A DNA stretch of 64,000 nt from Alphaproteobacteria bacterium (GTDB lineage Bacteria; Pseudomonadota; Alphaproteobacteria; UBA828): NCBI GenBank assembly GCA_022826665.1, contig JAJDUK010000034.1, forward strand, positions 1 through 64,000. The letters are read 5' to 3'. A model generated the notes under the pieces. The model worked only from the letters and a program-made list of their open reading frames with translations, was not told the DNA's origin and ran no database searches. The first letter of the stretch is position 1. The number at the start of each line of letters is the position of its first letter. The translations under genes were made by a program, and so were the position numbers. Of the stretch, positions 1 to 64,000 are shown piece after piece.

Positions 1-51
1 GAGCAACTTCCCGCGCTGTTCGGCGAGATCGTCGTGAGCGGCGGTAGCCAT
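1..51 (-). CDS. N-terminal fragment of an unidentified protein, cut by the window edge
   Basis: A minus-strand frame opens with ATG at 51 and runs off the left edge, giving about 17 residues (MATAAHDDLAEQRGKLL). In-frame ATGs at 63 and 90 are alternative starts; the one at 51 has a GGA purine patch about 7 nt upstream. It diverges from the tRNA-Glu gene. Too little is present to assign a family, and it may not be a gene. Confidence 0.3.
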   Translation of the reverse strand, partial: MATAAHDDLAEQRGKLL

Positions 52-197
52 GTCCGTTTCCATCTGTATCCGTATATTGGAAACAGACATCGTAGCGAAA
101 CCACGGCATTTCTCAACCTCGCAAAATCACGACGTACACCCCCGTCCCTGCCGACGGTTGAGTTCGCGGCCTTTCTGGGCTATCTCCAGGGGGCCGC

Positions 198-273
198 GTC
201 CCCATCGTCTAGTGGCCTAGGACACCGGCCTCTCACGCCGGAAACGGGGGTTCGAGTCCCCCTGGGGACGCCA
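198..273 (+). tRNA. tRNA-Glu (anticodon CTC)
   Basis: The segment folds as a full cloverleaf. The acceptor strands GTCCCCA (198-204) and TGGGGAC (263-269) pair, and CCA is encoded at 271-273. The anticodon stem CCGGC/GCCGG encloses the seven-base loop CTCTCAC, so the anticodon is CTC and reads GAG. The T-loop has the canonical TTCGAGT. The 3' end of this gene recurs at 1326-1340, which marks it as a possible integration target. Confidence 0.96.
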
Positions 274-275
274 TT
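261..275. repeat. tRNA 3'-end direct repeat, left copy (att-like)
   Basis: The 15 bases CCTGGGGACGCCATT cover the last acceptor-stem bases, the discriminator and CCA of tRNA-Glu. They recur exactly and in the same orientation at 1326-1340. Integrative elements that target tRNA genes leave this signature, but no integrase lies between the copies. Confidence 0.6.
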
Positions 276-318
276 TCTTTCTGTTTTCCTTTAATCTTCA
301 ATGGCTTATCGCCCCCGA

Positions 319-347
319 TTGTCCAACCTTTCGGAAAGGTTGGACAA
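319..347. repeat. Perfect 14-bp inverted repeat downstream of tRNA-Glu
   Basis: Bases 319-332 and 334-347 are perfect reverse complements around a single central base, with core GTCCAACCTTTC. As RNA this gives roughly a 12-bp stem with a small loop. The 274-487 gap around it has no convincing gene. The hairpin could end tRNA-Glu transcription, although no U-tract follows directly, or it could be a dispersed palindromic repeat. Confidence 0.6.
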
Positions 348-487
348 ATTTGCTCCGGGTCTGCCCCCAATTTCGCCATGCCCGAGCTCGTGAGTCGCGC
401 CCGGTTTGCGGCCGCGACGTACCGGCTGGCCTTCCTCGCGCTCGCGTGCGCGAGAAACGACATGCCTCCGTGTGGGACGGAAAAGCT

Positions 488-1204
488 CTAGCCAAGCGTC
501 AGCCCTTCGACGATGCCGATCCGGTAAGCAATCCAGGCGCCGAGACCCATGGTGCCGAGCCCGACGGCGGCACCCAGCGCGTTGTGTGCCCAGGAGAGGC
601 TTCGCGCCAGCCGCTGTAGCGGAATCGCGATGACAACCGAGAGAGCGGCCATGCCGATCATCGAGCCGATGCCGAAGAGCGCAAGGTAGGCGAGCGCCCA
701 GACAAGCGAGTCGATCTGCCCCGCCGTCAGCAGGATCAGCGCCGCAGACCCCGCGAGCCCATGCATCAGTCCGACCGCGAGTGCACGCACGGGCAGGCCG
801 CGCGCGTGCACGTGGTCATGGCGCGATCCGGCGTGATCGGCCTCGCCCGCGTGGCTGTGAGCATGAAAGTGCGTCGTGCCGTCGCCATGGCGGTGCATGT
901 GGAAGTGAACGCGCGCCGCGATCAGGCGCCGCAGCAGGTCGGCCCCCAGCAGCACCAGCATGATGCCGACGGCAAACTCGAAGAGGTGCGCGATGCGCTC
1001 GGGCATGACACCGTCGAGCGAGAGCACAACGGTGCCCGCAGCGAAGAGCGTCAGCGTGTGCCCCAGCCCCCAGGCCGCACCGAGGCGAAGCGCACCGCGC
1101 AGGTCCCGGCTACGCGCCGTCAGCGCGGCGACGGCGGCGACATGGTCCGCTTCCAGCGCATGACGCATGCCGACCAACAGGCCGAGAACGAGAACGCCAC
1201 CCAC
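488..1204 (-). CDS. NicO/UreH-type nickel/cobalt transporter
   Basis: A membrane protein of about 238 residues. Near the N-terminus it has GMRHALEADHVAA, matching the metal-coordinating H-A-(D/E)-A-D-H motif of nickel/cobalt permeases. A cytoplasmic loop near residues 95-135 is very rich in His (HFHMHRHGDGTTHFH and neighbours), as in metal-handling NicO/UreH proteins. About six hydrophobic helices are visible. The GTG at 1204 is chosen because GGAGG lies 6 nt upstream; the TTG at 1210 abuts that ribosome site. The gene is alone between two copies of the tRNA-Glu 3' end. The substrate, Ni or Co, cannot be told from sequence; the nearby cob genes make Co plausible. Confidence 0.8.
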   Translation of the reverse strand: MGGVLVLGLLVGMRHALEADHVAAVAALTARSRDLRGALRLGAAWGLGHTLTLFAAGTVVLSLDGVMPERIAHLFEFAVGIMLVLLGADLLRRLIAARVHFHMHRHGDGTTHFHAHSHAGEADHAGSRHDHVHARGLPVRALAVGLMHGLAGSAALILLTAGQIDSLVWALAYLALFGIGSMIGMAALSVVIAIPLQRLARSLSWAHNALGAAVGLGTMGLGAWIAYRIGIVEGLTLG

Positions 1205-1325
1205 AGGCAACCTCCATCAACGCGTCGCTAGCGGCCCTGACCTGCCCCCGTCGACTGGTGCGGGTAGAATGTTAGTGCGGGTTGGTCAAACTAAGGTGTT
1301 GAAATATCTGAGTAAAGTAAGGTCT

Positions 1326-1340
1326 CCTGGGGACGCCATT
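1326..1340. repeat. tRNA 3'-end direct repeat, right copy (att-like)
   Basis: This is an exact copy of the 15 bases at 261-275, including the CCA, and lies 16 bp beyond the gltA stop codon. Together the copies bracket about 1.07 kb that holds only the NicO-type gene. Confidence 0.6.
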
Positions 1341-1355
1341 CTATCAGGCGTACCG

Positions 1356-2690
1356 CTACGGCCGATCCCTCAACGGGACGAAGCCGCGTTGCGCCGGGCC
1401 GGTGTAGAGCTGGCGCGGTCGGCCGATCTTCTGCTCGGGATCCGCGATCATCTCGTTCCACTGGGCGACCCACCCCACGGTGCGCGCCAGCGCGAAGATC
1501 ACGGTGAACAGGTGCGTCGGGATGCCGAGCGCCTGCAGAATCAGGCCCGAGTAGAAGTCGACGTTGGGATAGAGCTTGCGGTCGACGAAGTACTCGTCCT
1601 CCAGCGCGATCCGCTCCAGCTCCATGGCGATCCTGAGCAGCTCGTCGCTGATGCCGAGGTCGTCGAGCACTTCGTGGCAGGTCTCCCGCATGACCGTGGC
1701 ACGCGGGTCGTAGTTCTTGTAGACCCGGTGGCCGAAGCCCATGAGCCGGAACGGGTCGTCCTTGTCTTTCGCTCGCTTGATGAACTCCGAGATGTTCTCG
1801 ACCGTGCCGATCTCTTCCAGCATCTGGAGCACCGCCTCGTTGGCGCCGCCGTGGGCAGGCCCCCAGAGCGTCGCGATGCCGGCCGCGATGCAGGCGTAGG
1901 GATTGGCGCCGGAGGAGCCGGCGAGGCGCACCGTCGATGTCGAGGCGTTCTGCTCGTGGTCCGCGTGGAGAATCAGGATGCGGTCCATGGCGCGCGCGTG
2001 GATCGGGTTGATTTGATAGTCCTCGCACGGCACCGCGAACATCATGTGCAGGAAGTTCTCGGCGTAGGTCAGGTCGTTGCGCGGATACACGAACGGCTGG
2101 CCGATATTGTACTTGTACGCCATCGCCGCAAACGTCGGCATCTTCGCGATCATCCGGTGCGAGGCGATGATGCGCTGTTTCGGATCGTCGATGTCGGTGG
2201 TGTCGTGATAGAAGGCGGCAAGCGCGCCCACCACGCCGATCATCACCGCCATCGGATGGGAATCGCGCCGGAACCCCCGATAGAGGTAGTTGATCTGCTC
2301 GTGCACCATCGTGTGCTTGGTGATGGTGTTGACGAAGTGATCCTTCTCCGCCGCGTTCGGCAGCTCACCGTGGAGCAGTAGGTAGGAGACTTCGAGGAAG
2401 TCGCTGTATGCGGCGAGCTCGTCGATGGGGTAGCCGCGGTGCAGCAGCACGCCCTGCTCGCCGTCGATATAGGTGATATTCGACTTGCACGAGCCGGTCG
2501 CGGTATAGCCGGGATCGTAGGAGAACTTGCCCGTTCCCGCGTAGAGCGAGCGGATATCGATCACCGGCGGGCCCATCGTCCCCTCGAGGACAGGCAGCTC
2601 GACCGTGCTCCCGGTCTCCCGATCGGTGAGCACGGCGCTGGGTGCCTCGTTGCTCTGCCCGGCGAGCCTCGTTTGGTGTGCCTGAGACAC
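1356..2690 (-). CDS. gltA: Citrate synthase
   Basis: Condenses acetyl-CoA with oxaloacetate to start the TCA cycle. The 444-residue length is that of the hexameric type II enzymes of Gram-negative bacteria. The active-site blocks are present: [11 protein letters not shown], with the catalytic His near 280; [13 protein letters not shown], with the second His; and NVDFYSG, with the catalytic Asp. The GTG at 2690 is taken as the start because AAGGAGGGAGATGGG lies just before it and the family homology begins there; the open frame upstream overlaps rsh and is not coding. It lies downstream of rsh but is separated by about 100 bp and probably has its own promoter. In many alphaproteobacteria gltA follows lpxB; here it does not. 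Confidence 0.97.
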
Positions 2691-2794
2691 CCCATCTCCC
2701 TCCTTGTTGCCCCGTGCCGGCGGCCGGCCAGGGGCCTGGATCATAGAGCTAGCGCCCGAATTATACAATTTGCGCCCGGTTTGCCGGGTCCCGC

Positions 2795-4945
2795 TCAGTG
2801 GCGCGCGCGCTCCCGCTCGACGCTGCTCACCGACGTCACCGCCCGCAAGGCAGCCACGATGTTGCCGAGGTGTCTCGCGTCCTTGACCTCGATATCGACC
2901 AGCATCTCGAAGAAATCGAGCGAGCGATTGGTGATCTTGAGGTTGCTGATGTTGCCGTTGTTCTTGGCGATCGCCGTGGTCAGCTTGCTGAGGCTGCCGG
3001 TCTCGTTGGCGACCACCAGGTTGAGACGGCCGACATGGACGCCTTTCTCGTCCGCGTCCGCCTCCCAAGCGAGATCGAGCCAGCGTTCGGGCGTGTCGCT
3101 GAAGCTCTCCAGCGTGTCGCAGTCGATGGTGTGAATCGTCACGCCCTTGCCGGTGGTGACGATGCCGACGATGCGCTCGCCGGGCAGCGGATTGCAGCAT
3201 TCGGCGAGATGCACGGCCATGCCCGGAATCAGCCCGCGCACGGGAATGCCGCTGTCGCCGGCCTTGGTTCCGCGCCGGCCGCGCGCGACCGAGAGCGCAC
3301 GGCGGGCGATGCCCTGGAGCCTGCGGGCGGGGAAGAGCGCGTCCTCCACCTCGCCGCTGGTGAGGTCACCGCGCCCGAGAGCCGCCAACAGGTCGCCCAC
3401 AGAGCGCTGCTTGAGCTGCGAGAGAGCGTCCTCCAGCAGCTTCTCGGAATAGTCCGCGCCGGCCTCTCGACAGAGTTTCTCGGCGACGGCCCGGCCGAGG
3501 GTGATGAACTGCTCCCGCTCCTTGAGCCGGGTGAAGCGGCGGATGCAGGTTCGCGCCTTGCCTGTCACGACGAAGCTTTCCCAGTTGGGCTGCGGTTGCG
3601 GCACGCTGGAGCGCAGAATCTCCACCTGATCGCCGTTCTCCAACTGGGTCCAGAGCGGCACCATGCGCCCGTTGACCTTGGCGCCGACCGTGGTGTCGCC
3701 CACATCGGTGTGCACCGCGTAGGCAAAATCGACCGGCGTCGCCCCACGCGGGAGCGTGATCAGCGCTCCACGAGGCGAGAAGCAGAACACCTCGTCCCGA
3801 AACATCTCGAGCTTGGCGTGCTCGAGCAGCTCCTCCGGCCCCGAGGCCTTGTCGAGGATTTCCAGCAGCGGGCGAAGCCAGCGCTGTTGACGGTCGTCGT
3901 GAACGTCCCCCGCTTGCTTGAACAGCCAATGGGCGGCGACGCCGTACTCGGCCTCCTCGTGCATGTCGCGGGTGCGGATCTGGATCTCGATGCGCCGTTG
4001 CTCGGGACCGAGCACCGCGGTGTGGAGCGAGCGGTACCCGTTGGGCTTGGGGGTCGAGATGTAGTCCTTGAAACGGCCCGGCACCATCGGATAGGCGCGG
4101 TGCACAATGCCGAGCGCCCGGTAGCAGTCCTCCTCGTCTTCGGTGACGACGCGAAAGCCCACGATGTCGGTGAGCTGCTCGAAGGCGAGCTTCTTGCGCT
4201 GCATCTTTTGCCAGATGGAGTAGGGCCGCTTCTCACGGCCCGTGACGGTCGCCCGCAGTCGCTTGCTTCGGAGCGTCTCGGTGAGGGATTCGGTGACCCG
4301 CTCTACCATGCCGCCGGCCTGGTCGCGGAGCGCCTTGAGCCGTGTCTCCATGGTGTGGAAGCCGTCGGAGTTGAGCTCCTTGAAGGCGAGATCTTCCAGC
4401 TCCGCCTTGAAGGCCTGGAGCCCGATGCGCTCCGCGAGCGGCGCGTAGATCTCCATGGTCTCCCTGGCGATCCGCTGTCGCTTCTTGTCGCTCGGCACAT
4501 AGTGCAGCGTGCGCATGTTGTGGAGGCGATCGGCGAGCTTGACCAGGAGGACGCGGATGTCCTCCGAGAGCGCGAGCAGGAACTTGCGCAGATTCTCGGC
4601 CTGATGCGCCTGGTCCGACTGCAGATCCAGCCGGCTCAGCTTGGTCACGCCGTCGACGAGCCGGGCGGTCTCCTCGCCGAAGAGGTCGCTGATTTCCTCG
4701 ATGGTGGCGACCGTGTCCTCCACGGTGTCGTGGAGCAAGGCGGTCGCGATCGATGTGCTGTCCAGCTTGAGCTGCGTCAGGATGCCGGCAACCTCGATCG
4801 GATGGGCGAAATAGGGGTCGCCGCTGGCGCGGGTCTGTGTCCCGTGCGCCTTCATGGAAAAGACGTAGGCGCGATTCAGCAGAGCTTCGTCCGCTGAGGG
4901 CTCGTAGCTCTTGACGCGTTCGACGAGTTCGTATTGCCGGATCAC
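2795..4945 (-). CDS. rsh: Bifunctional (p)ppGpp synthetase/hydrolase
   Basis: Makes and degrades the stringent-response alarmone (p)ppGpp. At 716 residues it has the full Rel/Spo layout. The N-terminal HD hydrolase domain has an intact HDTVEDT motif (H72-D73). The synthetase domain has the RFKD motif at 291-294; RXKD, rather than the EXDD of synthetase-only RelA, indicates a bifunctional enzyme. A TGS domain follows near 390-450, and a C-terminal ACT domain near 640-710. The start is GTG at 4945. It lies directly after rpoZ, the usual alphaproteobacterial order. As the only Rsh in the window it probably covers both RelA and SpoT roles. Confidence 0.96.
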
Positions 4946-5030
4946 GTCCGCTGACGCGCCAGGCCGGCGCCGGCGGAAATCCTCAGTGAGGGCGGCGGCC
5001 CTGCCGCGCCCGATGCGCCGCCGGCCGGCG

Positions 5031-5429
5031 CTACTCCTCTTCCGCTACCGCTTCTGCCTCGACCGCCGGCTCTTCTGCCGGCTCGTCCTCGCCTTCGGGA
5101 GCCCCGGCCTCCTCCTCGACGGGCGCGGACTGGCCGGTTACGCCGGCCCAGGCAGCCTCGGCCGCCAGCACCGCCATGGCATCCTCGTCCGGCTCGTCGA
5201 TCTCGGTGTCTACCTCGCGCCCGTGCTCCAACTCATGGCGGAGCGTCTCAAGATCGATCGTCTCGTCGGCGATTTCGCGGAGCGCGATGACGGCGTTCTT
5301 GTCGTTGTCCTTCTCGACCGTGAGCTCCGCGCCGGAACGGATGTCGCGGGCGCGCTGCGCGGCGAGCAGCACCAGCTCGAACCGGTTCGGCACCAAGCCA
5401 ACGCAATCTTCGACCGTCACGCGTGCCAT
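5031..5429 (-). CDS. rpoZ: RNA polymerase omega subunit
   Basis: Assists assembly of RNA polymerase by clamping beta'. The N-terminal 60 residues (MARVTVEDC, then [14 protein letters not shown]) are typical omega. The ATG at 5429 is the start: GGAG lies 8 nt upstream, and a GTG three codons earlier sits inside that ribosome site. The last 45 or so residues form a long Glu/Ala-rich acidic tail (for example EAVAEEE), longer than in the compact enterobacterial protein and of unknown role. It is upstream of rsh, a pairing that probably couples the polymerase and stringent-response genes. Confidence 0.95.
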
Positions 5430-5535
5430 AGGTCGCACTCCTTAATGTGCGCCGAACCTGCCCTGGCTCGGCGGCGCGTCACCCTATCCGCAGGGCCTGC
5501 CGGATGCAAGCATCACCGCCATTTGTGGCGCGCGG

Positions 5536-6246
5536 TCACGTGGCGAGCAAGCGAAACAAGCGTTCGGCGTCCGCAGCGTCCCGGGCGACGCGGGCGCAGC
5601 GGGCGGCGAGCTCCGCGTCTTCGCCCCAGCGCTCCAACTGGAAGCGCTCGTCGATGAGCGACGCATCGGCGGCGGCCTCCGCATCGAGCCGGCCCTCGCG
5701 CATGGCGAGCGCAATCACCAGCGAGCCGAAGGCCCGCGTCGCCGTGCTCAGCCCGGCAAGAGCAAAGTCGTCCTCGCTCGCCACCGCGTTGCGCAGGGCT
5801 TCGAGCGCCTCCGGCGCTTGGGCGAGGGGCGTGATTGACGTCGTGACCGCAAGGCGCGCGCCGTACCGCTCGTCGGCCCACGCCACCAGCGGCTCCCAGG
5901 CGGCGGCCTGGCGGCGGGCAAGTGCCGGCGGCGTGTCGGTCCGATAGCAGACCAGATCGGTCTCGGCGTAGGCTGCGACCTCGGCCACGATGTCGGCCCG
6001 CCGCTCCGGCACCAAGTCGAGCGCGGTGCAGACGAGGCGGGTGAGCGGCATGGTCTCGCGGTCGATGGTCTCGCCCTGCGACGCCCACTCCTCGGCGACG
6101 GCGTTCGCGAGCGCTGCGCCGGGTACCGCGAGCGGACGGCTTGCCGGGGTGCGCACAGGCTTGCCGTCGAGCGCGATGCCGTGCCTGCCTTCAGTCTCCA
6201 CAGCCTCCGCAGTCTTGTAGAAACGCTTCGGCTTGGCCGCGTTCAC
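5536..6246 (-). CDS. ATP12-family F1-ATPase assembly factor
   Basis: About 236 residues with the ATP12 signature: KRFYKTAEA near the N-terminus, an ALDGKPVRTP-like strand, an EWASQGETIDRETMPLTRL block and a C-terminal helical part. In mitochondria ATP12 chaperones the F1 alpha subunit; the bacterial members are assumed to act likewise. The GTG at 6246 is preferred because its GTGA overlaps the stop of the pseudouridine synthase gene, giving translational coupling. An upstream ATG at 6312 would add an Arg-rich stretch and overlap that gene deeply. Confidence 0.88.
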   Translation of the reverse strand: MNAAKPKRFYKTAEAVETEGRHGIALDGKPVRTPASRPLAVPGAALANAVAEEWASQGETIDRETMPLTRLVCTALDLVPERRADIVAEVAAYAETDLVCYRTDTPPALARRQAAAWEPLVAWADERYGARLAVTTSITPLAQAPEALEALRNAVASEDDFALAGLSTATRAFGSLVIALAMREGRLDAEAAADASLIDERFQLERWGEDAELAARCARVARDAADAERLFRLLAT

Positions 6247-7238
6247 GGCGCGTCCTCGAAGGGCGCGAAGTCGTCGCCGGCGGGCGAAACATCGAAGCCG
6301 AGAAAGCGCCACGCGGCGTCCATGTGAGGCGGCAGCGGCGCGGTGAGCACGAGCGGTGCCTTGTTCCCCGGCCGCGGCAGCTCCAGCGCGCGGGCGTGGA
6401 GGTGCAGGCGCGGCTCGAAGCCGGCGGGAAACGCCGCTTCGCCGCCATACTTGCCGTCGCCCACGACGGGGTGGCCGAAGACCGAGGCGGTGTGTGCGCG
6501 AAGCTGATGGGTGCGGCCTGTGCGCGGCATCAGCGCGAGCCAGGAGAGGCGACGGCCGGCTGCCTCGATCAACGCGTAGTCCGTTATCGCGCGCTGGCCG
6601 CCTTCGGCGGTCGTGACCACCCGCTCACCATCGCCCACCTGACGCTTGGCGAGCGGCGCGTCGATCCGCCCCTGCGCAGGTCTTGGCACGCCGACCACCA
6701 GAGCCCAGTAGAGCTTGCGCAGACTGCGCGAGCGGAACAGTGCCGTGAGTTCCCGCGCCGCCACCGCGTGGCGAGCGAGCAAGAGGATGCCGCTGGTGTC
6801 CCGGTCGAGCCGATGGACCAGGCGGGGCGCCTCGGCGGCATCGAAGCGGAGCGCGCCGAGCAGCCCGTCGAGGTGGCGGGCGATGCGGCTCCCCCCCTGC
6901 ACCGGCAGGCCCGGCGGCTTGTTGAGCGCGATCATGTCGGCATCGCGGTAGATGACCGCCGCCCGCATCATGGTGGCGTCTTCGTCGGCCAGCGGCGGCG
7001 CGGAGCGGCGCGGCGCCCGGCCCTCGTCCCGATCGGGCAGCGGCGGCACGCGGACCCGGTCGCCGGGCGCAAGGCGGGTGCCAGCGCGGGCGCGCTTGCC
7101 GTTCACCCGGATCTGGCCGGTGCGCAGCAGCTTCTCCAGCCGGCCGTGGCCGAGGGCGGGGTAATGCCGCTTGAACCAGCGGTCGAGCCGCTGGTCGCCG
7201 TCCTCCGGTGCGATCTCCAGGGTGGCGACTCCGCCCAC
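6243..7238 (-). CDS. RluC/RluD-family 23S rRNA pseudouridine synthase
   Basis: A 331-residue RluA-family enzyme. An N-terminal S4 RNA-binding domain (about 1-75, GDQRLDRWFKRHYP) precedes the catalytic domain. The catalytic Asp is in HRLDRDTSGILL, and the RTGRTHQLRAH and GHPVVGDGKYGG blocks are intact. S4 plus this catalytic type fits RluC, which modifies helices 35a and 68, or RluD; the target is not decided by sequence. The GTG start at 7238 is 2 bp after the crcB stop, in an unbroken run rarA-crcB-rluC-ATP12. Confidence 0.92.
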   Translation of the reverse strand: MGGVATLEIAPEDGDQRLDRWFKRHYPALGHGRLEKLLRTGQIRVNGKRARAGTRLAPGDRVRVPPLPDRDEGRAPRRSAPPLADEDATMMRAAVIYRDADMIALNKPPGLPVQGGSRIARHLDGLLGALRFDAAEAPRLVHRLDRDTSGILLLARHAVAARELTALFRSRSLRKLYWALVVGVPRPAQGRIDAPLAKRQVGDGERVVTTAEGGQRAITDYALIEAAGRRLSWLALMPRTGRTHQLRAHTASVFGHPVVGDGKYGGEAAFPAGFEPRLHLHARALELPRPGNKAPLVLTAPLPPHMDAAWRFLGFDVSPAGDDFAPFEDAP

Positions 7239-7240
7239 GG

Positions 7241-7630
7241 TCAGAGCACCGCGCGGATCAGCCGCAGACCGCAGTAGAACCCGCCGACCGAGAGCACCAC
7301 CGAAAGCACGATGTAGAGCAGCGCCCGACCGATCTCGCCCCGCTCCAGCAACGCGATGCTATCCGCCGAGAAGGCGGAGAAGGTGGTGAAGCCGCCGAGC
7401 AGACCCACGAAGAGAAAGCGCTGCACCACCTCGCCCGCATCGAATGCGACCGCGAGCCCGTGCACCAGCGCGCCCAGAATGAAGGAGCCCACCACGTTCA
7501 CCGTGAGCGTGCCGTAGGGGAAGCCCCCGCCGATCAGCGAGGTGAGCCAGCGCTCGGCCGCACCCATGACGTAGTAGCGCCCGACCGAGCCCAATGCACC
7601 GCCCAGCGCGATGGCGAGTGCGACCTTCAC
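7241..7630 (-). CDS. crcB: Fluoride channel CrcB/Fluc
   Basis: A 129-residue inner-membrane protein with four hydrophobic helices and the family blocks GGALGSVGRYY near the N-terminus, the FPYGTLTVN motif that carries the polarity-track Asn, and GGFTTFSAFS, which lines the pore. Fluc channels work as antiparallel dimers exporting F-. The GTG start overlaps the rarA stop (GTGA). I see no fluoride riboswitch; the gene seems to be expressed as part of the rarA-crcB-rluC operon. Confidence 0.95.
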   Translation of the reverse strand: MKVALAIALGGALGSVGRYYVMGAAERWLTSLIGGGFPYGTLTVNVVGSFILGALVHGLAVAFDAGEVVQRFLFVGLLGGFTTFSAFSADSIALLERGEIGRALLYIVLSVVLSVGGFYCGLRLIRAVL

Positions 7631-8973
7631 GCCTCGTCCTCCGGCCCGGCGTCGCCGCCTTCGCGCAGCTTCTGCCAGTAGGCGAGGCGCTTCAGCACCT
7701 CTCGCTCGAAGCCCCGCTCGCGCGGTGCGTAGAAGTTCTGCCGCGGCATCTCTTCGGGAAAGTAGTTCTGGCCCGAGAAGCCTTCCTCGGTGTCGTGGTC
7801 GTAGACGTAGCCCTCGCTATAGCCGAGCTCCTTCATCAGCCGCGTCGGCGCGTTGAGGATGTGCTTGGGCGGCATCAGCGAGCCGGTCTCGCGCGCAACC
7901 TGCATCGCCCGCCCGAGCGCGCGGTAGCTCGCGTTCGACTTGGCCGCCGTGCCGAGATAGATCACGGTCTGGGCGATGGCGAGCTCGCCTTCGGGCGAGC
8001 CCAGCCGCTCATAGGCCTCCCAGCCGGCGAGCGCCTGGGGCAGCGCGTCCGGGTCTGCGAGCCCCACGTCCTCGACCGCGAAGCGCACCAGGCGCCGCGC
8101 GATGTAGCGCGGGTCCTCGCCGCCGGCCAACATGCGCGCGAGCCAGTAGAGGGCGGCGTCGGTGTCCGAGCCGCGCAGCGACTTGTGCAGCGCCGAGATC
8201 AGGTTGTAGTGGCCCTCCTGCGACTTGTCGTAGAGCGGCGCGCGGCGCTGCACGGTCTCCATCAGCTGCGGCACGTCGAGCGGTACGCTCGCCTCGTCAT
8301 CCAGCGGCGCGGTGGCGCCCGCCGCGAACAGGGCCTCCGCCATGTTGATCAGCGCGCGACCGTCGCCGTCGGCCATGGCGCGGAGCATGGGGCGGGCGTC
8401 GGGCTCGAGCGGCAGCGTGCGACCCTCGGCCTCCTCGCAGCGGGTAAGCAGCGTCTCCAGCGCGCTGTCGTCCAGCCGGTTGAGCACCAGCACCGCGCAG
8501 CGCGAGAGCAGGGCGCCATTCAGCTCGAACGAAGGGTTCTCGGTGGTGGCGCCTACCAGAACCACCGTCCCGTCCTCGACCACGGGGAGGAAGGCGTCCT
8601 GCTGCGCCCGGTTGAAGCGGTGAATCTCGTCGACGAAAAGCAGGGTGCCGGTGCCGCCAGCGCGGTGCTCGCGGGCATCGGCGAACACCTTGCGCAGCTC
8701 GGCGACGCCGGAGAAGACCGCGCTCAGCGGCGCGAACAGCATGTCGGTGTGATCGGCGAGCAGGCGCGCGATGGTGGTCTTGCCGCAGCCCGGCGGTCCC
8801 CAGAGGACGGTGGACGCCAGCGCGCCGCTCGCCACCATCCGCCCGAGCGGGCCGTCGGGGTGAAGTAGATGGTCCTGGCCCACCACCTCGTCGAGCGTGC
8901 GCGGCCGCAGCCGGTCGGCCAGCGGCCTCGGCGCGGCGTCCTCGAACAGGCTCGGCGCATCCTGGGGTGTCAT
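7627..8973 (-). CDS. rarA: Replication-associated recombination protein A (RarA/MgsA AAA+ ATPase)
   Basis: A 448-residue clamp-loader-like AAA+ ATPase. It has Walker A GPPGCGKTT, Walker B FVDEIHRFN, sensor 1 GATTENPSF and the C-terminal tetramerisation domain with YWLARML and the AMQVARE region. RarA acts at stalled forks with RecA and SSB. Positions 4-7 include a FEDAAP segment. The ATG at 8973 begins the minus-strand operon that continues into crcB. Confidence 0.95.
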   Translation of the reverse strand: MTPQDAPSLFEDAAPRPLADRLRPRTLDEVVGQDHLLHPDGPLGRMVASGALASTVLWGPPGCGKTTIARLLADHTDMLFAPLSAVFSGVAELRKVFADAREHRAGGTGTLLFVDEIHRFNRAQQDAFLPVVEDGTVVLVGATTENPSFELNGALLSRCAVLVLNRLDDSALETLLTRCEEAEGRTLPLEPDARPMLRAMADGDGRALINMAEALFAAGATAPLDDEASVPLDVPQLMETVQRRAPLYDKSQEGHYNLISALHKSLRGSDTDAALYWLARMLAGGEDPRYIARRLVRFAVEDVGLADPDALPQALAGWEAYERLGSPEGELAIAQTVIYLGTAAKSNASYRALGRAMQVARETGSLMPPKHILNAPTRLMKELGYSEGYVYDHDTEEGFSGQNYFPEEMPRQNFYAPRERGFEREVLKRLAYWQKLREGGDAGPEDEA

Positions 8974-9031
8974 GGCGCGAGTCTACGCGCTCCGCCGGCG
9001 CGGCGCAGCCGACCTCAGTACCGGGAGGCGC

Positions 9032-9664
9032 TCAGTCCGGCGGCAGGTTGACTGCGGCGACGCGCCAGGCCTGGCCCTTGGCGGGACCGTCCACGTGGTC
9101 GATCCGGGTGATCGAGAGATTGTCGATGCTGAAGGCGAGCGCGCGCTCCGCATCGAGGCCGAGCGCGAGCGCCAACGCAGCCCGGATCGAGCCGCCGTGG
9201 GCCACCGCCACGATGTCACGGCCGGCGTGCTGCGTCGTGCTGCGCTCGACGGCGGCGGTGACGCGCTCAACCACCTGGACGAAACTCTCGCCCTCCGGCG
9301 GCGTGATGTGCGCGGGCGCGACCCAGTACTTGTGGGCGAGGCCGCTGCCCCGCTCGGATGCGACCTCGCTCCAGGTGAGGCCATGCCAGGCGCCGAAATC
9401 CTGCTCGTCCAGGTCCGCCTCGATGACCCGCTCCGGCACCGCGTGGCCGGCCTCGGCAATCGCGTCGGCGGTCTGGTGGGTGCGCAGCAGGTTGCTGGTG
9501 AGCCAGACGGCATCTGGTGGCAGCGCGCGGGCCAGCCCCTCGAAGCGCGGCCGCTCGCTGGTATTCGCGGGCACGTTGGTGCGGCCGTAGAGCCGGCCGC
9601 CGTGGTCGGTGACGGGTGCGTGGCGCACCCACCACCACCGGGTCACAGTTGTCGAGGTGGTCAT
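9032..9664 (-). CDS. cobC: Histidine phosphatase, alpha-ribazole-phosphatase-like (CobC)
   Basis: A 210-residue branch 1 histidine phosphatase: catalytic RHAP near residue 14 (WWVRHAPV), a second active-site block EQDFGAWHGL, and the C-terminal VAHGGSIRA with the second His. CobC removes the 5'-phosphate of alpha-ribazole in lower-loop cobalamin synthesis. That role is inferred from translational coupling: the ATG at 9664 overlaps the cobS stop (ATGA). Without the neighbour it would be called a generic phosphoglycerate-mutase-like phosphatase. Confidence 0.82.
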   Translation of the reverse strand: MTTSTTVTRWWWVRHAPVTDHGGRLYGRTNVPANTSERPRFEGLARALPPDAVWLTSNLLRTHQTADAIAEAGHAVPERVIEADLDEQDFGAWHGLTWSEVASERGSGLAHKYWVAPAHITPPEGESFVQVVERVTAAVERSTTQHAGRDIVAVAHGGSIRAALALALGLDAERALAFSIDNLSITRIDHVDGPAKGQAWRVAAVNLPPD

Positions 9665-10500
9665 CGAACCGCCGCAAGCGTGAGTAGGAACAGGACTTCG
9701 GAGAACTGCTGGACGCCGCCCAGAACGTCCCCAGTGTGGCCGCCGACCTGCCGCTCCGCAAGCCAGGCGACTGCGGCGGTGCCGATGCCGGCGATGAGGA
9801 AGGCGACGAGGCCGCTCCAGGTCAGGAGGCCGACGGCGAGAACCGCCGCGAGCGCCAGGCTGGTCCACACGTGGGTCGACGGCGGACGGCCGGCATCGGC
9901 GGCGAGGCCGTCGGCCCGTGCCGGGTCCAGCCAGAGCATGACCGCCGGCATCGCCGCGCGCGAGACGCCGGCAGCGGCAACCATCGAGGCGATCACGAGG
10001 CCGATCTCCTCCAGATCGGCGATGGCACCCACCTTCGCCGCCAGAATCACGACCAGCACGATCACGCCGTAGGCGCCGATGCGGCTGTCCCGCATGATCG
10101 CGAGCTTGCGCTCCCGCGTGCTGCCCCCGCCGAAGCCGTCTGCCATGTCGGCGAGGCCGTCCTCGTGCAGCGCGCCGGTGATGAGCGCGCCGGCGCCGAC
10201 GGCGAGCACCGCCGCCACGATGTCTGGCAGGCCGATTCCTGTGGCGATCGCATAGACGATCCCGGCGAACAGTCCGATCAGCGCGCCCACGATGGGGAAG
10301 GCGCGGACCGCACGGCCGAGGGACGGCGTGTCGCCTTCGGGCCGCGCCGCCTTCAGCGGCACCCGTGTGAGGAAGAGCAGGGCGGCGCGAAGGTCGCTCC
10401 GCCAGACCCGTACCGCGCGGTACGCCTTCTGTTGGAGGGGAGCCTCGTCGCCGTCGTCGTAGCGCATGTGCCTCTTGTCCGGGCTGCCCCGGCCCGGCAT
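9661..10500 (-). CDS. cobS: Adenosylcobinamide-GDP ribazoletransferase
   Basis: Joins adenosylcobinamide-GDP to alpha-ribazole in the last steps of cobalamin synthesis at the inner membrane. The conserved HEDGLADMADGFGGG block is present, followed by KLAIMRDSRIGAYG, with six or so membrane helices. The ATG at 10500 gives 279 residues; an ATG at 10467 (MRYDDGD) is an alternative, as both precede the conserved part. It is coupled to the downstream phosphatase and divergent from cobT across 84 bp that show no cobalamin riboswitch. Confidence 0.94.
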   Translation of the reverse strand: MPGRGSPDKRHMRYDDGDEAPLQQKAYRAVRVWRSDLRAALLFLTRVPLKAARPEGDTPSLGRAVRAFPIVGALIGLFAGIVYAIATGIGLPDIVAAVLAVGAGALITGALHEDGLADMADGFGGGSTRERKLAIMRDSRIGAYGVIVLVVILAAKVGAIADLEEIGLVIASMVAAAGVSRAAMPAVMLWLDPARADGLAADAGRPPSTHVWTSLALAAVLAVGLLTWSGLVAFLIAGIGTAAVAWLAERQVGGHTGDVLGGVQQFSEVLFLLTLAAVR

Positions 10501-10584
10501 CCTGCCTCAGCCTTATAGGCCAGCGTGCCGCCGCCGAGAAACCCCACGTTTTCCCCCTTGCGGCAACCGGCTTGCGGAACCGCC

Positions 10585-11613
10585 ATGCCCGATGACGTCC
10601 AGCTCGGTTCGTTGAGCGCCTTCCGCGCGCGCGTGGCCGCCATGCCGGGGCCGGATGAGGCGGCGGCCGAGCGGGCACGGGCGCACGATGCGCAGCTCAC
10701 CAAGCCGGCCGGCGCCCTCGGCCGGCTCGAAGCCCTCGCCCAATGGGCCGCCGCGTGGCAGGGGCGCCATCCGCCGCGCGCAGAGCATATCCAGGTCGTC
10801 GTCTTCGCCGGCAATCACGGGGTCGCGGCGCGCGGAGTCTCGGCCTATCCCCCGGCGGTCACGGCGCAGATGGTCGCCAACTTCGAGAAGGGCGGGGCCG
10901 CGATCAATCAGCTCTGCGACGTGCTGGGTGCAGAATTGACGGTGATGCCCCTCGACCTCGACCGGCCGACCGACGACATGACGTTAGCGCCGGCGCTCGG
11001 CGAGGCGGATTGCGTCAAGGCGTTGGAGGCGGGGATGGCGGCGGTGGACGCGGACACCGACCTGCTCTGCCTCGGCGAGATGGGCATCGGCAATACCACC
11101 GCCGCAGCCGCGCTCGCGGCGGCGCTCTGCGGTGGGGACGGAGCCACCTGGGTGGGGCCTGGGACCGGTGTCGATGCCTACGGGCTCGCGCGCAAGGCGG
11201 CCGTCGTTGATGCGGCGCTCGCGCGGCACGCCGACGCACGCCGCGATCCGCTGGCCGCGCTCCGCTGCGTCGGCGGGCGGGAGCTTGCAGCGATCGCGGG
11301 CGCCGTGGTCGCGGCACGGGAGAGCCGCGTGCCCGTACTGCTCGACGGCTTCGCCTGCACCGCCGCCGCGGCGATAATTGCGAAGCTGCGGGACGACGGC
11401 CTCGACCACTCCCAGGTGGCCCACCGCTCGGCAGAGCCAGGGCATCGGCGTTTGCTGGAGGCGCTCTCCCTCGACCCACTGCTCGATCTCGGCTTGCGGC
11501 TTGGCGAAGCCTCGGGCGCCGCGCTCGCCGCCGCGCTCATGCGTATGGCGGTGGCCACGCACAACGGCATGGCGACCTTCGAATCGGCGGGAGTCAGCGG
11601 CCCCGCAGGCTAG
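10585..11613 (+). CDS. cobT: Nicotinate-nucleotide--dimethylbenzimidazole phosphoribosyltransferase
   Basis: Activates the lower ligand base to alpha-ribazole phosphate, the substrate of the CobC/CobS pair on the opposite strand. The 342-residue protein has the family blocks FAGNHGVAARGVSAYP, GEMGIGNTT, VLLDGFACTAAA and LRLGEASGAA, whose Glu is the expected general base. The ATG at 10585 matches the family N-terminus. The stop codon lies in the first arm of a terminator hairpin. Confidence 0.95.
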   Translation: MPDDVQLGSLSAFRARVAAMPGPDEAAAERARAHDAQLTKPAGALGRLEALAQWAAAWQGRHPPRAEHIQVVVFAGNHGVAARGVSAYPPAVTAQMVANFEKGGAAINQLCDVLGAELTVMPLDLDRPTDDMTLAPALGEADCVKALEAGMAAVDADTDLLCLGEMGIGNTTAAAALAAALCGGDGATWVGPGTGVDAYGLARKAAVVDAALARHADARRDPLAALRCVGGRELAAIAGAVVAARESRVPVLLDGFACTAAAAIIAKLRDDGLDHSQVAHRSAEPGHRRLLEALSLDPLLDLGLRLGEASGAALAAALMRMAVATHNGMATFESAGVSGPAG

Positions 11614-11650
11614 GTCGTTTCTGCTTTGTACGGAAACGACCTAGCCTTTT
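11611..11650 (+). terminator. Rho-independent terminator of cobT
   Basis: TAGGTCGTTTC (11611-11621, beginning with the cobT stop) and GAAACGACCTA (11633-11643) form a perfect 11-bp stem with an 11-nt loop. GCCTTTT follows, giving a short U-tract on the plus-strand transcript. Confidence 0.75.
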
Positions 11651-11729
11651 CTCGCTCACGGCAGCCGGCCTGCGGCCGGCGCCTCCGCGAGGGCGCCGCA
11701 GGGGCGGCGGGCCGCAGTCGCGGCCTGTC

Positions 11730-11754
11730 GCGTGTCCGTCAAAGACGGACACGC
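11730..11754 (-). terminator. Terminator-like hairpin after the ABC exporter genes
   Basis: GCGTGTCCGTC and GACGGACACGC form a perfect 11-bp stem around a 3-nt loop, 9 bp past the minus-strand stop at 11763. There is no U-tract, so termination is likely but not certain. Between this and the cobT terminator lies GC-rich sequence with further small palindromes and no gene. Confidence 0.5.
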
Positions 11755-11762
11755 TCTAAGGG

Positions 11763-12593
11763 TTACTCCCCGATCTGATGCAACAGGCCGCGAATGCGGG
11801 CGCTGCGCAGGAAGGCGAGAAACGTGCCGATGCCGACCGCTATCCAGCCGATGTTGAGCACGGTCGCGCGCATCATGTGATCGCCGCTGAAGGTGCCATC
11901 GACCAGAAGCGCGCGCATGCCCTCGAAGACATGGGCCGACGGCAGGATTGCGGCCACCGGCTCCAGCCAGTCCGGCAGGATCGAAAGCGGATAGTAGACA
12001 CAGCTGAACGGCGCCAGCGCAAAGATCAGGAACCAGGCGAGGCTCTCCGCACCCAGGCCGTAGCGCAGCACCAGGCCGCAGACGAAGAAGCCCACGGCCC
12101 AGCCCATCACGATCAGGTTCACGAAGAAGCCGATCAGCGCGAAGCCGAGATCGAAGATCGAGAACGCGTAGAGCACGAAGGCGAGGCCCACCGCGCCGGT
12201 CATCCCGATCAGCGTGCGGATCAGGCTGATCAGCATGAGCGCGCAGATCAGCTCCCACGGCCTGAGCGGGCTCACGAAGAGGTGGCCGAGATTGCGCGCC
12301 CACATCTCCTCGATGAACACCAGGGAAAGGCCGATCTGACCGCGGAACATCACGTCCCAAAGGATCACGCCGGCGAGCAGGACGCCTGCGGCCTGTGCGA
12401 ACCACGTGCTGTTGGTGACGAGGAACATGGTGACCAGGCCCCAAATGATCATCTGCACCGTGGGCCAGTAGGTGAGCTCCAACAAGCGGGGCCAGGAGCG
12501 CCGCAGCAGATAGGTGTGGCGCAGCACCATCGCGCCGATCCGCTGTGCGGAGCCATGCAAAGGCAGCACCCGTGCCGCACCGTCCCCTATCAT
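11763..12593 (-). CDS. ABC-2 type transporter permease
   Basis: A 276-residue inner-membrane protein with about six helices and the ABC2_membrane layout, including the EEMWARNLGHLFVSPLRPWEL coupling region and the PFSCVYYPLSILP segment before the last helices. It pairs with the ATPase encoded immediately upstream; its ATG at 12593 overlaps the ATPase stop. The family exports diverse substrates such as drugs, lipids or polysaccharide. Location after the dimethylformamidase genes might mean export of a toxic amide or amine, but that is speculation. Confidence 0.85.
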   Translation of the reverse strand: MIGDGAARVLPLHGSAQRIGAMVLRHTYLLRRSWPRLLELTYWPTVQMIIWGLVTMFLVTNSTWFAQAAGVLLAGVILWDVMFRGQIGLSLVFIEEMWARNLGHLFVSPLRPWELICALMLISLIRTLIGMTGAVGLAFVLYAFSIFDLGFALIGFFVNLIVMGWAVGFFVCGLVLRYGLGAESLAWFLIFALAPFSCVYYPLSILPDWLEPVAAILPSAHVFEGMRALLVDGTFSGDHMMRATVLNIGWIAVGIGTFLAFLRSARIRGLLHQIGE

Positions 12594-13342
12594 TGCGCCG
12601 CCTCACTGAGGCTGGAGGTGCCGCGCACGATCTCGAGGAAGACCTCCTCCAACGTGTTGCGGTCGTGGCGCTCGATCATGGTCTCGGGCGGGCCGCTCTC
12701 GACGATGCGGCCGCCTGCCATCACGAACACATCGTCGCAGAGCCGCTCGACCTCGGCCATGTTGTGGGAGGCGAGCAGGATCGAGGCGCCGGTCTCCGAC
12801 CGGTAGCGCTCGATCACGCCCCGCACCCAGTCGGCGGTGTCGGGATCGAGCGAGGCCGAGGGCTCGTCGAGCAGCAGCAGCTCGGGTTCGTTGAGCAGCG
12901 CCTTGGCGAGCGCGACCCGCGTGCGCTGGCCGGCCGAGAGCTTGCCCGTGGGCCGCTTGAGGAAGTCGCCGAGGTCGAGGGTCTCGGCCATCCGCTCGAT
13001 CCGCCGACGCACGCCGTCAAGGCCATAGAGCTTGGCGTAGACGGTCAGGTTCTCGCGCACCGTGAGCCGGTGCGGCAGGTCGGTGTAGGGCGAGGAGAAG
13101 TTCATGCGCGGCAGTAGCGCGTAGCGGTTGGCCGCGAGGTCTCTGCCGAAAATGCGCACGGAGCCTGCGCTTGGCAGCAGCAAACCCAGGACCATCGCCA
13201 GGGTGGTGGTCTTGCCGGCGCCGTTGGCGCCGAGCAGGGCTGCGGTCGTCCCGCGTCCGACCGCGAAGCTCACCGCATCGACGGCGGTGACCTTGCCGAA
13301 ACGCTTGGTGAGGTCCTCGACCTCCAGGACGGGGCCGCTCAT
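12590..13342 (-). CDS. ABC transporter ATP-binding protein
   Basis: A 250-residue nucleotide-binding subunit: Walker A GANGAGKTT, signature LSAGQRTRVALAKA, Walker B LLLLDEPSASLDP and a switch His (LLASHNM). The ATG at 13342 (MSGPVLEVEDL) is chosen because homology starts there; the open frame upstream would overlap the dimethylformamidase gene by 38 bp. It lies 34 bp after that gene and overlaps the permease start, so dmfA1-dmfA2-ATPase-permease reads as one transcript. Confidence 0.92.
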   Translation of the reverse strand: MSGPVLEVEDLTKRFGKVTAVDAVSFAVGRGTTAALLGANGAGKTTTLAMVLGLLLPSAGSVRIFGRDLAANRYALLPRMNFSSPYTDLPHRLTVRENLTVYAKLYGLDGVRRRIERMAETLDLGDFLKRPTGKLSAGQRTRVALAKALLNEPELLLLDEPSASLDPDTADWVRGVIERYRSETGASILLASHNMAEVERLCDDVFVMAGGRIVESGPPETMIERHDRNTLEEVFLEIVRGTSSLSEAAQ

Positions 13343-13376
13343 CGCGGCCCCCGGTGACGTCCGGTCCGGGTCTCGC

Positions 13377-15629
13377 TCAGAACGGGGTCGGATCGGCGAA
13401 GCGGCGCAGGACATTCTCGGTCATGCGCGAGACGTTGTTGTCGTGGTCGTTGTGGGCGAGGCTGCCGCACCAGGATATCGAGCTGGTGGAGAACACGGCG
13501 CCCCCGTTCGGGGTCTCGTAGAACACGATGTCCGCGCGCACCAGCGGGTCCTGCGTGCCGTCGCAGTTGGGCCGGTTCACGTCGAGCTCCTCGCAGACCA
13601 CGAGGTAGAGGTCCGTGTGGCCTTCGGAGCTGGCCAGCACATAGGTGTTGGGCGGCGTGCCCAGCAGCGGGTCGGCCCGGTCGAGCTCGAGCCCCGCCGC
13701 GCCGCCGCCGATCAGCCCGAAGTCGCCGATCTTCTCGTCCTTGCCGATGCCTTCGCAGATCCAGGCGACCTCCTTCTTGAAGCTGTCCGGCTGGCGCACG
13801 TAGTAGGACGAGATGTCGAAGCCCTGAGCACTGAAGCCGGTGCCGGCAATGACCTGCGGCGGCCGGCCGTTGCGGCGCCAAAGGCCGCCGTACTCGCCGG
13901 TGAAGCTGTGATAGTACTCGCCGGGCCGGGCGATCCAGGTGCGGATGCCGTCCTCGGCGCGGCGCACCTCGATACAGCCCGGCACCTCGGTGTGGTAGGC
14001 GATGCGCCAGTACCAACCGTTGGCACCCATGTACATGAGCCGCCCGCCGCGTTGCTGATAGGCGTACATCGCATCCCACATCGCCTTGGAGTGGTATTCG
14101 GGGTGCGAGCCAGTGAGCACCACCGTGTAGTCCTCGATCGCCGCCAGACCCTCGTAGTGCAGGTCCTCGTCGGTGACGACGTCGTACTCGAAGCCCTTCG
14201 CCTCCAGCCACTCGGTCAGGTGCGTGTCGGCGTTGAACTGCCAGAGCGTGGATTCGCTGCCGCCGATCCATTCCAGCGCCTTCGGGCGGAAATTCAGGAC
14301 CGGCCTGAGCCGCGAGGAGTAGCAGATGCCGCTGCCGTCGATGTGGCTGTCATAGAGCGAGGTGCCGTATTCCCGGTGCTCGCTGCGCTGCAGGTTCTTC
14401 TCGTTCAGCACCGTGAGCCGGCCGGTGAGAATCTGCGCCGCGCCCATGTTGGTGGACATGTTGGTGTTGGCGTAGGCCATGTAGCTCGCGGTCGGCAGCA
14501 GGAAGCAGATCTTCGCGGTGGGCGCGCCGCGCGGGGCGCGCACGGCGAAGGGGATGTATTCCTCGCCGCCGCCTTCGCCCCGAAGCCTCGCGGCATAGAC
14601 GCCGCTCTTCAGCCGCTTCGGGCAGGTGAGCGAGAAATCGACCTCCCAGCGTGCGTCGTAGACGTCGTCCTCGTGGAAGTGGATCGCGCCGTACTGCTCC
14701 GGCGCGTTCTGCCAGTTCATCTCGCTGCCGTCCCAGCACCAGCCGGTGACGGCGCGGGTCGGCAGGTTGACGAGGCTGCCGTGCAGCGCGTTGGCGGAGA
14801 GATCGGTCGCTGTTATCGTCTTGATGCCTTGGGAGAAGTCCCAGGCACCGACGATGGAGGTGGCGAGCGCTCCGTCCACCGGGCGGGTCTTGGCCAGCTC
14901 CATCTCCGCCGGGGTCAGCACGCGATTGGCGACGCGCGGGCTGTCGATGCGCCCGTTGTAGAAGCCGCCGCAAACCGTGCGGCCCTTGTCCACACGCCGG
15001 AAGTAGCCGCCCATGGTGAGCGGCGCGTCGTGCTTGCCCGGCCCGCTGAGCTCCGATTTCTTCTTCAGGACGCGGGCGTGGTTGACGTTGGGGTAGTCGT
15101 TGAGCGGCTGCTGCACCAGCGTGATCTGCTTCGTCTCGGCGTTGTAGGTCGCGGCGACGAAATACCACTGGTGCGGGATCAACGGCCGGTTGGTGGCGGT
15201 CACCTCGATATTGCCGTCGCCGTCGCCGAGGCAGAGCGCGAGCGAGCCGTCCTGCTTGGTGATGATGAGGGCCGCGCCCGCCTTGTCGCGGTCGCGCCAG
15301 TTGGAGATCAGCGCCTGGGTGCCGCGATCGGGCGTCGTCGGCCAGATGAATGCCTGGAATGTGAAGCTCTCCAGCCCCTGGATCGCGGGATGGGACGGCA
15401 CCTCCATGAAGGAGCCGTCGTAGCAGACCTGCTTGCGTCCCTCGTAGGTGCCGCTCGCGCTGGTGCGGACCACCTTCTCCTTCACGCCCGGCCCGTCGGG
15501 GTTCTCGTCGCCGCAGATGAGGCGGACGATGTCGCACTTGTAGGAGGGGGCTTCGCAACTCACCATGAAGTTGATGGTCTCTCCCGGCGTCACACTGACG
15601 CGGTCGGCATAGCCCGCGATTCTGGTCAT
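13377..15629 (-). CDS. dmfA2: N,N-dimethylformamidase, large (catalytic) subunit
   Basis: Hydrolyses N,N-dimethylformamide to dimethylamine and formate. The 750 residues match the known large subunit in length and layout: N-terminal strand region, a LamG-like jelly roll near 80-260 (FTFQAFIWPTTPDRGTQ), and a C-terminal GATase-like domain. The described enzyme holds a mononuclear iron through two Tyr and one Glu. Here Y383/Y386 (ASYMAYANTN), Y421/Y426 (YGTSLYDSH) and E511 (GSHPEYHS) are at equivalent places; this assignment is from memory of the family, not an alignment. The small subunit is encoded directly upstream. The true substrate may be another small N-substituted amide. Confidence 0.88.
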   Translation of the reverse strand: MTRIAGYADRVSVTPGETINFMVSCEAPSYKCDIVRLICGDENPDGPGVKEKVVRTSASGTYEGRKQVCYDGSFMEVPSHPAIQGLESFTFQAFIWPTTPDRGTQALISNWRDRDKAGAALIITKQDGSLALCLGDGDGNIEVTATNRPLIPHQWYFVAATYNAETKQITLVQQPLNDYPNVNHARVLKKKSELSGPGKHDAPLTMGGYFRRVDKGRTVCGGFYNGRIDSPRVANRVLTPAEMELAKTRPVDGALATSIVGAWDFSQGIKTITATDLSANALHGSLVNLPTRAVTGWCWDGSEMNWQNAPEQYGAIHFHEDDVYDARWEVDFSLTCPKRLKSGVYAARLRGEGGGEEYIPFAVRAPRGAPTAKICFLLPTASYMAYANTNMSTNMGAAQILTGRLTVLNEKNLQRSEHREYGTSLYDSHIDGSGICYSSRLRPVLNFRPKALEWIGGSESTLWQFNADTHLTEWLEAKGFEYDVVTDEDLHYEGLAAIEDYTVVLTGSHPEYHSKAMWDAMYAYQQRGGRLMYMGANGWYWRIAYHTEVPGCIEVRRAEDGIRTWIARPGEYYHSFTGEYGGLWRRNGRPPQVIAGTGFSAQGFDISSYYVRQPDSFKKEVAWICEGIGKDEKIGDFGLIGGGAAGLELDRADPLLGTPPNTYVLASSEGHTDLYLVVCEELDVNRPNCDGTQDPLVRADIVFYETPNGGAVFSTSSISWCGSLAHNDHDNNVSRMTENVLRRFADPTPF

Positions 15630-15705
15630 GTGTAGCTCTCCCAGGGCCTGGCGGTAGATTGTCGGTGGTTAAAGAGGGCCGCTCGCGTGGTGGCGATCGC
15701 GACGT

Positions 15706-16008
15706 TTACTCAGGCAGCGCCTTGCCGGTGTGCTGCTTCCAGCGCAGGCGAAAGACGTAGCGCTCGGCGTCGTCGATATTGTCGAAGGTCTTGTCGAGCA
15801 GCTTCACGGGCTTGCCGCGCACGCCCGAGAGCTGGGCCAGGCGCCATTCGCGGCCGGGCTTGGTGCAGACCAGGCAATGCTTGCCCTTCACGTCGGCACC
15901 CCTGAGCGTATTGAGTACCCGCTGCAGGTCGGGGCTGTGGTGGCCAATCGGCTTGGCCATGAACTCGTCGACGACGTAAAGGTCCTTTTCCGTGACTTGA
16001 TAGGCCAT
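15706..16008 (-). CDS. dmfA1: N,N-dimethylformamidase small subunit-like protein
   Basis: A 100-residue basic protein. Its core SPDLQRVLNTLR, then REWRLAQLSG and FDNIDDAERYVFRLRW, resembles the small dimethylformamidase subunit, which also has a P-x-LQRV-x-N start and a C-terminal A-x-x-x-VFxRR helix. It is shorter than the roughly 130-residue characterised subunit, mainly at the N-terminus. AGGGAG lies 6-7 nt before the ATG at 16008. It precedes the large subunit by 76 bp, as in known loci, which strongly supports the call. Confidence 0.78.
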   Translation of the reverse strand: MAYQVTEKDLYVVDEFMAKPIGHHSPDLQRVLNTLRGADVKGKHCLVCTKPGREWRLAQLSGVRGKPVKLLDKTFDNIDDAERYVFRLRWKQHTGKALPE

Positions 16009-16104
16009 CGGTGACTCCCTGTGGCACGGCGCCTGCGCTTCCCCTTAAGGCGGGGGGATTAGACCGAAATGCGCCGGGCGAGACAACACCTGCGTTGCCG
16101 CCGG

Positions 16105-17631
16105 TCAGCGTTCCGGGGCGCCCCCTTCGGCGACACGCTGCGCCACGAACGCGTCAAGCTCCTCGGCGATGGCGGGGTCGAGAGAGGGCTCCTCGTAGTC
16201 CGCGAGAAGCTGCTTCCAGATTCGCGTGGCCCGGTCCGATGTCTCGACCGCGCCGGCGTCACGCCAGTTCTCGAAGTTGCGCCAGTCCGAGAGCATCGGC
16301 CGGTAGAAGGCGGTCTCGTAGCGCGCCATCGTGTGATCGCAGCCGAAGAAGTGGCCGCCGGGGCCGACCTCGGCGATGGCGTCGAGTCCCAACTCTTCCT
16401 CGCTGGTATCCAGAGGCTTCAGAAACGCCTGCATCATCTGGACCATTTCGGCGTCCATGATGAATTTCTCGTATGACGCGCAAAGCCCGCCTTCGATCCA
16501 GCCGAACCCGTGGATCACATAGTTGGCCTGGGCGAGGACGACCGGCCAGATGGACATCTGCGATTCGTATGCCGCCTGGGCGTCGGCCGCGTTGGACGCC
16601 GTGGCGTTGGATGAGCGCCACGGGATGCCGTAGCGCCGCGCGAGCTGGCCGGTGGCGATGGTCGCCTTGGCGTATTCGGGCGTTCCGAAGGCGGGCGAGC
16701 CGGACTTCATGTCGACGTTCGAGGTGAAGCTGCCGTAGACGGCCGGCGCACCGGGATTGACGCATTGCGAGAAGACGATCCCGGCGAGCGCTTCGGCGTT
16801 CTGGAGCACGAGTGCGCCTGCGACGTTGATCGGCGCCATGGCGCCCGAGAGAGTGAACGGGGTGTAGACCACCGGCTGATTCATCTCCGCCATCACGATC
16901 GCGCCTTCCAGGAGCCCGCCGTCGTAGATCAGCGGCGAGTTGGAATTGACGACCGTGTGGATCGAAGGCTGGTGCAAGAGGTCGTCGTGACCGATGCCGC
17001 GCGCGATGCGCGCGATCTCGATCGCATCCGCCATTCGCTCGTGGCCGATCGCATAGCCGAAGACGGGCTTGTCCGTGAGCGTGACCGACGCGGCCACCGC
17101 GTGCAGGTGCCGCGTGCGGACCGGCAGGTCGACGGGCTCCACGGGGTAGCCCGCCAGCGCATGCACCGCATTGAGGGCGTGACAGAGCCGGATGAGATTC
17201 TTGTAGTCCTCGAAATTGCCGGTGACCCGGCCGCGCTCCCGATCCGACACGTTGGGCGCTGAGCCCACGCTGCCCCAGATGGCATCGTTGCCGCCGAATT
17301 CGAGATCGCGATGGCTGGAGCGGCCGTGCAGCGTGAACCTGCGCGGCACCGTCTCGAGCTTCTCCTCGACGAAGGCGGGATCGAAATGAACCCGCTTGCC
17401 ATCCTCGCCGACCGTTGCACCGGCCTTTCGCAGTATTTCCACCGCGCGCGGTAGCTGGAACTCCATGCCGTTGTCACGCAGCACCCGCAGCGAGGCATGA
17501 TGAAGGGCCTCGACCTGATCGTCGGAAAGAACCCGCATCGGGTCATAGGGATTGGGGACCTGCCCGAAGGGCGATTGTTCGACAGCGTTCCGGTCTGCAA
17601 CCCGCCTGCCTCGGCTCCTGGCTCTGGCCAT
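16105..17631 (-). CDS. MttB-family (non-pyrrolysine) corrinoid-dependent methyltransferase
   Basis: A 508-residue TIM-barrel protein of the trimethylamine methyltransferase superfamily (COG5598). Blocks include YDPMRVLSDDQVEALHHASL at the N-terminus, NPGAPAVYGSFTSNVDMKSG and a C-terminal GGHFFGCDHTMARYE. No in-frame TAG is present, so it belongs to the non-Pyl relatives of MtgB, which demethylate quaternary amines such as glycine betaine. The ATG at 17631 has AAGGA 8 nt upstream; a TTG two codons earlier is less likely. No corrinoid protein gene is adjacent, so its methyl acceptor is unknown. It heads the run into dmfA1-dmfA2 and diverges from the LysR gene. Confidence 0.85.
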   Translation of the reverse strand: MARARSRGRRVADRNAVEQSPFGQVPNPYDPMRVLSDDQVEALHHASLRVLRDNGMEFQLPRAVEILRKAGATVGEDGKRVHFDPAFVEEKLETVPRRFTLHGRSSHRDLEFGGNDAIWGSVGSAPNVSDRERGRVTGNFEDYKNLIRLCHALNAVHALAGYPVEPVDLPVRTRHLHAVAASVTLTDKPVFGYAIGHERMADAIEIARIARGIGHDDLLHQPSIHTVVNSNSPLIYDGGLLEGAIVMAEMNQPVVYTPFTLSGAMAPINVAGALVLQNAEALAGIVFSQCVNPGAPAVYGSFTSNVDMKSGSPAFGTPEYAKATIATGQLARRYGIPWRSSNATASNAADAQAAYESQMSIWPVVLAQANYVIHGFGWIEGGLCASYEKFIMDAEMVQMMQAFLKPLDTSEEELGLDAIAEVGPGGHFFGCDHTMARYETAFYRPMLSDWRNFENWRDAGAVETSDRATRIWKQLLADYEEPSLDPAIAEELDAFVAQRVAEGGAPER

Positions 17632-17690
17632 CCCCAACGTCCTTCAAGAACCCCGCGCAGACACTAGGCTAAGCCGCGCCAAGAGCTGTC

Positions 17691-17732
17691 CAGAATTCAT
17701 AATATTCTGCAAATCCATGAACCAATTTCATG
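17691..17732. promoter_or_regulatory. Two palindromes in the mttB/lysR divergent region, one MetR-box-like
   Basis: CAGAAT-N7-ATTCTG (17691-17709) and CATGAA-N5-TTCATG (17716-17732) lie 6 bp apart. The core of the second, TGAA-N5-TTCA at 17718-17730, matches the known MetR consensus TGAANNNNNTTCA. The LysR protein encoded 120 bp away is MetR-like at its N-terminus. The 17632-17855 gap is also the most AT-rich stretch locally, as expected for divergent promoters. Confidence 0.6.
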
Positions 17733-17855
17733 TATTGTCGGGTGATGGTGCAGGGAGGGGGCGTCGTTGCTGTCCGTGATTCTGAATTCGGGGTGTTTGA
17801 TGACGAGCCGCGATAGACTTGGCGTCTATGACGCGCCCGCTACGGGTCTCGCTGC

Positions 17856-18779
17856 ATGACACGGTTGGAGCTTCGGCACTACCGTGCCGTGCTGGCCCTG
17901 CGTCACCACCATTCCGTCACCGCTGCCGCCGCGGCGCTCGGCGTAACCCAATCGGCGATCAGCCATCGCTTGACCGAGGTGGAGCGGCGCCTTGGGCGCA
18001 AGGTGACGGTGCGAAGCGGGCGCAAGGTGTGGCTGAACACGGCAGGCGAGCTCCTGGCGTCGAGCGCCGAGTCAATCCTGAACGAGGCCCATCACGTCGA
18101 AACCCACTTGCTATCCGGCAGCGAACGCGAAGAAAGCCAAATCGTTCGGATCGCGACCTTCGCCTACAACTCGTATCGCTGGCTGCCTGCATTCCTGAAG
18201 ATCGTGAAGGAGAAGCGGCCCAACCTCGCCTTCGAGTTCGTCGCGAGCGCACCCGGCCTGCCCGTGCGCACGATCGAGAGCGGAGAGGCCGATCTTGGCA
18301 TCATGGCGGGGCAGATCACGTCCAAGCAGGTCGAGACCGTGACGCTGTTCGACGACGAGCTGGTCTGCGTTTGCCCCAAGAATCATCCATTGGCCGCCAG
18401 GCGTTTTCTCGTAGCCGACGATTTCATGGACTACCCGTACATCACCTACTCAGCTCACAAGGAAGACGGGTTCGAGCAGGACCAACTATGGCGGCGATCG
18501 GGAAAGCGGCCGAGCGTGATGTTGAATGCGGGTCACACTGAGGCCGTGATCGAGCTCGTGCGGGCCGAGTTCGGCCTGTCGATCCTGAGCCGGTGGGCGG
18601 TCGCCCACTTCCAGTTTCGAGACGATATCGCGCAAATCAAGGTGACCGAAGAGGGGTTGCCGCTCAGGTGGCACGCCGTCTATCGCGGGGTCCATCTGGA
18701 CCGCGACGTATTAGCCGAAATCAGCCATTCGCTGCGGGACTGGTGCCGGAACTCGACGCTGGTTCGGAACGCCGTTTGA
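17856..18779 (+). CDS. LysR-family transcriptional regulator, MetR-like
   Basis: 307 residues. The N-terminal winged helix-turn-helix (LRHYRAVLALRHHHSVTAAA, then GVTQSAISHRLTEVERRLG) resembles MetR more than typical catabolic LysR proteins. The effector-binding domain spans about 95-300. Divergent from the mttB-dmf operon, with two palindromes between, it is the likely regulator of that operon and of itself. The effector is unknown; a methylated amine or homocysteine-like compound would fit. It converges on the permease gene to its right with only 16 bp between stops. Confidence 0.9.
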   Translation: MTRLELRHYRAVLALRHHHSVTAAAAALGVTQSAISHRLTEVERRLGRKVTVRSGRKVWLNTAGELLASSAESILNEAHHVETHLLSGSEREESQIVRIATFAYNSYRWLPAFLKIVKEKRPNLAFEFVASAPGLPVRTIESGEADLGIMAGQITSKQVETVTLFDDELVCVCPKNHPLAARRFLVADDFMDYPYITYSAHKEDGFEQDQLWRRSGKRPSVMLNAGHTEAVIELVRAEFGLSILSRWAVAHFQFRDDIAQIKVTEEGLPLRWHAVYRGVHLDRDVLAEISHSLRDWCRNSTLVRNAV

Positions 18780-18795
18780 TCAGCAGCGGGCCGGG

Positions 18796-19602
18796 CTAGT
18801 CGCCGCGCTCCAGCCGCCGCCGACGTTGGACGATCAGGAACATGTAGCCGCCGAAAAGAATGACGATGGCGCCGAACACCGAGAGCGCGCCCATGGTCGG
18901 GATCATCGGCGTGTAGCCGGAGCCCATCTTGGTGTAGAGCCATTCGGTGACCGTGCTGTCGGCGCCGGTGGTGAAGGTCGAGAGCGGGAAGTTGCCCCAG
19001 GAGAGCAGGAAGGCGAAGAGCGCGCCGGAGAAGAGGCCGGGCGCGAGCGCCGGGAGCGTGACCTCGCGGAAGGCCTGCCAGCGGCTCGCGCCGAGGTCAT
19101 AGGCGGCCTCCTCCTGCGCGGCGTCGAAGCCGTAGACCTGGATCGAGATCACCAGGGTCACGATGGGCACGATCCAGACCAGATGGGCGAAGACCGCCGC
19201 CTCCCAGCTCGGCAGCACGCCCACGTAGGTGAACCAGAGAAGCAGCGCGAGGCCGAGCACGGCCTGCGGGAAGAAGATCGGCAGCATGATGAGGCGCTGA
19301 TAGAACTGCCGCCCGCGCCAGTTGTAGCGGGCGAACGCCAAGGCGCCGAAGAAGCCCAGCACGACCGCGATCAGCGCGACGCAGCCCGCGACATAGAACG
19401 AGGTGAGGTGCAGATCCGTGGTCAGGTTGGCGCCCAGGGTCTGGTCGTACCACTTGTCGCTCCACGCCTTCACCGGGAAGCGGAAGTAGCGGGACTTGCC
19501 GAACGAGCTCGTGATGACCGAGAAGATCGGGATGTAGAGGAAGAGCGCGATCACGCCGGTCCAGACAGCGATCAGCCATATGACCCAGCGCTTGCTTTCC
19601 AT
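18796..19602 (-). CDS. Polyamine-type ABC importer permease, PotC-like
   Basis: 268 residues, six membrane helices and the EAA-loop block EEAAYDLGASRWQAFREVTLPALAPG, which contacts the ATPase. Sequence and position match PotC/PotI. It is the last gene of the four-gene importer operon, 21 bp after the PotB-like gene. Confidence 0.92.
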   Translation of the reverse strand: MESKRWVIWLIAVWTGVIALFLYIPIFSVITSSFGKSRYFRFPVKAWSDKWYDQTLGANLTTDLHLTSFYVAGCVALIAVVLGFFGALAFARYNWRGRQFYQRLIMLPIFFPQAVLGLALLLWFTYVGVLPSWEAAVFAHLVWIVPIVTLVISIQVYGFDAAQEEAAYDLGASRWQAFREVTLPALAPGLFSGALFAFLLSWGNFPLSTFTTGADSTVTEWLYTKMGSGYTPMIPTMGALSVFGAIVILFGGYMFLIVQRRRRLERGD

Positions 19603-19623
19603 CTCAGAGTCCGCCTGCGCGCG

Positions 19624-20538
19624 TCATCGTCGGCCCAGCAGCCGGTCGAGGTCGAGCCGGCGCATCACCAGCACCACGAGGAAGCCGGTGACCACGATGG
19701 CCAGCACGGAAATCGCCGATCCCAGCGGCCAGTTCTGGGCGTAGGTGAACTCGTGCTGGATGTCCTGGGCGATCACCGGCGTGTTCTGGCCGCCGAGCAG
19801 CTTGGCCTCCGAGATCGCGCCCACCGCCAGCACGAAGGTCAGCAGCGCCCCGATCAGGATGCCCGGCATGGCGATCGGCAGCTCGACCTCGCGGAAGATC
19901 TGGAAGCGGCTCGCGCCGAGATCGCGCGAGGCCTCCACCTGGTCGCGCGGCACCATGGAGAGCCCGAGCACGATGGGGAAGAGGGTGAAGGGCAGATAGA
20001 CGTAGATCATGCCCATCAGGATAGTGCCGGGCTCGTAGAGCAACGTGCCGGTGTCGATGCCGAAGGCGGTCTTGAGGCCGCCCGCCAGGATGCCACCGCC
20101 CTTGATCAGGAAGAGGTACCAACCGAAGAGTCGCACGTTCTCGGAGACGAAGAGCGGAATGACGAGCACCAGCATGACCGGCGCGGCCCAGCGGCCGAAC
20201 AGCTTGGAGAGGCCGTAGGCGATCGGATAGCCGATCATGAGGTTGCAGAGGACGGTGAGCCCGGCCAGCGCGAACGACCAGATGAAGGAGATGTAGTAGC
20301 TCTCGGTGAAGATGTGCTCGTAGTTCTCGGTGGTGAAGCCGGCGCCGAGGTCGAAGGTGCGCTCCGGCGTGAAGCTGAAGGCCAGCACGATCACCAGCGG
20401 GCCGACGAAGCCGATCAGGAAGAAGATCAGAACGGGCGTGGCGTTGAGCACGCCGGGCGAGCGCAGCCAGCTAAGCAGAAGTGCCCCGATACCCGGCTGC
20501 CGGATCAGCGGTGCAGGAGCCTCCGCGCGGTCGACCAT
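19624..20538 (-). CDS. Polyamine-type ABC importer permease, PotB-like
   Basis: 304 residues, with the EAA loop VEASRDLGASRFQIFREVELP and six helices in the binding-protein-dependent permease fold. Its ATG at 20536-20538 overlaps the ATPase stop by one base (TGATG), so the two are translationally coupled. It forms the membrane heterodimer with the PotC-like protein. Confidence 0.92.
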   Translation of the reverse strand: MVDRAEAPAPLIRQPGIGALLLSWLRSPGVLNATPVLIFFLIGFVGPLVIVLAFSFTPERTFDLGAGFTTENYEHIFTESYYISFIWSFALAGLTVLCNLMIGYPIAYGLSKLFGRWAAPVMLVLVIPLFVSENVRLFGWYLFLIKGGGILAGGLKTAFGIDTGTLLYEPGTILMGMIYVYLPFTLFPIVLGLSMVPRDQVEASRDLGASRFQIFREVELPIAMPGILIGALLTFVLAVGAISEAKLLGGQNTPVIAQDIQHEFTYAQNWPLGSAISVLAIVVTGFLVVLVMRRLDLDRLLGRR

Positions 20539-21605
20539 CAGTCTGTCACGAGCACGCTGTCTTTGGCGTCCCAGCCGATTAGCACGTCGTCGTTGAGCGA
20601 ACCCCGATAGGCCTGCTCGCGGAGCTTCTCGACGACGAACATCGAGCCGCCGGCGCTCACGTGGTACTGCACCCGGGAGCCCAGCGCGTACTCGTTGAAG
20701 AGCGAGCCCTCGATATGATTTTCCGCCTCGGAGGGGTCGTTTAGGAAGCGCATCGATTCGGGCCGGATCACGAGATAGCCATTGGCGAAGCCGTCCGGCC
20801 GGGCCGGGCTGGTGAAGCGGCGCTCGAAAGCGGGGCAGTCGATGCCGCCGTCCGCACCGGCCTGCACCGCGAGCGTGTTCACCTCCCCCATGAACTCCGA
20901 GACGAACTTGTTGCGCGGGCGCAGATAGATTTCGTTGGGCGAGCCGATCTGTATCAGTCGCCCCTCCTGCATGATCCCGATGCGGTCGCTCATCACCATC
21001 GCCTCTTCGAGGCTGTGGGTGATGTAGACGAAGGTCTTGCCCGTGGTGCGGTGGAGGTCCTTGAGCTCGACCTCCAGCAGCTTGCGCAGCCGATAGTCGA
21101 TGGCCGATAGCGGCTCATCGAAGAACAGGATGTCGGGGTCGGAGGCCAAGGCGCGGGCCAGCGCCACGCGTTGACGCTCACCGCCCGAGCACTTGGTGAC
21201 GGACTTGTCGTAGTAGTCCTCTGGCAACTGCACCACATTCATGAGCGAGAGGCCGCGCTCGCGGCGGGCACGCCGGCTCTCGCCCCGCATCTTCAGCGAG
21301 AACTCGATGTTCTGGCCCACCGTCTTGTGATTGAAGAGCGCGAGCGACTGAAAGACCATGCAGGTCGGTCGCCGATTCGCGGGCACTTGGTTGACCCGCT
21401 CGTCGCGCAGGTAGATGTCGCCCGCGGTCGGCTTCTCCAGCCCACCCAGCATGCGGAGCAGCGTGGTTTTGCCGCTGCCAGAGGGGCCGACGATGGTGAA
21501 GAACTCGCCCTCCTGGATATCGAGGGTGACGTCGTTCACGGCGACCAGTCGGCCGAACTGCTTGGTCAGGCTGACCATGCGCAGGATGGGCGCGGCATCC
21601 ACCAT
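20538..21605 (-). CDS. Polyamine-type ABC importer ATPase, PotA-like
   Basis: 355 residues. Walker A GPSGSGKTT, signature KCSGGERQRVALARA, Walker B ILFFDEPLSAID and switch His YITHSLEEA are intact. A C-terminal TOBE regulatory domain follows from about 250. Two stable hairpins lie between the binding-protein gene and this one. The PotA subfamily energises uptake of putrescine, spermidine and other amines, so an amine substrate is expected but not fixed. Confidence 0.93.
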   Translation of the reverse strand: MVDAAPILRMVSLTKQFGRLVAVNDVTLDIQEGEFFTIVGPSGSGKTTLLRMLGGLEKPTAGDIYLRDERVNQVPANRRPTCMVFQSLALFNHKTVGQNIEFSLKMRGESRRARRERGLSLMNVVQLPEDYYDKSVTKCSGGERQRVALARALASDPDILFFDEPLSAIDYRLRKLLEVELKDLHRTTGKTFVYITHSLEEAMVMSDRIGIMQEGRLIQIGSPNEIYLRPRNKFVSEFMGEVNTLAVQAGADGGIDCPAFERRFTSPARPDGFANGYLVIRPESMRFLNDPSEAENHIEGSLFNEYALGSRVQYHVSAGGSMFVVEKLREQAYRGSLNDDVLIGWDAKDSVLVTD

Positions 21606-21640
21606 GGCGCTCGTCTCGATCCTCTCTCCGCAAATGCGCC

Positions 21641-21705
21641 GCCCGGCCGGGACCGGCCGGGCGTGCGATCAAAGCGGGGGCGCGCGGTAGCTGCCGCGCG
21701 CCCCC
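21641..21705 (-). promoter_or_regulatory. Two intercistronic hairpins between the binding-protein and ATPase genes
   Basis: GCCCGGCC...GGCCGGGC (21641-21662) and GGGGGCGCGCGG...CCGCGCGCCCCC (21676-21705, 12-bp perfect stem, 6-nt loop) fill most of the 117-bp gap. In importer operons, such structures after the binding-protein gene often stabilise its mRNA and reduce read-through, so that binding protein exceeds the membrane parts. No U-tract follows either one. Confidence 0.6.
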
Positions 21706-21722
21706 ATCGCTGCCGGCCGGGC

Positions 21723-22916
21723 TTAGGACTTCTCGCGCCGCGCCGCCGTGTAGATGTCGTAGAGCCGGTTGTAGTCCGGCACCACGTCGTACTCGACGGA
21801 GTGCGAGATGCGGTAGTCGAACTCGTCCCACTGGAAGGAGTCGAGCTCTTCCGCCGTGAACTTGGCGAGCAGCTCCGGCTGCGACATCTGCCCCACCGGG
21901 AGCAGGAAGCCGCCGGCGGTCGCCACGGCGTAAGAGGTATCAGGCTGGAGGATGTACTCCATCCAGTCGAAGGCCTTCGGGTGCAGGTCGGGATTGTTGA
22001 CCACCGAGCTGAGCTCGATCCAGTTGATCCCGCCCTTGCCGTCGGCAGGCCCGCTCCTCGGCACCACGTGATAGAGGTTGGTGAGCCCGTCGAGACGCGC
22101 CGCCGAGATCGAGTAGGTGCCGCCACCGAAGTACATGTCGATCTCGTCGTTGATCACGGCAAGGTTCACGGCGACGAAGTCGTCCGAGACCATCTTTGCG
22201 CCGTTGATGAGCCGCCGCGCCGCTTCCTCGAAGGTGGCGACCTCGTCGTCGGACTTCATCTTGAACGGGTGCAGGCCGGCGGCCATGCAGATGTGCATGA
22301 TGTTCCAGTTGTCGTAGGCGAGGATGCCGTAGCGGCCGGCCATGTCGGGATTGTTGAACAGATCCCAGCCTTCGTCCTTCGCCATTTCGGCCGAGATGAC
22401 ATCGGTGTTGACCACGAAGTCGAAGGTATCCACCCGCTGGCAGACCCCCAGCAGGTGCTCATTGTCGAGGCTCATCGCCCACTTGTAGGGCGGATGGAAC
22501 ATCGGCAGCATCGCCTCGAAATAGGGCTCGAAGCGGGCCCGGTCGAGCTCGACGATCAGCCCCTCGGGCCACATCATCTCACGCGCCCAGGGATTGTTCA
22601 GGTTGATGATGTCCCAGATCGCGGTCTCGCCGGCGCGGAGCTTGTTGACTGAATCCGGGTCCGACGTGTGCAACTCGTACTTGATCCCCGTGTCGTACTG
22701 ATCGGTGAAGCCATCGAGCACGCGCGGGTCCACGTAGCCGTCCCACGTCAGCATCGTCAGTTCGTCAGCGGCACGGGCCCGGCCCGCGAGGGCACCGCCC
22801 GCACCCAGCGCCAACGCGCCTGCACCGATCCCCTGAAGCACCTGACGCCGGGTGGCGGCCGCGCCGCGCACCGGGTCGCGCTTCACCATCTGCTTGAGAA
22901 GTTTGTCCTCGTTCAT
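21723..22916 (-). CDS. Polyamine-type ABC importer substrate-binding protein, PotD-like
   Basis: 397 residues, periplasmic. A Tat-type signal TRRQVLQGIG, hydrophobic stretch and AGRARA cleavage region cover about residues 22-48. The mature part has the PotD beginning ELTMLTWDGYVDP and the type II binding-protein fold (for example WDIINLNNPW and NPDMAGRYGILAYDNWN). The ATG at 22916 has GGAGAAGACC before it; the frame upstream is not coding. It is probably the first importer gene and lies downstream of gntR on the same strand. Confidence 0.9.
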   Translation of the reverse strand: MNEDKLLKQMVKRDPVRGAAATRRQVLQGIGAGALALGAGGALAGRARAADELTMLTWDGYVDPRVLDGFTDQYDTGIKYELHTSDPDSVNKLRAGETAIWDIINLNNPWAREMMWPEGLIVELDRARFEPYFEAMLPMFHPPYKWAMSLDNEHLLGVCQRVDTFDFVVNTDVISAEMAKDEGWDLFNNPDMAGRYGILAYDNWNIMHICMAAGLHPFKMKSDDEVATFEEAARRLINGAKMVSDDFVAVNLAVINDEIDMYFGGGTYSISAARLDGLTNLYHVVPRSGPADGKGGINWIELSSVVNNPDLHPKAFDWMEYILQPDTSYAVATAGGFLLPVGQMSQPELLAKFTAEELDSFQWDEFDYRISHSVEYDVVPDYNRLYDIYTAARREKS

Positions 22917-23119
22917 GGTCTTCTCCTCTGTGGCGCCGCGCGATGGGGCCCGCGTCCAGCCCCGTGAAGGCGGCAACTAATGGTCGTGACGCGCTGGCCG
23001 CACTCCGCACGATTGCAGAGGCGACGATCCCGCCAATCTAAACACAATCGGAGCGGCGTCTCATCCCGAAATCGCCCGCAGAGATAAGCGGCGGCGACGG
23101 CCGCCGCAGGGGGAACGGC

Positions 23120-23839
23120 TCAGCCGGCGCTGGCCAGCAGGTCGGCGCGGGCGCGGTCCATGTGGGCGGAGAGCACTTCAACGGCGCGCTCCGCATCGCG
23201 GCGGGAGAGCGCCGCGAGCAGCGCACGGTGCTCGGCGTTGTAGGCGGTGATCTGCTCCGGCGTCAGGATCTTGTTCTTGATGGAGTCCCATTGCTGGTGG
23301 GCGCGGACGTGGTTGATGCGGTGGTAGATCTCGACGATCAGGGGATTGTGGGTCGCCTCTGCGAGCCTCAGGTGGAACATTTCGTCGGCCAGCGAGAAGC
23401 TCTCGGCGTCCTCCACGCCTTCCATCTCGGCGACCGCACGCTGCAGCGCGGCCATGTCGCGCGCCGTGGCGTTGCGCACCGCGAGCCGGGCCATCTGCGG
23501 CTCGATGGCGGCGCGGACCTCGACCAGCTCCAGCGGCGAGGTGATTTCGGAGACGTCGGTCTCGCCCGCGTCGGGCTCGTAGATGACGAATGTGCCGCTG
23601 CCCACCCGGCGTGCCACCAGCCCGCGCGCCGATAGCGAGCGCAGGGCTTCGCGCACCGTGCCGCGCGAGGCCGAAAACGACTCGGCGAGGCTGCGTTCCG
23701 GCGGCAATCGGTCGCCTATCGCGAGCGAGCCGTCGAGAATTCGTCGGGCGAGCTGCGCCGCGATCGCATCGGCCGCCGAATCGGCCGGCCTTGGAATTCC
23801 GCCGTTCTGGTTGCCGACCTGTGTGCCTTCGATCTCCAT
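23120..23839 (-). CDS. GntR-family regulator of the FadR (FCD) subfamily
   Basis: 239 residues from the ATG at 23839 (MEIEGTQVGNQ). The N-terminal winged helix has the GntR motif LPPERSLAESFSASRGTVREALRSL, then GSGTFV. The C-terminal FCD helical domain contains the metal/ligand residues of the family (FHLRLAEATHN, and H in AEHRALLAAL). FCD regulators usually sense small organic acids or amino acids. Placed between the importer operon and the oxidase operon, and facing the ATTGG array, it is the obvious local regulator of both arms. Confidence 0.92.
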   Translation of the reverse strand: MEIEGTQVGNQNGGIPRPADSAADAIAAQLARRILDGSLAIGDRLPPERSLAESFSASRGTVREALRSLSARGLVARRVGSGTFVIYEPDAGETDVSEITSPLELVEVRAAIEPQMARLAVRNATARDMAALQRAVAEMEGVEDAESFSLADEMFHLRLAEATHNPLIVEIYHRINHVRAHQQWDSIKNKILTPEQITAYNAEHRALLAALSRRDAERAVEVLSAHMDRARADLLASAG

Positions 23840-23981
23840 GGCGCCAGCCCATTTCCTGTTGCGCGCCGCCCGCCGGCCCGTGACCCAATCGCCTCCCAAA
23901 ACGTCTTACGCCACGACGCAGGCCGCATGCGGGCCTCTTTGCTTTAATCAATTTTGGCGTGACGTTCAACCATTCATTCAT

Positions 23982-24021
23982 ATTGGTTCACAATTGGTCC
24001 CGCCGATTGGGCGACAATTGG
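23982..24021. promoter_or_regulatory. Phased ATTGG array, putative operator of the amine locus
   Basis: Four ATTGG pentamers start at 23982, 23993, 24006 and 24017 (spacings 11, 13, 11). They form two 16-bp direct repeats, ATTGGttCACAATTGG and ATTGGgcGACAATTGG, identical at 13 of 16 positions and 24 bp apart, so they lie near one DNA face. A TTGACA -35-like hexamer follows at 24023-24028, without a clear -10. The array is in the 255-bp gap between gntR (minus) and the FAD oxidase (plus). Confidence 0.55.
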
Positions 24022-24094
24022 CTTGACAAATCTCGGGGCGGGGGCTTGAGTCCGCCCCCGAACATCGGCCGATCAAGGTCGGGGAGAGGAGCAC

Positions 24095-25438
24095 ATGACG
24101 CTTCCGCGGCACGTCAAGTATCTGATCATCGGGGCCGGGATCCACGGCCTCAGTACCGCGTATCACCTCGCTTCCTCGCTCAAGGCTAAGGGCAACGGCG
24201 CCGCCGCAGACATCCTGGTGGTGGACAAGACCGACATCGCCGCCGGGGCCTCTGGCATCGCCTGCGGCGTCGTCCGCAACAACTACTATCAGCCGGCCAT
24301 GCGCGAGCTGATGGCGGCCTGCGTGGAGGAGTGGGAGAGCGATCCCGAGGCCTACCACTACCATTCCGTTGGCTACATGCAGATCAGCCCCGAGAGCATG
24401 CATGCGGACGTTGCCGAGATCGCCGCGCAGCAGCGGGCGATCGGCTACGAATCCGAGTTCATCGAGGGCGAGGCCGACTGCACACGCTACATGCGGGGTC
24501 TGTTCGACGACTGGCAGGCGCCCGGCATCACCTCCGTCCTGCACGAGAAGAGGGGCGGCTACGCCCACAACAAGGCCTCGATGCTGGGGCTCGCGGACAA
24601 GGCGAGGGGCGCCGGCGTGCGCATCCTCACCGGAGTCGAGGTCAAGGGCTTCGGCTTCGGCGCCAACTCCAAGGCGGTGACCTCGGTCGAGACCGACCAG
24701 GGCTCCATCGACGTCGACCAGGTCATCGTCGCGGTCGGGCCCTGGGTACCGCGCATCTGGGAGATGCTCGACCTGCCGGAACGGATCGACGTCAAGGACC
24801 TGGAAGGCACCCTGCACCATGATGTGGACATGTGGCGCTTCTGGTGCCTGCAGGAAGGGACGATCGCGGTCGAGCCCTCCTACGGCATGGCGGACGACGG
24901 CTCCATGCCGCCGGTCATTCACGTCGATTCGGACGAGCCGCTTTACTCCGACGTGGACGGCAAGCTGATCACCGACGAGATGTGGGGCATCTACTACAAG
25001 CCGGACTTCAACTTCGGCGGCGTCCAGGGCGGCGCCACGCCTTACAAGGTGAAGACGGCGGTGCCCGAGGTGGCGATCGATCCCTACGGGCCGGAGTCGC
25101 CGGAATTCGTGGTCGACGAGGCGTTCAGGGAGATGTGGTGCTCGGCGCTCGCCCACTGCCAGAGCCGCTACAAAGGACAGATCGGACACTGGCTCGATGA
25201 GCCCTCCGGCGGCATCGGCGCGTTCGCCGCCGACAATTTCCCCGTGTTCGATCGCTTCCGCGAGAACTGCTACGTGATTGCGGATTCGAACCACGGCTAC
25301 AAGATGATGGCCGTCGGCAAGCTGGTCGCCGACGAGCTTATGGGCCGCGAAAGCGCCCTGCTCGAGCCCTTCCGCTTCTCGCGCTTTGCGGAGGGCCGCC
25401 TTCACCCGGTCTCGAACAGCCCCTTCCCGTGGAGCTGA
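24095..25438 (+). CDS. FAD-dependent DAO-family amine/amino-acid oxidoreductase
   Basis: 447 residues. The N-terminal Rossmann motif IIGAGIHGLSTAYHLA binds FAD; VVDKTDIAAGASG follows, and the C-terminal DSNHGYKMMAVGKLVADEL block closes the flavin site, as in sarcosine-oxidase-beta, MSOX and PuuB relatives. Such enzymes oxidise N-substituted amino acids or gamma-glutamyl amines to imines, releasing formaldehyde, an aldehyde or ammonia. GAGGAG precedes the ATG. It is the first gene of the rightward operon. Here it may act as a single-chain counterpart of N-methylglutamate dehydrogenase or of gamma-glutamylputrescine oxidase. Confidence 0.88.
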   Translation: MTLPRHVKYLIIGAGIHGLSTAYHLASSLKAKGNGAAADILVVDKTDIAAGASGIACGVVRNNYYQPAMRELMAACVEEWESDPEAYHYHSVGYMQISPESMHADVAEIAAQQRAIGYESEFIEGEADCTRYMRGLFDDWQAPGITSVLHEKRGGYAHNKASMLGLADKARGAGVRILTGVEVKGFGFGANSKAVTSVETDQGSIDVDQVIVAVGPWVPRIWEMLDLPERIDVKDLEGTLHHDVDMWRFWCLQEGTIAVEPSYGMADDGSMPPVIHVDSDEPLYSDVDGKLITDEMWGIYYKPDFNFGGVQGGATPYKVKTAVPEVAIDPYGPESPEFVVDEAFREMWCSALAHCQSRYKGQIGHWLDEPSGGIGAFAADNFPVFDRFRENCYVIADSNHGYKMMAVGKLVADELMGRESALLEPFRFSRFAEGRLHPVSNSPFPWS

Positions 25439-25472
25439 CGGGACCAGCCGGATCGTCAGGGAGGATGCGGAG

Positions 25473-26942
25473 ATGACCGATCTTGAAGCCCATGTGAACA
25501 GGGAAGGCCGCGACGAGCTGGTGCGGCAGGTGCGCGCCAAGATCGAGGAGCTCGGTGTCACCTACATCTACTACCAGTTCGTCTCCGTCACGGGCCGGAT
25601 CGTCGGCAAGGGCATGCCCGCCGATCACTGGGAGCAGATCGCCGAGCGCGGCTTTCAGCTGGTCTACGGCTCGACCGCAAACCTCTTCACCGACCGCCAC
25701 TCCAACTACATCGGCTATGGGCCGGAAGCGTCGGAATTGGTCGGCATCCCCGACCCCGAGACCTTCGTCCAGCTACCCTGGGACAAGCGCGTCGCCCGCG
25801 TCTTCTGCACCTGCTTCCGCAACCGGGAGGAGCGTGAGAACCCCGGCGGCCACCTGACCTCGGACTGCCGCGGCAACCTGCGGATCATCCACGACGAGTT
25901 CCAGGCCAAGCACGGAATGCAGATGCGCCACGGCACCGAGCCCGAGATGATGTGGCTCAAGCGCGGCGCGGACGGCGGCACCGACGGCGGCGTGACCAAG
26001 CCCAACTGCTACCACATCGACCAGTTCGAGGAGCTCCGGCCGATCTTCATGCAGGTGATCGAGTACGGCCAGGCCATGGGGCTCGACATGATCCAGGGCG
26101 ACCACGAGGACGCGCCCGGCCAGCTTGAGCTCAACTTCACCTTCGACGATGCGCTCCGCACCGCCGACCGGCTCACCACGTACCGCCAGATCTGCGCCCA
26201 GGTCGCCCGCGAGCACGGCGTCATCGCCTGCTTCATGTCGAAGCCCTTCATGGGGGTCTCGGCGAGCGGCTGCCACCACAATGTCTCGCTCTGGACCGGC
26301 GGCGAGCAAAGGGTCAACGCGCTGCATCAGGACCCGATGCCCGGCCTGGAAGACACCTTCAGCTACTGGAAGGGCGGCGAGAACCTGTTCATGCCGGATC
26401 CGTCGATCGACGATCACAAGCCCGGCCCGGTCGGCCTCAAGTGCATTGGCGGCGTGATGGAGCACCTTGCGGCGCTCACCGCCCTCGGCTCGTCCACGGT
26501 CAACTCGTATCGGCGTCTCTGGGATACCGGCTTCTGGGCGCCGGTCTTCGCCGACTGGGGCTATCAGAACCGGACCTGCGGCCTGCGCGTCTCCGCGCCC
26601 GGCCGCTTCGAGTACCGCTCGGTCGATTCGATGGTCAACCCGTACCTGATGGCCGGCGCCATCATCAAGGCATTCGACGACGGCATCGCGCGCGATCTGG
26701 ACCCCGGCGAGCCGGAGGAGCGCAACATCTATCAGGCCATGGAGGCCGGCAAGCTGGTGAAGAAGCTGCCGATGTCGCTCGGCGAGGCGCTCGACGCGCT
26801 GGAGCGCGACGAGGTGATCAAGGCCGCGATGCCGGACGAGATGCTCAAGGTCTTCATGCACTACAAGCGTGACGAGTGGGAGCGCTTCATGTCCACGGTC
26901 ACCGAGTGGGACGTCGAGACCTACCTCGACTGCCTGCCTTAG
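25473..26942 (+). CDS. Glutamine-synthetase-like ligase (GlnT/GmaS/PuuA superfamily)
   Basis: 489 residues. The catalytic fold is intact: GTEPEMMWL (near 152) and EDAPGQLELNF (near 214) supply metal-binding Glu residues, SASGCHHNVSLW is the ATP/His block, and NRTCGLRV with EYRSVDSMVNPYL gives the glutamate/phosphate Arg and the C-terminal metal site. The N-terminal part lacks the standard GSI start. These enzymes ligate glutamate to ammonia (GlnT), methylamine (GmaS) or putrescine (PuuA). Adjacency to a split glutamate synthase favours GmaS- or GlnT-like use. The ATG at 25473 is used; the open frame before it overlaps the oxidase. Confidence 0.88.
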   Translation: MTDLEAHVNREGRDELVRQVRAKIEELGVTYIYYQFVSVTGRIVGKGMPADHWEQIAERGFQLVYGSTANLFTDRHSNYIGYGPEASELVGIPDPETFVQLPWDKRVARVFCTCFRNREERENPGGHLTSDCRGNLRIIHDEFQAKHGMQMRHGTEPEMMWLKRGADGGTDGGVTKPNCYHIDQFEELRPIFMQVIEYGQAMGLDMIQGDHEDAPGQLELNFTFDDALRTADRLTTYRQICAQVAREHGVIACFMSKPFMGVSASGCHHNVSLWTGGEQRVNALHQDPMPGLEDTFSYWKGGENLFMPDPSIDDHKPGPVGLKCIGGVMEHLAALTALGSSTVNSYRRLWDTGFWAPVFADWGYQNRTCGLRVSAPGRFEYRSVDSMVNPYLMAGAIIKAFDDGIARDLDPGEPEERNIYQAMEAGKLVKKLPMSLGEALDALERDEVIKAAMPDEMLKVFMHYKRDEWERFMSTVTEWDVETYLDCLP

Positions 26943-26975
26943 CCTGCCCTAACCAACGGATAAGACGAGGCGCCC

Positions 26976-27932
26976 ATGTGCGGGATAGCAGGACTGATCC
27001 ATCGCGGATCGAGCGGCGACATCGGGGCGGAGATGACCACGATGCTCCAGGCGCTCAAGCACCGCGGGCCGGATTCCACCGGCTTCGCCATCTACGGCAT
27101 CCCGGTCGAGAGCGACCACGTGATGCGCTTCAAGGTGGCGGAGCAGGAGGACATCGGCAAAGGCTTCGAAATCCACCAGCAGATCAAGGACCGCAAGGCC
27201 GAGGTGGACAAGCGCATCCGCAGCATGGATGTCGAGATTGTCGGTGAGGAGCAGGCGACCGAGTACGCTTACCGCTACCGCCTGCGCTTCCCCGCCGATG
27301 ACGACGGCGGCCAGCAGCGGCTCAAGCGCTTCGCCGACTATATCGAGGACGTCGAGGGCGCGGAGATTCTCTCCCTCGGCCGCGCGCTGGAGCTGATCAA
27401 GGATCTCGGCGACGCCGGCATCGTGAGCGAGCAGTACGACCTCGCCGGCTTCCAGGGCACCCACGCCATCGGCCACACGCGCATGGCCACGGAATCGGAT
27501 GTCGATATCCGCTCGGCCCATCCCTACTGGGCCTATCCCTTCAACGACATCTCGGTGGTCCACAACGGCCAGCTCACCAACTACTGGAAGTTCCGACGGG
27601 CGCTGGAGCACCGGGGCCATCGCTTCATGTCGAACTGCGATTCCGAGTTGATCGCTGTCTACCTCGCCGACCGCATCGAGCGGGGCGACACGCTCAAAGA
27701 GGCGATGGACCGCTCGGTGGGCGAGCTCGACGGCGTCTTCACCTATCTGGTGGCGACGGCGGACAGCCTGGGCATGGCCAAGGACACCATGGCCGCCAAG
27801 CCCATGGTGCTCTACGAGAGCGACGATTTCGTCGGCCTCGCCTCCGAGGAGGTCGCGATCCGCGGCATCATGCCCGACGAGATCGACACCTGGGATCCCT
27901 ACGAGGGGGAGGTCAAGGTATGGCAGAACTGA
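26976..27932 (+). CDS. Class II glutamine amidotransferase (GlxB/MgsA-like)
   Basis: 318 residues. The Ntn-hydrolase domain begins at Cys2 (MCGIAGLIHRG), the catalytic nucleophile after Met removal. KHRGPDSTG, GHTRMATES and VHNGQLTNYW are the glutamine-binding and oxyanion blocks. It matches domain 1 of glutamate synthase made as a separate protein, as in GlxB of rhizobia and MgsA of N-methylglutamate synthase. It should release ammonia from glutamine, or serve methylamine transfer, for the downstream subunits. It overlaps the next gene by 13 bp. Confidence 0.9.
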   Translation: MCGIAGLIHRGSSGDIGAEMTTMLQALKHRGPDSTGFAIYGIPVESDHVMRFKVAEQEDIGKGFEIHQQIKDRKAEVDKRIRSMDVEIVGEEQATEYAYRYRLRFPADDDGGQQRLKRFADYIEDVEGAEILSLGRALELIKDLGDAGIVSEQYDLAGFQGTHAIGHTRMATESDVDIRSAHPYWAYPFNDISVVHNGQLTNYWKFRRALEHRGHRFMSNCDSELIAVYLADRIERGDTLKEAMDRSVGELDGVFTYLVATADSLGMAKDTMAAKPMVLYESDDFVGLASEEVAIRGIMPDEIDTWDPYEGEVKVWQN

Positions 27933-28771
27933 GCCCCGACGACCGGCACAAATCCCATGACATGGGGCTGCACGCGGAACAGCTCGCCGGCCGCACCCAG
28001 CAGGTTTTCTTCTACCCCGAGGAAGGCGACAACTACACCTATCCCGAGGGCTTCGATGTCGATTTCACCAAGAAGGCGACGATCGACGCTGCCGAGATGG
28101 ACGGGCCCGAGGTCAATCTCCGCATCCGCGAACTGATGGGCGAGGGCTACGGCCACATCGTGGTGCAGAACCCGCTCGCCAAGCACTCCCTCGGCGTCGG
28201 CATCCTCAATCGGCTCAAGCTCGATTTCGAGGGCAGCCTCGGCTACTTCGGCTGCGGCCTGGTCGACGGCCCCAACATCCACATCAAGGGCCGCGTCGGC
28301 TGGTCCTGCGCCGAGAACATGATGGCGGGTGTGGTCGTCATCGAGAAGAACGCAGGCTCCACCTTCGGCGCAGCACTCAGGGGCGGCGACCTGGTCTGCA
28401 AGGGCGACGTGGGCTCGCGCACCGGCATCGACATGAAGGGCGGCACGATTATCATCGGCGGCCGCGCCGGCGCGTTTACCGGCTTCATGATGCAGCGCGG
28501 GCGCATCGTCATCCTCGGCGACGCCGGCATCAACCTCGGCGATTCCCTCTACGACGGCACGATCTTCGTGGGCGGCACCATCGCCTCCCTCGGTGTCGAT
28601 GCCGTCCCCGGCGAGATGACCGACGTCGAAGCGCGCTGGCTCGAAAACAAGCTCGCGACCTACGGCCTGGAGGCGCCCAACGGCGTCGCGAACCTGACCA
28701 AGATCGTCGCCGGCAAGCAGCTCTGGAACTACGACAACCTTGAGCCGACCGAGAAGAAGATCGCGCTCTAG
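27920..28771 (+). CDS. GXGXG-domain glutamate synthase subunit (GlxC/MgsB-like)
   Basis: 283 residues. The right-handed beta-helix of glutamate synthase domain 3 appears as repeated glycine-rich turns: FGCGLVDGPNIHIKGRVGW, KGDVGSRTGIDMKGGTIII, GGRAGAFTGFMMQRGRIVI and GDAGINLGDSLYDGTIFVGG. In the large enzyme this domain is structural and borders the ammonia tunnel between amidotransferase and FMN sites. The ATG at 27920 follows GGGGGAGG, and its overlap with the preceding gene suggests stoichiometric synthesis. Confidence 0.9.
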   Translation: MAELSPDDRHKSHDMGLHAEQLAGRTQQVFFYPEEGDNYTYPEGFDVDFTKKATIDAAEMDGPEVNLRIRELMGEGYGHIVVQNPLAKHSLGVGILNRLKLDFEGSLGYFGCGLVDGPNIHIKGRVGWSCAENMMAGVVVIEKNAGSTFGAALRGGDLVCKGDVGSRTGIDMKGGTIIIGGRAGAFTGFMMQRGRIVILGDAGINLGDSLYDGTIFVGGTIASLGVDAVPGEMTDVEARWLENKLATYGLEAPNGVANLTKIVAGKQLWNYDNLEPTEKKIAL

Positions 28772-28809
28772 TCGAGCGCGGCCTCTCGCTACCCTGCAAG
28801 GAGCCCGTC

Positions 28810-30177
28810 ATGGCCAGCGACAGACGCGAAGCCGTCGCCAACCGGCCCAGCCGCAACCGTCACATCCTGGGGCGGAGCAGAATCTTTTCGCCGGAGGTGA
28901 TCGACGACATCCACATCAAGGCGGAGCTCGGCCGCTACCGGATGCGGGGCTTCTCGCTCTTCAAGAACATCCCGACCTTCGACGATCTGACCTTCCTGCC
29001 GGGCACGCTCACGCGCTTCGTCATCGAGGGCTACCGCGAGAAGTGCACGACCACGACGGTGATCGGGCCCAAGGCCAAGCGCCCGCTGGTGCTCGACATC
29101 CCGGTCTACGTCACCGGCATGAGCTTCGGCGCGCTCTCCTACGAGGCCAAGACCGCGCTCGCGCGCGGCGCCACCATGGCGGGCACCGCCACCTGCTCCG
29201 GCGAAGGCGGCATGATCCCCGACGAGCGGCGCTATTCCGAGAAGTGGCTCTACCAGTGCATCCAGTCCCGCTACGGCTTCAACCCCCACCATCTGCGGCT
29301 CGCGGATGCCTGCGAGTTCTTCATCGGCCAGGGCTGCAAGGTCGGGCTCGGCGGCCACTTGATGGGGCAGAAGGTCACCGACCAAGTGGCCGAGATGCGC
29401 TCGCTGCCCGCCGGCATCGACCAGCGCTCGCCCGCGCGCCATCCCGACTGGCTCGGGCCGGACGACCTCGCGCTCAAGATCAACGAGATCCGCGAGGCCA
29501 CCAACGCCGAGATCCCGATCCAGCTCAAGCTCGGCGCCGCCCGCGTCTATGACGACGTGCGCATGGCGATCAAGACCGGACCGGACAGCATCTACATCGA
29601 CGGCATGGAGGGCTCCACCGGCGCCGGCCCGCATCTCGCGACAGAGGAGACCGGCGTGCCCGGCATCGCGGCCATCCGCCAGGCGCGCAAGGCGCTCGAC
29701 GACCTCGGCGCCTCCGGCAGCATCAGCCTCGTCTACGCCGGCGGCGTGCGCAACGGCGGCGACATCGCCAAGGCGCTGGCCCTGGGTGCCGATGCAGTGG
29801 CCATCGGCCATTCGGTGATGATGGCGCTCAACTGCAACAAGGACATCCCGGAGGCCGACTTCGAGGCCGAGATCGGGGTCGAGGCCGGCTACTGCTATCA
29901 CTGCCACACCGGGCGCTGCCCCGTGGGCGTCGCCACCCAGGACCCGGAGCTGCGCAAGCGGCTCGACCCTGACGAAGCGGCGGAGCGGGTCTACAACTTC
30001 CTCCACACGCTGACGCTGGAATGCCAGATGATGGCGCGCGCCTGCGGCAAGACCGACGTGCACAGCCTGGAGCCGGAGGACCTCGCCGCGCTCACCATGG
30101 AGGCCTCGGCCATGGCCCAGGTGCCGCTCGCGGGCTCCCAGCACACCGTCGGCCGCCCCGACATGAACCGCTACTAG
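28810..30177 (+). CDS. FMN-dependent glutamate synthase domain protein (GlxD/MgsC-like)
   Basis: 455 residues, equivalent to the central FMN domain of GltB. The TIM-barrel FMN site is visible in YVTGMSFGALS, PIQLKLGAARV and DGMEGSTGAGP. The three Cys of the 3Fe-4S site are in YCYHCHTGRCPVGVATQ, spaced C-x2-C-x4-C. It would reduce 2-oxoglutarate plus an amine to glutamate or N-alkylglutamate. AGGAG sits 6 nt before the ATG. Three separate genes in the order amidotransferase, GXGXG, FMN match both GlxBCD and MgsABC. Confidence 0.92.
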   Translation: MASDRREAVANRPSRNRHILGRSRIFSPEVIDDIHIKAELGRYRMRGFSLFKNIPTFDDLTFLPGTLTRFVIEGYREKCTTTTVIGPKAKRPLVLDIPVYVTGMSFGALSYEAKTALARGATMAGTATCSGEGGMIPDERRYSEKWLYQCIQSRYGFNPHHLRLADACEFFIGQGCKVGLGGHLMGQKVTDQVAEMRSLPAGIDQRSPARHPDWLGPDDLALKINEIREATNAEIPIQLKLGAARVYDDVRMAIKTGPDSIYIDGMEGSTGAGPHLATEETGVPGIAAIRQARKALDDLGASGSISLVYAGGVRNGGDIAKALALGADAVAIGHSVMMALNCNKDIPEADFEAEIGVEAGYCYHCHTGRCPVGVATQDPELRKRLDPDEAAERVYNFLHTLTLECQMMARACGKTDVHSLEPEDLAALTMEASAMAQVPLAGSQHTVGRPDMNRY

Positions 30178-30199
30178 AAGCCCGGACCGGAGAAGCGCC

Positions 30200-30592
30200 A
30201 TGAGCGACAAGACCGGCGACGTCGACTACTTCCTGAGCCAGAGCGGCCTCGACAGCGAGCGCGAGAAGGAGATCGGCCAGCACATCGGCTATCGCTACGA
30301 TGTGAACCTGGTGCCTGATTACGAGCGGCTCACGCCCTTCCTCAGGCGCTATATCGAGACCATGGGCTGGACCGACCTGAACTGGCTGGAAGACGTGCAC
30401 ATGGGCTACGAGGAAGGCCGGCCGGCGGTGTTCGACCGCAATATCAACGGCTGGGTCACGGTGCCCGAGGACCTGGAGCTGCCCGACAACCAGCAGGATC
30501 GCGACATGCTCGCCCGCGAGCTATTGGTGAAGTTCCAGATGTCGCCCCGCCACCCGATGTCCGACCTCAACGGAGCGTATCGGAAGTTCTAG
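30200..30592 (+). CDS. Conserved-looking 130-residue protein of unknown function, last gene of the amine operon
   Basis: I do not recognise this family. The protein is hydrophilic and acidic, with no signal or membrane segment. The middle (RYIETMGWTDLNWLEDVHMGY) and the end (ARELLVKFQMSPRHPMSDLN) look constrained. GGAG lies 8 nt before the ATG, and it starts 22 bp after the FMN subunit, so it is almost certainly co-transcribed. A decayed copy of its C-terminus at 34834-34911 shows the same residues under past selection. It could be an accessory subunit of the split glutamate synthase. Confidence 0.75.
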   Translation: MSDKTGDVDYFLSQSGLDSEREKEIGQHIGYRYDVNLVPDYERLTPFLRRYIETMGWTDLNWLEDVHMGYEEGRPAVFDRNINGWVTVPEDLELPDNQQDRDMLARELLVKFQMSPRHPMSDLNGAYRKF

Positions 30593-30662
30593 GACGCCTG
30601 GCTCGTTCGAGCCTTTCCACTCCCCACGGAAGCGCTCCGGAGTTTGTTGATCGCGGCAAGCG

Positions 30663-31097
30663 TCAGACGATCTCGTATGCCTTGACCGTGCCGCTGCTAT
30701 AAATGCCAGCCACGAACGGAGGGAGCGTCTTCGCCGCGAAGCGAGCGATACGACGCCTTCCTTTCACCAGCAGCTCAGCGATGTCCGGCCCGGTCGCGTT
30801 CTTCATCCGGATTACGATGACCCGCGCCGAATGTCGCCGGATCGCTCGTAGCTCCGCGGCACGATAACGAACGCCCCTGTCCTTGGTGATCGCCACCCAG
30901 CCCATTCGTCCGACGAGCGCGATCCACTCCTCGTCCGGCGCGTCCTGCGGGAGGTGGTCGTCATGCACCTCGACCGCCATTCCCTCGGCGCGAAGACGGT
31001 CCGCGATGATGTGTCTTCCGAGGCTGCGATCGATGAATAGCGTGCGCTCAGGCTGCGGCTTGGAGCTCGCACCGGATCGCTTCTTCGATTTCCTCAT
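30663..31097 (-). CDS. PIN-like (DUF5615/VapC45-type) toxin
   Basis: About 144 residues if begun at the ATG at 31097; earlier ATGs at 31109 and 31139 are possible. The PIN-like fold is suggested by LFIDRSLGRHIIADRLR, HDDHLP, DEEWI and AITKDRG, with acidic residues spaced for a metal-dependent RNase site. It overlaps the 3' end of the DUF433 gene upstream by 50 bp, the arrangement of the mycobacterial VapB45-VapC45 pair. It converges on the amine operon, ending 70 bp from it. Confidence 0.72.
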   Translation of the reverse strand: MRKSKKRSGASSKPQPERTLFIDRSLGRHIIADRLRAEGMAVEVHDDHLPQDAPDEEWIALVGRMGWVAITKDRGVRYRAAELRAIRRHSARVIVIRMKNATGPDIAELLVKGRRRIARFAAKTLPPFVAGIYSSGTVKAYEIV

Positions 31098-31740
31098 GCC
31101 CACGCTCATAGTCGTGCGCCAGGTCGCTGATGGCTTCACCTGCCTTGTAGCGTTCGGCGATGAGCTGAGTGGCGAGGCCGGTGCCGGCGATGACGGGCCG
31201 CCCGGCGGAGAGCGTCGGATCGATGACGATCATCGCGGGCGTGTCGTCCATGGCGCTCCGGGTGAACGGATAGAGCTTGATCGGAACGCCGGCGGGATCG
31301 CGGTCGATCCGGCGGAGTGCGGTGCTGATGATCTCCCGCATGGCGGTCTGGCCCGCCTGGCTGATATTGATCAGTTGCCCGTATTGCTCGGTGAACAGGT
31401 CCAGCCCGTCCGTCTCAAGCTCGCGACTGATCAGCGGATGACGCTTGTCCATCTCCTGCCGCGCATTCGCCGCCAAGAATTGGATCGCCCTGCGAATGCT
31501 CGGCATCTTCACTTCGTGCTTGCGCCGAATGGCGGCGAGAACGTGAAGCTCCGTGAGATTGAGGAAGGAGAGCAGCGTTGGTACGTGTGCAGGTACTTCG
31601 ATCAGCGGCGCATACTCGTCGCGGCCCACCGACCAATAGCGAATGGTCGCCGCGGGCACGGCGAGGTAGTGGGCGGCTTCCGAGATCGTGTAAGCGGGAA
31701 GTTCTCGGGGATCGTTGGTCCCCGTGCGCAGTCTGGCCAT
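31048..31740 (-). CDS. DUF433-type antitoxin with MerR-like helix-turn-helix (VapB45-like)
   Basis: 230 residues. Near the N-terminus YTISEAAHYLAVPAATIRYW is a helix-turn-helix of the MerR-like kind. The C-terminal 60 residues (MIVIDPTLSAGRPVIAGTG, then IAERYKAGEAISDLAHDY) are a DUF433 domain. That domain pair, followed by a PIN-like gene, is the VapBC45 layout: the antitoxin binds both the toxin and its own promoter. GGGAGAG lies upstream of the ATG at 31740. Confidence 0.8.
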   Translation of the reverse strand: MARLRTGTNDPRELPAYTISEAAHYLAVPAATIRYWSVGRDEYAPLIEVPAHVPTLLSFLNLTELHVLAAIRRKHEVKMPSIRRAIQFLAANARQEMDKRHPLISRELETDGLDLFTEQYGQLINISQAGQTAMREIISTALRRIDRDPAGVPIKLYPFTRSAMDDTPAMIVIDPTLSAGRPVIAGTGLATQLIAERYKAGEAISDLAHDYERGHEEIEEAIRCELQAAA

Positions 31741-31937
31741 CGGGCTCTCTCCCGGATGCCATGATGGAATTTTGAGTCAAAAGCGCCCATAGCATGAACG
31801 CTGTCTGCAATCCACGCCGGTTGTAGCCACCGACGCTCCGAATTGGGATTGACGCCGTAGACGCAAACACCAAGGGTCGAACCCGATCGAGGGTAACTCT
31901 TTGCTTCAGGGGGATAAAAATCTCCTCGTCTCCTGAC

Positions 31938-32007
31938 CCCTCTCCGCCCGCAGGGGCGGAGAGGGACCGGAGTGAGGAGGGAAGCGTCCGCTCGTTAGAG
32001 CGAACGC
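31938..32007 (-). terminator. Two hairpins downstream of the autotransporter gene
   Basis: CCCTCTCCGCC/GGCGGAGAGGG (31938-31965, perfect 11-bp stem) and GCGTCCGCTC/GAGCGAACGC (31984-32007, one mismatch) follow the stop at 32021 on the minus strand. There is no U-tract, so factor-dependent termination or mRNA protection is as likely as intrinsic termination. The rest of the 31741-32020 gap has no visible gene and should hold the antitoxin promoter. Confidence 0.45.
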
Positions 32008-32020
32008 CAACCCTGCTGTG

Positions 32021-34588
32021 TTACCAGCGCAAGGCGCCGCGCAGCATCAGCCCGTGCCCGGGTCCGTCATCGTCGTTGGCGGCCTCGTACAGGCTGCCCT
32101 CGACGCTCACACCCGCTGCCGGCGCAAGCTGCCAGCGCGCACCCATGCGCCACCACTGCGCACCTTCGCCCGCCAGCCCGAGCCCCGCATAGGGCGTCAC
32201 CACGCCCATGCCGGGCGCCACGCCGAGACCGTAGCCGACCTCCGTGTGCAGGCGCGCCTGGTTGTCCGGTGACACTCCAGCAGTGACGCCATTCTCCCAC
32301 AACTGGTTTACACCGCTGCCCGTCTGGCCCCACGCCGGCTGCACCACGAGAGCGAGCCCCTGGCCCGACCCGCCCGGTGCAAGACGCACCAGACCGCTCA
32401 CGCCCGTCTCCTCGTAGTCGCCACTGTGGCTGAGCAGGGTCCGGACCCGGCCCTCGACGGTCAACCCCGACGCCTCGTCGGCATAGCGCAAAGCGCCCCC
32501 GGCCTCGATGCTGGTGCCGGTCTCGCCGTCCCCGCCGTCGTTGCGCACGCCGAGCTCCAGCGAGGGCGTAAATGTCGACCCCGAGGCGAGCTTCTGGACG
32601 TGCGCCCCTTCCAGCAGCAGACGCTGCCGGCTGGCACTCAAGGACGTGCTCTCAACGCTCCCGGAGCCATCGACATCAGCCGACGTGAAGGCCACCTCGC
32701 CCTTGAGGTTCAGCGTCGTGGTGCCGCCCGCGATCATCTCGTCGCTGGACATCAGCGGCCCGCTCACACTTGCCGCCACCATCCGCTGCGTCAGGTCACT
32801 CGACTGTGCTCCCGCCGAGTCTTCGAGCTCGATCTCGCCCGAGCCGTAACCGGCCATGGCCCACAGATTCATGCCACCCGCCATCTGCCAGCCCACGTAG
32901 GGGTTGACGCTGGTCAGAGAGGTCGTGAGCTCGCCTGACGCGTTGGAGGCCGTGTAATCCACCGTCCCTCGCGCCTGTGACACCGCGACACCTGCGAGCA
33001 TGTCCGCGCCCAGCTTTGTATCGATCCCCAGGTTGGCGCTCACCACGCTGCCGTCGTAGTCGACGGACTGCGGGTTGCCGCCCGCGATGTTGCGGTAGTC
33101 CCCGCTGCCCCAAAACGTCAAGTCTCCGAAGAGGCCACTGCCCCCGTTACCCGCCGCATTGAGGGTCATGGTGAAGGACGAGCCCGCCAGCAGCCGGCTG
33201 AAATCCAACGTGCCGTTGCCCAGCGCATGCCCGTTGGCCAGCAGGGCATCGGAGAGGGTGGAGGCACCGCCGAAGCTGAACGCTGCGTCCGGCGCAGTGT
33301 CTGAGGTTGCCCGCTCGATGCGGCTCGAGACGGCATCGACCGTGCTCGCGGTCATGGCCCGCATCACCTGAGGCAGCACGGCCTCGATGACCGCGTTGCC
33401 GCCCTCGGCAACCGCCTCGGGTGCAGTCCCGTAAAGACCCGAGCCTACGATGAGGTCTACTTCTCGAATCACGCTTCCGCCCTGCCCCAAGATTTGGCCG
33501 GTGAACTCGCGAGCGTAGCCTGTCTTGGGGATGTCGGCGCTGTCCGTGTCGTCGTTGGGATCATCGAAGTGGTACTGCCAGAAGCCACCGTCCGGGCCAC
33601 TACCTGCCGCGTCGAGGATCTGATCCAGGATGAGCTCACCGGTAACGACGTCTCGGGCAAACCCTGGTCGTTGAAGCTCGAATCTCTCCGGAAACGCGCC
33701 GTGGAACGAGATTATGTTGCTGGTACGGTCCACCACGTAGAGGTAGACGGAACTGTGCCTCCAGGGGCCGTTCGGATCTCGCAAAGCGATCTTGGCTTTC
33801 GCGGCAGCGGTTGGATTGCCGGTTCTCAGGATCTCAAGAAAGTAATTTCCCGCTGCCGTGACGAAGGCCTTCAGGGTTTCGCGGTCCACCACGTCCTCGG
33901 CAGTAATGGCCGGGTCGCCGTAATCGATGTCTTCATCTTCAATTGGAACCAAGTGAGTCTCATCGAGATCGAACCCGGCGATCAGCACGATCGGAGACTG
34001 CAATTCGGGCGAGTAGTATGAGGTTGCATAGCCGGAGGCGCCAGCGGCGGGCAGCGCGAATTGGCCGCCATCCGGGTTAGGGAAAGCTCTTCTTGCGTAC
34101 ACGTCAGCCAAGGCACCTGGCAAGGTGGCTGGGTCGGGGGCGATTCCAAGTGCCGGAAGGATCGCTCTATAGTAAATTTCGGAGTGGAGTTGCCTGCCCG
34201 ACAACGACATGTCCTTCGCGTGAATGAAGACTCGGCCGTCGAGCGTCAAGGTCACGATGTAGGTGTCACCGGAGCGCCAGGGGCTGTCGTCCTGCCTGAT
34301 AATGCATCCGATATAGAGCCCCTCTTCGACGGCCGTGGCCTGTTGGGAATGCTCTCTGGACCGCTCTCTCACGGCGAGCGCAAAGTCCATCAAAGCAGCG
34401 CTGCCGTTTGTTACCTGTTGCGCCGTCACAGTCGGGTCCGCAGGAGCAGTCACGCCGGCAGGGAGTGGACAAGGAGGTTCCTGCGTCTGCGCCGAGGCGG
34501 GGAGCCCGTTGGATAAGACGCCGGCCAGCGCGAACAGGCCAGCCACGAGAGTTAAGGAAATCCTGGTTTTCCATGTCGCTGTGCTCAT
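32021..34588 (-). CDS. Autotransporter with tandem Cache-type sensor domains
   Basis: 855 residues. A signal peptide covers about 1-33 (SLTLVAGLFALAGVL, then ASAQ). The passenger carries two Cache-like modules. The first spans about 55-210 (GDTYIVTLTLDGRVFIHAKD). The second spans about 235-390 and has the Cache_2 hallmarks GGFWQYHFDDP, KTGYAREF and VGSGLYG. A helical linker near 395-430 leads to a C-terminal beta-barrel from about 470 to the terminal aromatic residue (ALRW). Cache domains normally sense small ligands in chemoreceptors or kinases; here they would be displayed outside the cell. No protease triad is visible. Confidence 0.85.
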   Translation of the reverse strand: MSTATWKTRISLTLVAGLFALAGVLSNGLPASAQTQEPPCPLPAGVTAPADPTVTAQQVTNGSAALMDFALAVRERSREHSQQATAVEEGLYIGCIIRQDDSPWRSGDTYIVTLTLDGRVFIHAKDMSLSGRQLHSEIYYRAILPALGIAPDPATLPGALADVYARRAFPNPDGGQFALPAAGASGYATSYYSPELQSPIVLIAGFDLDETHLVPIEDEDIDYGDPAITAEDVVDRETLKAFVTAAGNYFLEILRTGNPTAAAKAKIALRDPNGPWRHSSVYLYVVDRTSNIISFHGAFPERFELQRPGFARDVVTGELILDQILDAAGSGPDGGFWQYHFDDPNDDTDSADIPKTGYAREFTGQILGQGGSVIREVDLIVGSGLYGTAPEAVAEGGNAVIEAVLPQVMRAMTASTVDAVSSRIERATSDTAPDAAFSFGGASTLSDALLANGHALGNGTLDFSRLLAGSSFTMTLNAAGNGGSGLFGDLTFWGSGDYRNIAGGNPQSVDYDGSVVSANLGIDTKLGADMLAGVAVSQARGTVDYTASNASGELTTSLTSVNPYVGWQMAGGMNLWAMAGYGSGEIELEDSAGAQSSDLTQRMVAASVSGPLMSSDEMIAGGTTTLNLKGEVAFTSADVDGSGSVESTSLSASRQRLLLEGAHVQKLASGSTFTPSLELGVRNDGGDGETGTSIEAGGALRYADEASGLTVEGRVRTLLSHSGDYEETGVSGLVRLAPGGSGQGLALVVQPAWGQTGSGVNQLWENGVTAGVSPDNQARLHTEVGYGLGVAPGMGVVTPYAGLGLAGEGAQWWRMGARWQLAPAAGVSVEGSLYEAANDDDGPGHGLMLRGALRW

Positions 34589-34718
34589 TGCGAGGGCTCC
34601 TGCTGGGGAAAGGCGGGAAACCTAAAGTCGAAAACGACTCAATGAGGAGCCAAGTCGTACGGCGTGTTCTTGCCGAAATCAAGTTTTCTAAATCACGATT
34701 TCGACAATAAGGGCATAG

Positions 34719-34760
34719 TTTGCATCAATAATGACATGCAAACCTGCTGAAACTGCATGT
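34719..34760. promoter_or_regulatory. Nested inverted repeats in the autotransporter upstream region
   Basis: TTTGCAT (34719-34725) pairs with ATGCAAA (34736-34742), and the overlapping ACATGCA (34734-34740) pairs with TGCATGT (34754-34760), giving three regularly placed TGCA cores. Nearby are CGAAATC/GATTTCG (34674-34680/34697-34703) and a small GTCG-AAAA-CGAC stem. The region is unusually AT-rich for this window and probably contains the autotransporter promoter. No factor is identified. Confidence 0.4.
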
Positions 34761-34833
34761 GAAAGTGATAATGTGCGCCCCTCGGCAGTACCTGCGCGGG
34801 TTTTGGAGCCTCACACGGTCCTTCTGCGGGTTT

Positions 34834-34911
34834 GAACGCGAGCTTCTGGTACAGTTTCAGATGTTGCTCCGCCGCCCGATGGCGGACCTCAACGGGGCGT
34901 AAAGGAGATTT
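34834..34911 (+). pseudogene. Decayed C-terminal fragment of a second copy of the 130-residue protein
   Basis: Read from 34834 this gives ERELLVQFQMLLRRPMADLN-GA-stop-RRF, against ARELLVKFQMSPRHPMSDLN-GAYRKF at the end of the intact protein at 30200-30592. The DNA is about 80% identical over some 70 bp. A TAA (34900-34902) replaces the Tyr codon, and nothing of the first 100 or so codons is recognisable upstream. It is a non-functional remnant on the same strand as the intact copy, with the toxin-antitoxin and autotransporter genes between. Confidence 0.8.
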
Positions 34912-34917
34912 CCGTCG

Positions 34918-35496
34918 CTACCGAGCCCCGTCCGGATCGGGATTGGCGATTGCCTCCAGCCAGCGGGGCGCGAAGGCGAGGATGGGAATGTCGGGCGGGA
35001 GCTGCGGGTTGAACAGCGCGTTGTGCCACCAGGTCTCGTCGCGGCGCGGGTCGTCGCGCCCCAGCCTCTGGACGGTGCAGGGCAGCGTGTAGCGCTGGCT
35101 GTCCTGGGCGAAGGCCAGGACGCAGCGCCCAGCACGCTCAAGGTTGGCGGCAAGCGGTGAAGCGGGCGCGAAGGTCGCCGTCAGCAGGTCGCTGAAGTCG
35201 CGCGTGTGCTGGTAGTAGCGCTCCGCCAGCAGGGCGAGCGCGGCCTCGCGCCGATCGCGCGGGTCGTGAGTGCGCCGCGCCAGGTGGCGGAACTCGGGCG
35301 CGAAGGACTCCGCCTCCCGCCGAACCAGGAGCGTGGTCATTGCCGGCGTGAGCTCTTCGCCTGCCGCGCTCAGCACCTGCGGTCGCATCCCCGGCGACGG
35401 CTGACCGGCGCGGCGGCGCATGACGTCCGCGCGTATGCGGCACTGCCAGCCGACGAAGTGATCGCGCAGGCGCTCGACCCGCGGCGCGGCACTCAC
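34918..35496 (-). CDS. Hypothetical protein, 192 residues
   Basis: I do not recognise the family. The protein is soluble, Arg-rich and without signal or membrane segments. RDHFVGWQCRIR near the N-terminus, a helical middle (AERYYQHTRDFSDLLTATF) and a C-terminal TWWHNALFNP look conserved. It is divergent from the amidase gene across 166 bp, so the two may share regulation, and it lies 7 bp past the decayed gene fragment. Confidence 0.65.
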   Translation of the reverse strand: MSAAPRVERLRDHFVGWQCRIRADVMRRRAGQPSPGMRPQVLSAAGEELTPAMTTLLVRREAESFAPEFRHLARRTHDPRDRREAALALLAERYYQHTRDFSDLLTATFAPASPLAANLERAGRCVLAFAQDSQRYTLPCTVQRLGRDDPRRDETWWHNALFNPQLPPDIPILAFAPRWLEAIANPDPDGAR

Positions 35497-35662
35497 CGCC
35501 CCTCAGCCCCGATTCGAAAGGTTTGTCCGCATGGTTCCTTCGCCATGGTAGCTGCGGCCTCAGGCCCCGGCCACGGGGATCGGCACTGCGCGCGCCGTTG
35601 TCGGCGCCGTATGGCCGGCCTAGGATCGACTGCCCTATCCCACAGACACGAATGAGGCCCCC

Positions 35663-37228
35663 ATGTCCCGCGGTCCGGAACTTCCCTCCGTCAACCAGCT
35701 CGCCGCCGTCGCCCAGGACTTCATGCTCGACATGACGCTGGAGGATGTGACGAACCAGCGGGAGGCCATGCGGGGCGCCATCGCGAGCCTGCGCCATATC
35801 GACGACATGCCGGAGGAGCGGCCTGCCGTCGCCTATCCGCGCACGTCCGGCTACCGGCCGCACCCGGACGAGAACCCCTACAACGCCTGGTATTGGCGGG
35901 CCGAGGTCAAGGGCGCGGACTCAGGGCCGCTCGCGGGCGAGGAGATCGGCGTCAAGGACGTGGTCTCGCTCGCCGGCGTCCCGATGATGAACGGCTCGCG
36001 CGCCCTCGAAGGCTACGTGCCCACCATCGACGCCACCATCGTGACCCGCATGCTCGACGCGGGCGCCACCATCGTCGGCAAGACGGCGTGTGCCGACTTC
36101 TCCTTCTCGGGCGGCGGCCACACCAGCGGCTACGGGCCCGTGCGCAATCCGCGCAAGCCCACCCATGCGCCCGGCGGTTCGTCCAAGGGGAGCGCTGCGG
36201 CGGTGGCCGCCGGCGACGTGGCGATGGCGATCGGCGGCGATCAGGGCGGCTCGATCCGCATCCCCGCTTCCTGGTGCGGTGTGGTCGGCCTCAAGGCGAG
36301 CTACGGCCTCATCCCTTATACCGGGTGCCTCGCGATCGAGATGACCCTCGATCACATCGGCCCGATGACGAACACCGTCGAGAACTGCGCCCGCATGCTC
36401 TCGGTCCTCGCCGGCCCCGACCCGCTCGATCCGCGCCAGCGGGGCGTGCTCCCGGCCGATTACGTGCAGGACTACATGCCGGCGATCGGCGCGGGCTGCG
36501 AGGGCGTGCGGATCGGCGTGCTCACCGAGGGCTTCGGCCAGACCGAGGAGACCTGGCCCGAGTTCGGCCTGCCGGGGAGCGTGCCGGCGGTGGACGATGC
36601 GGTCCGCGCCACGGTGCGCCGGCTGGAGGAGCGGGGCGCCCAGGTCACCGAGGTCTCGGTGCCGGAGCATTACCACGGGCTCAGGCTCTGGTTCGCGATC
36701 GCGGCCGAGGGTGCGACAGAGTTCATGCTGAAGAACGCCGGGGTCGGCACCGGCTGGTTCGGCTATTACGACACGCAGTTCCTGGAGCATGCGTCGCGAG
36801 CCGCGAAGACCCGCCAGAACGACTATCCGCACACCGTGAAGAACGTGCTACTGCTGGGCGGGTACCTCAAGCGCTACTACCACGGCACCTATTATGCGAA
36901 GGCGCAGAACCAGCGCGGGCGGCTGACTGAAGCCTACGACAAGGCGCTCGCCGACGTGGACGTGCTGGTGCTGCCCACCATTCCGCACCTGGCCGCGCCG
37001 ATCCCGAGCCTGGACGCCGACTTCGGGGAGTACATGTCCCGCGCGCTCGGCATGATCAACAACACGCCGCAGTTCAACCTGACCGGCCATCCCGCGATCA
37101 GCGTGCCATGCGGGGTGAGCGACGACCTGCCCATCGGCTTCCAGATCGTCGGCCGCCACTTCGAGGATCTCACCGTGCTCAGGGTCGCCGACGCGGTGGA
37201 AAAGAGCGCGGATTGGCAGAGCGTGTAG
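35663..37228 (+). CDS. Amidase-signature-family amidase
   Basis: 521 residues. The Ser-cisSer-Lys triad is readable: Lys in GVKDVVSLAG (near 98), the cis-Ser in APGGSSKGSAAAVAAG, and the nucleophilic Ser in GGDQGGSIRIPAS. The usual GGSSGGS is GGSSKGS here, with Lys for Gly next to the active site. Family members hydrolyse aliphatic or aryl amides to acid plus ammonia or amine. The substrate is unknown, but the surroundings are rich in amide and amine enzymes. The start at 35663 begins MSRGPELPSVNQL. Confidence 0.9.
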   Translation: MSRGPELPSVNQLAAVAQDFMLDMTLEDVTNQREAMRGAIASLRHIDDMPEERPAVAYPRTSGYRPHPDENPYNAWYWRAEVKGADSGPLAGEEIGVKDVVSLAGVPMMNGSRALEGYVPTIDATIVTRMLDAGATIVGKTACADFSFSGGGHTSGYGPVRNPRKPTHAPGGSSKGSAAAVAAGDVAMAIGGDQGGSIRIPASWCGVVGLKASYGLIPYTGCLAIEMTLDHIGPMTNTVENCARMLSVLAGPDPLDPRQRGVLPADYVQDYMPAIGAGCEGVRIGVLTEGFGQTEETWPEFGLPGSVPAVDDAVRATVRRLEERGAQVTEVSVPEHYHGLRLWFAIAAEGATEFMLKNAGVGTGWFGYYDTQFLEHASRAAKTRQNDYPHTVKNVLLLGGYLKRYYHGTYYAKAQNQRGRLTEAYDKALADVDVLVLPTIPHLAAPIPSLDADFGEYMSRALGMINNTPQFNLTGHPAISVPCGVSDDLPIGFQIVGRHFEDLTVLRVADAVEKSADWQSV

Positions 37229-37274
37229 CGGCAGCAGTACCCGGCCGACCTTGCAGCAGTCGGGAGATACGGCG

Positions 37275-38840
37275 GTGACGGAGCAGCCCGAACGCTGGCT
37301 CGTGCGCAAGCCTGCGGTGGCGAGCCTGGGCGGCGTGGTCGCGACCCAGCACCAGGCCGCGTCGGAGGCTGGCGCGCGCGTGCTGGCCGACGGCGGCAAT
37401 GCAGTCGACGCCGCCATCGCCGCGAGCCTTGCGCTGGCTACGGTCGAGCCCTGGATGAGCGGGCTCGGCGGCGGCGGGTACATGCTCGTCCGCCCCGCAG
37501 GTGAGGCCCGGACCCAAGCCGTCTCCTTCGGAATGGTGGCGCCGGGCGCGCTGGACCCGGCGGACTACCCGCTCACCGGTGAGGCCGGCGCAGACCTGTT
37601 CGGCTGGCCCGCCGTGTTGGAGGATCGCAACTTGCGCGGACCGCTCGCGGTGGCGGTGCCGGGGCAGGTCGCGGGCCTCGGGTTGGCGCATGAGCGCTTC
37701 GGCACGTGGGATTGGGCCGAGCTCGTGGCGCCCGCGTGCGCGCTGGCCGAGCGGGGCATGGAGGTGGACTGGCAGGCCACCGTCGCGATTGCAGCATCGG
37801 CGCCGGAGCTTGCGCAGGACACCGGCTGCGCCGCCACGTATCTGGCGGACGGATTTCCGCTGGCAACGCCCTGGACCGGGGACGCGCCCCGTGTCCGGTT
37901 GGGCCGGCTTGTAGAGACCCTGCGCCGGCTCGCCGAGGCCGGGCCCGCCGACTTCTACACGGGTGAAATCGCGCAGGCCATCAGTGCCGACATGGCGGCG
38001 CTCGGCGGGCGTCTCTCCGCCGCTGATCTCGCGAACTACGAGGCCACCATCAAGGAGGCGCCCGAGACCGGCTACCGCGATGCTCGGGTCAGGACCGCGC
38101 CAGGGTTGACCGCAGGGCCGACGCTGGTGGATGTGCTGAACCGTCTCGCGGCCTCGCTCGATCCGGGCGCGACACCCCCCGGCGGCGCCGCCTACGTGGC
38201 ATACGCCGAGGCGCTGCAGGCGGCGTATGCTGAGCGGCTTCGGGGCATGGGCGCGGGCACCGATGCCGATCGCGCGTCCTGCACCAGCCATCTCGGCGCG
38301 GCCGACCGGGACGGCACCGTCGTCGCGCTGACCCAGACGCTGCTCTCCCCGTTCGGCGCCAAGGTGATGCTGCCGCAGACCGGGATCCTGATGAACAACG
38401 GCATCATGTGGTTCGACCCCCGGCCCGGCGGCCCGAATTCGATCGCGCCCGGCAAGCGGCCACTCTCCAACATGTGCCCGACGATCGTCGAGTTCGCCGA
38501 CGGCAGGCGCGCAGCGCTCGGCGCCTCCGGCGGGCGCCGCATCCTCCCCGCCGTCGCGCAGCTGCTCTCCTTCCTCGTGGACTTCGGCATGAGCCTGGAC
38601 GATGCCGCGCATTGCCCCCGTATCAATGTGGACGGTGCCGACCTCGTCGAGGCGGATGCCAGGCTGCCGGCCGAGACACTGGACCCGCTCAAGGCCCGGT
38701 TCCCGCTCGCGGTACGGCCGCACGGGGTGCATCCGTCCGCCTACGCCTGCCCCAACGCGGTGGTCTGGGATCCCGAGAGCGGCACCGCGACCGGCGCCGC
38801 CCACGTCATGTCCCCCAACGCCAGCGTCGGTGCGCCGTGA
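37275..38840 (+). CDS. Gamma-glutamyltransferase-family protein
   Basis: 521 residues. The autocleavage/nucleophile Thr is Thr337 in SCTSHLGAADRDG, splitting the chain into large and small subunits. The N-terminal GGNAVDAAIAASLAL, the GGGGYMLV loop and the downstream PLSNMCPTIV and GASGGRRILPA blocks are typical. No signal peptide is seen, unlike periplasmic GGT, so this member is probably cytoplasmic. The GTG at 37275 is chosen because GGGAG lies 8 nt upstream; a TTG at 37251 is the alternative. It might cleave gamma-glutamyl amides made by the GS-like enzyme, which is an inference. Confidence 0.88.
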   Translation: MTEQPERWLVRKPAVASLGGVVATQHQAASEAGARVLADGGNAVDAAIAASLALATVEPWMSGLGGGGYMLVRPAGEARTQAVSFGMVAPGALDPADYPLTGEAGADLFGWPAVLEDRNLRGPLAVAVPGQVAGLGLAHERFGTWDWAELVAPACALAERGMEVDWQATVAIAASAPELAQDTGCAATYLADGFPLATPWTGDAPRVRLGRLVETLRRLAEAGPADFYTGEIAQAISADMAALGGRLSAADLANYEATIKEAPETGYRDARVRTAPGLTAGPTLVDVLNRLAASLDPGATPPGGAAYVAYAEALQAAYAERLRGMGAGTDADRASCTSHLGAADRDGTVVALTQTLLSPFGAKVMLPQTGILMNNGIMWFDPRPGGPNSIAPGKRPLSNMCPTIVEFADGRRAALGASGGRRILPAVAQLLSFLVDFGMSLDDAAHCPRINVDGADLVEADARLPAETLDPLKARFPLAVRPHGVHPSAYACPNAVVWDPESGTATGAAHVMSPNASVGAP

Positions 38841-38859
38841 CGCCGAAACGGAGAGGTCC

Positions 38860-39618
38860 ATGAGCAATCACACGCGCCTAGGCATGATTACGCCGTCGCT
38901 CAACACGGTGTTGGAGCCCGTGACGTACGCTCTGCTCTCGGACCTGCCCGACGTGACGGCGCATTTCAGCCGGGTGCGGGTGTCCCAAATCTCGCTCGGC
39001 GAGGACTCGGCGGCCCAGTTCGCCGACGAGCCGATGCTCGCTGCTGCACGTATGCTGGCCGATGCCCGCGTCCACGCGATCTGCTGGAACGGCACCGCCG
39101 GCAGTTGGCTCGGCCCCGACTTCGACCGCCGGCTCTGCCAGGCGATTGCGCGCGAGACCGGCATTCCGGCGACGAGCGCGACGTTGGCGCTGGCCGAGCT
39201 TTTCCGCAGCCGGGGAGTCAGGCGCTTCGCCCTGGTCACGCCGTTCGAGGACGCACTGCAGGAGGCCATCGTCGACACCTATCGGCGCGAGGGCTTCGAG
39301 TGTGTGGCCGAACGCCACCTCGACAGCGACGATACCTTCGGCTACGCGTCCATCCCGCCGGCGACGACCGAGGGCATGATCCGTGAGGTGGTGGGCGCGG
39401 AGCCCGAGGCGATCGCTGCTGTGTGCACGAACTTGAAGGGCGCGCCCCACGCCCAGGCGCTGGAGGCGGAATGCGGCCGGCCTGTCTACGACAGCGTGGC
39501 GGCGGCGCTGTGGGGGACGCTCGCGCTTGCCGGCGTCGACCCCGGCCGCATCGCCGGCTGGGGCGAGATTTTCTCCGTCGCGCCGGCTTCGCTGGAGCGC
39601 CTCGGCGCCCGGCCCTAG
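38860..39618 (+). CDS. Asp/Glu racemase superfamily protein (maleate isomerase/arylmalonate decarboxylase type)
   Basis: 252 residues in two half-barrels, each with a Cys where the racemase superfamily has its catalytic pair: ICWNGTAGSW (Cys near 76) and AAVCTNLKGA (Cys near 189). Both being present favours racemase or maleate-isomerase chemistry over arylmalonate decarboxylase, which has one. LGMITPSLNTVLEP at the N-terminus is typical of the maleate isomerase branch. The ATG at 38860 follows GAGAGG. Its TAG stop shares CTAG with the opposite gene. Confidence 0.82.
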   Translation: MSNHTRLGMITPSLNTVLEPVTYALLSDLPDVTAHFSRVRVSQISLGEDSAAQFADEPMLAAARMLADARVHAICWNGTAGSWLGPDFDRRLCQAIARETGIPATSATLALAELFRSRGVRRFALVTPFEDALQEAIVDTYRREGFECVAERHLDSDDTFGYASIPPATTEGMIREVVGAEPEAIAAVCTNLKGAPHAQALEAECGRPVYDSVAAALWGTLALAGVDPGRIAGWGEIFSVAPASLERLGARP

Positions 39619-40547
39619 GCGCTCGCGGCCTGCTCTTCTTCGGGCTCCAGCAGGTCGGCCACCGGCGTCGAATGCCAGCCGTCGGCGCGCTTGGCCCAGT
39701 AGAGGTCGGAGAGGCGGCCGGTGGTGATGCCCGGCGCCCCGTTGCCGATGGGCTTGTCGTTGACCCGGACGACCGGGACGACCCCGCCGGCTGAGGACGA
39801 GATGAAGGCCTCGCCGGCTTCCTCCAGCTCTTCGGGCCGGAGGTCGGTGGCCTCGGCTTCCAGGCCGATGTCCTGGCAGAGATCGAACACGGTCTTGCGG
39901 GTGATCCCCTCCAGCAGGTTGTCGCCGGGGGTGAGCGCCTTGCCGTCCCGGATGATCCAGACGTTGAAGCCGGGTCCTTCGGTGACATAGCCGTCGGTCG
40001 AGAGCAGCACGGGCTGGTCGGCGCCGGCGTCGAGCGCCTCGAAGTGGGCCGCGGTAAGATCCATCCGGTTGAAGTTCTTGCACTTCTGGTTGATGGCGGC
40101 GTCCGGTGCGCGGCGGGTCTGGGCGATCCAGAGGTGGGCGCCTGACTTCATCTTCGGCTCGGCGACAATGGTGTAGAAGGGCACCGCGTAGGCGATCAGC
40201 TCGTTCTCGGCGGTGCGCGGGTCGCCAAAGGCGGCGCCGCCGGCGTAGCGTCCGCGAGTGCAGAGCACGTAGACAATCGAGTCCGAGAGGCCCGCGCGGT
40301 GGACGCATTGCGCCATGGCGCTCCTGATCTGCGCATCGGACATGGGCGGCGTGAGCCGGACGTGCTCACACGAGGCGTAGAAGCGGTCCATGTGATCGTC
40401 GAGGCGGAAGAACGCGTCGTCACACACCGTGACCGCGTCGAACACCACGTCGCTCTTGTGGAAGGCCGGGTCGAGGATGGGTATCGATGCCTCCTCGATC
40501 GGCATGTACTGTCCGTGGCAATAGGCGATTCCCTTCGATTCCGACAT
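39615..40547 (-). CDS. Class IV PLP aminotransferase, possibly an (R)-amine transaminase
   Basis: 310 residues of the branched-chain/D-amino-acid aminotransferase fold. The PLP Lys is expected in INQKCKNFNRMDL, and STDGYVTEGPGFNVWII with LLEGITRKTVFDL are the cofactor-binding blocks. SIVYVLCTRGRY followed by AVPFYTIVAEPKMKSG resembles (R)-selective amine:pyruvate transaminases more than IlvE, though the diagnostic Y-V-E triplet is not exact. Plain branched-chain or D-amino-acid transamination remains possible. It ends nose-to-nose with the racemase-like gene. Confidence 0.85.
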   Translation of the reverse strand: MSESKGIAYCHGQYMPIEEASIPILDPAFHKSDVVFDAVTVCDDAFFRLDDHMDRFYASCEHVRLTPPMSDAQIRSAMAQCVHRAGLSDSIVYVLCTRGRYAGGAAFGDPRTAENELIAYAVPFYTIVAEPKMKSGAHLWIAQTRRAPDAAINQKCKNFNRMDLTAAHFEALDAGADQPVLLSTDGYVTEGPGFNVWIIRDGKALTPGDNLLEGITRKTVFDLCQDIGLEAEATDLRPEELEEAGEAFISSSAGGVVPVVRVNDKPIGNGAPGITTGRLSDLYWAKRADGWHSTPVADLLEPEEEQAASA

Positions 40548-40786
40548 GGTTGCGGCCTCCCTGGCGGCGTTGCGCGGTTCGATGCGGACGGTAAGGCCGT
40601 GCGGCCCTTGCCGTCAATGTGTTGCGTTCGGGGGCTGAAATCGCCTCATGAGAAATTCGCATTGAACCGTTCGAAATACGCAGAATCGGATGGGGAGGCG
40701 GCGCGGAAGCCGCTATGATGGGTCATCTAAACGAAGCGGGGGAACCCGCCGAAGCGCCCGTCCCACAGAAAATAAGTTGGTCCATC

Positions 40787-41335
40787 ATGTCAGACATCGG
40801 TTCGCCGCCCAGCGAAGGCGGCTCAATCACGGCCCAGGTCAAGTGGTTCAACCCGACCAAGGGGTTCGGCTTCCTCGTACCCGACGACGGCTCGCCAGAC
40901 GTCTTCTGCCACGTCTCTGCGGTCGAGCGGGCGGGCTTCGACACGCTGCCCCAGGGGGCCACCGTCAGCTGCGAGATCGTGCAAGGGCAAAAGGGCCCCC
41001 AGGTTTCGCAGATTCTCAATGTCGACACTTCGACCGCGACCGTCATGCCCCCGCGGGGCGACCGACCGCGCCGCCCCGGCCCCGGAGGCTTCCAGGCCCG
41101 GCGTTACAATGAGCCCATGGGCCCGACCGAGGAGATCGAGGGCACGGTCAAGTTCTATAACGTCGGCAAGAGCTACGGCTTCGTGACGCCGGACAGCGGC
41201 GGTCAGGACGTCTTCGTCCATGCCAAGGTCCTCGCCCGGTCCGGTCTCGACGATCTGGAGCCTCAGCAGCGCGTGCGGCTGGAGATCACGCAAGGCCCGC
41301 GCGGGCCGCAGGCGACCAGCATCGAGCTGATCTGA
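40787..41335 (+). CDS. Protein with two cold-shock domains
   Basis: 182 residues. The first CSD (about 12-80) has KWFNPTKGFGFLVPDDG and VFCHVSAV; the second (about 118-182) has KFYNVGKSYGFVTPDSG and DVFVHAKVL. These carry RNP1- and RNP2-like aromatic patches for single-stranded nucleic acid binding. A Pro/Arg-rich linker separates them. Two-CSD proteins are common in alphaproteobacteria. The ATG at 40787 (MSDIGSPP) matches the family; the 240-bp gap to its left would give a long 5' leader, usual for csp mRNAs. Confidence 0.9.
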   Translation: MSDIGSPPSEGGSITAQVKWFNPTKGFGFLVPDDGSPDVFCHVSAVERAGFDTLPQGATVSCEIVQGQKGPQVSQILNVDTSTATVMPPRGDRPRRPGPGGFQARRYNEPMGPTEEIEGTVKFYNVGKSYGFVTPDSGGQDVFVHAKVLARSGLDDLEPQQRVRLEITQGPRGPQATSIELI

Positions 41336-41423
41336 AGCCGCTCGCCAACGGCGCGCGGCCCGCCTCGTCAGGCCGCGCCGTCGGACGTTACCGGGGGCTT
41401 TGCCCCGCCACAGGCCGACCGCG

Positions 41424-43238
41424 ATGATACGGAATCCGGTCGCCACGCCCATCCTCGCGCGCCGTTTCGATGCCATCGTGCGCGAGATGTCGAACGCGCT
41501 GCTGCGCTCGGCGCGCTCCAGCGTCATCGCCGCCGCCAAGGATTTCTCCTGCGCCCTCCTTACCCATGACGATCGGCTGATCGCCGCCGCCGAAGGCCTG
41601 CCCGTGCACGTGCTCGGGTGCCACCTGCAGACCCGTTCAATGCGCACTCTTCATCCGGACCTGCGGGAAGGCGATGCCTTCCTCCACAACGATCCGTACC
41701 TCGGCAACACCCATGCGGCCGATCACGCCATCCTGGTGCCGGTTTTCATCGACGGGGTGCACATGTTTACCGCCTGCGCCAAGGCGCATCAGGCCGATAT
41801 CGGCAACAGCGCGCCTACCACCTATCACGCCTTCGCGCGCGATGTGTACGAGGAGGGCGCGCTCATCTTCCCCTGCGTCCTCGTGGAGCGCGGGGGCACG
41901 ATCAACGACGATATCGTCCGCATGTGCGAACGGCGCATCCGGGTGCCGGCACAGTGGCGCGGCGACTTTCTCGCGCTGATCGGTGCCGCGCGGATCGGCG
42001 AGCGGCGCCTCAAGGAGCTGTGCAGGACGCTTGGAGCCGAGGCTGTTGCGGCCTCCGTCGAAGACTGGCTGGACTACTCCGAGCAGCGCATGGCACGGGC
42101 GATCGCGGGGCTGCCGGGCGTATCGCTGGTCTCGGAAAGCGCGCACGATCCGGTGGACCCTATCTTGCCCGACGGCATTCCGGTCAGGGTCGGAATCGAG
42201 GTGGACCCGAGCGCAGCCAAGATCACGGTCGATCTGCGCGACAACATCGATTGTGTCGACTGCGGCCTGAACCAGACGGAGGCCTGCTGCCTCGCGCACG
42301 TCTTCACGGCGATCTTCAACTGCCTCGACGACGACGTGCCGCGCAACGAGGGCGCGTTTCGCCGCGTCGAGGTGCTGATGCGAGACGGCTGCGCGGTCGG
42401 GCGCCCGGCCTTTCCCCATAGTTGCTCGGTTTCGACCACGAATGTGGCCGAGCGCCTCATCTACGCCATTCACAGCGGCTTCGCGCGTCTCGGCGAGGGG
42501 AGGGGTCTCGCCGAAGGCTCGGCAAGCATGGGCGGGGCGATGGCCGTGATCTCCGGCACCGATGCCCGCCGGGGCGATGCCCCCTTCGTCAATCAACTGT
42601 TCCTCGGGGTCGGCGGCGGCCCTGCCGCCCCCGGTGCCGATGGCTGGCTGACCTATTGCCTACCGACGGCGGCGGGCCTCGTTCACCTGGATAGCGTCGA
42701 GTTGGTGGAAAGCCGCTACCCGATCGCCGTGGACTCGGCGCGCATCGTCGCCGGCAGCGGCGGCGCGGGGCGTCGGCGTGGTGCGCCGGCAACGGAGGTC
42801 GTCTATGGCCCGACGCACGGCTCCCTTACCGCCGTCATTCCGTCGGACGGTCACCATGTTGCACCGCGCGGTGTGTGCGGAGGCGCCGATGCGACGGCGG
42901 GCCGCACCGCCAAGCTCGACCGCGATGGCCGGGAAACCGTGCTTCCCAATTTCGTGCAGCTCACTCTCGAGTCCGGCGAGCGGCTGCGGGCGATGGAAGG
43001 AGGCGGAGCCGGTTATGGCGATCCGTTGACGCGGGATGTAGAGCGCGTGCTGCACGACGTGGCCGAGGGTTGGGAAACGCGCGACCGCGCGCTGAACGCC
43101 TATGGCGTCGTTCTTTCGGAGCCGGGCTGTGGCGGCCCGCTTGCTGTCGACGAGACGGCGACCGAGGCCCGGCGGCGGGCGCTCACTCGGCGCGGACGCT
43201 GCGCCGGCGAGACAGAACCGATCCGATCACCATCATGA
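41424..43238 (+). CDS. Hydantoinase B/oxoprolinase B family protein (HyuB-like)
   Basis: 604 residues with the HyuB hallmarks HNDPYLGNTHAADH near the N-terminus, DLRDNIDCVDCGLNQTEA, and a C-terminal GGGAGYGDPLTRD. The B subunit works with an ATP-binding A subunit to open N-methylhydantoin, 5-oxoproline or similar lactams. No hyuA lies in the window, so the partner must be elsewhere or the protein acts alone. The ATG at 41424 begins the conserved part. Its last 56 bp overlap the opposing permease gene. Confidence 0.87.
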   Translation: MIRNPVATPILARRFDAIVREMSNALLRSARSSVIAAAKDFSCALLTHDDRLIAAAEGLPVHVLGCHLQTRSMRTLHPDLREGDAFLHNDPYLGNTHAADHAILVPVFIDGVHMFTACAKAHQADIGNSAPTTYHAFARDVYEEGALIFPCVLVERGGTINDDIVRMCERRIRVPAQWRGDFLALIGAARIGERRLKELCRTLGAEAVAASVEDWLDYSEQRMARAIAGLPGVSLVSESAHDPVDPILPDGIPVRVGIEVDPSAAKITVDLRDNIDCVDCGLNQTEACCLAHVFTAIFNCLDDDVPRNEGAFRRVEVLMRDGCAVGRPAFPHSCSVSTTNVAERLIYAIHSGFARLGEGRGLAEGSASMGGAMAVISGTDARRGDAPFVNQLFLGVGGGPAAPGADGWLTYCLPTAAGLVHLDSVELVESRYPIAVDSARIVAGSGGAGRRRGAPATEVVYGPTHGSLTAVIPSDGHHVAPRGVCGGADATAGRTAKLDRDGRETVLPNFVQLTLESGERLRAMEGGGAGYGDPLTRDVERVLHDVAEGWETRDRALNAYGVVLSEPGCGGPLAVDETATEARRRALTRRGRCAGETEPIRSPS

Positions 43239-44085
43239 CGAAGGCGGCGAGCATCAGCGCCGCCGCTCCCCACACGTAGGCCGAATGGGTCTCGTCGAAG
43301 AAGAGAATGCCCCATCCGATGCCGCCGACCACGCCGATGATGTTCATGACGGAGAAGAGCGAGGCGCCGGCACGGCGCACGATCACGTAGAACATCGGCC
43401 ACATGATGGCGTTGATGACGACCGCGGCGACGAGCGAGAGGTCGCCGTCCAGGTCCGGCCCGGGGAAGAGGTAGAGCTGCCCGGTTGCCGGCAAGAAGGG
43501 GACAAGAAGCAGCGCGCCAGCGAAGAGGTTGCCGATCGCAAGGCCGAGCGAAGATGACTCAGGCGGACGGAAGCGCTCGACGAACACGTTGAGCGCGCCG
43601 AACCCGAAGGGAATCAGCAGCGCGATGACGAACCAGATCGCCATGCTGGGCGAGGGCAGGCTTTCCCCCGGAATGACGATTAAAAGGACACCTGCGACGG
43701 CTGTCAGCAGGCCCGCCGCGCTGATCAGGCGAAAGCGATCGAGCCGAAAGAGGACGGCGAGCGCATAGGTGAAGACGGGGGTCAACGTGAGCAGCAGTAC
43801 GGTGACGCCGGAGGGCAGCTTGGTCACGACAAAGGCGAGCAGCGCAAAGGGGAAGGCGAAGCCCAGGGCGGCGCTCACGAAATAGAGCCTGATGTGGGGC
43901 CAGGTGAGTTGCGGCAGCTCGCGCCGGGCGATTGCCGGTCCCAGAAGAATCAACCCGGCGCCGAGTGCGTACCAGAACACATAGGCGAAATTGGGGAAGC
44001 CGGCGTCGCCTGCAATCTTGTTGACCGGGATCAGCAGACTGAAATTGATGCCGGCGATGAGGATGAGGACGAGAGAAAGTGCCAT
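43183..44085 (-). CDS. DMT-superfamily (EamA) permease
   Basis: 300 residues, ten hydrophobic helices in two EamA repeats (for example PVNKIAGDAGFPNFAYVFWY in the first and GALNVFVERF in the second). The ATG at 44085 begins at the first helix. Substrate unknown; the family exports amino acids and metabolites. Its 3' end runs 56 bp into the end of the HyuB gene on the other strand. It follows lpxB by 8 bp and may be read with the lipid A operon. Confidence 0.85.
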   Translation of the reverse strand: MALSLVLILIAGINFSLLIPVNKIAGDAGFPNFAYVFWYALGAGLILLGPAIARRELPQLTWPHIRLYFVSAALGFAFPFALLAFVVTKLPSGVTVLLLTLTPVFTYALAVLFRLDRFRLISAAGLLTAVAGVLLIVIPGESLPSPSMAIWFVIALLIPFGFGALNVFVERFRPPESSSLGLAIGNLFAGALLLVPFLPATGQLYLFPGPDLDGDLSLVAAVVINAIMWPMFYVIVRRAGASLFSVMNIIGVVGGIGWGILFFDETHSAYVWGAAALMLAAFVMMVIGSVLSRRRSVRAE

Positions 44086-44093
44086 TGCGGGCG

Positions 44094-45284
44094 TCAGGTT
44101 GCGGTGTGGCTCTGCCGGCGCCCCGCGCCGGCCTCGATGAGGTCTAGCACTACCTCGGCGGCACGCTCGCTCGGTGGCGCTCCGTCGCGCCCGAGCCGGG
44201 CAGCGATCTCGCGAAAGCTCTCGATCTGCTCGTGCCGGCGTCCGGCGTCGTGCAGCAGCTTCTCGACCGCGGGAACCAGACGCCGCGGAGAGCATTGGCG
44301 CTGCACGAATTCCGGCGCCGCGCGGCGATCGGCGATGATGTTGGGCATCGCGATGTGATCCACCAGGAGGATGCGCTGTGCGATCGCCGCGGTGAGCGGG
44401 TTCGCCCGGTAGCAGACGATCATGGGCACGGCCGCGAGCGCCAGCTCCAGCGTCGCCATGCCGGAGACCGTGAGCGCCGCGTCGCTGGCGGCGAAGGCGG
44501 CGTATTTCTCGGCCTTGCCCTCCACCACGGTCACGGGTGCGGCCCATGACGCGGTCTTGGCGGTCACGACTGCGCGGCTCTGCGGCAGCGTCGGCACCAG
44601 GACGCGGAGACCGTCGATGCGCCGGCCAAGAGTGCGCACGGTCTCCGCGAATACCGGCTCGTGCCGGCGCAGCTCGCTCGCCCGGCTGCCCGGCAGGACG
44701 GCAAGCACCGGCTGGTCGGATGCCAATCCATGTCGATTGCGGAAGTCCGGCCCGTCGGCGCTCTCGATGGGCTCCTGGACCAGGGGATGGCCGACGAAGC
44801 TGGCATCCAGGCCCACGGCCTCGAAATAGGGCGGCTCGAACGGGAACAGGCAGAGCACGTGGTCGAGATAACGCGCGATCTCGGCCGCGCGTCCCGGCCG
44901 ATAGGCCCAAACGGTCGGCGCCACGTAGTGAACCAGGGGAAAACTTGCTCCCTTCAGCTTTCGCGCGACCCGGAGCGCAAATCCCGGCACGTCGACCGAG
45001 ACAAAGGCCGCCGGCCGCAACCGGCGGGCCGTGCGCGCCGTGGCCCGAATGCGCCCGAGCATCCGTGGCACGTGGGGGACGATTTCCAGAAGCCCCATCA
45101 ACGACAGCTCGGAGTAGGGAAACAGGCTCTCCAGCCCTTGCTCGGCCATGAGAGGGCCGCCGATGCCGGCGAACCGGACTTGATCGCCCGTGTGCCGCCT
45201 GAGCGCCTCCATCAGGCGGGAAGCGATGAGGTCGCCGGACGGCTCGCCCGCGATCAGGAAGATCAGCGGCGCGTCGCGCTCCAT
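44094..45284 (-). CDS. lpxB: Lipid-A-disaccharide synthase
   Basis: Joins UDP-2,3-diacylglucosamine and lipid X to give the lipid A disaccharide. The 396-residue GT-B protein has FLIAGEPSGDLIASRL at the N-terminus, YVAPTVWAYRPGRA, VLPGSRASELRRH in the nucleotide-binding half and SGMATLELALAAVPMIVCYR near the C-terminus. It starts 8 bp after lpxI, the enzyme that supplies its lipid X substrate. Confidence 0.96.
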   Translation of the reverse strand: MERDAPLIFLIAGEPSGDLIASRLMEALRRHTGDQVRFAGIGGPLMAEQGLESLFPYSELSLMGLLEIVPHVPRMLGRIRATARTARRLRPAAFVSVDVPGFALRVARKLKGASFPLVHYVAPTVWAYRPGRAAEIARYLDHVLCLFPFEPPYFEAVGLDASFVGHPLVQEPIESADGPDFRNRHGLASDQPVLAVLPGSRASELRRHEPVFAETVRTLGRRIDGLRVLVPTLPQSRAVVTAKTASWAAPVTVVEGKAEKYAAFAASDAALTVSGMATLELALAAVPMIVCYRANPLTAAIAQRILLVDHIAMPNIIADRRAAPEFVQRQCSPRRLVPAVEKLLHDAGRRHEQIESFREIAARLGRDGAPPSERAAEVVLDLIEAGAGRRQSHTAT

Positions 45285-45292
45285 TCCGCCCG

Positions 45293-46108
45293 TCAGCTCA
45301 CGCCGACCAAGAACACGCCATGCTCGTCGGCGCGCGCGACCGCCCGATCGCGCTCCAGGATAAGCGTCTCGCCGGCCTCGACCGCGACCCCCCGGAAACC
45401 GGCCTCGGCCAGCCTCTCGATCGTGTCCGCCCCGATCGTCGGCAGGTCGGCCCGACGCTCCTGACCGGGCTTTTTCATCTTGACCAGCACAGCGCCGGGC
45501 CCTGCCTCCTGAAGCGCAGCGCAGCGTTCGATCAACCCGTCCGTTCCTTCTACCCCTTCGACGCCGAGCACCCGACCGACCTGCACCACGACGGCCTGGC
45601 CGATATCTTGCGCGCCAAGCGCACGGGCGGCCTCGATGCCGACAGCGATGTCGCGTTCGGCGTCTTCGTCGGGAGCGCGCTGGCCGATCACGCCGGCGGG
45701 CGCGCAGAGCGTTGCAATCAGGTCGTCGGCGCCGACGACGGTGAAGCCTTCGTCTTCAAGCTCGGCAATCACGAGGGAGAGGAGCGCGTCGTCGCCCTTG
45801 GTCTTTGCGCGCGCGATGCGCCCCATGAGGCGCATGCCGCGCAGGTCGACCTTGAGAGACGAGAGGGAGGGCCGGCGGATCGAGCCGGCAAGCACAACCT
45901 CGCGGCAACTCGCTTGCCTCAGCGCTTTGAGCAAGGCGCCGACCGCACCGAGCCCGAGCCAACGGTGGGGGACGCCAACGCACGTCTCCGGGTCCGTCTC
46001 GCCCTCGAAGGCGATGACGAGGACCTCACGGCCTTCGCCCCTGCACGCCCGCGCGATGAGGCCTGGCAGCGGCCCGCCGCCGGCAATAATTCCTAGGCTA
46101 GCCCGCAT
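45293..46108 (-). CDS. lpxI: UDP-2,3-diacylglucosamine pyrophosphatase LpxI
   Basis: Releases UMP from UDP-diacylglucosamine to form lipid X. It is the LpxI type found in alphaproteobacteria, unrelated to LpxH. At 271 residues it has the LpxI_N start LGIIAGGGPLPGLIARA and a C-terminal domain with ADLPTIGADTIERLAEAGF, then GVAVEAGETLIL. The ATG at 46106-46108 and its GGTGAG ribosome site lie inside the terminal inverted repeat of a 300-bp element, so its expression may differ from the usual lpxA-lpxI coupling. Confidence 0.95.
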   Translation of the reverse strand: MRASLGIIAGGGPLPGLIARACRGEGREVLVIAFEGETDPETCVGVPHRWLGLGAVGALLKALRQASCREVVLAGSIRRPSLSSLKVDLRGMRLMGRIARAKTKGDDALLSLVIAELEDEGFTVVGADDLIATLCAPAGVIGQRAPDEDAERDIAVGIEAARALGAQDIGQAVVVQVGRVLGVEGVEGTDGLIERCAALQEAGPGAVLVKMKKPGQERRADLPTIGADTIERLAEAGFRGVAVEAGETLILERDRAVARADEHGVFLVGVS

Positions 46109-46398
46109 ATCTCACCAGGGTCATGGTCTGCGCGGCGCTGTCCGGCCGACAGGGCAGGAGAGGCGTGCAGCGCGTCGCGCGTCCCACGCGCGCAGGAGCG
46201 CGCGATGCAGGGACATCGGGCAAGCGTCTCGACGCACCATGTGGGCCGGACAGTGCCGCCCTTCGGGTCGCGCCCAGGCACGCGCCCGCGTCGTCGCGCG
46301 CCTCAACCGTATTCCCCGATACGCTTCTCGGCCCGCTCCTAGCGGATCGAAAGCCTGCGCGCGACGCAGGCCGTGACCCTGGTGAGATATGCGGGCTA
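46099..46398. mobile_element. 300-bp element with 34-bp terminal inverted repeats between lpxA and lpxI (MITE-like)
   Basis: Bases 46099-46132 and 46365-46398 are inverted copies identical at 32 of 34 positions; the outer 25 match perfectly (beginning TAGCCCGCATATCTCACC). Both ends finish in TA, as for IS630/Tc1-type insertion at TA. No transposase gene is inside. A second inner pair (about 46131-46149 and 46243-46261, core CTGTCCGGCC/GGCCGGACAG) adds structure. The right end contains the lpxA stop, and the left end contains the lpxI start and ribosome site. Confidence 0.7.
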
Positions 46399-47196
46399 CT
46401 CCCCGCCATCGTCCCTGGGTTGGCAAATCGAGCGTTCGCGATCGACCCGCATGAAGTCGACGATATCCATGACCGGCTCGTTGTCCTGGAACAGCTCGGT
46501 GACGTCCGCGAGACGCTCGGTCATGGTCCCTTCCTGCGCGAAGAGCAGCCGGAAAGCCCGCCTGAGATCGTGGACGATGTCGCGGCTGAAGCCACGGCGC
46601 TTGAGCCCGACCAGGTTGAGCCCGGTCAGGCGCGCGCGGTCGCCCATGGCCGAGCCATAAGGAATGATGTCGTGCTCGACCCCGGACATGCCGCCGACGA
46701 TCGCGTGGCGCCCGATGCGGACGAACTGATGAATGCCGGCAAGGCCACCGATAATGGCCCAGTCGTCCACCGTCACGTGGCCGCCCAGCGTCGCGTTGTT
46801 GGCCATGACGACGTGGTCGCCGACGATGCAGTCGTGAGCGACGTGGGTCGCGATCATGAACAGGCAGTGGTCGCCGACATGCGTCAACATGCGGCCGTGG
46901 GGCGTACCCGGATTCATGGTCACGTGCTCGCGGATGACGTTGTCCGAGCCGATCTCGAGACGCGAGGGCTCGCCCCGATACTTGGTGTCCTGCGGCGGGT
47001 GGCCGATGGAAGCGAAGGGATAGATGCTGGTGCGTGGGCCGACCGTCGTGCGCCCAGTGACGATCGCGTGAGAGACCAGCCGCACCTCGTCGCCGAGGAC
47101 GACGTTGGATCCTACGATGCAGTAGGGCCCGATGCTGACGCCGTCGCCGAGTTCCGCGCCCGGCTCGATAATGGCAGTCGGGTGGATGTCCGCCAC
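46396..47196 (-). CDS. lpxA: UDP-N-acetylglucosamine acyltransferase
   Basis: First step of lipid A synthesis. The 266-residue left-handed beta-helix shows hexapeptide repeats from IHPTAIIEPGAELGDGVSIGP onward. HVAHDCIVGDHVVMANN contains the catalytic His, and HQFVRIGRHAIVGG follows. The start is GTG at 47196, 1 bp after the fabZ stop. Its TAG stop is part of the terminal repeat of the adjoining 300-bp element, but the coding sequence seems complete. Confidence 0.96.
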   Translation of the reverse strand: MADIHPTAIIEPGAELGDGVSIGPYCIVGSNVVLGDEVRLVSHAIVTGRTTVGPRTSIYPFASIGHPPQDTKYRGEPSRLEIGSDNVIREHVTMNPGTPHGRMLTHVGDHCLFMIATHVAHDCIVGDHVVMANNATLGGHVTVDDWAIIGGLAGIHQFVRIGRHAIVGGMSGVEHDIIPYGSAMGDRARLTGLNLVGLKRRGFSRDIVHDLRRAFRLLFAQEGTMTERLADVTELFQDNEPVMDIVDFMRVDRERSICQPRDDGGE

Positions 47197-47197
47197 G

Positions 47198-47668
47198 TCA
47201 GGTGTCTTCCAGGATCATCGCCGAATATGTGGCCTCCGCCACCGCCTCGCCCTCAACTTCGGCTCTGGCCTCGAACTTCCACACGTTCCGGCGCCGGTGC
47301 TTCTTGGTGACGTGAATGAAGAGCTGATCGCCCGGCACCACGGGTCGGCGGAAGCGGCAATTCTCGACCGACATGAAGTACACCAGCTTGCCGGCCATGG
47401 CGGGCCCGAGGGTCGCGACCACCAACACGGCCGCGCTCTGCGCCATCGATTCGATGATCAGCACGCCCGGCATGACCGGCATACGCGGAAAGTGCCCGTG
47501 GAAGTACGATTCGTTGATCGACACGTTCTTGATGCCGATTGCGCTCACGTCGGGGATCACGTCGACCATGCGATCGATCATAAGAAACGGGTATCGGTGG
47601 GGGATCGCTTGGAGGATCTCCTCAATGTCCATGCGTTCCATTGTTGGCATGGATGCCGTTTCGTTCAT
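47198..47668 (-). CDS. fabZ: (3R)-hydroxyacyl-ACP dehydratase
   Basis: 156 residues of the hot-dog fold: [11 protein letters not shown] with the catalytic His, then [20 protein letters not shown] with the catalytic Glu. It dehydrates 3-hydroxyacyl-ACP and so competes with LpxA and LpxD for hydroxyacyl chains, which explains its place among them. The ATG at 47668 overlaps the lpxD stop (ATGA); an earlier in-frame ATG is inside lpxD and unlikely. Confidence 0.96.
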
Positions 47669-48693
47669 TCCGGGGCCGCCTTGCCTGTTGCCAGCCGCGC
47701 CAGATGCGCGCTTTGGCGGTGCCATTGTCGGATCGGCACGGCGGGCGTGCCGCCGTAGGTCCCGCCCGGCTCGATATCGCGGGTGACGCCGGTCTGGCCT
47801 GCGAGCCGGACGCCGTCGCCGACCGTGCGGTGATCCGCTACGCCGACCTGACCCGCAATCTGAACGAATTCGCCAACCCTGGCGCTGCCGGCGAGCGCGC
47901 TCTGGGCCGCAATCACGCTACCCCGCCCAACGCGGACGTTGTGGGCGATCTGCACCAGATTGTCGATCCGGCATCCTTGGGCGATCACGGTGTCCGGGCC
48001 GGATCCGCGATCGATGGTGGTGTTGGCGCCGATCTCGACGTCGTCCTCGATCAGGACACGGCCGAGTTGCGGAATCTTCACGTGGCCGCCCCGATCGATC
48101 GCGAAGCCGAATCCCTCCTGGCCGATGCGGACGCCGGGGAAGATCACCACGCGGGCTCCGATCAGACAGTGGCTGAGAGAGGCGCCCACGCCGATCCGCG
48201 TGTCGTCGCCGATCTCGACAGCAGGCCCGATGACGACGTTGGCTCCGACGAGGCAGCGGGCTCCGATACGCGCACCGGCGTCGATAAAGGCACCCGCCTC
48301 GACCCGGCATCCCGTGCCGAGGGCCGCAGTCGATTCGATCACCGCCGCAGGGTGCACCCCCGGCTCTGGAGCTGGAATCGGATGAAACAGCTGGGCGGCC
48401 AGCGCGAAGGACTTGTAGGGGTTATCGCTGGTCAGGACCGCCACGTCCGCGGGAGCGTGGTCAGCCAGCGAAGCGGGCGCGATGCAAGCGCCGGCGCGGC
48501 AGGCGGCGAATGCGTCGACATATTTTGAATTGACGAGGAAGCTCAGGTGCTGCGATGTGGCGTGGCTGAGGGGTGCCACGTCGGAGAGCCGCCTTGCTGG
48601 GTCAGCACCCGCCGCGAGTTCTGCCCCTGCAGCTTCGGCGATTTCGGCCAGCGTGAACGGTCCCGCCACGGCGTAAAAGCGTGGATCGGGCAT
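47665..48693 (-). CDS. lpxD: UDP-3-O-acylglucosamine N-acyltransferase
   Basis: Third step of lipid A synthesis. 342 residues: an N-terminal uridine-binding domain (about 1-100), then a left-handed beta-helix with [20 protein letters not shown] and later [19 protein letters not shown] containing the catalytic His. The ATG overlaps the OmpH stop by one base (TGATG), and its own stop overlaps fabZ, so the series is translationally chained. Confidence 0.96.
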
Positions 48694-49253
48694 CAGTTCT
48701 CGTCGAACGTCAGCGCAATCTCGGGATACGCCTCGTTCAACCGTTCGATTATCAAGTCAGTCAGATTGAACTCGGTGACGGCAAAAATCGCCTCGTGAAC
48801 CGGCAGCACGATTTCAATTCCGTGCTCGGTCGCGATCTCTTCGACAACAATACCCAGGACTTCGCGAAAACGAATTTCGCCATTAGCCACGGCGCGCTGC
48901 AGGATCTGGCCGTGCGCTTGCGCCCTCTGGTCCGCTGCTGCGACTTCGGCGTTGAAGGCACGCTGGCGCTCCTCCAGCACCGCGGGCGTGAGCAGCGTCG
49001 CCTGCTGTTGGAGCTCGTCGCGCACGCCGCGCAGCCGCTCCGACTCTCGCTGCGTATCTTCGGCATAAGTCCTGCGCTGCGCCTCGCCCTGGATCCGGAT
49101 CGAGTGAATCGCCGTCGCTTCGCCGAGAATCCGCGCCATCTCGATAACGGCGACACGTGTCCCATGCTCGTCCGCCCACGCGCTTGTATTACCGCCCACC
49201 CCGCAGGCAACGGCCAGCGCGAAGACAAGCCAAATCCGGCTCAATCCCTGCAT
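48693..49253 (-). CDS. Skp/OmpH-family periplasmic chaperone
   Basis: 186 residues. A signal peptide (about 1-27: [14 protein letters not shown], then SAWA) leads to a mature protein with [15 protein letters not shown] and a long charged helical arm (about 55-130), the tentacle part of Skp. Skp holds unfolded outer-membrane proteins for the BAM complex. It lies between bamA and lpxD, the standard place. Confidence 0.88.
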
Positions 49254-49255
49254 TT

Positions 49256-51571
49256 CTAGAACCTCGTTCCGAAACTGAAGCGGAAGTTCTCGGTCCGATC
49301 GAAGTCTTCTTTGATGAGGGCTCGTGAGAAGTCCAACCGAATTGGGCCGATCGGTGAACGGAATTTTAGCCCCACACCAACCGAAAGCCGCGGCGAAGCC
49401 TCGTCCAGGAGTTCCGGTCCCGAGGCGTCGATTTTGGTGAGGCTTCCGATGTCGGTGAAGGTTGCGCCCCGCAGGTCGAGCTCTTCGGCCAGCCCCAGCG
49501 GGAAACTCAGCTCGCCCGTCACCGAATAGAAGAGATTGCCGCCGAGCGAATCGTCGGTCTCGGCATCTCGCGGGCCCACGCCACTTGGCTCGAAGCCCCG
49601 CAGACTGCGGCCGCCGAGGAAGAATCGGTCGACAATACCCACGTCGTCGTCAAGGCCGACGATATAGCCGCTACGAAGCACCCCACTCAGGATCCATCCA
49701 TCGGCTATCGAGAAGTAATGGCCGTAGCGAAGGGTGTGCTTGATGTACCGGTTGTCGCCGCCGAGCCCGGCGAGCTCCTGCCCGAAGCGGACCACATACC
49801 CTTCGGTCGGGTCGATGATGCTGTCGCGCAGATCGTAAGTCAGTCGGTGCGAGATGGCCGAGGTCGTCGTCTCGCCTTCCTGCTCGCGGATAAATCGCGA
49901 CGTGGTCGGCGAGACATCGCTGACTTCATCGTTCTTGAACGTGTAGGCGACAGAATGCCGCAACCGCTCGGACAGTGGATAGCCTAAGCGCAACGAGAGA
50001 CCGACGGTTTCGCGATCAAAAGAGCTCTCGTCTTGTAGATCGGCAGTCCGGCGAAAAACGTCGAATCCCGCCGCGACATCCCGGTCCATGAAATAAGGCT
50101 CGGTGAAACTCAGGTCAATTTCCTGGCGGCTAGCCGACGCCGTGAGCCCGAGCCGGAGGTCCTGTCCTCGGCCGAGCAGATTGCGCTCCCGGATGGAAAT
50201 GTCGCCGAGAAAGCCTTCCGCCGACGAGACGCCGGCGCCGAAGCCGAGTTCGCCCGTGGGGACTTCGCTGACCTCCACCGTGAGGACCGAACGGTCCGGC
50301 GCCGAACCCTCGCTAGTGCTGATGTCGACCTTGTCGAAGAAGCCGAGGTTCATGATGCGCTGTCGCGAGCGGCGGATCAGGGCCGAGCTGAAGGCATCGC
50401 TCTCCACCAGCCGGAACTCGCGGCGGATCACCTCGTCGAGAGTGCGGACGTTGCCCACGATGTCGATACGCTCGACATAGACCCGCGGACCCTCGTCGAT
50501 CTCGAAGGTGACGTCGACGGTTGTCGCCTCGCGGTCTCGCTCGACGCGGGGCTGGACGTCGACGAACGCGTAACCGCGGCTGCCGACGACTTCGGTGAGC
50601 GCGACCAGCGTCTCCTCGACTTGCTCCGCGTCGTACCATTCGCCCACTTCGGTCTCGATGACGGGGAGCAGCTCCTCCGGCTCCAGATCCCGTAGCTGGC
50701 TTTCGATATCGATGGCGGCCACTCGATAGCGATCTCCTTCCTCCAACGAGAAGGTGACGATGAAATCGCTGCGGTCGGGCGTGAGCTCGGCGACCGCCGA
50801 GACGACGCGAAAGTCGACGTAGCCGTTGGCGAGATAAAACCGACGGAGCAGTTCTCGGTCGAAGGTCAGCCGGTCGGGATCGTAGTTATCGGCGGTCGTG
50901 GCGAAGCGATACCACGCGCTTTCTCGGGTCTGGATGACGTCTCTGAGAGCGCTGTCGCTGAAGTGGGCGTTGCCGATGAAGTTGATCCGCCGGATTCCCG
51001 TAACCGGGCCTTCATTCACTTCGAAGACTAGGTCGATCCGGTTTTGCGGGAGCTGAATGACCTTGGGCTCGATGGTGGCGGCGAAGCGACCGCTGCGCCG
51101 GTAGATATCGGTCAACCGCTGCAGGTCCGACTGCACCCGCGGCCGGGTGTAGACCACCCTCGGTTGCAGCTGAATCTCCGACTCCAGATCGTCGTCCTCG
51201 ATCGCGTCGTTACCTTCGAAGAGCACGCGATTGATGATCGGGTTTTCGACCACGCTAACGATGAGGGCGTTTCCCTCGCGCCGGATGGCCACATCGGCGA
51301 ACAGGCCGCTTTCGAACAGACTCTTGAGGGATTCGTTGAGCGCGTCGGCATCGAACGCATCGCCGGGGCCCACCGCCATGTAGGACCGCACGGTGTCCGC
51401 TTCGATACGCTCGTTGCCCTCGACGAGCACGGACTCGATTGTCTGCGCTTGCACCGCGGCGGCACCCATCCACACGCCGACTATGACCGCCGCCAGCCAG
51501 ACGACGTGCCGCATCCGGCCCCTTGCACCTGCCGCTGTCGCTCCGCGCATCTGCTTCGCTCGCTGGGTCAT
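49256..51571 (-). CDS. bamA: Outer membrane protein assembly factor BamA
   Basis: 771 residues. After the signal peptide (about 20-42), five POTRA domains run from IESVLVEGNERIEADTV to about 430, followed by the 16-stranded barrel ending in FSFGTRF with a terminal Phe. The conserved loop-6 motif is present in the FLGGRSLRGFEPSGVGP region. The ATG at 51571 overlaps the rseP stop (ATGA); sequence upstream in this frame belongs to rseP. It is essential and catalyses outer-membrane protein insertion. Confidence 0.96.
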   Translation of the reverse strand: MTQRAKQMRGATAAGARGRMRHVVWLAAVIVGVWMGAAAVQAQTIESVLVEGNERIEADTVRSYMAVGPGDAFDADALNESLKSLFESGLFADVAIRREGNALIVSVVENPIINRVLFEGNDAIEDDDLESEIQLQPRVVYTRPRVQSDLQRLTDIYRRSGRFAATIEPKVIQLPQNRIDLVFEVNEGPVTGIRRINFIGNAHFSDSALRDVIQTRESAWYRFATTADNYDPDRLTFDRELLRRFYLANGYVDFRVVSAVAELTPDRSDFIVTFSLEEGDRYRVAAIDIESQLRDLEPEELLPVIETEVGEWYDAEQVEETLVALTEVVGSRGYAFVDVQPRVERDREATTVDVTFEIDEGPRVYVERIDIVGNVRTLDEVIRREFRLVESDAFSSALIRRSRQRIMNLGFFDKVDISTSEGSAPDRSVLTVEVSEVPTGELGFGAGVSSAEGFLGDISIRERNLLGRGQDLRLGLTASASRQEIDLSFTEPYFMDRDVAAGFDVFRRTADLQDESSFDRETVGLSLRLGYPLSERLRHSVAYTFKNDEVSDVSPTTSRFIREQEGETTTSAISHRLTYDLRDSIIDPTEGYVVRFGQELAGLGGDNRYIKHTLRYGHYFSIADGWILSGVLRSGYIVGLDDDVGIVDRFFLGGRSLRGFEPSGVGPRDAETDDSLGGNLFYSVTGELSFPLGLAEELDLRGATFTDIGSLTKIDASGPELLDEASPRLSVGVGLKFRSPIGPIRLDFSRALIKEDFDRTENFRFSFGTRF

Positions 51572-52914
51572 GAGGTCAGGCCGATGATGTCCTTCGTCGT
51601 CACCCATACCATCAATGCGATAACGAGCGTTAGCCCCACCGTCGCGCCGATCTGCTGAAGCCGGGCATTCAGAGGGCGCCGGAACAGGGCTTCGATGCCG
51701 TTGTATAGCAGGTGTCCGCCGTCGAGCGGCGGGATCGGAAACAGATTGATCAGGCCGAGGGCGATGGAGATCAGCGCCGCGAACTCGATGAAGCCGGAGA
51801 CGCCGCGCTCGAGCACGCTCCGCGACATGACGGCGATGCCGACGGGGCCGCTCAGTTGCTCGGTGGAACGGGTGCCGGCGATCATCTGCCCGATCGCACG
51901 CAGGTTGGCGGCGGCGAGCGCATACGTGTGTTCGACGCCGGCCCAAATTGACTCACCGACTCCAAGATTGCGGAACGCCGTCTGCTGCTCGGGGTAGACA
52001 CCGATCCGCCCCGTCCCGTTCGCGTCGTCCGGGGTGACGGTCAGCGTCTCCTCGCCGCCGCTCCGTTCGACGACGAAAGTGAGCGGCACGCCCGCGTTCC
52101 GCTCCACGATGGTGCGAAGGTGGTCGAAGCTCTCGATCGCCACATCGCCGATACGGACGATGCTGTCGCCGGCCTGGAGGCCGCCCCGCTCAGCCGGGCT
52201 GCCCGCCACCACCTGCGAGACAGAAGCTGGTGTGAAGGGCCGGACCCCGATATCGCCCAGTTGCTGCGGCCGGTCGAAGGCGTCCAGCACCTCGATGATC
52301 TCAGGCTTCACCGTGAATTCCAGCAACTCGCCGCCCCGTTCGACCGCGAGCGTGAGCGGCTCGCCCACGCTCTGGAGGAGGGTGAAGTCCAGCTCCTCGA
52401 ACCGCTCGACGCGGCTGCCGTTGAGTTCGACCAGCCTGTCGCCCGGCTGGAGCCCGGCGACGGCGGCGGGGCTGCCCGCACGCACGGTGCCGATCTCCAC
52501 CGGCGTGTACCGCTGGCCGACCACAATGAAGAAAACGGCGAAGATCACCGCTGCGAGTAGGAGGTTCGCGAACGGACCCGCGAACGCGATGGCCGAGCGC
52601 TTCCCCACCGACTTGGCGAAGAACGAATCGGCCGGCGGCGGTGCGTCGTCATCCTTGGCCGACGTGCTGGTGACATCGGCGTCGCCGTGGAACTTCACAT
52701 AGCCGCCGAGCGGCAGCGCACACAGCTTCCAGCGTGTCCCGTGGCGGTCGTCGATGCCGACGAGCTCCGGCCCGAAGCCGACCGCGAAAACCTCCACGCG
52801 CACGCCGTTGATCCTGGCCACGAGGTAATGGCCAAGCTCGTGGAAGAACACCACGGGCGTGATCACCGCGAGAAACGGCCAAATATAGTTTAGTTTGTCG
52901 ACGAGCAGGTCCAT
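51568..52914 (-). CDS. rseP: RIP metalloprotease RseP
   Basis: 448 residues. The site-2 protease zinc motif HELGH is in the first helix (FFHELGHYLVAR), and the distal LDGGH is in the C-terminal helix. Two PDZ domains lie between, near 130-210 and 220-300 (AGLQPGDRLVELNG and GGLQAGDSIVRIG). It releases anti-sigma factors at the inner membrane. The ATG at 52914 is preferred over a TTG four codons earlier. The 52915-53167 gap separates it from divergent glnD and shows no further gene. Confidence 0.95.
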   Translation of the reverse strand: MDLLVDKLNYIWPFLAVITPVVFFHELGHYLVARINGVRVEVFAVGFGPELVGIDDRHGTRWKLCALPLGGYVKFHGDADVTSTSAKDDDAPPPADSFFAKSVGKRSAIAFAGPFANLLLAAVIFAVFFIVVGQRYTPVEIGTVRAGSPAAVAGLQPGDRLVELNGSRVERFEELDFTLLQSVGEPLTLAVERGGELLEFTVKPEIIEVLDAFDRPQQLGDIGVRPFTPASVSQVVAGSPAERGGLQAGDSIVRIGDVAIESFDHLRTIVERNAGVPLTFVVERSGGEETLTVTPDDANGTGRIGVYPEQQTAFRNLGVGESIWAGVEHTYALAAANLRAIGQMIAGTRSTEQLSGPVGIAVMSRSVLERGVSGFIEFAALISIALGLINLFPIPPLDGGHLLYNGIEALFRRPLNARLQQIGATVGLTLVIALMVWVTTKDIIGLTS

Positions 52915-53167
52915 GGTGGCGAACAAGTGGCTATGATCGAACGTCGGCGCAAGGCCAAGCTACGCCGGGCGATCGGTTTTGGCGGGGCGATCGCGGCGCC
53001 GCCCGGGATTATACATGACAGCGCCGCCCGCGCCCCGCAATTCCCTGTGAGCTTGCGGGCGTCCGACAATAGGGGGCAAGTAGCGAGACGATGGGACCCG
53101 GCTCGGCGAGCGGTTTGCGTTGCGGTGAGAGACGGCCCTGGGTGGCCGGCTTCCCGAGCGGGCGGCG

Positions 53168-55912
53168 ATGAACGCGCCTGACTCTCCGCCGGACCTCTTC
53201 GACCGACGGACTCTTGCAGATGCGATCCACCGGCTCGGTCAGGACGACCGGAAGGGCGTGCTCGAAGTTATGCGGCGCGCCCGCGATCAAGGCCGTGAGG
53301 CGCTTCGGCGACGCCTCGAAGCCGGAGCGTCGGGTGCCGAGATCGTTGCAGCCCAGACCACTCTGATCGACCAGCTACTGCGCGTGCTGCTGGATCGGGC
53401 GGCCGAGGTCCTCTACCCGCTGCCCAACCCGACCACGGCCAACCGTCTTTCGCTGGTGGCGGTCGGCGGCTACGGCCGGGGCGATCTGTCGCCCCATTCC
53501 GATATCGATATCCTCTTCCTGCACCCCTACAAGCTCACCGCTCGCAGCGAGCAGATCATCGAGCATCTGCTCTACATGATGTGGGACCTCGGCTTCACGG
53601 TCGGCCATGCGACCCGTTCGGTCGCCGATTGCCTTGGGCGGGCACGGGACGACATGACGATCCGCACCGCGGTGCTCGAATCGCGCCGCGTGTGGGGCGA
53701 CCAGGCGCTCTATGACGGGTTCCGCCATCGATTTCTTGCCGAGCTGGTGCCTGGCACCGAGGCCGAGTTCGTGGCCGCCAAGATGCGCGAACGCGATGAG
53801 CGACACGTGCGTGCAGGCGATTCGCGTTATCTCCTGGAGCCTAACGTGAAGGACGGCAAGGGCGGCTTGCGCGACCTCCACGTGCTGTTCTGGATCGCCA
53901 AGTATCTCTTCCGTGTCGAGCGTTTCGGCGAGCTTGTGGAGCGCGGCGTGCTCAACCAGCACGAATACGATCGCTTTGCGCGGGCTGAGGATTTCTTGTG
54001 GCGGGTGCGCGCCCACCTCCACATCGTCTGCAACCGCGCCGAGGATCGCCTCACCTTCGACCGGCAACCCGAGATCGCAGCGCGCATGGGCTACGGGCCG
54101 CGCCGTGGCAATCTCGCTGTCGAGCGGTTCATGAAGCACTATTTTCTGGCCGCGAAGGAGGTGGGCGAGCTCACGCGGGTCTTCTGCGCGGTGCTGGAGG
54201 CAGAGCGGCTCCACAGCGCTCCGGTCCACCGCTCCGGGACGGTGACGGGCCCTGCCCGCGACGGGCTGTTCGTCTCCGGTGGGCGCATCGCGGCGGTCGG
54301 CGAGGAGACCTTCATGGAGCGCCCGGTGCGCCTCGTGACGATCTTCCGCCGCGCCCAGATCGAAGGCCGCGACATCCATCCCGCCACTGCGCGCTTGATC
54401 CACCAGGGCCACGGTCTGATCACCGCGGAGGTGCGCGACGACCCCGAGGCCAACCGCGCCTTCCGCGCGATCCTTACCGACAGACGCGATCCCGAAACGA
54501 TTCTTCGGATGATGAACGAGGCCGGCGTGATGGGGCAGTTCCTGCCGGACTTCGGCCGCGTCGTCGCGCAGACCCAGCTCGATCTGTATCACGTCTACAC
54601 GGTCGACGAGCACAGCATCCGCGCCATTGGCGTGCTCGCCGCGATCGAAAGAGGCGACCATGCCGACGAGCTGCCGCTCGCCAGCACCCTGATTCACCAG
54701 TTGCGGATGCGCGATGTGCTCTATCTCGCGCTTCTCCTGCACGATGTCGCTAAGGGGCGGGGCGGCGACCACTCGGAGATCGGCGCCGAGATCGCACGCG
54801 AGGTCGCCAACCGGCTACAATTCACACCGGACGAGGTCGAGACCGTCGTCTGGCTCGTCCGCTGGCATCTCCTGTTCAGCATGACCGCGTTCAAACGCGA
54901 CCCCAACGATCCGCGCACCATTGACGATTTCGTCGGCCGGGTCCGCTCGCTCGAGCGCCTGCGGCTCCTGCTGGTGCTGACCGCCGCCGACATCACCGCC
55001 GTTGGGCCGGGGCGCATGACGGCGTGGAAAGGCTCGCTCCTGCGCATGCTCTACCACCGGGCCGAGGCGGTGCTGGCCGGTGGCCGCGAGGCCGAGGACC
55101 GGGAGGCGCGCGTGACGAATGCCCGGCAGGTCCTGCATGCCCGCCTCTCGGACTGGACCGAGGCAGAGGTCGCGCAATTCGAGGCCAGACTTCCCGAGAT
55201 CTATTGGCTCTCCACCGACAGCGCGATGCAGGAACGCCACGCCCGCCTCGTGCAAGGCGGGGGCAGGGGGCCCCTGGTCGAGACCCGCATCGATCAGACC
55301 AGAGAAGCGACGGAGATGACGCTCTACACGCCCGATTACATCGGCCTGTTCGCCGCCATTGCCGGCGCAATGGCCAATTCGGGCGCGAACATCATCGACG
55401 CCCGCGTCTTCACCACCAGCGACGGGATGGCCATCGACACGATCTGGATTCAAGCCGCAGGCGGCGGCGCGATCCGCGACGAAGAGCGCCTGGAGCGGCT
55501 TGAGCAAAGTGTGGTGCGCGCTCTCTCCCAAGACGCCGCGAGCGCCGAACGCGCGGATGAGGCGACCTTCGTGGCCGCACCTCCGCCTGCGCGCTCCGCC
55601 CCGATCGCCCTCGAGCCCCATGTCCTCGTCGATAACGGTGCGAGCATCGGCTACACCGTAATCGAGGTGAGCGCGCGCGATCGCCCGGGGCTCCTCTACG
55701 ACATCACGCGGACGCTCAGCGCCTGCGGCGTCTCGATCGGCTCGGCGCACATTTCGACTGTGGGCTCCCGCGCCGTCGACGTGTTCTACGTGAGGGACCG
55801 TTTCGGCCTGAAGCTTTCCCGCGAAGCGCAGATCGCGCAGGTGCAGGGCCGCCTGACCGAAATGCTCTGGCGTCAGTCCGGTGCCGCGCCGCGCCGCCGC
55901 GCGGCCGGCTAA
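53168..55912 (+). CDS. glnD: PII uridylyltransferase/uridylyl-removing enzyme
   Basis: Nitrogen sensor that uridylylates PII proteins when glutamine is low. 914 residues with the full layout: nucleotidyltransferase domain with GGYGRGDLSPHSDIDILF (near 99-116), HD uridylyl-removing domain with LLLHDVAKGRGGDHSEIG (near 523), and two C-terminal ACT domains for glutamine (MTLYTPDYIGLFAAIAG and EVSARDRPGLLYDITR). In many relatives mutS precedes it; here rseP does, on the other strand. Confidence 0.96.
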   Translation: MNAPDSPPDLFDRRTLADAIHRLGQDDRKGVLEVMRRARDQGREALRRRLEAGASGAEIVAAQTTLIDQLLRVLLDRAAEVLYPLPNPTTANRLSLVAVGGYGRGDLSPHSDIDILFLHPYKLTARSEQIIEHLLYMMWDLGFTVGHATRSVADCLGRARDDMTIRTAVLESRRVWGDQALYDGFRHRFLAELVPGTEAEFVAAKMRERDERHVRAGDSRYLLEPNVKDGKGGLRDLHVLFWIAKYLFRVERFGELVERGVLNQHEYDRFARAEDFLWRVRAHLHIVCNRAEDRLTFDRQPEIAARMGYGPRRGNLAVERFMKHYFLAAKEVGELTRVFCAVLEAERLHSAPVHRSGTVTGPARDGLFVSGGRIAAVGEETFMERPVRLVTIFRRAQIEGRDIHPATARLIHQGHGLITAEVRDDPEANRAFRAILTDRRDPETILRMMNEAGVMGQFLPDFGRVVAQTQLDLYHVYTVDEHSIRAIGVLAAIERGDHADELPLASTLIHQLRMRDVLYLALLLHDVAKGRGGDHSEIGAEIAREVANRLQFTPDEVETVVWLVRWHLLFSMTAFKRDPNDPRTIDDFVGRVRSLERLRLLLVLTAADITAVGPGRMTAWKGSLLRMLYHRAEAVLAGGREAEDREARVTNARQVLHARLSDWTEAEVAQFEARLPEIYWLSTDSAMQERHARLVQGGGRGPLVETRIDQTREATEMTLYTPDYIGLFAAIAGAMANSGANIIDARVFTTSDGMAIDTIWIQAAGGGAIRDEERLERLEQSVVRALSQDAASAERADEATFVAAPPPARSAPIALEPHVLVDNGASIGYTVIEVSARDRPGLLYDITRTLSACGVSIGSAHISTVGSRAVDVFYVRDRFGLKLSREAQIAQVQGRLTEMLWRQSGAAPRRRAAG

Positions 55913-55946
55913 TCTGCCGGCCCTCTACCGGCCACCCGTGTAACCG

Positions 55947-57524
55947 ATGGCACTCGCCCGCTGGGCCGCGACGGTCGGCGGCTACACCATGGGCTCGCGC
56001 GTTCTTGGATTCCTGCGCGACATCCTGATCGCGTCCGTTCTCGGCGCGAGCCCGGTCGCAGACGCCTTCTTCGTCGCGTTCAAGCTGCCCAACTTCCTGC
56101 GGCGGCTGTTCGCCGAAGGCGCATTCAACGCTGCCTTCGTGCCGCTCTTCGCGGGCACACTGGAGCGCGACGGGCGCGAGGCGGCCAAATCGTTCGCCGA
56201 GGACGTGCTGACCGTCCTGCTGTGGACGCTGCTCGTGCTGGTCATCGTCGCTCAGATCGTGATGCCGTGGCTCATGCACGTGCTGGCGCCGGGCTTTGCG
56301 GACGAGCCCGGCAAGCTCGATCTGACCGTGCAGCTCACACGCCTCACGTTCCCCTACATCCTCCTGATTTCGCTCGTCTCCCTCCTCGGCGGGGTGTTGA
56401 ATTCTCTCTACCGCTTCGCCGCCGTGGCGTCGACGCCGATCCTGCTTAATCTCTGCCTGATCGGGGCCCTGCTCGGGCTCGCGCGCTGGACCGAGACGCC
56501 GGGGCATGCGCTGGCGGTGGGTGTCACGGTCGGCGGCATCGTTCAGTTCGTCTGGCTGGTGGTCGCCGCCTCGCGTGCAGGGATGTCGCTCCGCCTGCGC
56601 CGGCCCCGGCTCACACCGGGGGTCAAGCGACTGTTGATCCTCGCCGCACCGGCGGCGCTCGGTGCCGGTGTCGCCCAGATCAATCTGGTCGTCGACATCA
56701 TCATCGCTTCGCTCTTGCCCAGCGGCTCCGTTTCCTTTCTCTATTACGCCGACCGCGTGAATCAGCTTCCCCTCGGCGTCGTCGGGGTCGCGGTCGGGAC
56801 CGCGCTGCTGCCGCTGCTGAGCCGCCAGTTGCGGGCAGGCGAGACGGACGAGGCGTCGAACAGTCTGAACCGGGCGATCGAGATGGCGCTGCTCTTGGCA
56901 GTGCCGGCGGCGGTCGCGCTCATCGTCATCGCCGGCCCCGTGATCGCGGTCCTGTTCGAGCGCGGCGCCTTCGGCGTGACGGAGAGCGATGCCACGGCCG
57001 GCGCGCTGGTCGCCTATGCCGCGGGGTTGCCCGCATTCGTGCTGATCAAGGTGCTGGCGCCCGGCTATTTCGCGCGCCAGGACACCAGGACGCCGGTGCG
57101 GATCGCCATCCTCTGCCTCGCGGTGAACGTCGTGCTGAACCTCGCCCTCATGGGCCCGCTCGCGCACGTCGGGATCGCGTTGGCAACCACGCTCGCCGGC
57201 TGGCTCAACGTCGGCCTTCTGGCTGCGGGCTTGGCCCGACGCGGCTTTCTCAAGCCGGACCGCAGGCTTAGGCGCCGGCTGCCTCGCATGATCGCGGCGT
57301 CCGCCGGCATGGCGGTCGTGCTCTGGGCGCTCGCGCTGGCCCTGGAGATGGCGCTGGAAGTGGCGGGCTTGCGCATCGCGGCGCTCGCCGCCCTCGTCGC
57401 CGCTGGTCTCGTCGTCTACGGCGCGCTCGCCATCGTCACAGGAATCGTTTCGGTGAGGGAAATGCGCGCGCTGTTGGCCCGGCAGCAACGGCAAGACGAA
57501 GGACAAGACCAAGGCCAAGGTTGA
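55947..57524 (+). CDS. murJ: Lipid II flippase MurJ (MviN)
   Basis: 525 residues, about 14 membrane helices. The N-terminal [20 protein letters not shown] and [13 protein letters not shown], and the central [24 protein letters not shown], are typical MurJ and include the conserved Arg residues of the cavity. It moves lipid II across the inner membrane for peptidoglycan synthesis. It follows glnD by 34 bp in the conserved order glnD-murJ-trpS. Confidence 0.96.
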
Positions 57525-57576
57525 CGGCGGCGCGCGAGGGCGCGATAAGGCGCGCCCCCGGTGGAGCGTTCCTGAC

Positions 57577-58569
57577 ATGAAGCGGGTCTTTTCCGGCGTA
57601 CAGCCGACCGGCAACCTGCACCTCGGCAACTACCTCGGCGCGATCAAGAACTGGGTCGCGATGCAGCAGGAGTACGACTGCATTTATTGCATCGTCGATC
57701 TCCACGCGATCACGGTGGCGCAGGATCCGGAAGAGCTCACGAACAACACCCGCGAGGTCACGGCCGGGCTGATTGCCGCCGGGCTCGACCCCAAGACCTG
57801 CATCATCTTCAACCAGAGCAGCGTGACGGGACACGCGGAGCTTGCCTGGATTCTCAACTGCTTCACTCCGCTCGGCTGGCTCAACCGCATGACGCAGTTC
57901 AAGGAGAAGGCGGGGAAGAAGCGGGATAGCGCGCTCCTCGGCCTCTATGCCTACCCGGTGCTGATGGCCGCCGACATCCTGCTCTACCACGCGACGGCCG
58001 TGCCGGTGGGCGAGGACCAGAAGCAGCACCTGGAGCTTTCGCGCGACATTGCGAGCGCCTTCAATCGCGCCTACGACGTGGAATTCTTTCCCCTGCCCGA
58101 GCCGATGATCTTCGGCGCCGCGACGCGAGTGATGAGCCTGAGAGACGGGCGCAACAAGATGAGCAAGTCGGACGGGTCCGACTACGCGCGGATCAATCTG
58201 ACCGATGATGCCGACACGATCGCGCTCAAGATCAAGCGTGCCAAGACCGATTCCGAGCCCGGCCTGGCCCACGACCTCGAGCGGCGTCCCGAAGCGGCGA
58301 ACCTGTTGAGCATTTACGCGGCGCTGGCCGACGAGCCCATCGAGAGGGTGGCCGCCGAGCATTCCCTGATGGGTTTTGCCGACTTCAAGGGCAAGCTCGC
58401 CGATCTCGCGATCGAGACGCTCGGCCCGCTCGCTGCACGCATGCGTGAGCTGTTGGCGGACCCCGGCTACATCGACGAGGTGCTCGCCGACGGCGCCGCG
58501 CGCGCCCGGCACATCGCGGACGCCAACCTTGCCGAAGTGCGGCGCATTATGGGGCTGCTCGACGCCTGA
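57577..58569 (+). CDS. trpS: Tryptophanyl-tRNA synthetase
   Basis: 330 residues, class I. The HIGH-equivalent [13 protein letters not shown] is at residues 8-20, and [10 protein letters not shown] is near 195. [23 protein letters not shown] is the tryptophan/ATP pocket block. Normal length for the bacterial enzyme. The 131 bp after it contain no recognisable gene. Confidence 0.97.
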
Positions 58570-58700
58570 GCGGCTCCGGGCAGCGCTTTGCGGCCCAAGT
58601 CAGCGACAAAACTGCACGATTACAGACTTTTCGCTTGCGCTACTTGAGCGGGAGGCGCATGTAACGTGCGCATCCCCATACGCACGACGCTGTTTTTCCG

Positions 58701-59615
58701 ATGGAGATCTATCTCCCAATCGCCGAGCTTTCAGCCAATGCGCTGATTCTGCTCGTTCTCGGCGGCGGGGTGGGCTTGCTGTCGGGCATGTTCGGCGTGG
58801 GCGGCGGCTTTCTGATGACACCCCTCCTGATCTTCCTCGGGGTGACGCCCTCGGTCGCCGTTGGAACCGGTACCAACCTGATCATCGCGTCGTCGGTCTC
58901 CGGCACGATGGCGCACTGGCGCCGCGGCAACGTCGACTTTCTGATTGGTGCGCTGATCTCCTGCGGCGGCGCGGGTGGCGCCTGGCTCGGCGCCTTCCTC
59001 TTCAAGCTGCTCAGCGACGCGGGCCAGATCGACCTGGTGATATCGCTCTCCTACGTGCTGTTTCTCGGGGTGGTCGGCTGCCTGATGGCGGTGGAGAGCG
59101 TGAGGGCGACGGTGCGGCGCCAGCGCACGGCGCGCCGCAAGGCGCACCACCACATCTGGATTCACGGGTTGCCGCTCAAGCTGCGCTTCCGCCGCTCTCG
59201 CCTCTACGTCAGCGCGATCCCGGCGTTCGTCCTTGGCTTCCTCATGGGCATCATTGCCTCCATCATGGGCGTCGGCGGCGGGTTCTTCATGGTGCCGGCG
59301 ATGATCTACCTGATCGGCATGCCGACGGCGGTGGTGGTGGGCACTTCGTTGCTCGGGATCATCGTGATCAGCTCGGTTTCCTGCTTCGCCCACGCCATCA
59401 ACAACAACAACGTGGACATCATCCTCGGCCTTCTGCTGGCGGTCGGCGCCGTCATCGGCGCCCAGTACGGCACGCGGCTCGGCGGGCGCATTCGGGCGGA
59501 GCATCTCCGGGGCCTGCTCGCCCTCATGGTGCTTGCGGTGGGTGGCCGGCTGGCGTACTCGCTGGTGGTGATGCCCGACGATCCCTTCGCGGTCGCACCG
59601 CTGTGGGGGAACTGA
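58701..59615 (+). CDS. TauE/SafE-family (sulfite exporter-like) permease
   Basis: 304 residues with about eight helices and the duplicated glycine-rich motif of the family: GLLSGMFGVGGGFLMTPLL in the first half and GIIASIMGVGGGFFMVPAM in the second. Members export sulfite, sulfoacetate or other organic anions. The stop overlaps the next start by one base (TGATG), and the downstream TIGR02186-type protein is its usual companion. Confidence 0.9.
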   Translation: MEIYLPIAELSANALILLVLGGGVGLLSGMFGVGGGFLMTPLLIFLGVTPSVAVGTGTNLIIASSVSGTMAHWRRGNVDFLIGALISCGGAGGAWLGAFLFKLLSDAGQIDLVISLSYVLFLGVVGCLMAVESVRATVRRQRTARRKAHHHIWIHGLPLKLRFRRSRLYVSAIPAFVLGFLMGIIASIMGVGGGFFMVPAMIYLIGMPTAVVVGTSLLGIIVISSVSCFAHAINNNNVDIILGLLLAVGAVIGAQYGTRLGGRIRAEHLRGLLALMVLAVGGRLAYSLVVMPDDPFAVAPLWGN

Positions 59616-60370
59616 TGCGGCGCGTGCTCCAACTGCTCGGGATGGTCTTCGCCGTCGGCGTCGCGGCAGTGCCCGCCGCGGCACAGGAGCACGACGAGCC
59701 CTTGCTGATCGCGCTCTCGACCCAGCGTATCGAGATCGACTCGAACTTCGCCGGCACCTCGATCCTGCTCTTCGGTGCGACCGACATGGCGGGCGACGTC
59801 GTGGTCTCCGTGCGCGGGCCGGAGGAGCCGGTGGTGGTGCGCCGCAAGCTGCGGTCCGTCGGCGTCTGGGTCAACCAGGAAGCGATCGCTTTCCGCAACG
59901 TGCCCGGCTACTACTTCGTCGCTGCCTCAAGCCCGCTCGAAGACATTGCACCCGAGGAGTTTCTCAATCGCGAGCAACTGGGCTCGAAGCGCCTGCTGCT
60001 GGAGGCAATCTGGTTCGACACGTCGGGCGATGCGGACGAGTTCCGCGCCGCCCTGCATCGCCATAGGGAGAGTGATTTGCTGTACAAGTCGGAGCCGGGC
60101 GTGGTCGAGTTCATCGACGAGCGGTTGTTCCGCACCACGATCGACCTGCCCGCCCACGTGCCGACCGGCGAGTACCTGGTGGAGGGGATGCTCCTGGTCG
60201 ACGGCGAAGTGCTCAGCACCCGGACTTCGGGACTCACCATCGAGAAGGCGGGCTTCTCGGCGGACATTTCCACCTTCGCGCGGACGGACGAAGCCCTCTA
60301 CGGCGTCATTGCTATCGCGCTCGCGCTGGTGGCAGGATGGTTGGGCAGCTTCGCCTTCCGCAAGGGCTGA
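59615..60370 (+). CDS. TIGR02186-type membrane-anchored protein, partner of the TauE-like permease
   Basis: 251 residues. A signal peptide (about 1-23, ending AAAQ), a beta-rich periplasmic part (LLIALSTQRIEIDSNFAGTS, then PGYYFVAASSPL) and a single C-terminal helix (GVIAIALALVAGWLGSFAF) are seen. The family has no known function but is repeatedly encoded beside TauE/SafE permeases, as here with a one-base overlap, which suggests one export complex. Confidence 0.85.
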   Translation: MRRVLQLLGMVFAVGVAAVPAAAQEHDEPLLIALSTQRIEIDSNFAGTSILLFGATDMAGDVVVSVRGPEEPVVVRRKLRSVGVWVNQEAIAFRNVPGYYFVAASSPLEDIAPEEFLNREQLGSKRLLLEAIWFDTSGDADEFRAALHRHRESDLLYKSEPGVVEFIDERLFRTTIDLPAHVPTGEYLVEGMLLVDGEVLSTRTSGLTIEKAGFSADISTFARTDEALYGVIAIALALVAGWLGSFAFRKG

Positions 60371-60391
60371 GGACGCGGCGGGATCGATGCG

Positions 60392-60898
60392 ATGACCGAG
60401 CAGGCGCCGCCCGAAACGGACGCGGCCCACGTCGCCGGGCAGGTCACCTTCTTGGTCTGCGTCGCGGACGACGGCCATTCCGAAGTGGCGGCGCGGTTCG
60501 CCGCGCTGCGCGCCCGCAATTCCGGCGGCCGCGTGGCACTCATTCACGTGGTGCAGCCGCCGGAGTTCCAGCACTGGGCGGCGGTCGGTGAGCTGATGCG
60601 GCAGGAGACGCGGGAGGAGGCGGAAGCCCTCCTCCAGTCCATCGCCGCCAAGGTGGAGGACGTCACCGGAGAGCCGCCGAGCGTGGCGGTGCGCGAGGGC
60701 GGCATCGGCGACGAGATTCTGGGCCACGTGGCCGAGAACGAAGCGATCAACCTTCTGGTCGTCGGCGCCGCGCCGCCTGATCAGGGGCAGGGATCGCTGA
60801 TTTCCTGGTTGGCCGGGCAGCTTGCCGGCCAGCTCAACATTCCGCTCGTGGTCGTACCCGGCAACCTGAACGATCAGCAGCTCCAGGATTTGACATAG
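60392..60898 (+). CDS. Universal stress protein (UspA family)
   Basis: 168 residues with the Usp fold: FLVCVADDGHSEVAARFAA at the first strand and helix, RVALIHVVQPPEF, and a C-terminal NLLVVGAA...SLISWLAGQLAGQLNIPLVVVP-type end. The ATP-binding G-2x-G-9x-G-S/T motif is only partly matched (VGAAPPDQGQGS), so nucleotide binding is uncertain. It precedes nfuA in the conserved trpS-usp-nfuA neighbourhood. Confidence 0.85.
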   Translation: MTEQAPPETDAAHVAGQVTFLVCVADDGHSEVAARFAALRARNSGGRVALIHVVQPPEFQHWAAVGELMRQETREEAEALLQSIAAKVEDVTGEPPSVAVREGGIGDEILGHVAENEAINLLVVGAAPPDQGQGSLISWLAGQLAGQLNIPLVVVPGNLNDQQLQDLT

Positions 60899-60968
60899 CC
60901 CGCAGTTCTCACCACGGTCGCGGCCGTCGTCGCACCCCATTTCGGATGCCGGAGACGAGATCCGGCGC

Positions 60969-61074
60969 TGTGGATAATCTGTGGAGCAATTGAAATTTAT
61001 CCATAAATAAAAAGCATAGATATGTGAATAAATGATATAACTATTGGGCTTGACCTGATCGGCACTCTGGATAA
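60969..61074. other. AT-rich region with four DnaA-box-like sites (possible origin or DnaA-controlled promoter)
   Basis: In a 213-bp gap, TGTGGATAA (60969-60977) and TGTGAATAA (61023-61031) are perfect reverse-strand DnaA boxes (TTATNCACA). TTATCCATA (60997-61005) and TCTGGATAA (61066-61074) differ by one base. Bases about 60990-61045 are strongly AT-rich, in contrast to the GC-rich surroundings. Box clusters with an AT-rich tract are typical of oriC, but also occur at DnaA-regulated promoters; nfuA starts 38 bp beyond the last site. Confidence 0.5.
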
Positions 61075-61111
61075 CGGTTAGGCGCCCACTTTGGGCAGGG
61101 TTGGGAAAAGC

Positions 61112-61669
61112 ATGTTCATTCAGACCGAGCGGACCCCGAACCCGGCGACATTAAAATTCCTGCCCGGAGAGGCGGTGATGTCGTCTGGGACTGTGGACTT
61201 CCGCGATGTCGAATCGGCGGAGCGTTCGCCGCTTGCGCGGCGGCTGTTTCAGGTCGAGGGCGTCACCGGCGTTTTCTTCGGTGGCGACTTCGTCTCTGTC
61301 TCCAAGTCCGATGATGCCGACTGGCAGTTGCTGAAACCCGTGATCCTCGGCGTGATCATGGAGCACTTCGTGGCGGGCCATCCGCTCCTCCTCGACGATG
61401 CCGCGCAGACGGCAGAGGAGGCGGCGGACGAAGGCGCCGATGCGGAGATCGTCGGCCAGATCAAGGAGCTGCTCGATACGAGGGTACGGCCCGCCGTCGC
61501 TCAGGACGGCGGGGACATCATCTATCGCGGATTCCAAAACGGCATCGTGATGCTTCAACTGCAGGGATCGTGTCAGGGCTGTCCCAGCTCGACCATGACC
61601 CTGAAGATGGGCATCGAGAACATGCTGAAACACTACATCCCGGAAGTCGTGGAGGTGCGCGCCGTCTAG
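61112..61669 (+). CDS. nfuA: Fe-S cluster carrier NfuA
   Basis: 185 residues. The N-terminal Nfu_N domain (MFIQTERTPNPATLKFLPG) is joined to the C-terminal NifU-like domain with the cluster-binding CxxC in GSCQGCPSS. It delivers 4Fe-4S clusters to target enzymes. The ATG at 61112 is used because homology begins there; a GTG/ATG-like extension of seven codons has no support. Confidence 0.95.
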   Translation: MFIQTERTPNPATLKFLPGEAVMSSGTVDFRDVESAERSPLARRLFQVEGVTGVFFGGDFVSVSKSDDADWQLLKPVILGVIMEHFVAGHPLLLDDAAQTAEEAADEGADAEIVGQIKELLDTRVRPAVAQDGGDIIYRGFQNGIVMLQLQGSCQGCPSSTMTLKMGIENMLKHYIPEVVEVRAV

Positions 61670-61682
61670 TACGGCTCGTGCG

Positions 61683-61718
61683 CTCCCGGCGAAGCCGGGG
61701 GAGGGAGTTAGGGCGTTT
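61683..61718 (+). terminator. Weak terminator-like hairpin after nfuA
   Basis: CCCGGC-GAA-GCCGGG (61685-61699, extendable by a wobble and a C-G pair) lies 14 bp past the nfuA stop, with GTTTTG about 15 bp later. The T-run is distant, so intrinsic termination would be weak. Confidence 0.4.
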
Positions 61719-63175
61719 TGATCAGTGCCGAGGGGCGGGCCCCTGCGCGCGCGCGCAGGGGGAGTGCCCGGTGTTCCCGGCGGAACGCGCTCGCCGCGCC
61801 GGCGGAATCGGCGAGCGGTCAGGGGGTCGTTTCCCTGTCAGCGCTTGGCGCGTGGGGAGTTGCGGCACTCGCGGCTCTCGTCTTGACCGCTGCCGGCGCC
61901 CAACCGATCAAGCCCGCCGCCGCCCGGGACGCATCGCCGTTGGGCTTCCTCGCCGCCGGGCCAGTGCCGATGACCGACGCCGTGGCGGAAGCGCCCGCAC
62001 CCGCAGCCGATTCACCGTCGGTGCTCGACCGCTTCAATTTGGTCTTCTCACTGTCGGAGGCTGCACCTCAGGACATCCTCCCGCTCGCAGTGGTTGACCG
62101 GCTTCTTTCACTGGCACTCGTTCCTCCCGGTGATCCGCGGGAAGCCGCGTGGCAAGTGACGGCGGTTGTGCCGGATCGGCCGATCACCGCGTCGCCCCGC
62201 TACGCGCCGACGATCATGCGGCTCGGGACGCTGCAGGCTGAAGATCCGCCGCCGCTACCCCCGCTGGTGTCGAAGCCGCGCAAGCTGGCGCACACCGGCC
62301 CGAGCGACACGATACCGTCGGTTGTGCTCAAGCCTCCAATAAGGGGCACTTCGGCCAACGCCGTCATCGCGCGCTTCGAGTCGATCGGCTACGACCTCGA
62401 CCAGGTGCGGAGGGCGGCCAGCCCCGTGCCGCGCTTCTATCTCGATGCGCTCCCGCGCGATCTCGCCGGCATGTCGCCGATCAGTGCAAAGAAGCGGCTT
62501 TTCTTCCAGGCGGTCCTCCCGATCGTTCTTCAGGTCAACGAGGAGATCACCGTCGACCGCTGGCGGCTGGAGCGACTGGTAGACAGGTTCACGCGGGCCG
62601 ACACGCCCTCACCTGCCGACACGATCTCGTCCGCCGACCGGGAATGGCTCGCCACAATGGCCGATCTCTACGGAACGGACCCACTCGACGTGCGGGAGCT
62701 TCTGAACCGGATGGATGTCGTGCCGCCCTCGCTGGCGCTGGCACAGGCGGCGGAAGAGTCGGGGTGGGGTACCTCCCGCTTCGCGCGGCAGGGCAACGCG
62801 CTCTTCGGTCAATACACCTACAAGGCCAAGTCCGGCATCCTGCCCGCGCGGCGCGATGCGGACAGAAGGCATCGCGTGCGCAGCCACGACAACCTGCTCG
62901 CAGCGGTGCGCGCCTATGTCCACAACCTCAACAGCCATTGGGCCTATGATGACTTCCGCCGCCGGCGGGCTCAGCTGCGCCAGGATGGTGGCCAAATTAG
63001 CGGCTACACTCTGGCCGGCGAGCTGCGGACCTATTCAGAGCGACGCGGGGCTTACGTAGAGAGCATCCGCCGGATCATTCGGCAGAACCGGCTCGGCGAC
63101 TTCGACCGGGCGTGGTTGTACAACCGCCAGTGGACGGCGGTGATTGGCCCGCCGAGCAGGCGTCCGCCCATCTGA
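61718..63175 (+). CDS. Bax-like glucosaminidase-family protein, membrane-anchored
   Basis: Up to 485 residues. The C-terminal 200 residues match the Bax/FlgJ glucosaminidase fold: SLALAQAAEESGWGTSRFA with the catalytic Glu, then GNALFGQYTY and LRTYSERRGAYVESIRRI. A hydrophobic segment near residues 43-60 (GVAALAALVLTAAGAQ) would anchor or export it, and a Pro-rich linker follows. The start is uncertain: only a TTG at 61718 opens the frame, and the first 25 codons run through a perfect 22-bp palindrome, so translation may begin later at a rare codon. Confidence 0.75.
   Translation: MISAEGRAPARARRGSARCSRRNALAAPAESASGQGVVSLSALGAWGVAALAALVLTAAGAQPIKPAAARDASPLGFLAAGPVPMTDAVAEAPAPAADSPSVLDRFNLVFSLSEAAPQDILPLAVVDRLLSLALVPPGDPREAAWQVTAVVPDRPITASPRYAPTIMRLGTLQAEDPPPLPPLVSKPRKLAHTGPSDTIPSVVLKPPIRGTSANAVIARFESIGYDLDQVRRAASPVPRFYLDALPRDLAGMSPISAKKRLFFQAVLPIVLQVNEEITVDRWRLERLVDRFTRADTPSPADTISSADREWLATMADLYGTDPLDVRELLNRMDVVPPSLALAQAAEESGWGTSRFARQGNALFGQYTYKAKSGILPARRDADRRHRVRSHDNLLAAVRAYVHNLNSHWAYDDFRRRRAQLRQDGGQISGYTLAGELRTYSERRGAYVESIRRIIRQNRLGDFDRAWLYNRQWTAVIGPPSRRPPI
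61740..61761. repeat. Perfect 22-bp palindrome at the 5' end of the Bax-like gene
   Basis: CCCCTGCGCGC is followed directly by its exact reverse complement GCGCGCAGGGG. With no loop it would fold as a shorter hairpin with a GCGC-rich tip. It could affect translation starting at 61718 or mark the real 5' untranslated region. Confidence 0.55.
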
Positions 63176-63228
63176 TCAGTCGGCTGCGTGCGCAGGCGGT
63201 TAGTGGGAACCGCCGGTCGCGCGCGCCG

Positions 63229-64000
63229 TCAAGGCACAACGAACTGCAGGCCGAACCAGCGCCAACGCCCCGCCTCGGCGGGAGCAGTACAGTTGAGCCG
63301 GGCCCGGCCGGGCGGGAACGGCCCGTCAAAGTTGACCTGCACGCGTCCACCTTCCTCGTGCTCGATGGTGGCAACGATGCCGCCCGACGCGAAGCAGGCG
63401 AGGGCGTTGCGGTTCGCCAGCGGCGGCTCGATCGTAAAGCCGATCACCGGCGGGTTCTGCTCCAAGATCTGATCTGCCGGCGTCACGTCGCGGGCGCCAA
63501 GCGACAGGGTGTCCACGATCAGCTTGAAGCGGTCGAACTCGCCGTAGCGCTGATTTAGCGCGAAGCGCGGCAAGTTGAGCGTGTCCGAATGCGCTCCGAC
63601 GGCGCCGGAGTGTTGGCCGAAGGCCGCGGTGAAGCCGAGCTCCGCGACGAGCGTTCGCAGGGCGCCGTTCCATTCGCCGTAGGGGTAGGCGAAGAGCGCG
63701 GCGTCTATGCCGAGCTCCTCCTGAATTCGTTGGCGTGCCTTCTCAAGGTCTTCTCTGTTTGCCGCGTCGTCGTTCTGCCACATGCGTCCGTGCGCGGCGC
63801 CGTGATTGCCGATAGTCACGCCAGCCTCGACCAGCTGGCGGAGCTCGTCCCAGCTCATGATGCTCGCGTGACCCAGATCGACAGGATCGGTGGAGACGAA
63901 CACGGTGAAAGGGAAGCCCGCGGCCTCGAATCGCGGCCATCCCTCGACGAAGGTCGAGCGCGTGGCGTCGTCGATGGTGATGCCGATGGTGCGATCCGGC
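63229..64000 (-). CDS. Polysaccharide deacetylase-family protein, 5' end cut by the window edge
   Basis: The frame is open from the right edge to the stop at 63229, about 257 residues. The NodB motifs are readable: IGITIDDATRS, equivalent to TFDDG, with the metal/base Asp pair; FPFTVFVSTDPVD; and TIGNHGAAHGRMW with the two metal-ligand His. FAYPYGEWN follows. The C-terminal 80 residues form an extra beta-rich part. An internal GTG at 63903 is not the start, because the conserved NodB motif lies upstream of it. Substrate unknown. Confidence 0.87.
   Translation of the reverse strand, partial: PDRTIGITIDDATRSTFVEGWPRFEAAGFPFTVFVSTDPVDLGHASIMSWDELRQLVEAGVTIGNHGAAHGRMWQNDDAANREDLEKARQRIQEELGIDAALFAYPYGEWNGALRTLVAELGFTAAFGQHSGAVGAHSDTLNLPRFALNQRYGEFDRFKLIVDTLSLGARDVTPADQILEQNPPVIGFTIEPPLANRNALACFASGGIVATIEHEEGGRVQVNFDGPFPPGRARLNCTAPAEAGRWRWFGLQFVVP

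Follow-up and report, generated by a model that had tools for sequence, protein, structure and literature searches.

GntR regulators are described as dimers that bind palindromes; the named direct-repeat exceptions are one member of the FadR subfamily, NanR, and two of the HutC subfamily, FarR and NagQ (PMC4494728, in an excerpt). The locus considered here raises the question of whether an array of short repeats that all point in the same direction can be the operator of a FadR-type regulator and, if so, how such an array would be read. The locus lies in a window of 64,000 nucleotides, a term that we use for the whole stretch of DNA analyzed, where four ATTGG pentamers (boxes) stand between a gntR gene and the operon that it faces.

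The locus and its array

The features of the locus are as follows.

18796..22916, minus strand: polyamine-type ABC transporter genes, 3' of gntR on the same strand, including two permease-like ABC ORFs (the latter from the ORF list alone)
20538..21605, minus strand: ABC ATPase
21723..22916, minus strand: ABC binding protein
23033..23048, minus strand: candidate weaker second element, ATTGT-N6-ATTGG, block CGATTGTGTTTAGATTG, 5' of the ABC binding-protein gene
23120..23839, minus strand: gntR, GntR/FCD regulator, 239 aa from ATG (Pfam GntR E 3e-22, FCD E 1.7e-27)
23941..23969, minus strand: predicted divergent gntR promoter, TTGAAC (23969-23964) N17 TAAAGC (23946-23941)
23982..23986, plus strand: ATTGG box 1, read directly; identical in 6/6 genus loci
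23993..23997, plus strand: ATTGG box 2, step 11 after box 1; sequence and spacing identical in 6/6 genus loci
24006..24010, plus strand: ATTGG box 3, step 13 after box 2; exact in 3/6 genus loci
24017..24021, plus strand: ATTGG box 4, step 11 after box 3; identical in 6/6 genus loci
24023..24051, plus strand: predicted sigma-70-type operon promoter, TTGACA (24023-24028) N17 TTGAGT (24046-24051)
24095..25438, plus strand: FAD-dependent oxidoreductase of the DAO family, with a weak sarcosine-oxidase-beta match (profile matches); first gene of the operon
25473..26942, plus strand: glutamine-synthetase-like protein, type III, GMAS/GlnT-like (317.8 bits to TIGR03105, below the cut-off of 469.6)
26976..27932, plus strand: class-II glutamine amidotransferase domain, GlxB/MgsA-like (domain match)
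27920..28771, plus strand: GXGXG domain protein, GlxC/MgsB-like (domain match)
28810..30177, plus strand: glutamate-synthase FMN domain, GlxD/MgsC-like (domain match)

A sequence-only reading of this DNA had described four ATTGG pentamers at steps of 11, 13 and 11, forming two 16-mers 24 bp apart that agree at 13 of 16 positions, and had placed them directly 5' of a TTGACA hexamer, between the GntR gene and the facing operon. The window sequence confirms the former description and the coordinates the latter. The two 16-mers, ATTGGTTCACAATTGG (at 23982) and ATTGGGCGACAATTGG (at 24006), mismatch at 3 of 16 positions, a single base separates box 4 from the hexamer at 24023-24028, and the array is bounded by the gntR ATG at 23839 on the minus strand and by the start of the facing gene at 24095.

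The pattern is rare. ATTGGN6ATTGG matches twice in the window, against 0.03 matches expected from shuffles (two matches occurred in 0 of 100 shuffles), and three times in the whole genome of 4,625,793 bases; two of these three matches are at the array, and the reversed-pattern control gives none. When spacers of N4 to N6 are allowed, the pattern is found at 7 places in the window genome, of which 2 are at the array (control 0), and at 41 places across the 8 genus genomes, against 8 for the reversed-pattern control. In a search for a regulon, 8 loci outside the array were inspected by their ORF lists, and none was recognised as belonging to the same pathway, which an ORF list by itself does not exclude. 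A separate observation is that ATTGGTTTGAATTGG occurs in three genus genomes (L158, L168 and L179; matches at 1501), shortly 5' of an ORF that carries MPVAS...RLAAxARQLALEAGRTIM near its start and looks, by eye, like an inositol phosphatase or CysQ.

The domain types of the facing operon fit the N-methylglutamate pathway (GMAS-like plus MgsABC-like), with all of the enzymes scoring below equivalog cut-offs, and a set of the mgdABCD type is absent among the nine proteins scanned. The glnT-glxBCD cluster of SAR11, which has been proposed to act in the oxidation of methylamine via N-methylglutamate, is made up of the gene types that also form the last four genes of the operon here (PMC3160333, in an excerpt); unlike that cluster, the window operon is led by a different oxidoreductase. 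On the other side of gntR, the ATTG pair of the candidate second element at 23033-23048 is kept at step 11 in 5 of the 6 genus loci, the first copy in G016 being ATTA. Judged from its sequence, this element is possibly a second operator, or else merely an extended -10.

The regulator

The regulator consists of an N-terminal GntR winged helix (78.5 bits) and a C-terminal FCD helical domain (96.7 bits), the helices of which are present in the structural model, and by this domain architecture it fits the FadR subfamily of the GntR family. Within the order, 16 of 22 genomes, including that of the window, contain a match to it at E <= 1e-40. Four residues, D152, H156, H204 and H226, are invariant across 24 aligned sequences; we take this Asp and the three His to be the ligands of the FCD metal site.

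The AlphaFold model, a monomer that gives no indication of how the protein sits on DNA, has a mean pLDDT of 85. When it is used as a Foldseek query, NanR is the top match, and DhdR, VanR and other FadR-type regulators follow with E-values close to that of NanR; over the whole chain, the TM-scores are only about 0.4-0.5. Profile scores do not assign the protein to NanR or PdhR: it reaches 86.8 bits with the NCBIfam NanR profile, below the cut-off of 260, and by this measure is not a NanR orthologue, and 92.4 bits with the PdhR equivalog profile, below the cut-off of 330. In NanR, cooperativity is carried by an N-terminal extension; in the window protein, 17 residues stand before the first helix and are modeled at low confidence, the leaders of the orthologues vary in sequence, and start codons are uncertain.

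Conservation within the genus

An orthologue of the oxidoreductase is present in 6 of the 8 genus genomes, the other two being 62% and 67% complete, and all 6 of these loci carry both a divergent GntR gene and the array. The sequence-only reading had staked its proposal in part on conservation at orthologous loci, and on this count it is not refuted, as the array is kept in every one of the six. In the alignment of these loci, box 3 is the one that varies: the window, G020 and G015 have it exact, and in G016, G017 and G019 it is degenerate. In addition, a 20-bp insertion in G015, which corresponds to about two helical turns, adds one box, so that this locus has five boxes at steps of 11, 21, 12 and 11.

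Association with an adjacent GntR gene

For a wider comparison, we used 120 oxidoreductase loci, 40 from whole-genome searches and 80 named ones, some of which share genomes. The presence of a GntR gene was called by tblastn, independently of the motif, which gave 52 loci with a divergent orthologue of GntR upstream, 63 without one and 5 that were too short; after removal of near-copies, 47 GntR loci and 58 GntR-less loci remained. Two additional searches produced no new loci: a phylum-wide search at E <= 1e-140 matched 3 of 398 genomes, all already included, and a search in the order of G037 yielded 1 genome, also already included.

ATTGG boxes go with an adjacent GntR gene across distant families. 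Among strand-merged pentamers compared with shuffles, TTGGT ranks first (128 against 24.6) and ATTGG second (153 against 35.8) in the GntR set, whereas the scaled counts in the GntR-less set, 22.5 and 25.7, are not raised. Box density is 13.6 per kb with GntR and 2.3 without it, and at least one ATTGG or CCAAT within 300 bp is found in 46 of 47 GntR loci against 26 of 58 GntR-less loci. An exact direct pair at 8-14 bp occurs in 23/47 and 3/58 loci, respectively (Fisher 1.8e-7), and, with one locus per GntR cluster, in 11/26 (8e-5); owing to relatedness, p-values calculated over loci are too small, while the contrast between GntR and GntR-less loci is unaffected. With one mismatch allowed in the partner box, a direct partner at 9-12 bp is present in 37/47 loci against 5/58. 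An exact direct pair is missing in 24 of the 47 GntR loci, and one of them, L110, has no exact box at all. To follow up the GntR-less loci with a direct pair, nine loci (L091, L137 and L145 included) were searched for GntR by tblastn; the sole locus with a GntR was L110, one of those already counted as GntR loci.

A second batch of 24 further upstream regions was examined using the same rule. A direct pair is present in 10 of 11 GntR loci and in 0 of 11 GntR-less loci, one of the latter being a near-copy of an earlier locus; the two remaining regions were too short, and one of these carries an array. Among the GntR loci of this batch that are not near-copies of earlier ones, 3 of 4 have a direct pair. 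Since all of the positives belong to one family (f36), the second batch is a partial, not fully independent, confirmation.

Orientation and spacing of the boxes

Direct orientation is the main exact form. At 8-14 bp, the GntR set contains 43 exact direct pairs against 0.44 expected (the largest count in 200 shuffles being 3), and 22 against 0.2 when one locus is taken per GntR cluster, defined at 70% identity. Exact inverted pairs number 5 against 0.21 expected, all of them in one genus and none in the one-per-cluster set, and exact everted pairs 9 against 0.22, with 3 in the one-per-cluster set. In the GntR-less set there are 3 direct pairs, a number that does not exceed the largest shuffle. 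Counted by cluster (n=26), those with a member that has an exact pair number 12 for direct, 1 for inverted and 4 for everted pairs.

Direct steps of up to 40 bp cluster at 9-13, 19-24 and 31-36 bp, with a single one at 26, a distribution that would result if the boxes all faced the same side of the helix. These data do not establish a precise pitch, since the Rayleigh value is somewhat higher at 11-12 bp than at 10.5 bp. If 4-of-5 matching is used on the one-per-cluster boxes, the direct partner peaks at step 11 (27% against 2% expected), and a CCAAT-like partner is enriched at step 8 (13% against 1%) and at step 10 (6% against 1%); over the 26 loci, 22 have a direct partner and 13 an inverted one. 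The canonical FadR-type operator is one inverted repeat built about GT...AC; in the window array itself, a search for such a site found no exact ATTGG/CCAAT inverted pair, only the imperfect form ATTG-N5-CAAT.

Exact palindromes are found in a sister genus that belongs to the same family as the window genus, where 5 of 6 loci have ATTGG-N5-CCAAT (ATTGGTANNACCAAT) near gntR, together with everted CCAAT-N6-ATTGG pairs near the oxidoreductase gene. In the GntR tree, the five palindrome loci are joined by L010, which has neither an exact direct nor an exact inverted pair, in a branch supported at 100/99, with L016 and L017 next to it. This branch and the window genus both fall within one larger group, the fork of which has moderate support (87/65).

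Some further palindromes were observed by the way. The GntR of G004, which is 56-57% identical (L065, about 1395-1500), has the palindromes ATTGGTTAGACCAA and ATTGGTCAACCAAT at or just before its start, in a genome that is 78% complete and in which no close oxidoreductase orthologue was found. In the upstream regions of L039, L040 and L047, inspection by eye shows a second palindrome, similar to TTTGG-N5-CCA(T), on that side of the boxes which faces the oxidoreductase gene; it is degenerate in L041.

Placement relative to predicted promoters

The promoters considered here are matches to consensus sequences and not mapped transcription starts. The predicted operon promoter combines a perfect -35 with a weak -10 (TTGAGT); TTGACA-N17-TTGAGT is the best-scoring pair, at the same spacing, in 6/6 genus loci, and the block is conserved. 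The block of the predicted divergent promoter, TTGAAC-N17-TAAAGC, is conserved in 6/6 loci and is the top leftward pair in 4/6, another pair scoring higher in the window and in G019. The array takes up the space from one predicted -35 box to the other in the window genus, starts about 8-10 bases past the predicted -10 in family f36 and straddles TTGACA in L015. It was also seen that TTGAGTCCGCCCCCG (24046-24060, after the -35) is identical in 6/6 genus loci, which is more than a -10 alone needs.

Comparison with known systems

The closest precedent is E. coli NanR, which is likewise a FadR-type GntR/FCD regulator associated with short same-direction repeats at a defined close spacing. On (GGTATA)3, three NanR dimers bind cooperatively, each placing one domain on a repeat while its second domain contacts non-consensus DNA (PMC8012715, in an excerpt). 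NanR acts by repression, as the regulator here would. The two systems differ in the repeated word, which is GGTATA for NanR and ATTGG(T) in the window, and in spacing: NanR dimers are described as about half a turn apart, whereas ATTGG arrays consist of 2-5 boxes mostly at full-turn steps of 9-11. They differ also in placement, the NanR operator being described as downstream of the polymerase site, whereas the window array precedes the predicted -35. The f36 array, which follows the predicted promoter, is comparable to NanR in this respect.

The box itself is shared with E. coli PdhR, the operator of which, AATTGGTaagACCAATT, is located at +11 to +27 and has the half-site AATTGGT (PMC10572922, in an excerpt). 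The downstream arrays of f36 are comparable in placement to this site; the PdhR site is one inverted repeat, however, and the window array is without an exact inverted pair. In other systems, accessory half-sites are described 7-12 nt from GntR sites in the FadR, HutC and YtrA groups (PMC4494728, in an excerpt). In those groups the palindrome is the main site and the extra box weaker, whereas here it is the same-direction boxes that vary least. HypR, which is of the FCD type, was considered as a further likeness and set aside, its site being unclear and not array-like in the excerpt of PMC6608401. No published description of an ATTGG-array operator was recognised in searches of the open-licence PMC literature.

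These comparisons modify two statements of the sequence-only reading. That the array is unlike the usual FadR palindromes holds in that direct pairs are the dominant exact form (12/26 clusters), but direct repeats are known from NanR (PMC8012715 and PMC4494728, both in excerpts). Its suggestion of an unusual binding mode stands for the helically spaced direct arrays, which are conserved and atypical for FadR-type regulators; it is weakened by the NanR precedent, the PdhR-like half-site, the palindrome of the sister genus and the imperfect inverted partners. The direct, helically spaced form is unusual for FadR-type regulators but has a precedent in NanR, and the half-site is ordinary.

Proposed reading and alternatives

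We consider it very probable, from the sequence comparisons above, that GntR has its operator in the array, and reasonably probable that this operator is read chiefly through its same-direction boxes. Each ATTGG(T) box would be a half-site of the PdhR/FadR type. Because the boxes have the same direction and are about one helical turn apart, one wing-helix domain of each dimer may read one box, with neighbouring dimers next to one another and, for the most part, on the same side of the helix. The enriched CCAAT-like partners at steps 8 and 10, beside the direct peak at step 11, suggest a strong half-site with a weak inverted partner, so that the other domain of the dimer would rest on an inverted sequence of weaker match, 8-10 bp beyond the box, as for NanR (PMC8012715, in an excerpt).

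We are less sure of cooperativity between neighbouring dimers and of repression. A filled array between the predicted -35 boxes, touching TTGACA, would bar RNA polymerase from the operon promoter and, probably, also from gntR with the transporter genes that follow it. Release of the array would then come from a small molecule bound by the FCD domain, probably one of the substrates or intermediates of this amine or N-methylglutamate-type pathway.

Several other explanations can be considered, some of which are compatible with one another and with the proposed reading. The first is that the sites are ordinary FadR-type pseudo-palindromes: each ATTG-N5-CAAT unit (ATTGGTTCACAAT, ATTGGGCGACAAT) would bind one dimer, TGG would be merely an accessory half-site, and the array would amount to two classical sites 24 bp apart. 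Both window units match ATTG-N5-CAAT, CAAT is present in 11 of the 21 step-11 units that are exact, the inverted partner peaks at step 8, true palindromes exist in the sister genus, and accessory half-sites at 7-12 nt are on record (PMC4494728, in an excerpt). However, boxes 1 and 2 keep their ATTGG in 6/6 genus loci, whereas the C before box 2 that the palindrome calls for is C in just 3/6 and T in the other 3/6 (before box 4, it is C in 5/6). Moreover, the arrays with steps of 9 and 10 retain ATTGG and not the ATTG-N5-CAAT palindrome, and C at +9 is found in 20% of 141 boxes, which is no enrichment. We regard this explanation as unlikely, though still to be taken seriously.

The second alternative is that of an activator site, in which GntR bound 5' of the -35 would aid RNA polymerase at the operon promoter. 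The array is just 5' of the predicted -35, which is a usual place for an activator too, and the combination of a perfect -35 with a poor -10 agrees with this idea. The proposed blocking of polymerase nevertheless fits the placements in f36 (after the best predicted promoter), L015 (across TTGACA) and the window, whereas activation fits the window placement alone, and we judge activation to be rather improbable.

The boxes might also be read by another DNA-binding protein, with the GntR neighbour incidental. The 26 of 58 GntR-less loci in which 300 bp contain one or more copies of ATTGG or CCAAT, 3 of them with a direct pair, would accord with this, but box density is about sixfold lower without GntR although the regulated gene is the same, and the half-site equals that of PdhR (PMC10572922, in an excerpt), which makes such a protein a very improbable reader. 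Finally, short as the boxes are, a chance repeat or an effect of base composition is refuted by conservation in the genus alignment and contradicted by the shuffles, the rarity in the whole genome, the enrichment in the GntR set and the second batch, and its probability is practically negligible.

Implications

Starting again from the array as the operator of GntR, a broader proposal for this group of regulators may be put forward, which we hold to be possible but on balance doubtful. The group would bind DNA as dimers stacked along one side, in strict register with the helical pitch, with one half-site per dimer; the number of boxes would evolve (2-5, with one two-turn insertion), and the half-site would have been re-set from a direct array to a palindrome in the sister genus, leaving the symmetry of the operator free and the half-site fixed.

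Beyond the named exceptions, the locus would represent a further widely distributed orthologous group in which full-turn direct-repeat arrays occur together with the palindrome of a sister genus. It makes two questions approachable, namely, how one fold reads both symmetries and whether the number of boxes tunes repression. In addition, the array provides a ready motif for a poorly known operon of the amine or N-methylglutamate type that is present in many bacteria.

Follow-up and report, generated by a model that had tools for sequence, protein, structure and literature searches.

BOX elements of Streptococcus pneumoniae are palindromic, MITE-like repeats from which 36 genes take their stop codon, and large BOX elements form expressed ORFs (PMC3049150). 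In Acinetobacter, the terminal repeat of MITEAba12 gives the first four codons (MQQS) of the neighbouring gene in some strains (PMC6382973). The Rickettsia palindromic elements are open-frame palindromic mobile elements that are translated within host genes (PMC10969869, PMC6649704). Translational coupling through RNA unfolding is established (PMC12548453), and a dependence on distance has been described (PMC10666635). PiggyBac elements use TTAA and its variants TTAG and CTAA (PMC10813416).

Here we compare with these systems a 300-bp element that occupies the overlap of lpxA and lpxI in an alphaproteobacterial window (the whole stretch of DNA analysed, 64,000 nucleotides). Like BOX, it is a palindromic, MITE-like repeat; it differs from BOX in sequence, modular structure and phylum, and the takeover of a start codon with a relay frame is not seen for BOX in the available part of that report (PMC3049150). 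MITEAba12 is different in being 113 bp in size and having stop codons in all six frames, hence it allows no read-through relay (PMC6382973). Rickettsia palindromic elements form in-frame protein fusions, whereas the lpxA–lpxI element shifts the frame and parts two cistrons. With the IS1380-family (piggyBac-related) insertion sequences and MITEs derived from insertion sequences it has in common a TA-centred YTAR target, and it matches one IS1380 element of the same genome at 18 of 19 terminal bp; different from the IS1380-family insertion sequences, it carries no transposase and the likeness is limited to these 19 bp. As in the described cases of coupling by unfolding or termination-reinitiation (PMC12548453, PMC10666635), a start hidden in a stem would be opened by an overlapping upstream frame, but the upstream frame at lpxI is a transposable element. 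No description of a MITE acting as a relay cistron was found in the open-licence literature. The features of the locus are as follows.

46396–47196, minus strand: lpxA (266 aa); stop codon TAG at 46398–46396, the same stop position as in the relatives
46099–46398, no strand assigned: non-autonomous MITE with IS1380-type ends, 300 bp counting the TA at either flank
46359–46398, minus strand: terminal inverted repeat next to lpxA, which stops at the outer TAG of this repeat
46099–46138, plus strand: terminal inverted repeat next to lpxI, with GGTGAG and the ATG of lpxI when read on the lpxI strand
46098–46409, minus strand: relay ORF of 103 codons, from the native lpxI start (46409–46407) to a TAG stop (46100–46098)
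46111–46116, minus strand: GGTGAG, a weak Shine-Dalgarno-like site for the new lpxI start, within the 3′ arm
45293–46108, minus strand: lpxI (271 aa), with a new, element-supplied start ATG at 46108–46106

The identities of LpxA, LpxI, LpxB and FabZ are supported by Pfam and NCBIfam; the LpxI equivalog model matches with an E-value of 2e-71 but scores under the cut-off curated for it, and the two Pfam domains of LpxI score above theirs. The original prediction had called for a look at relatives in which lpxA and lpxI are directly joined, and all six genus relatives that have the locus turned out to be of this kind. In each of them the element is absent and the two genes overlap by 14 nt. Their junction sequence is ATGGCGGGGAGTAGCCT, in which TAG is the end of lpxA and ATG is the start of lpxI. 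The window follows this sequence, is broken after AGTAG and picks it up again at TAGCCT; the element therefore sits within codons 4–5 of lpxI, right at the lpxA stop, with a target duplication of at least TA. The LpxA protein is unaltered by the insertion, and the N-terminus of LpxI changes from M-A-G-S-S-L-G to M-R-A-S-L-G. Because an in-frame TGA (46114–46112), two codons upstream of the ATG, closes the lpxI frame, the start of lpxI must be in the repeat and not earlier. Past the ATG at 46108, no further in-frame start codon occurs before codon 59, which is one.

The lpxI gene is intact; its dN/dS is ∼0.07 against the two nearest relatives, a value of which most may predate the insertion, so that selection before and after it is inseparable. 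LpxH was not found in this genome by a search that matched E. coli and other control genomes (LpxG was outside the search). LpxI is the usual enzyme in alphaproteobacteria (PMC4807358). With lpxI intact and no LpxH found, lpxI presumably must still be translated, and it is probably essential in this genome.

The element itself matches the original description exactly: 34-bp inverted repeats (32 of 34 positions complementary) bound 300 bp that end in TA on both sides, and the terminal repeats hold the lpxA stop and the lpxI start. Extended to 46099–46138 and 46359–46398, the arms are complementary at 36 of 40 positions. As had also been claimed, no transposase is present inside the 300 bp, and the ORF that runs through the element has no family match in Pfam or NCBIfam. 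Short, transposase-less and bounded by terminal inverted repeats, the element thus has the make-up of a MITE, and its mobility is further supported by the other copies. Further copies in the same genome are 67–81% identical to it, most of them near full length and some partial. Terminal-repeat-like ends occur 79 times in the genome, compared to 2 for a reversed control pattern, far beyond chance. The family is present in all eight genus genomes searched, with identities of up to 88%; its copies are dispersed at unrelated sites with unrelated flanks, and the extracted copies show TA flanks in a YTAR-like target context. The nearest named records are metagenome-assembled Rhodospirillales or Alphaproteobacteria.

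These findings bear on the reading that the sequence is an old resident regulatory RNA and not a mobile element. Nothing beyond the stable fold speaks for it. Such an RNA had been expected to be conserved at this site across distant relatives and to have no other genomic copies; none of the six relatives has the element here, whereas many unrelated sites are occupied, and this reading is thereby refuted.

A full-length IS630-type parent had been anticipated, and is not supported. Just one full-length element sharing the ends of the MITE was found, and it belongs to the IS1380 family: at C55:7221–8874 of the same genome lies a 1654-bp element whose terminal 19 bp match the MITE at 18 positions, and which encodes a 481-aa IS1380-family transposase (NF033539, E 5.6e-120; PF13701, E 2.9e-148). 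Judged from these ends, the parent of the MITE is likely to be of IS1380 type. However, the C55 copy need not be the direct parent, because the likeness stops at 19 bp and because relatives of its transposase were found in only two of the eight genus genomes (this one and G005), compared to eight of eight for the MITE. This difference in distribution suggests that the parent was lost or that the MITE is mobilised by something else. The C55 insertion sequence is flanked by TTAG on both sides. Among the TA-flanked MITE copies, 15 of 25 have identical 4-bp flanks; in fits by size of the target duplication (2 or 4 bp), 10 copies are compatible only with TA and a longer repeat, and 2 copies only with 4 bp.

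As transcribed on the lpxA–lpxI strand, the element is predicted to fold with −208 kcal/mol, compared to −164 ± 5 kcal/mol for shuffled sequences (z −8.3). Both the GGTGAG (46116–46111), which presumably pairs with the 3′ end of 16S rRNA as a Shine-Dalgarno-like site, and the ATG of lpxI (46108–46106) are inside the 3′ arm. With the hairpin in place, 37.0 kcal/mol would be needed to unpair the new lpxI start together with its surroundings (−20 to +12); the corresponding values are 14.9–21.3 kcal/mol for the native lpxI starts of the six relatives and 12.1–26.1 kcal/mol (5–95%) for random positions. When the 5′ arm was kept single-stranded in the calculation, mimicking a translating ribosome, the cost was 9.8 kcal/mol. 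The claim that the stem hides the lpxI start therefore stands for the thermodynamics of the free RNA, but would not hold for an RNA on which the relay frame is translated. It had been overlooked that a frame now runs from the native lpxI start across all of the element and finishes on the new lpxI start; because of this layout, a ribosome translating the relay frame would hold the stem open.

The strong hairpin over the lpxI start had led to the idea that the insertion may have become a switch on lipid A synthesis. In such a switch, the state of the hairpin would shift with conditions such as ribosome density on lpxA or on the relay frame, and translation of this frame could in theory play the part of a leader ORF. 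No evidence for such a switch was obtained: the element matches no Rfam family up to an E-value of 1, it is missing at the site in six of six relatives, and its frame shows no signal of selection across the family. We consider the switch very unlikely. An even smaller probability is assigned to the other use proposed for the insertion, that the element carries its own promoter for lpxI. Outward promoters are present in other bacterial MITEs (PMC6382973, PMC5896051); however, a consensus scan of 45900–46700, which covers one promoter type, gave one single sigma-70-like site, located on the opposite strand, and no site on the lpxI strand appeared in the promoter and terminator scan.

The native lpxI start at 46409 is retained together with the AGGGA upstream of it. 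The relay frame that begins there reads MAGSSPHISP... and has no stop across the entire element; it shares 14 nt with lpxA and 11 nt with the new lpxI, within whose first codons its TAG (46100–46098) lies. The net insertion is 298 bp in length (1 mod 3), so that in a gene which exits in the frame of the ATG, the native frame is automatically set on the terminal TAR. Given this length, only the openness of the frame is left to chance. The exit frame is open and ends in a stop in 20 of 40 MITE copies, and 12.5% of Markov shuffles contain an open frame as long as the relay; the openness at lpxA–lpxI may be luck, and the 103-aa relay peptide itself is probably meaningless.

From the layout of the locus, we favour as the probable explanation a tolerated, opportunistic MITE insertion, with lpxI translated via a ribosome relay through the element. 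A transposase-less, IS1380-type MITE inserted at the TA (GTAG) in the lpxA–lpxI overlap; the sequence shows that the lpxA stop is kept, and that lpxI has lost its first codons and starts at the ATG in the terminal repeat. Ribosomes finishing lpxA would go on to start the relay frame, just as lpxI itself was started before the insertion. Translation of this frame would melt the hairpin, with ribosomes terminating on the lpxI start, and either the terminating ribosomes or the opened site would give lpxI translation, in the order lpxA, 103-aa frame, lpxI. The hairpin would make lpxI strictly dependent on translation of the relay, which amounts to ordinary translational coupling and not to a dedicated switch. 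Against the relay, coupling over an overlap of 11 nt may be weaker than over the 4 nt that are common (PMC12548453).

This overlap and the weak Shine-Dalgarno-like site would also suit a static damping, in which the relay is poorly or never translated, the hairpin is mostly shut and lpxI is made at a lower, constant and tolerated level; the new start is indeed far less accessible in free RNA (37.0 kcal/mol) than native or random sites. However, lpxI is intact, conserved and, as a gene of the lipid A pathway in a genome where no LpxH was found, probably essential, and the relay start has its own AGGGA site, and we judge such a damping unlikely. In the relay model, a mobile element could occupy a tight overlap of two genes, one of them probably essential, and neither would obviously be lost: the first gene retains its stop, the second receives a new start, and the through-frame would restore coupling. 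With the empty-site relatives as a control, the lpxA–MITE–lpxI arrangement offers a natural setting in which to test how RNA unfolding couples translation.

A second locus has the same layout. A MITE copy between potF and potG (named by sequence resemblance, not by family search) is common to G002 and G005, at loci L161/L086 and L159/L146, and the site is empty in G000, G004, G006 and G007. The insertion is a few codons inside potG, the frame of which now apparently begins at the ATG of the terminal repeat. In G002, a frame of 103 codons begins at the native GTG and stops 8 nt past this ATG. In G005, the orthologous insertion has a relay frame interrupted after 47 codons, which shows that the relay can be dispensable. 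The relay layout is thus recurrent at lpxI and potG, but not strictly maintained.

A conserved coding function of the element frame was rejected, since a simulation of neutral substitution yields as many stop codons in the element frames (18.0 expected) as were observed across copies (19). The terminal TAR is the exact stop of a gene in 21 of 43 full-length copies (22 ends); as background, 28% of the YTAR sites and 47% of the CTAG sites outside genes in the window are stop codons, and targeting of stop codons as a special property is mostly explained by target preference together with purifying selection. Donation of start codons was likewise discarded as a special property: among copies with a terminal-repeat ATG and a gene start nearby, four of eight are in frame (three of seven independent ones), compared to one third by chance. 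One candidate, L129 at an MFS gene in G006, could also use a TTG start. Taken together, the neutral stop counts and the near-chance coincidence of stops and starts over 43 copies point to an insertion that is tolerated and that happens, by its geometry, to restore coupling, and the relay looks opportunistic. We consider it unlikely that this MITE family, with a TAR stop, outward ATG/GGTGAG ends and an often open body, tends to rebuild coupled pairs at operon junctions; if it did, the transposon would add a further cistron to an operon instead of blocking it.

Elsewhere in the window, at 60896–60925, there is another, apparently solo end of the same MITE family, with no recognisable partner end nearby; the TAG in it terminates the gene called at 60377–60898. 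Two sister-genus genomes have only an inner segment (about positions 160–273, 74–80% identical, ends missing), found at L089, L099 and L108 in G013 and at L090 and L100 in G016, which is perhaps a related repeat family.
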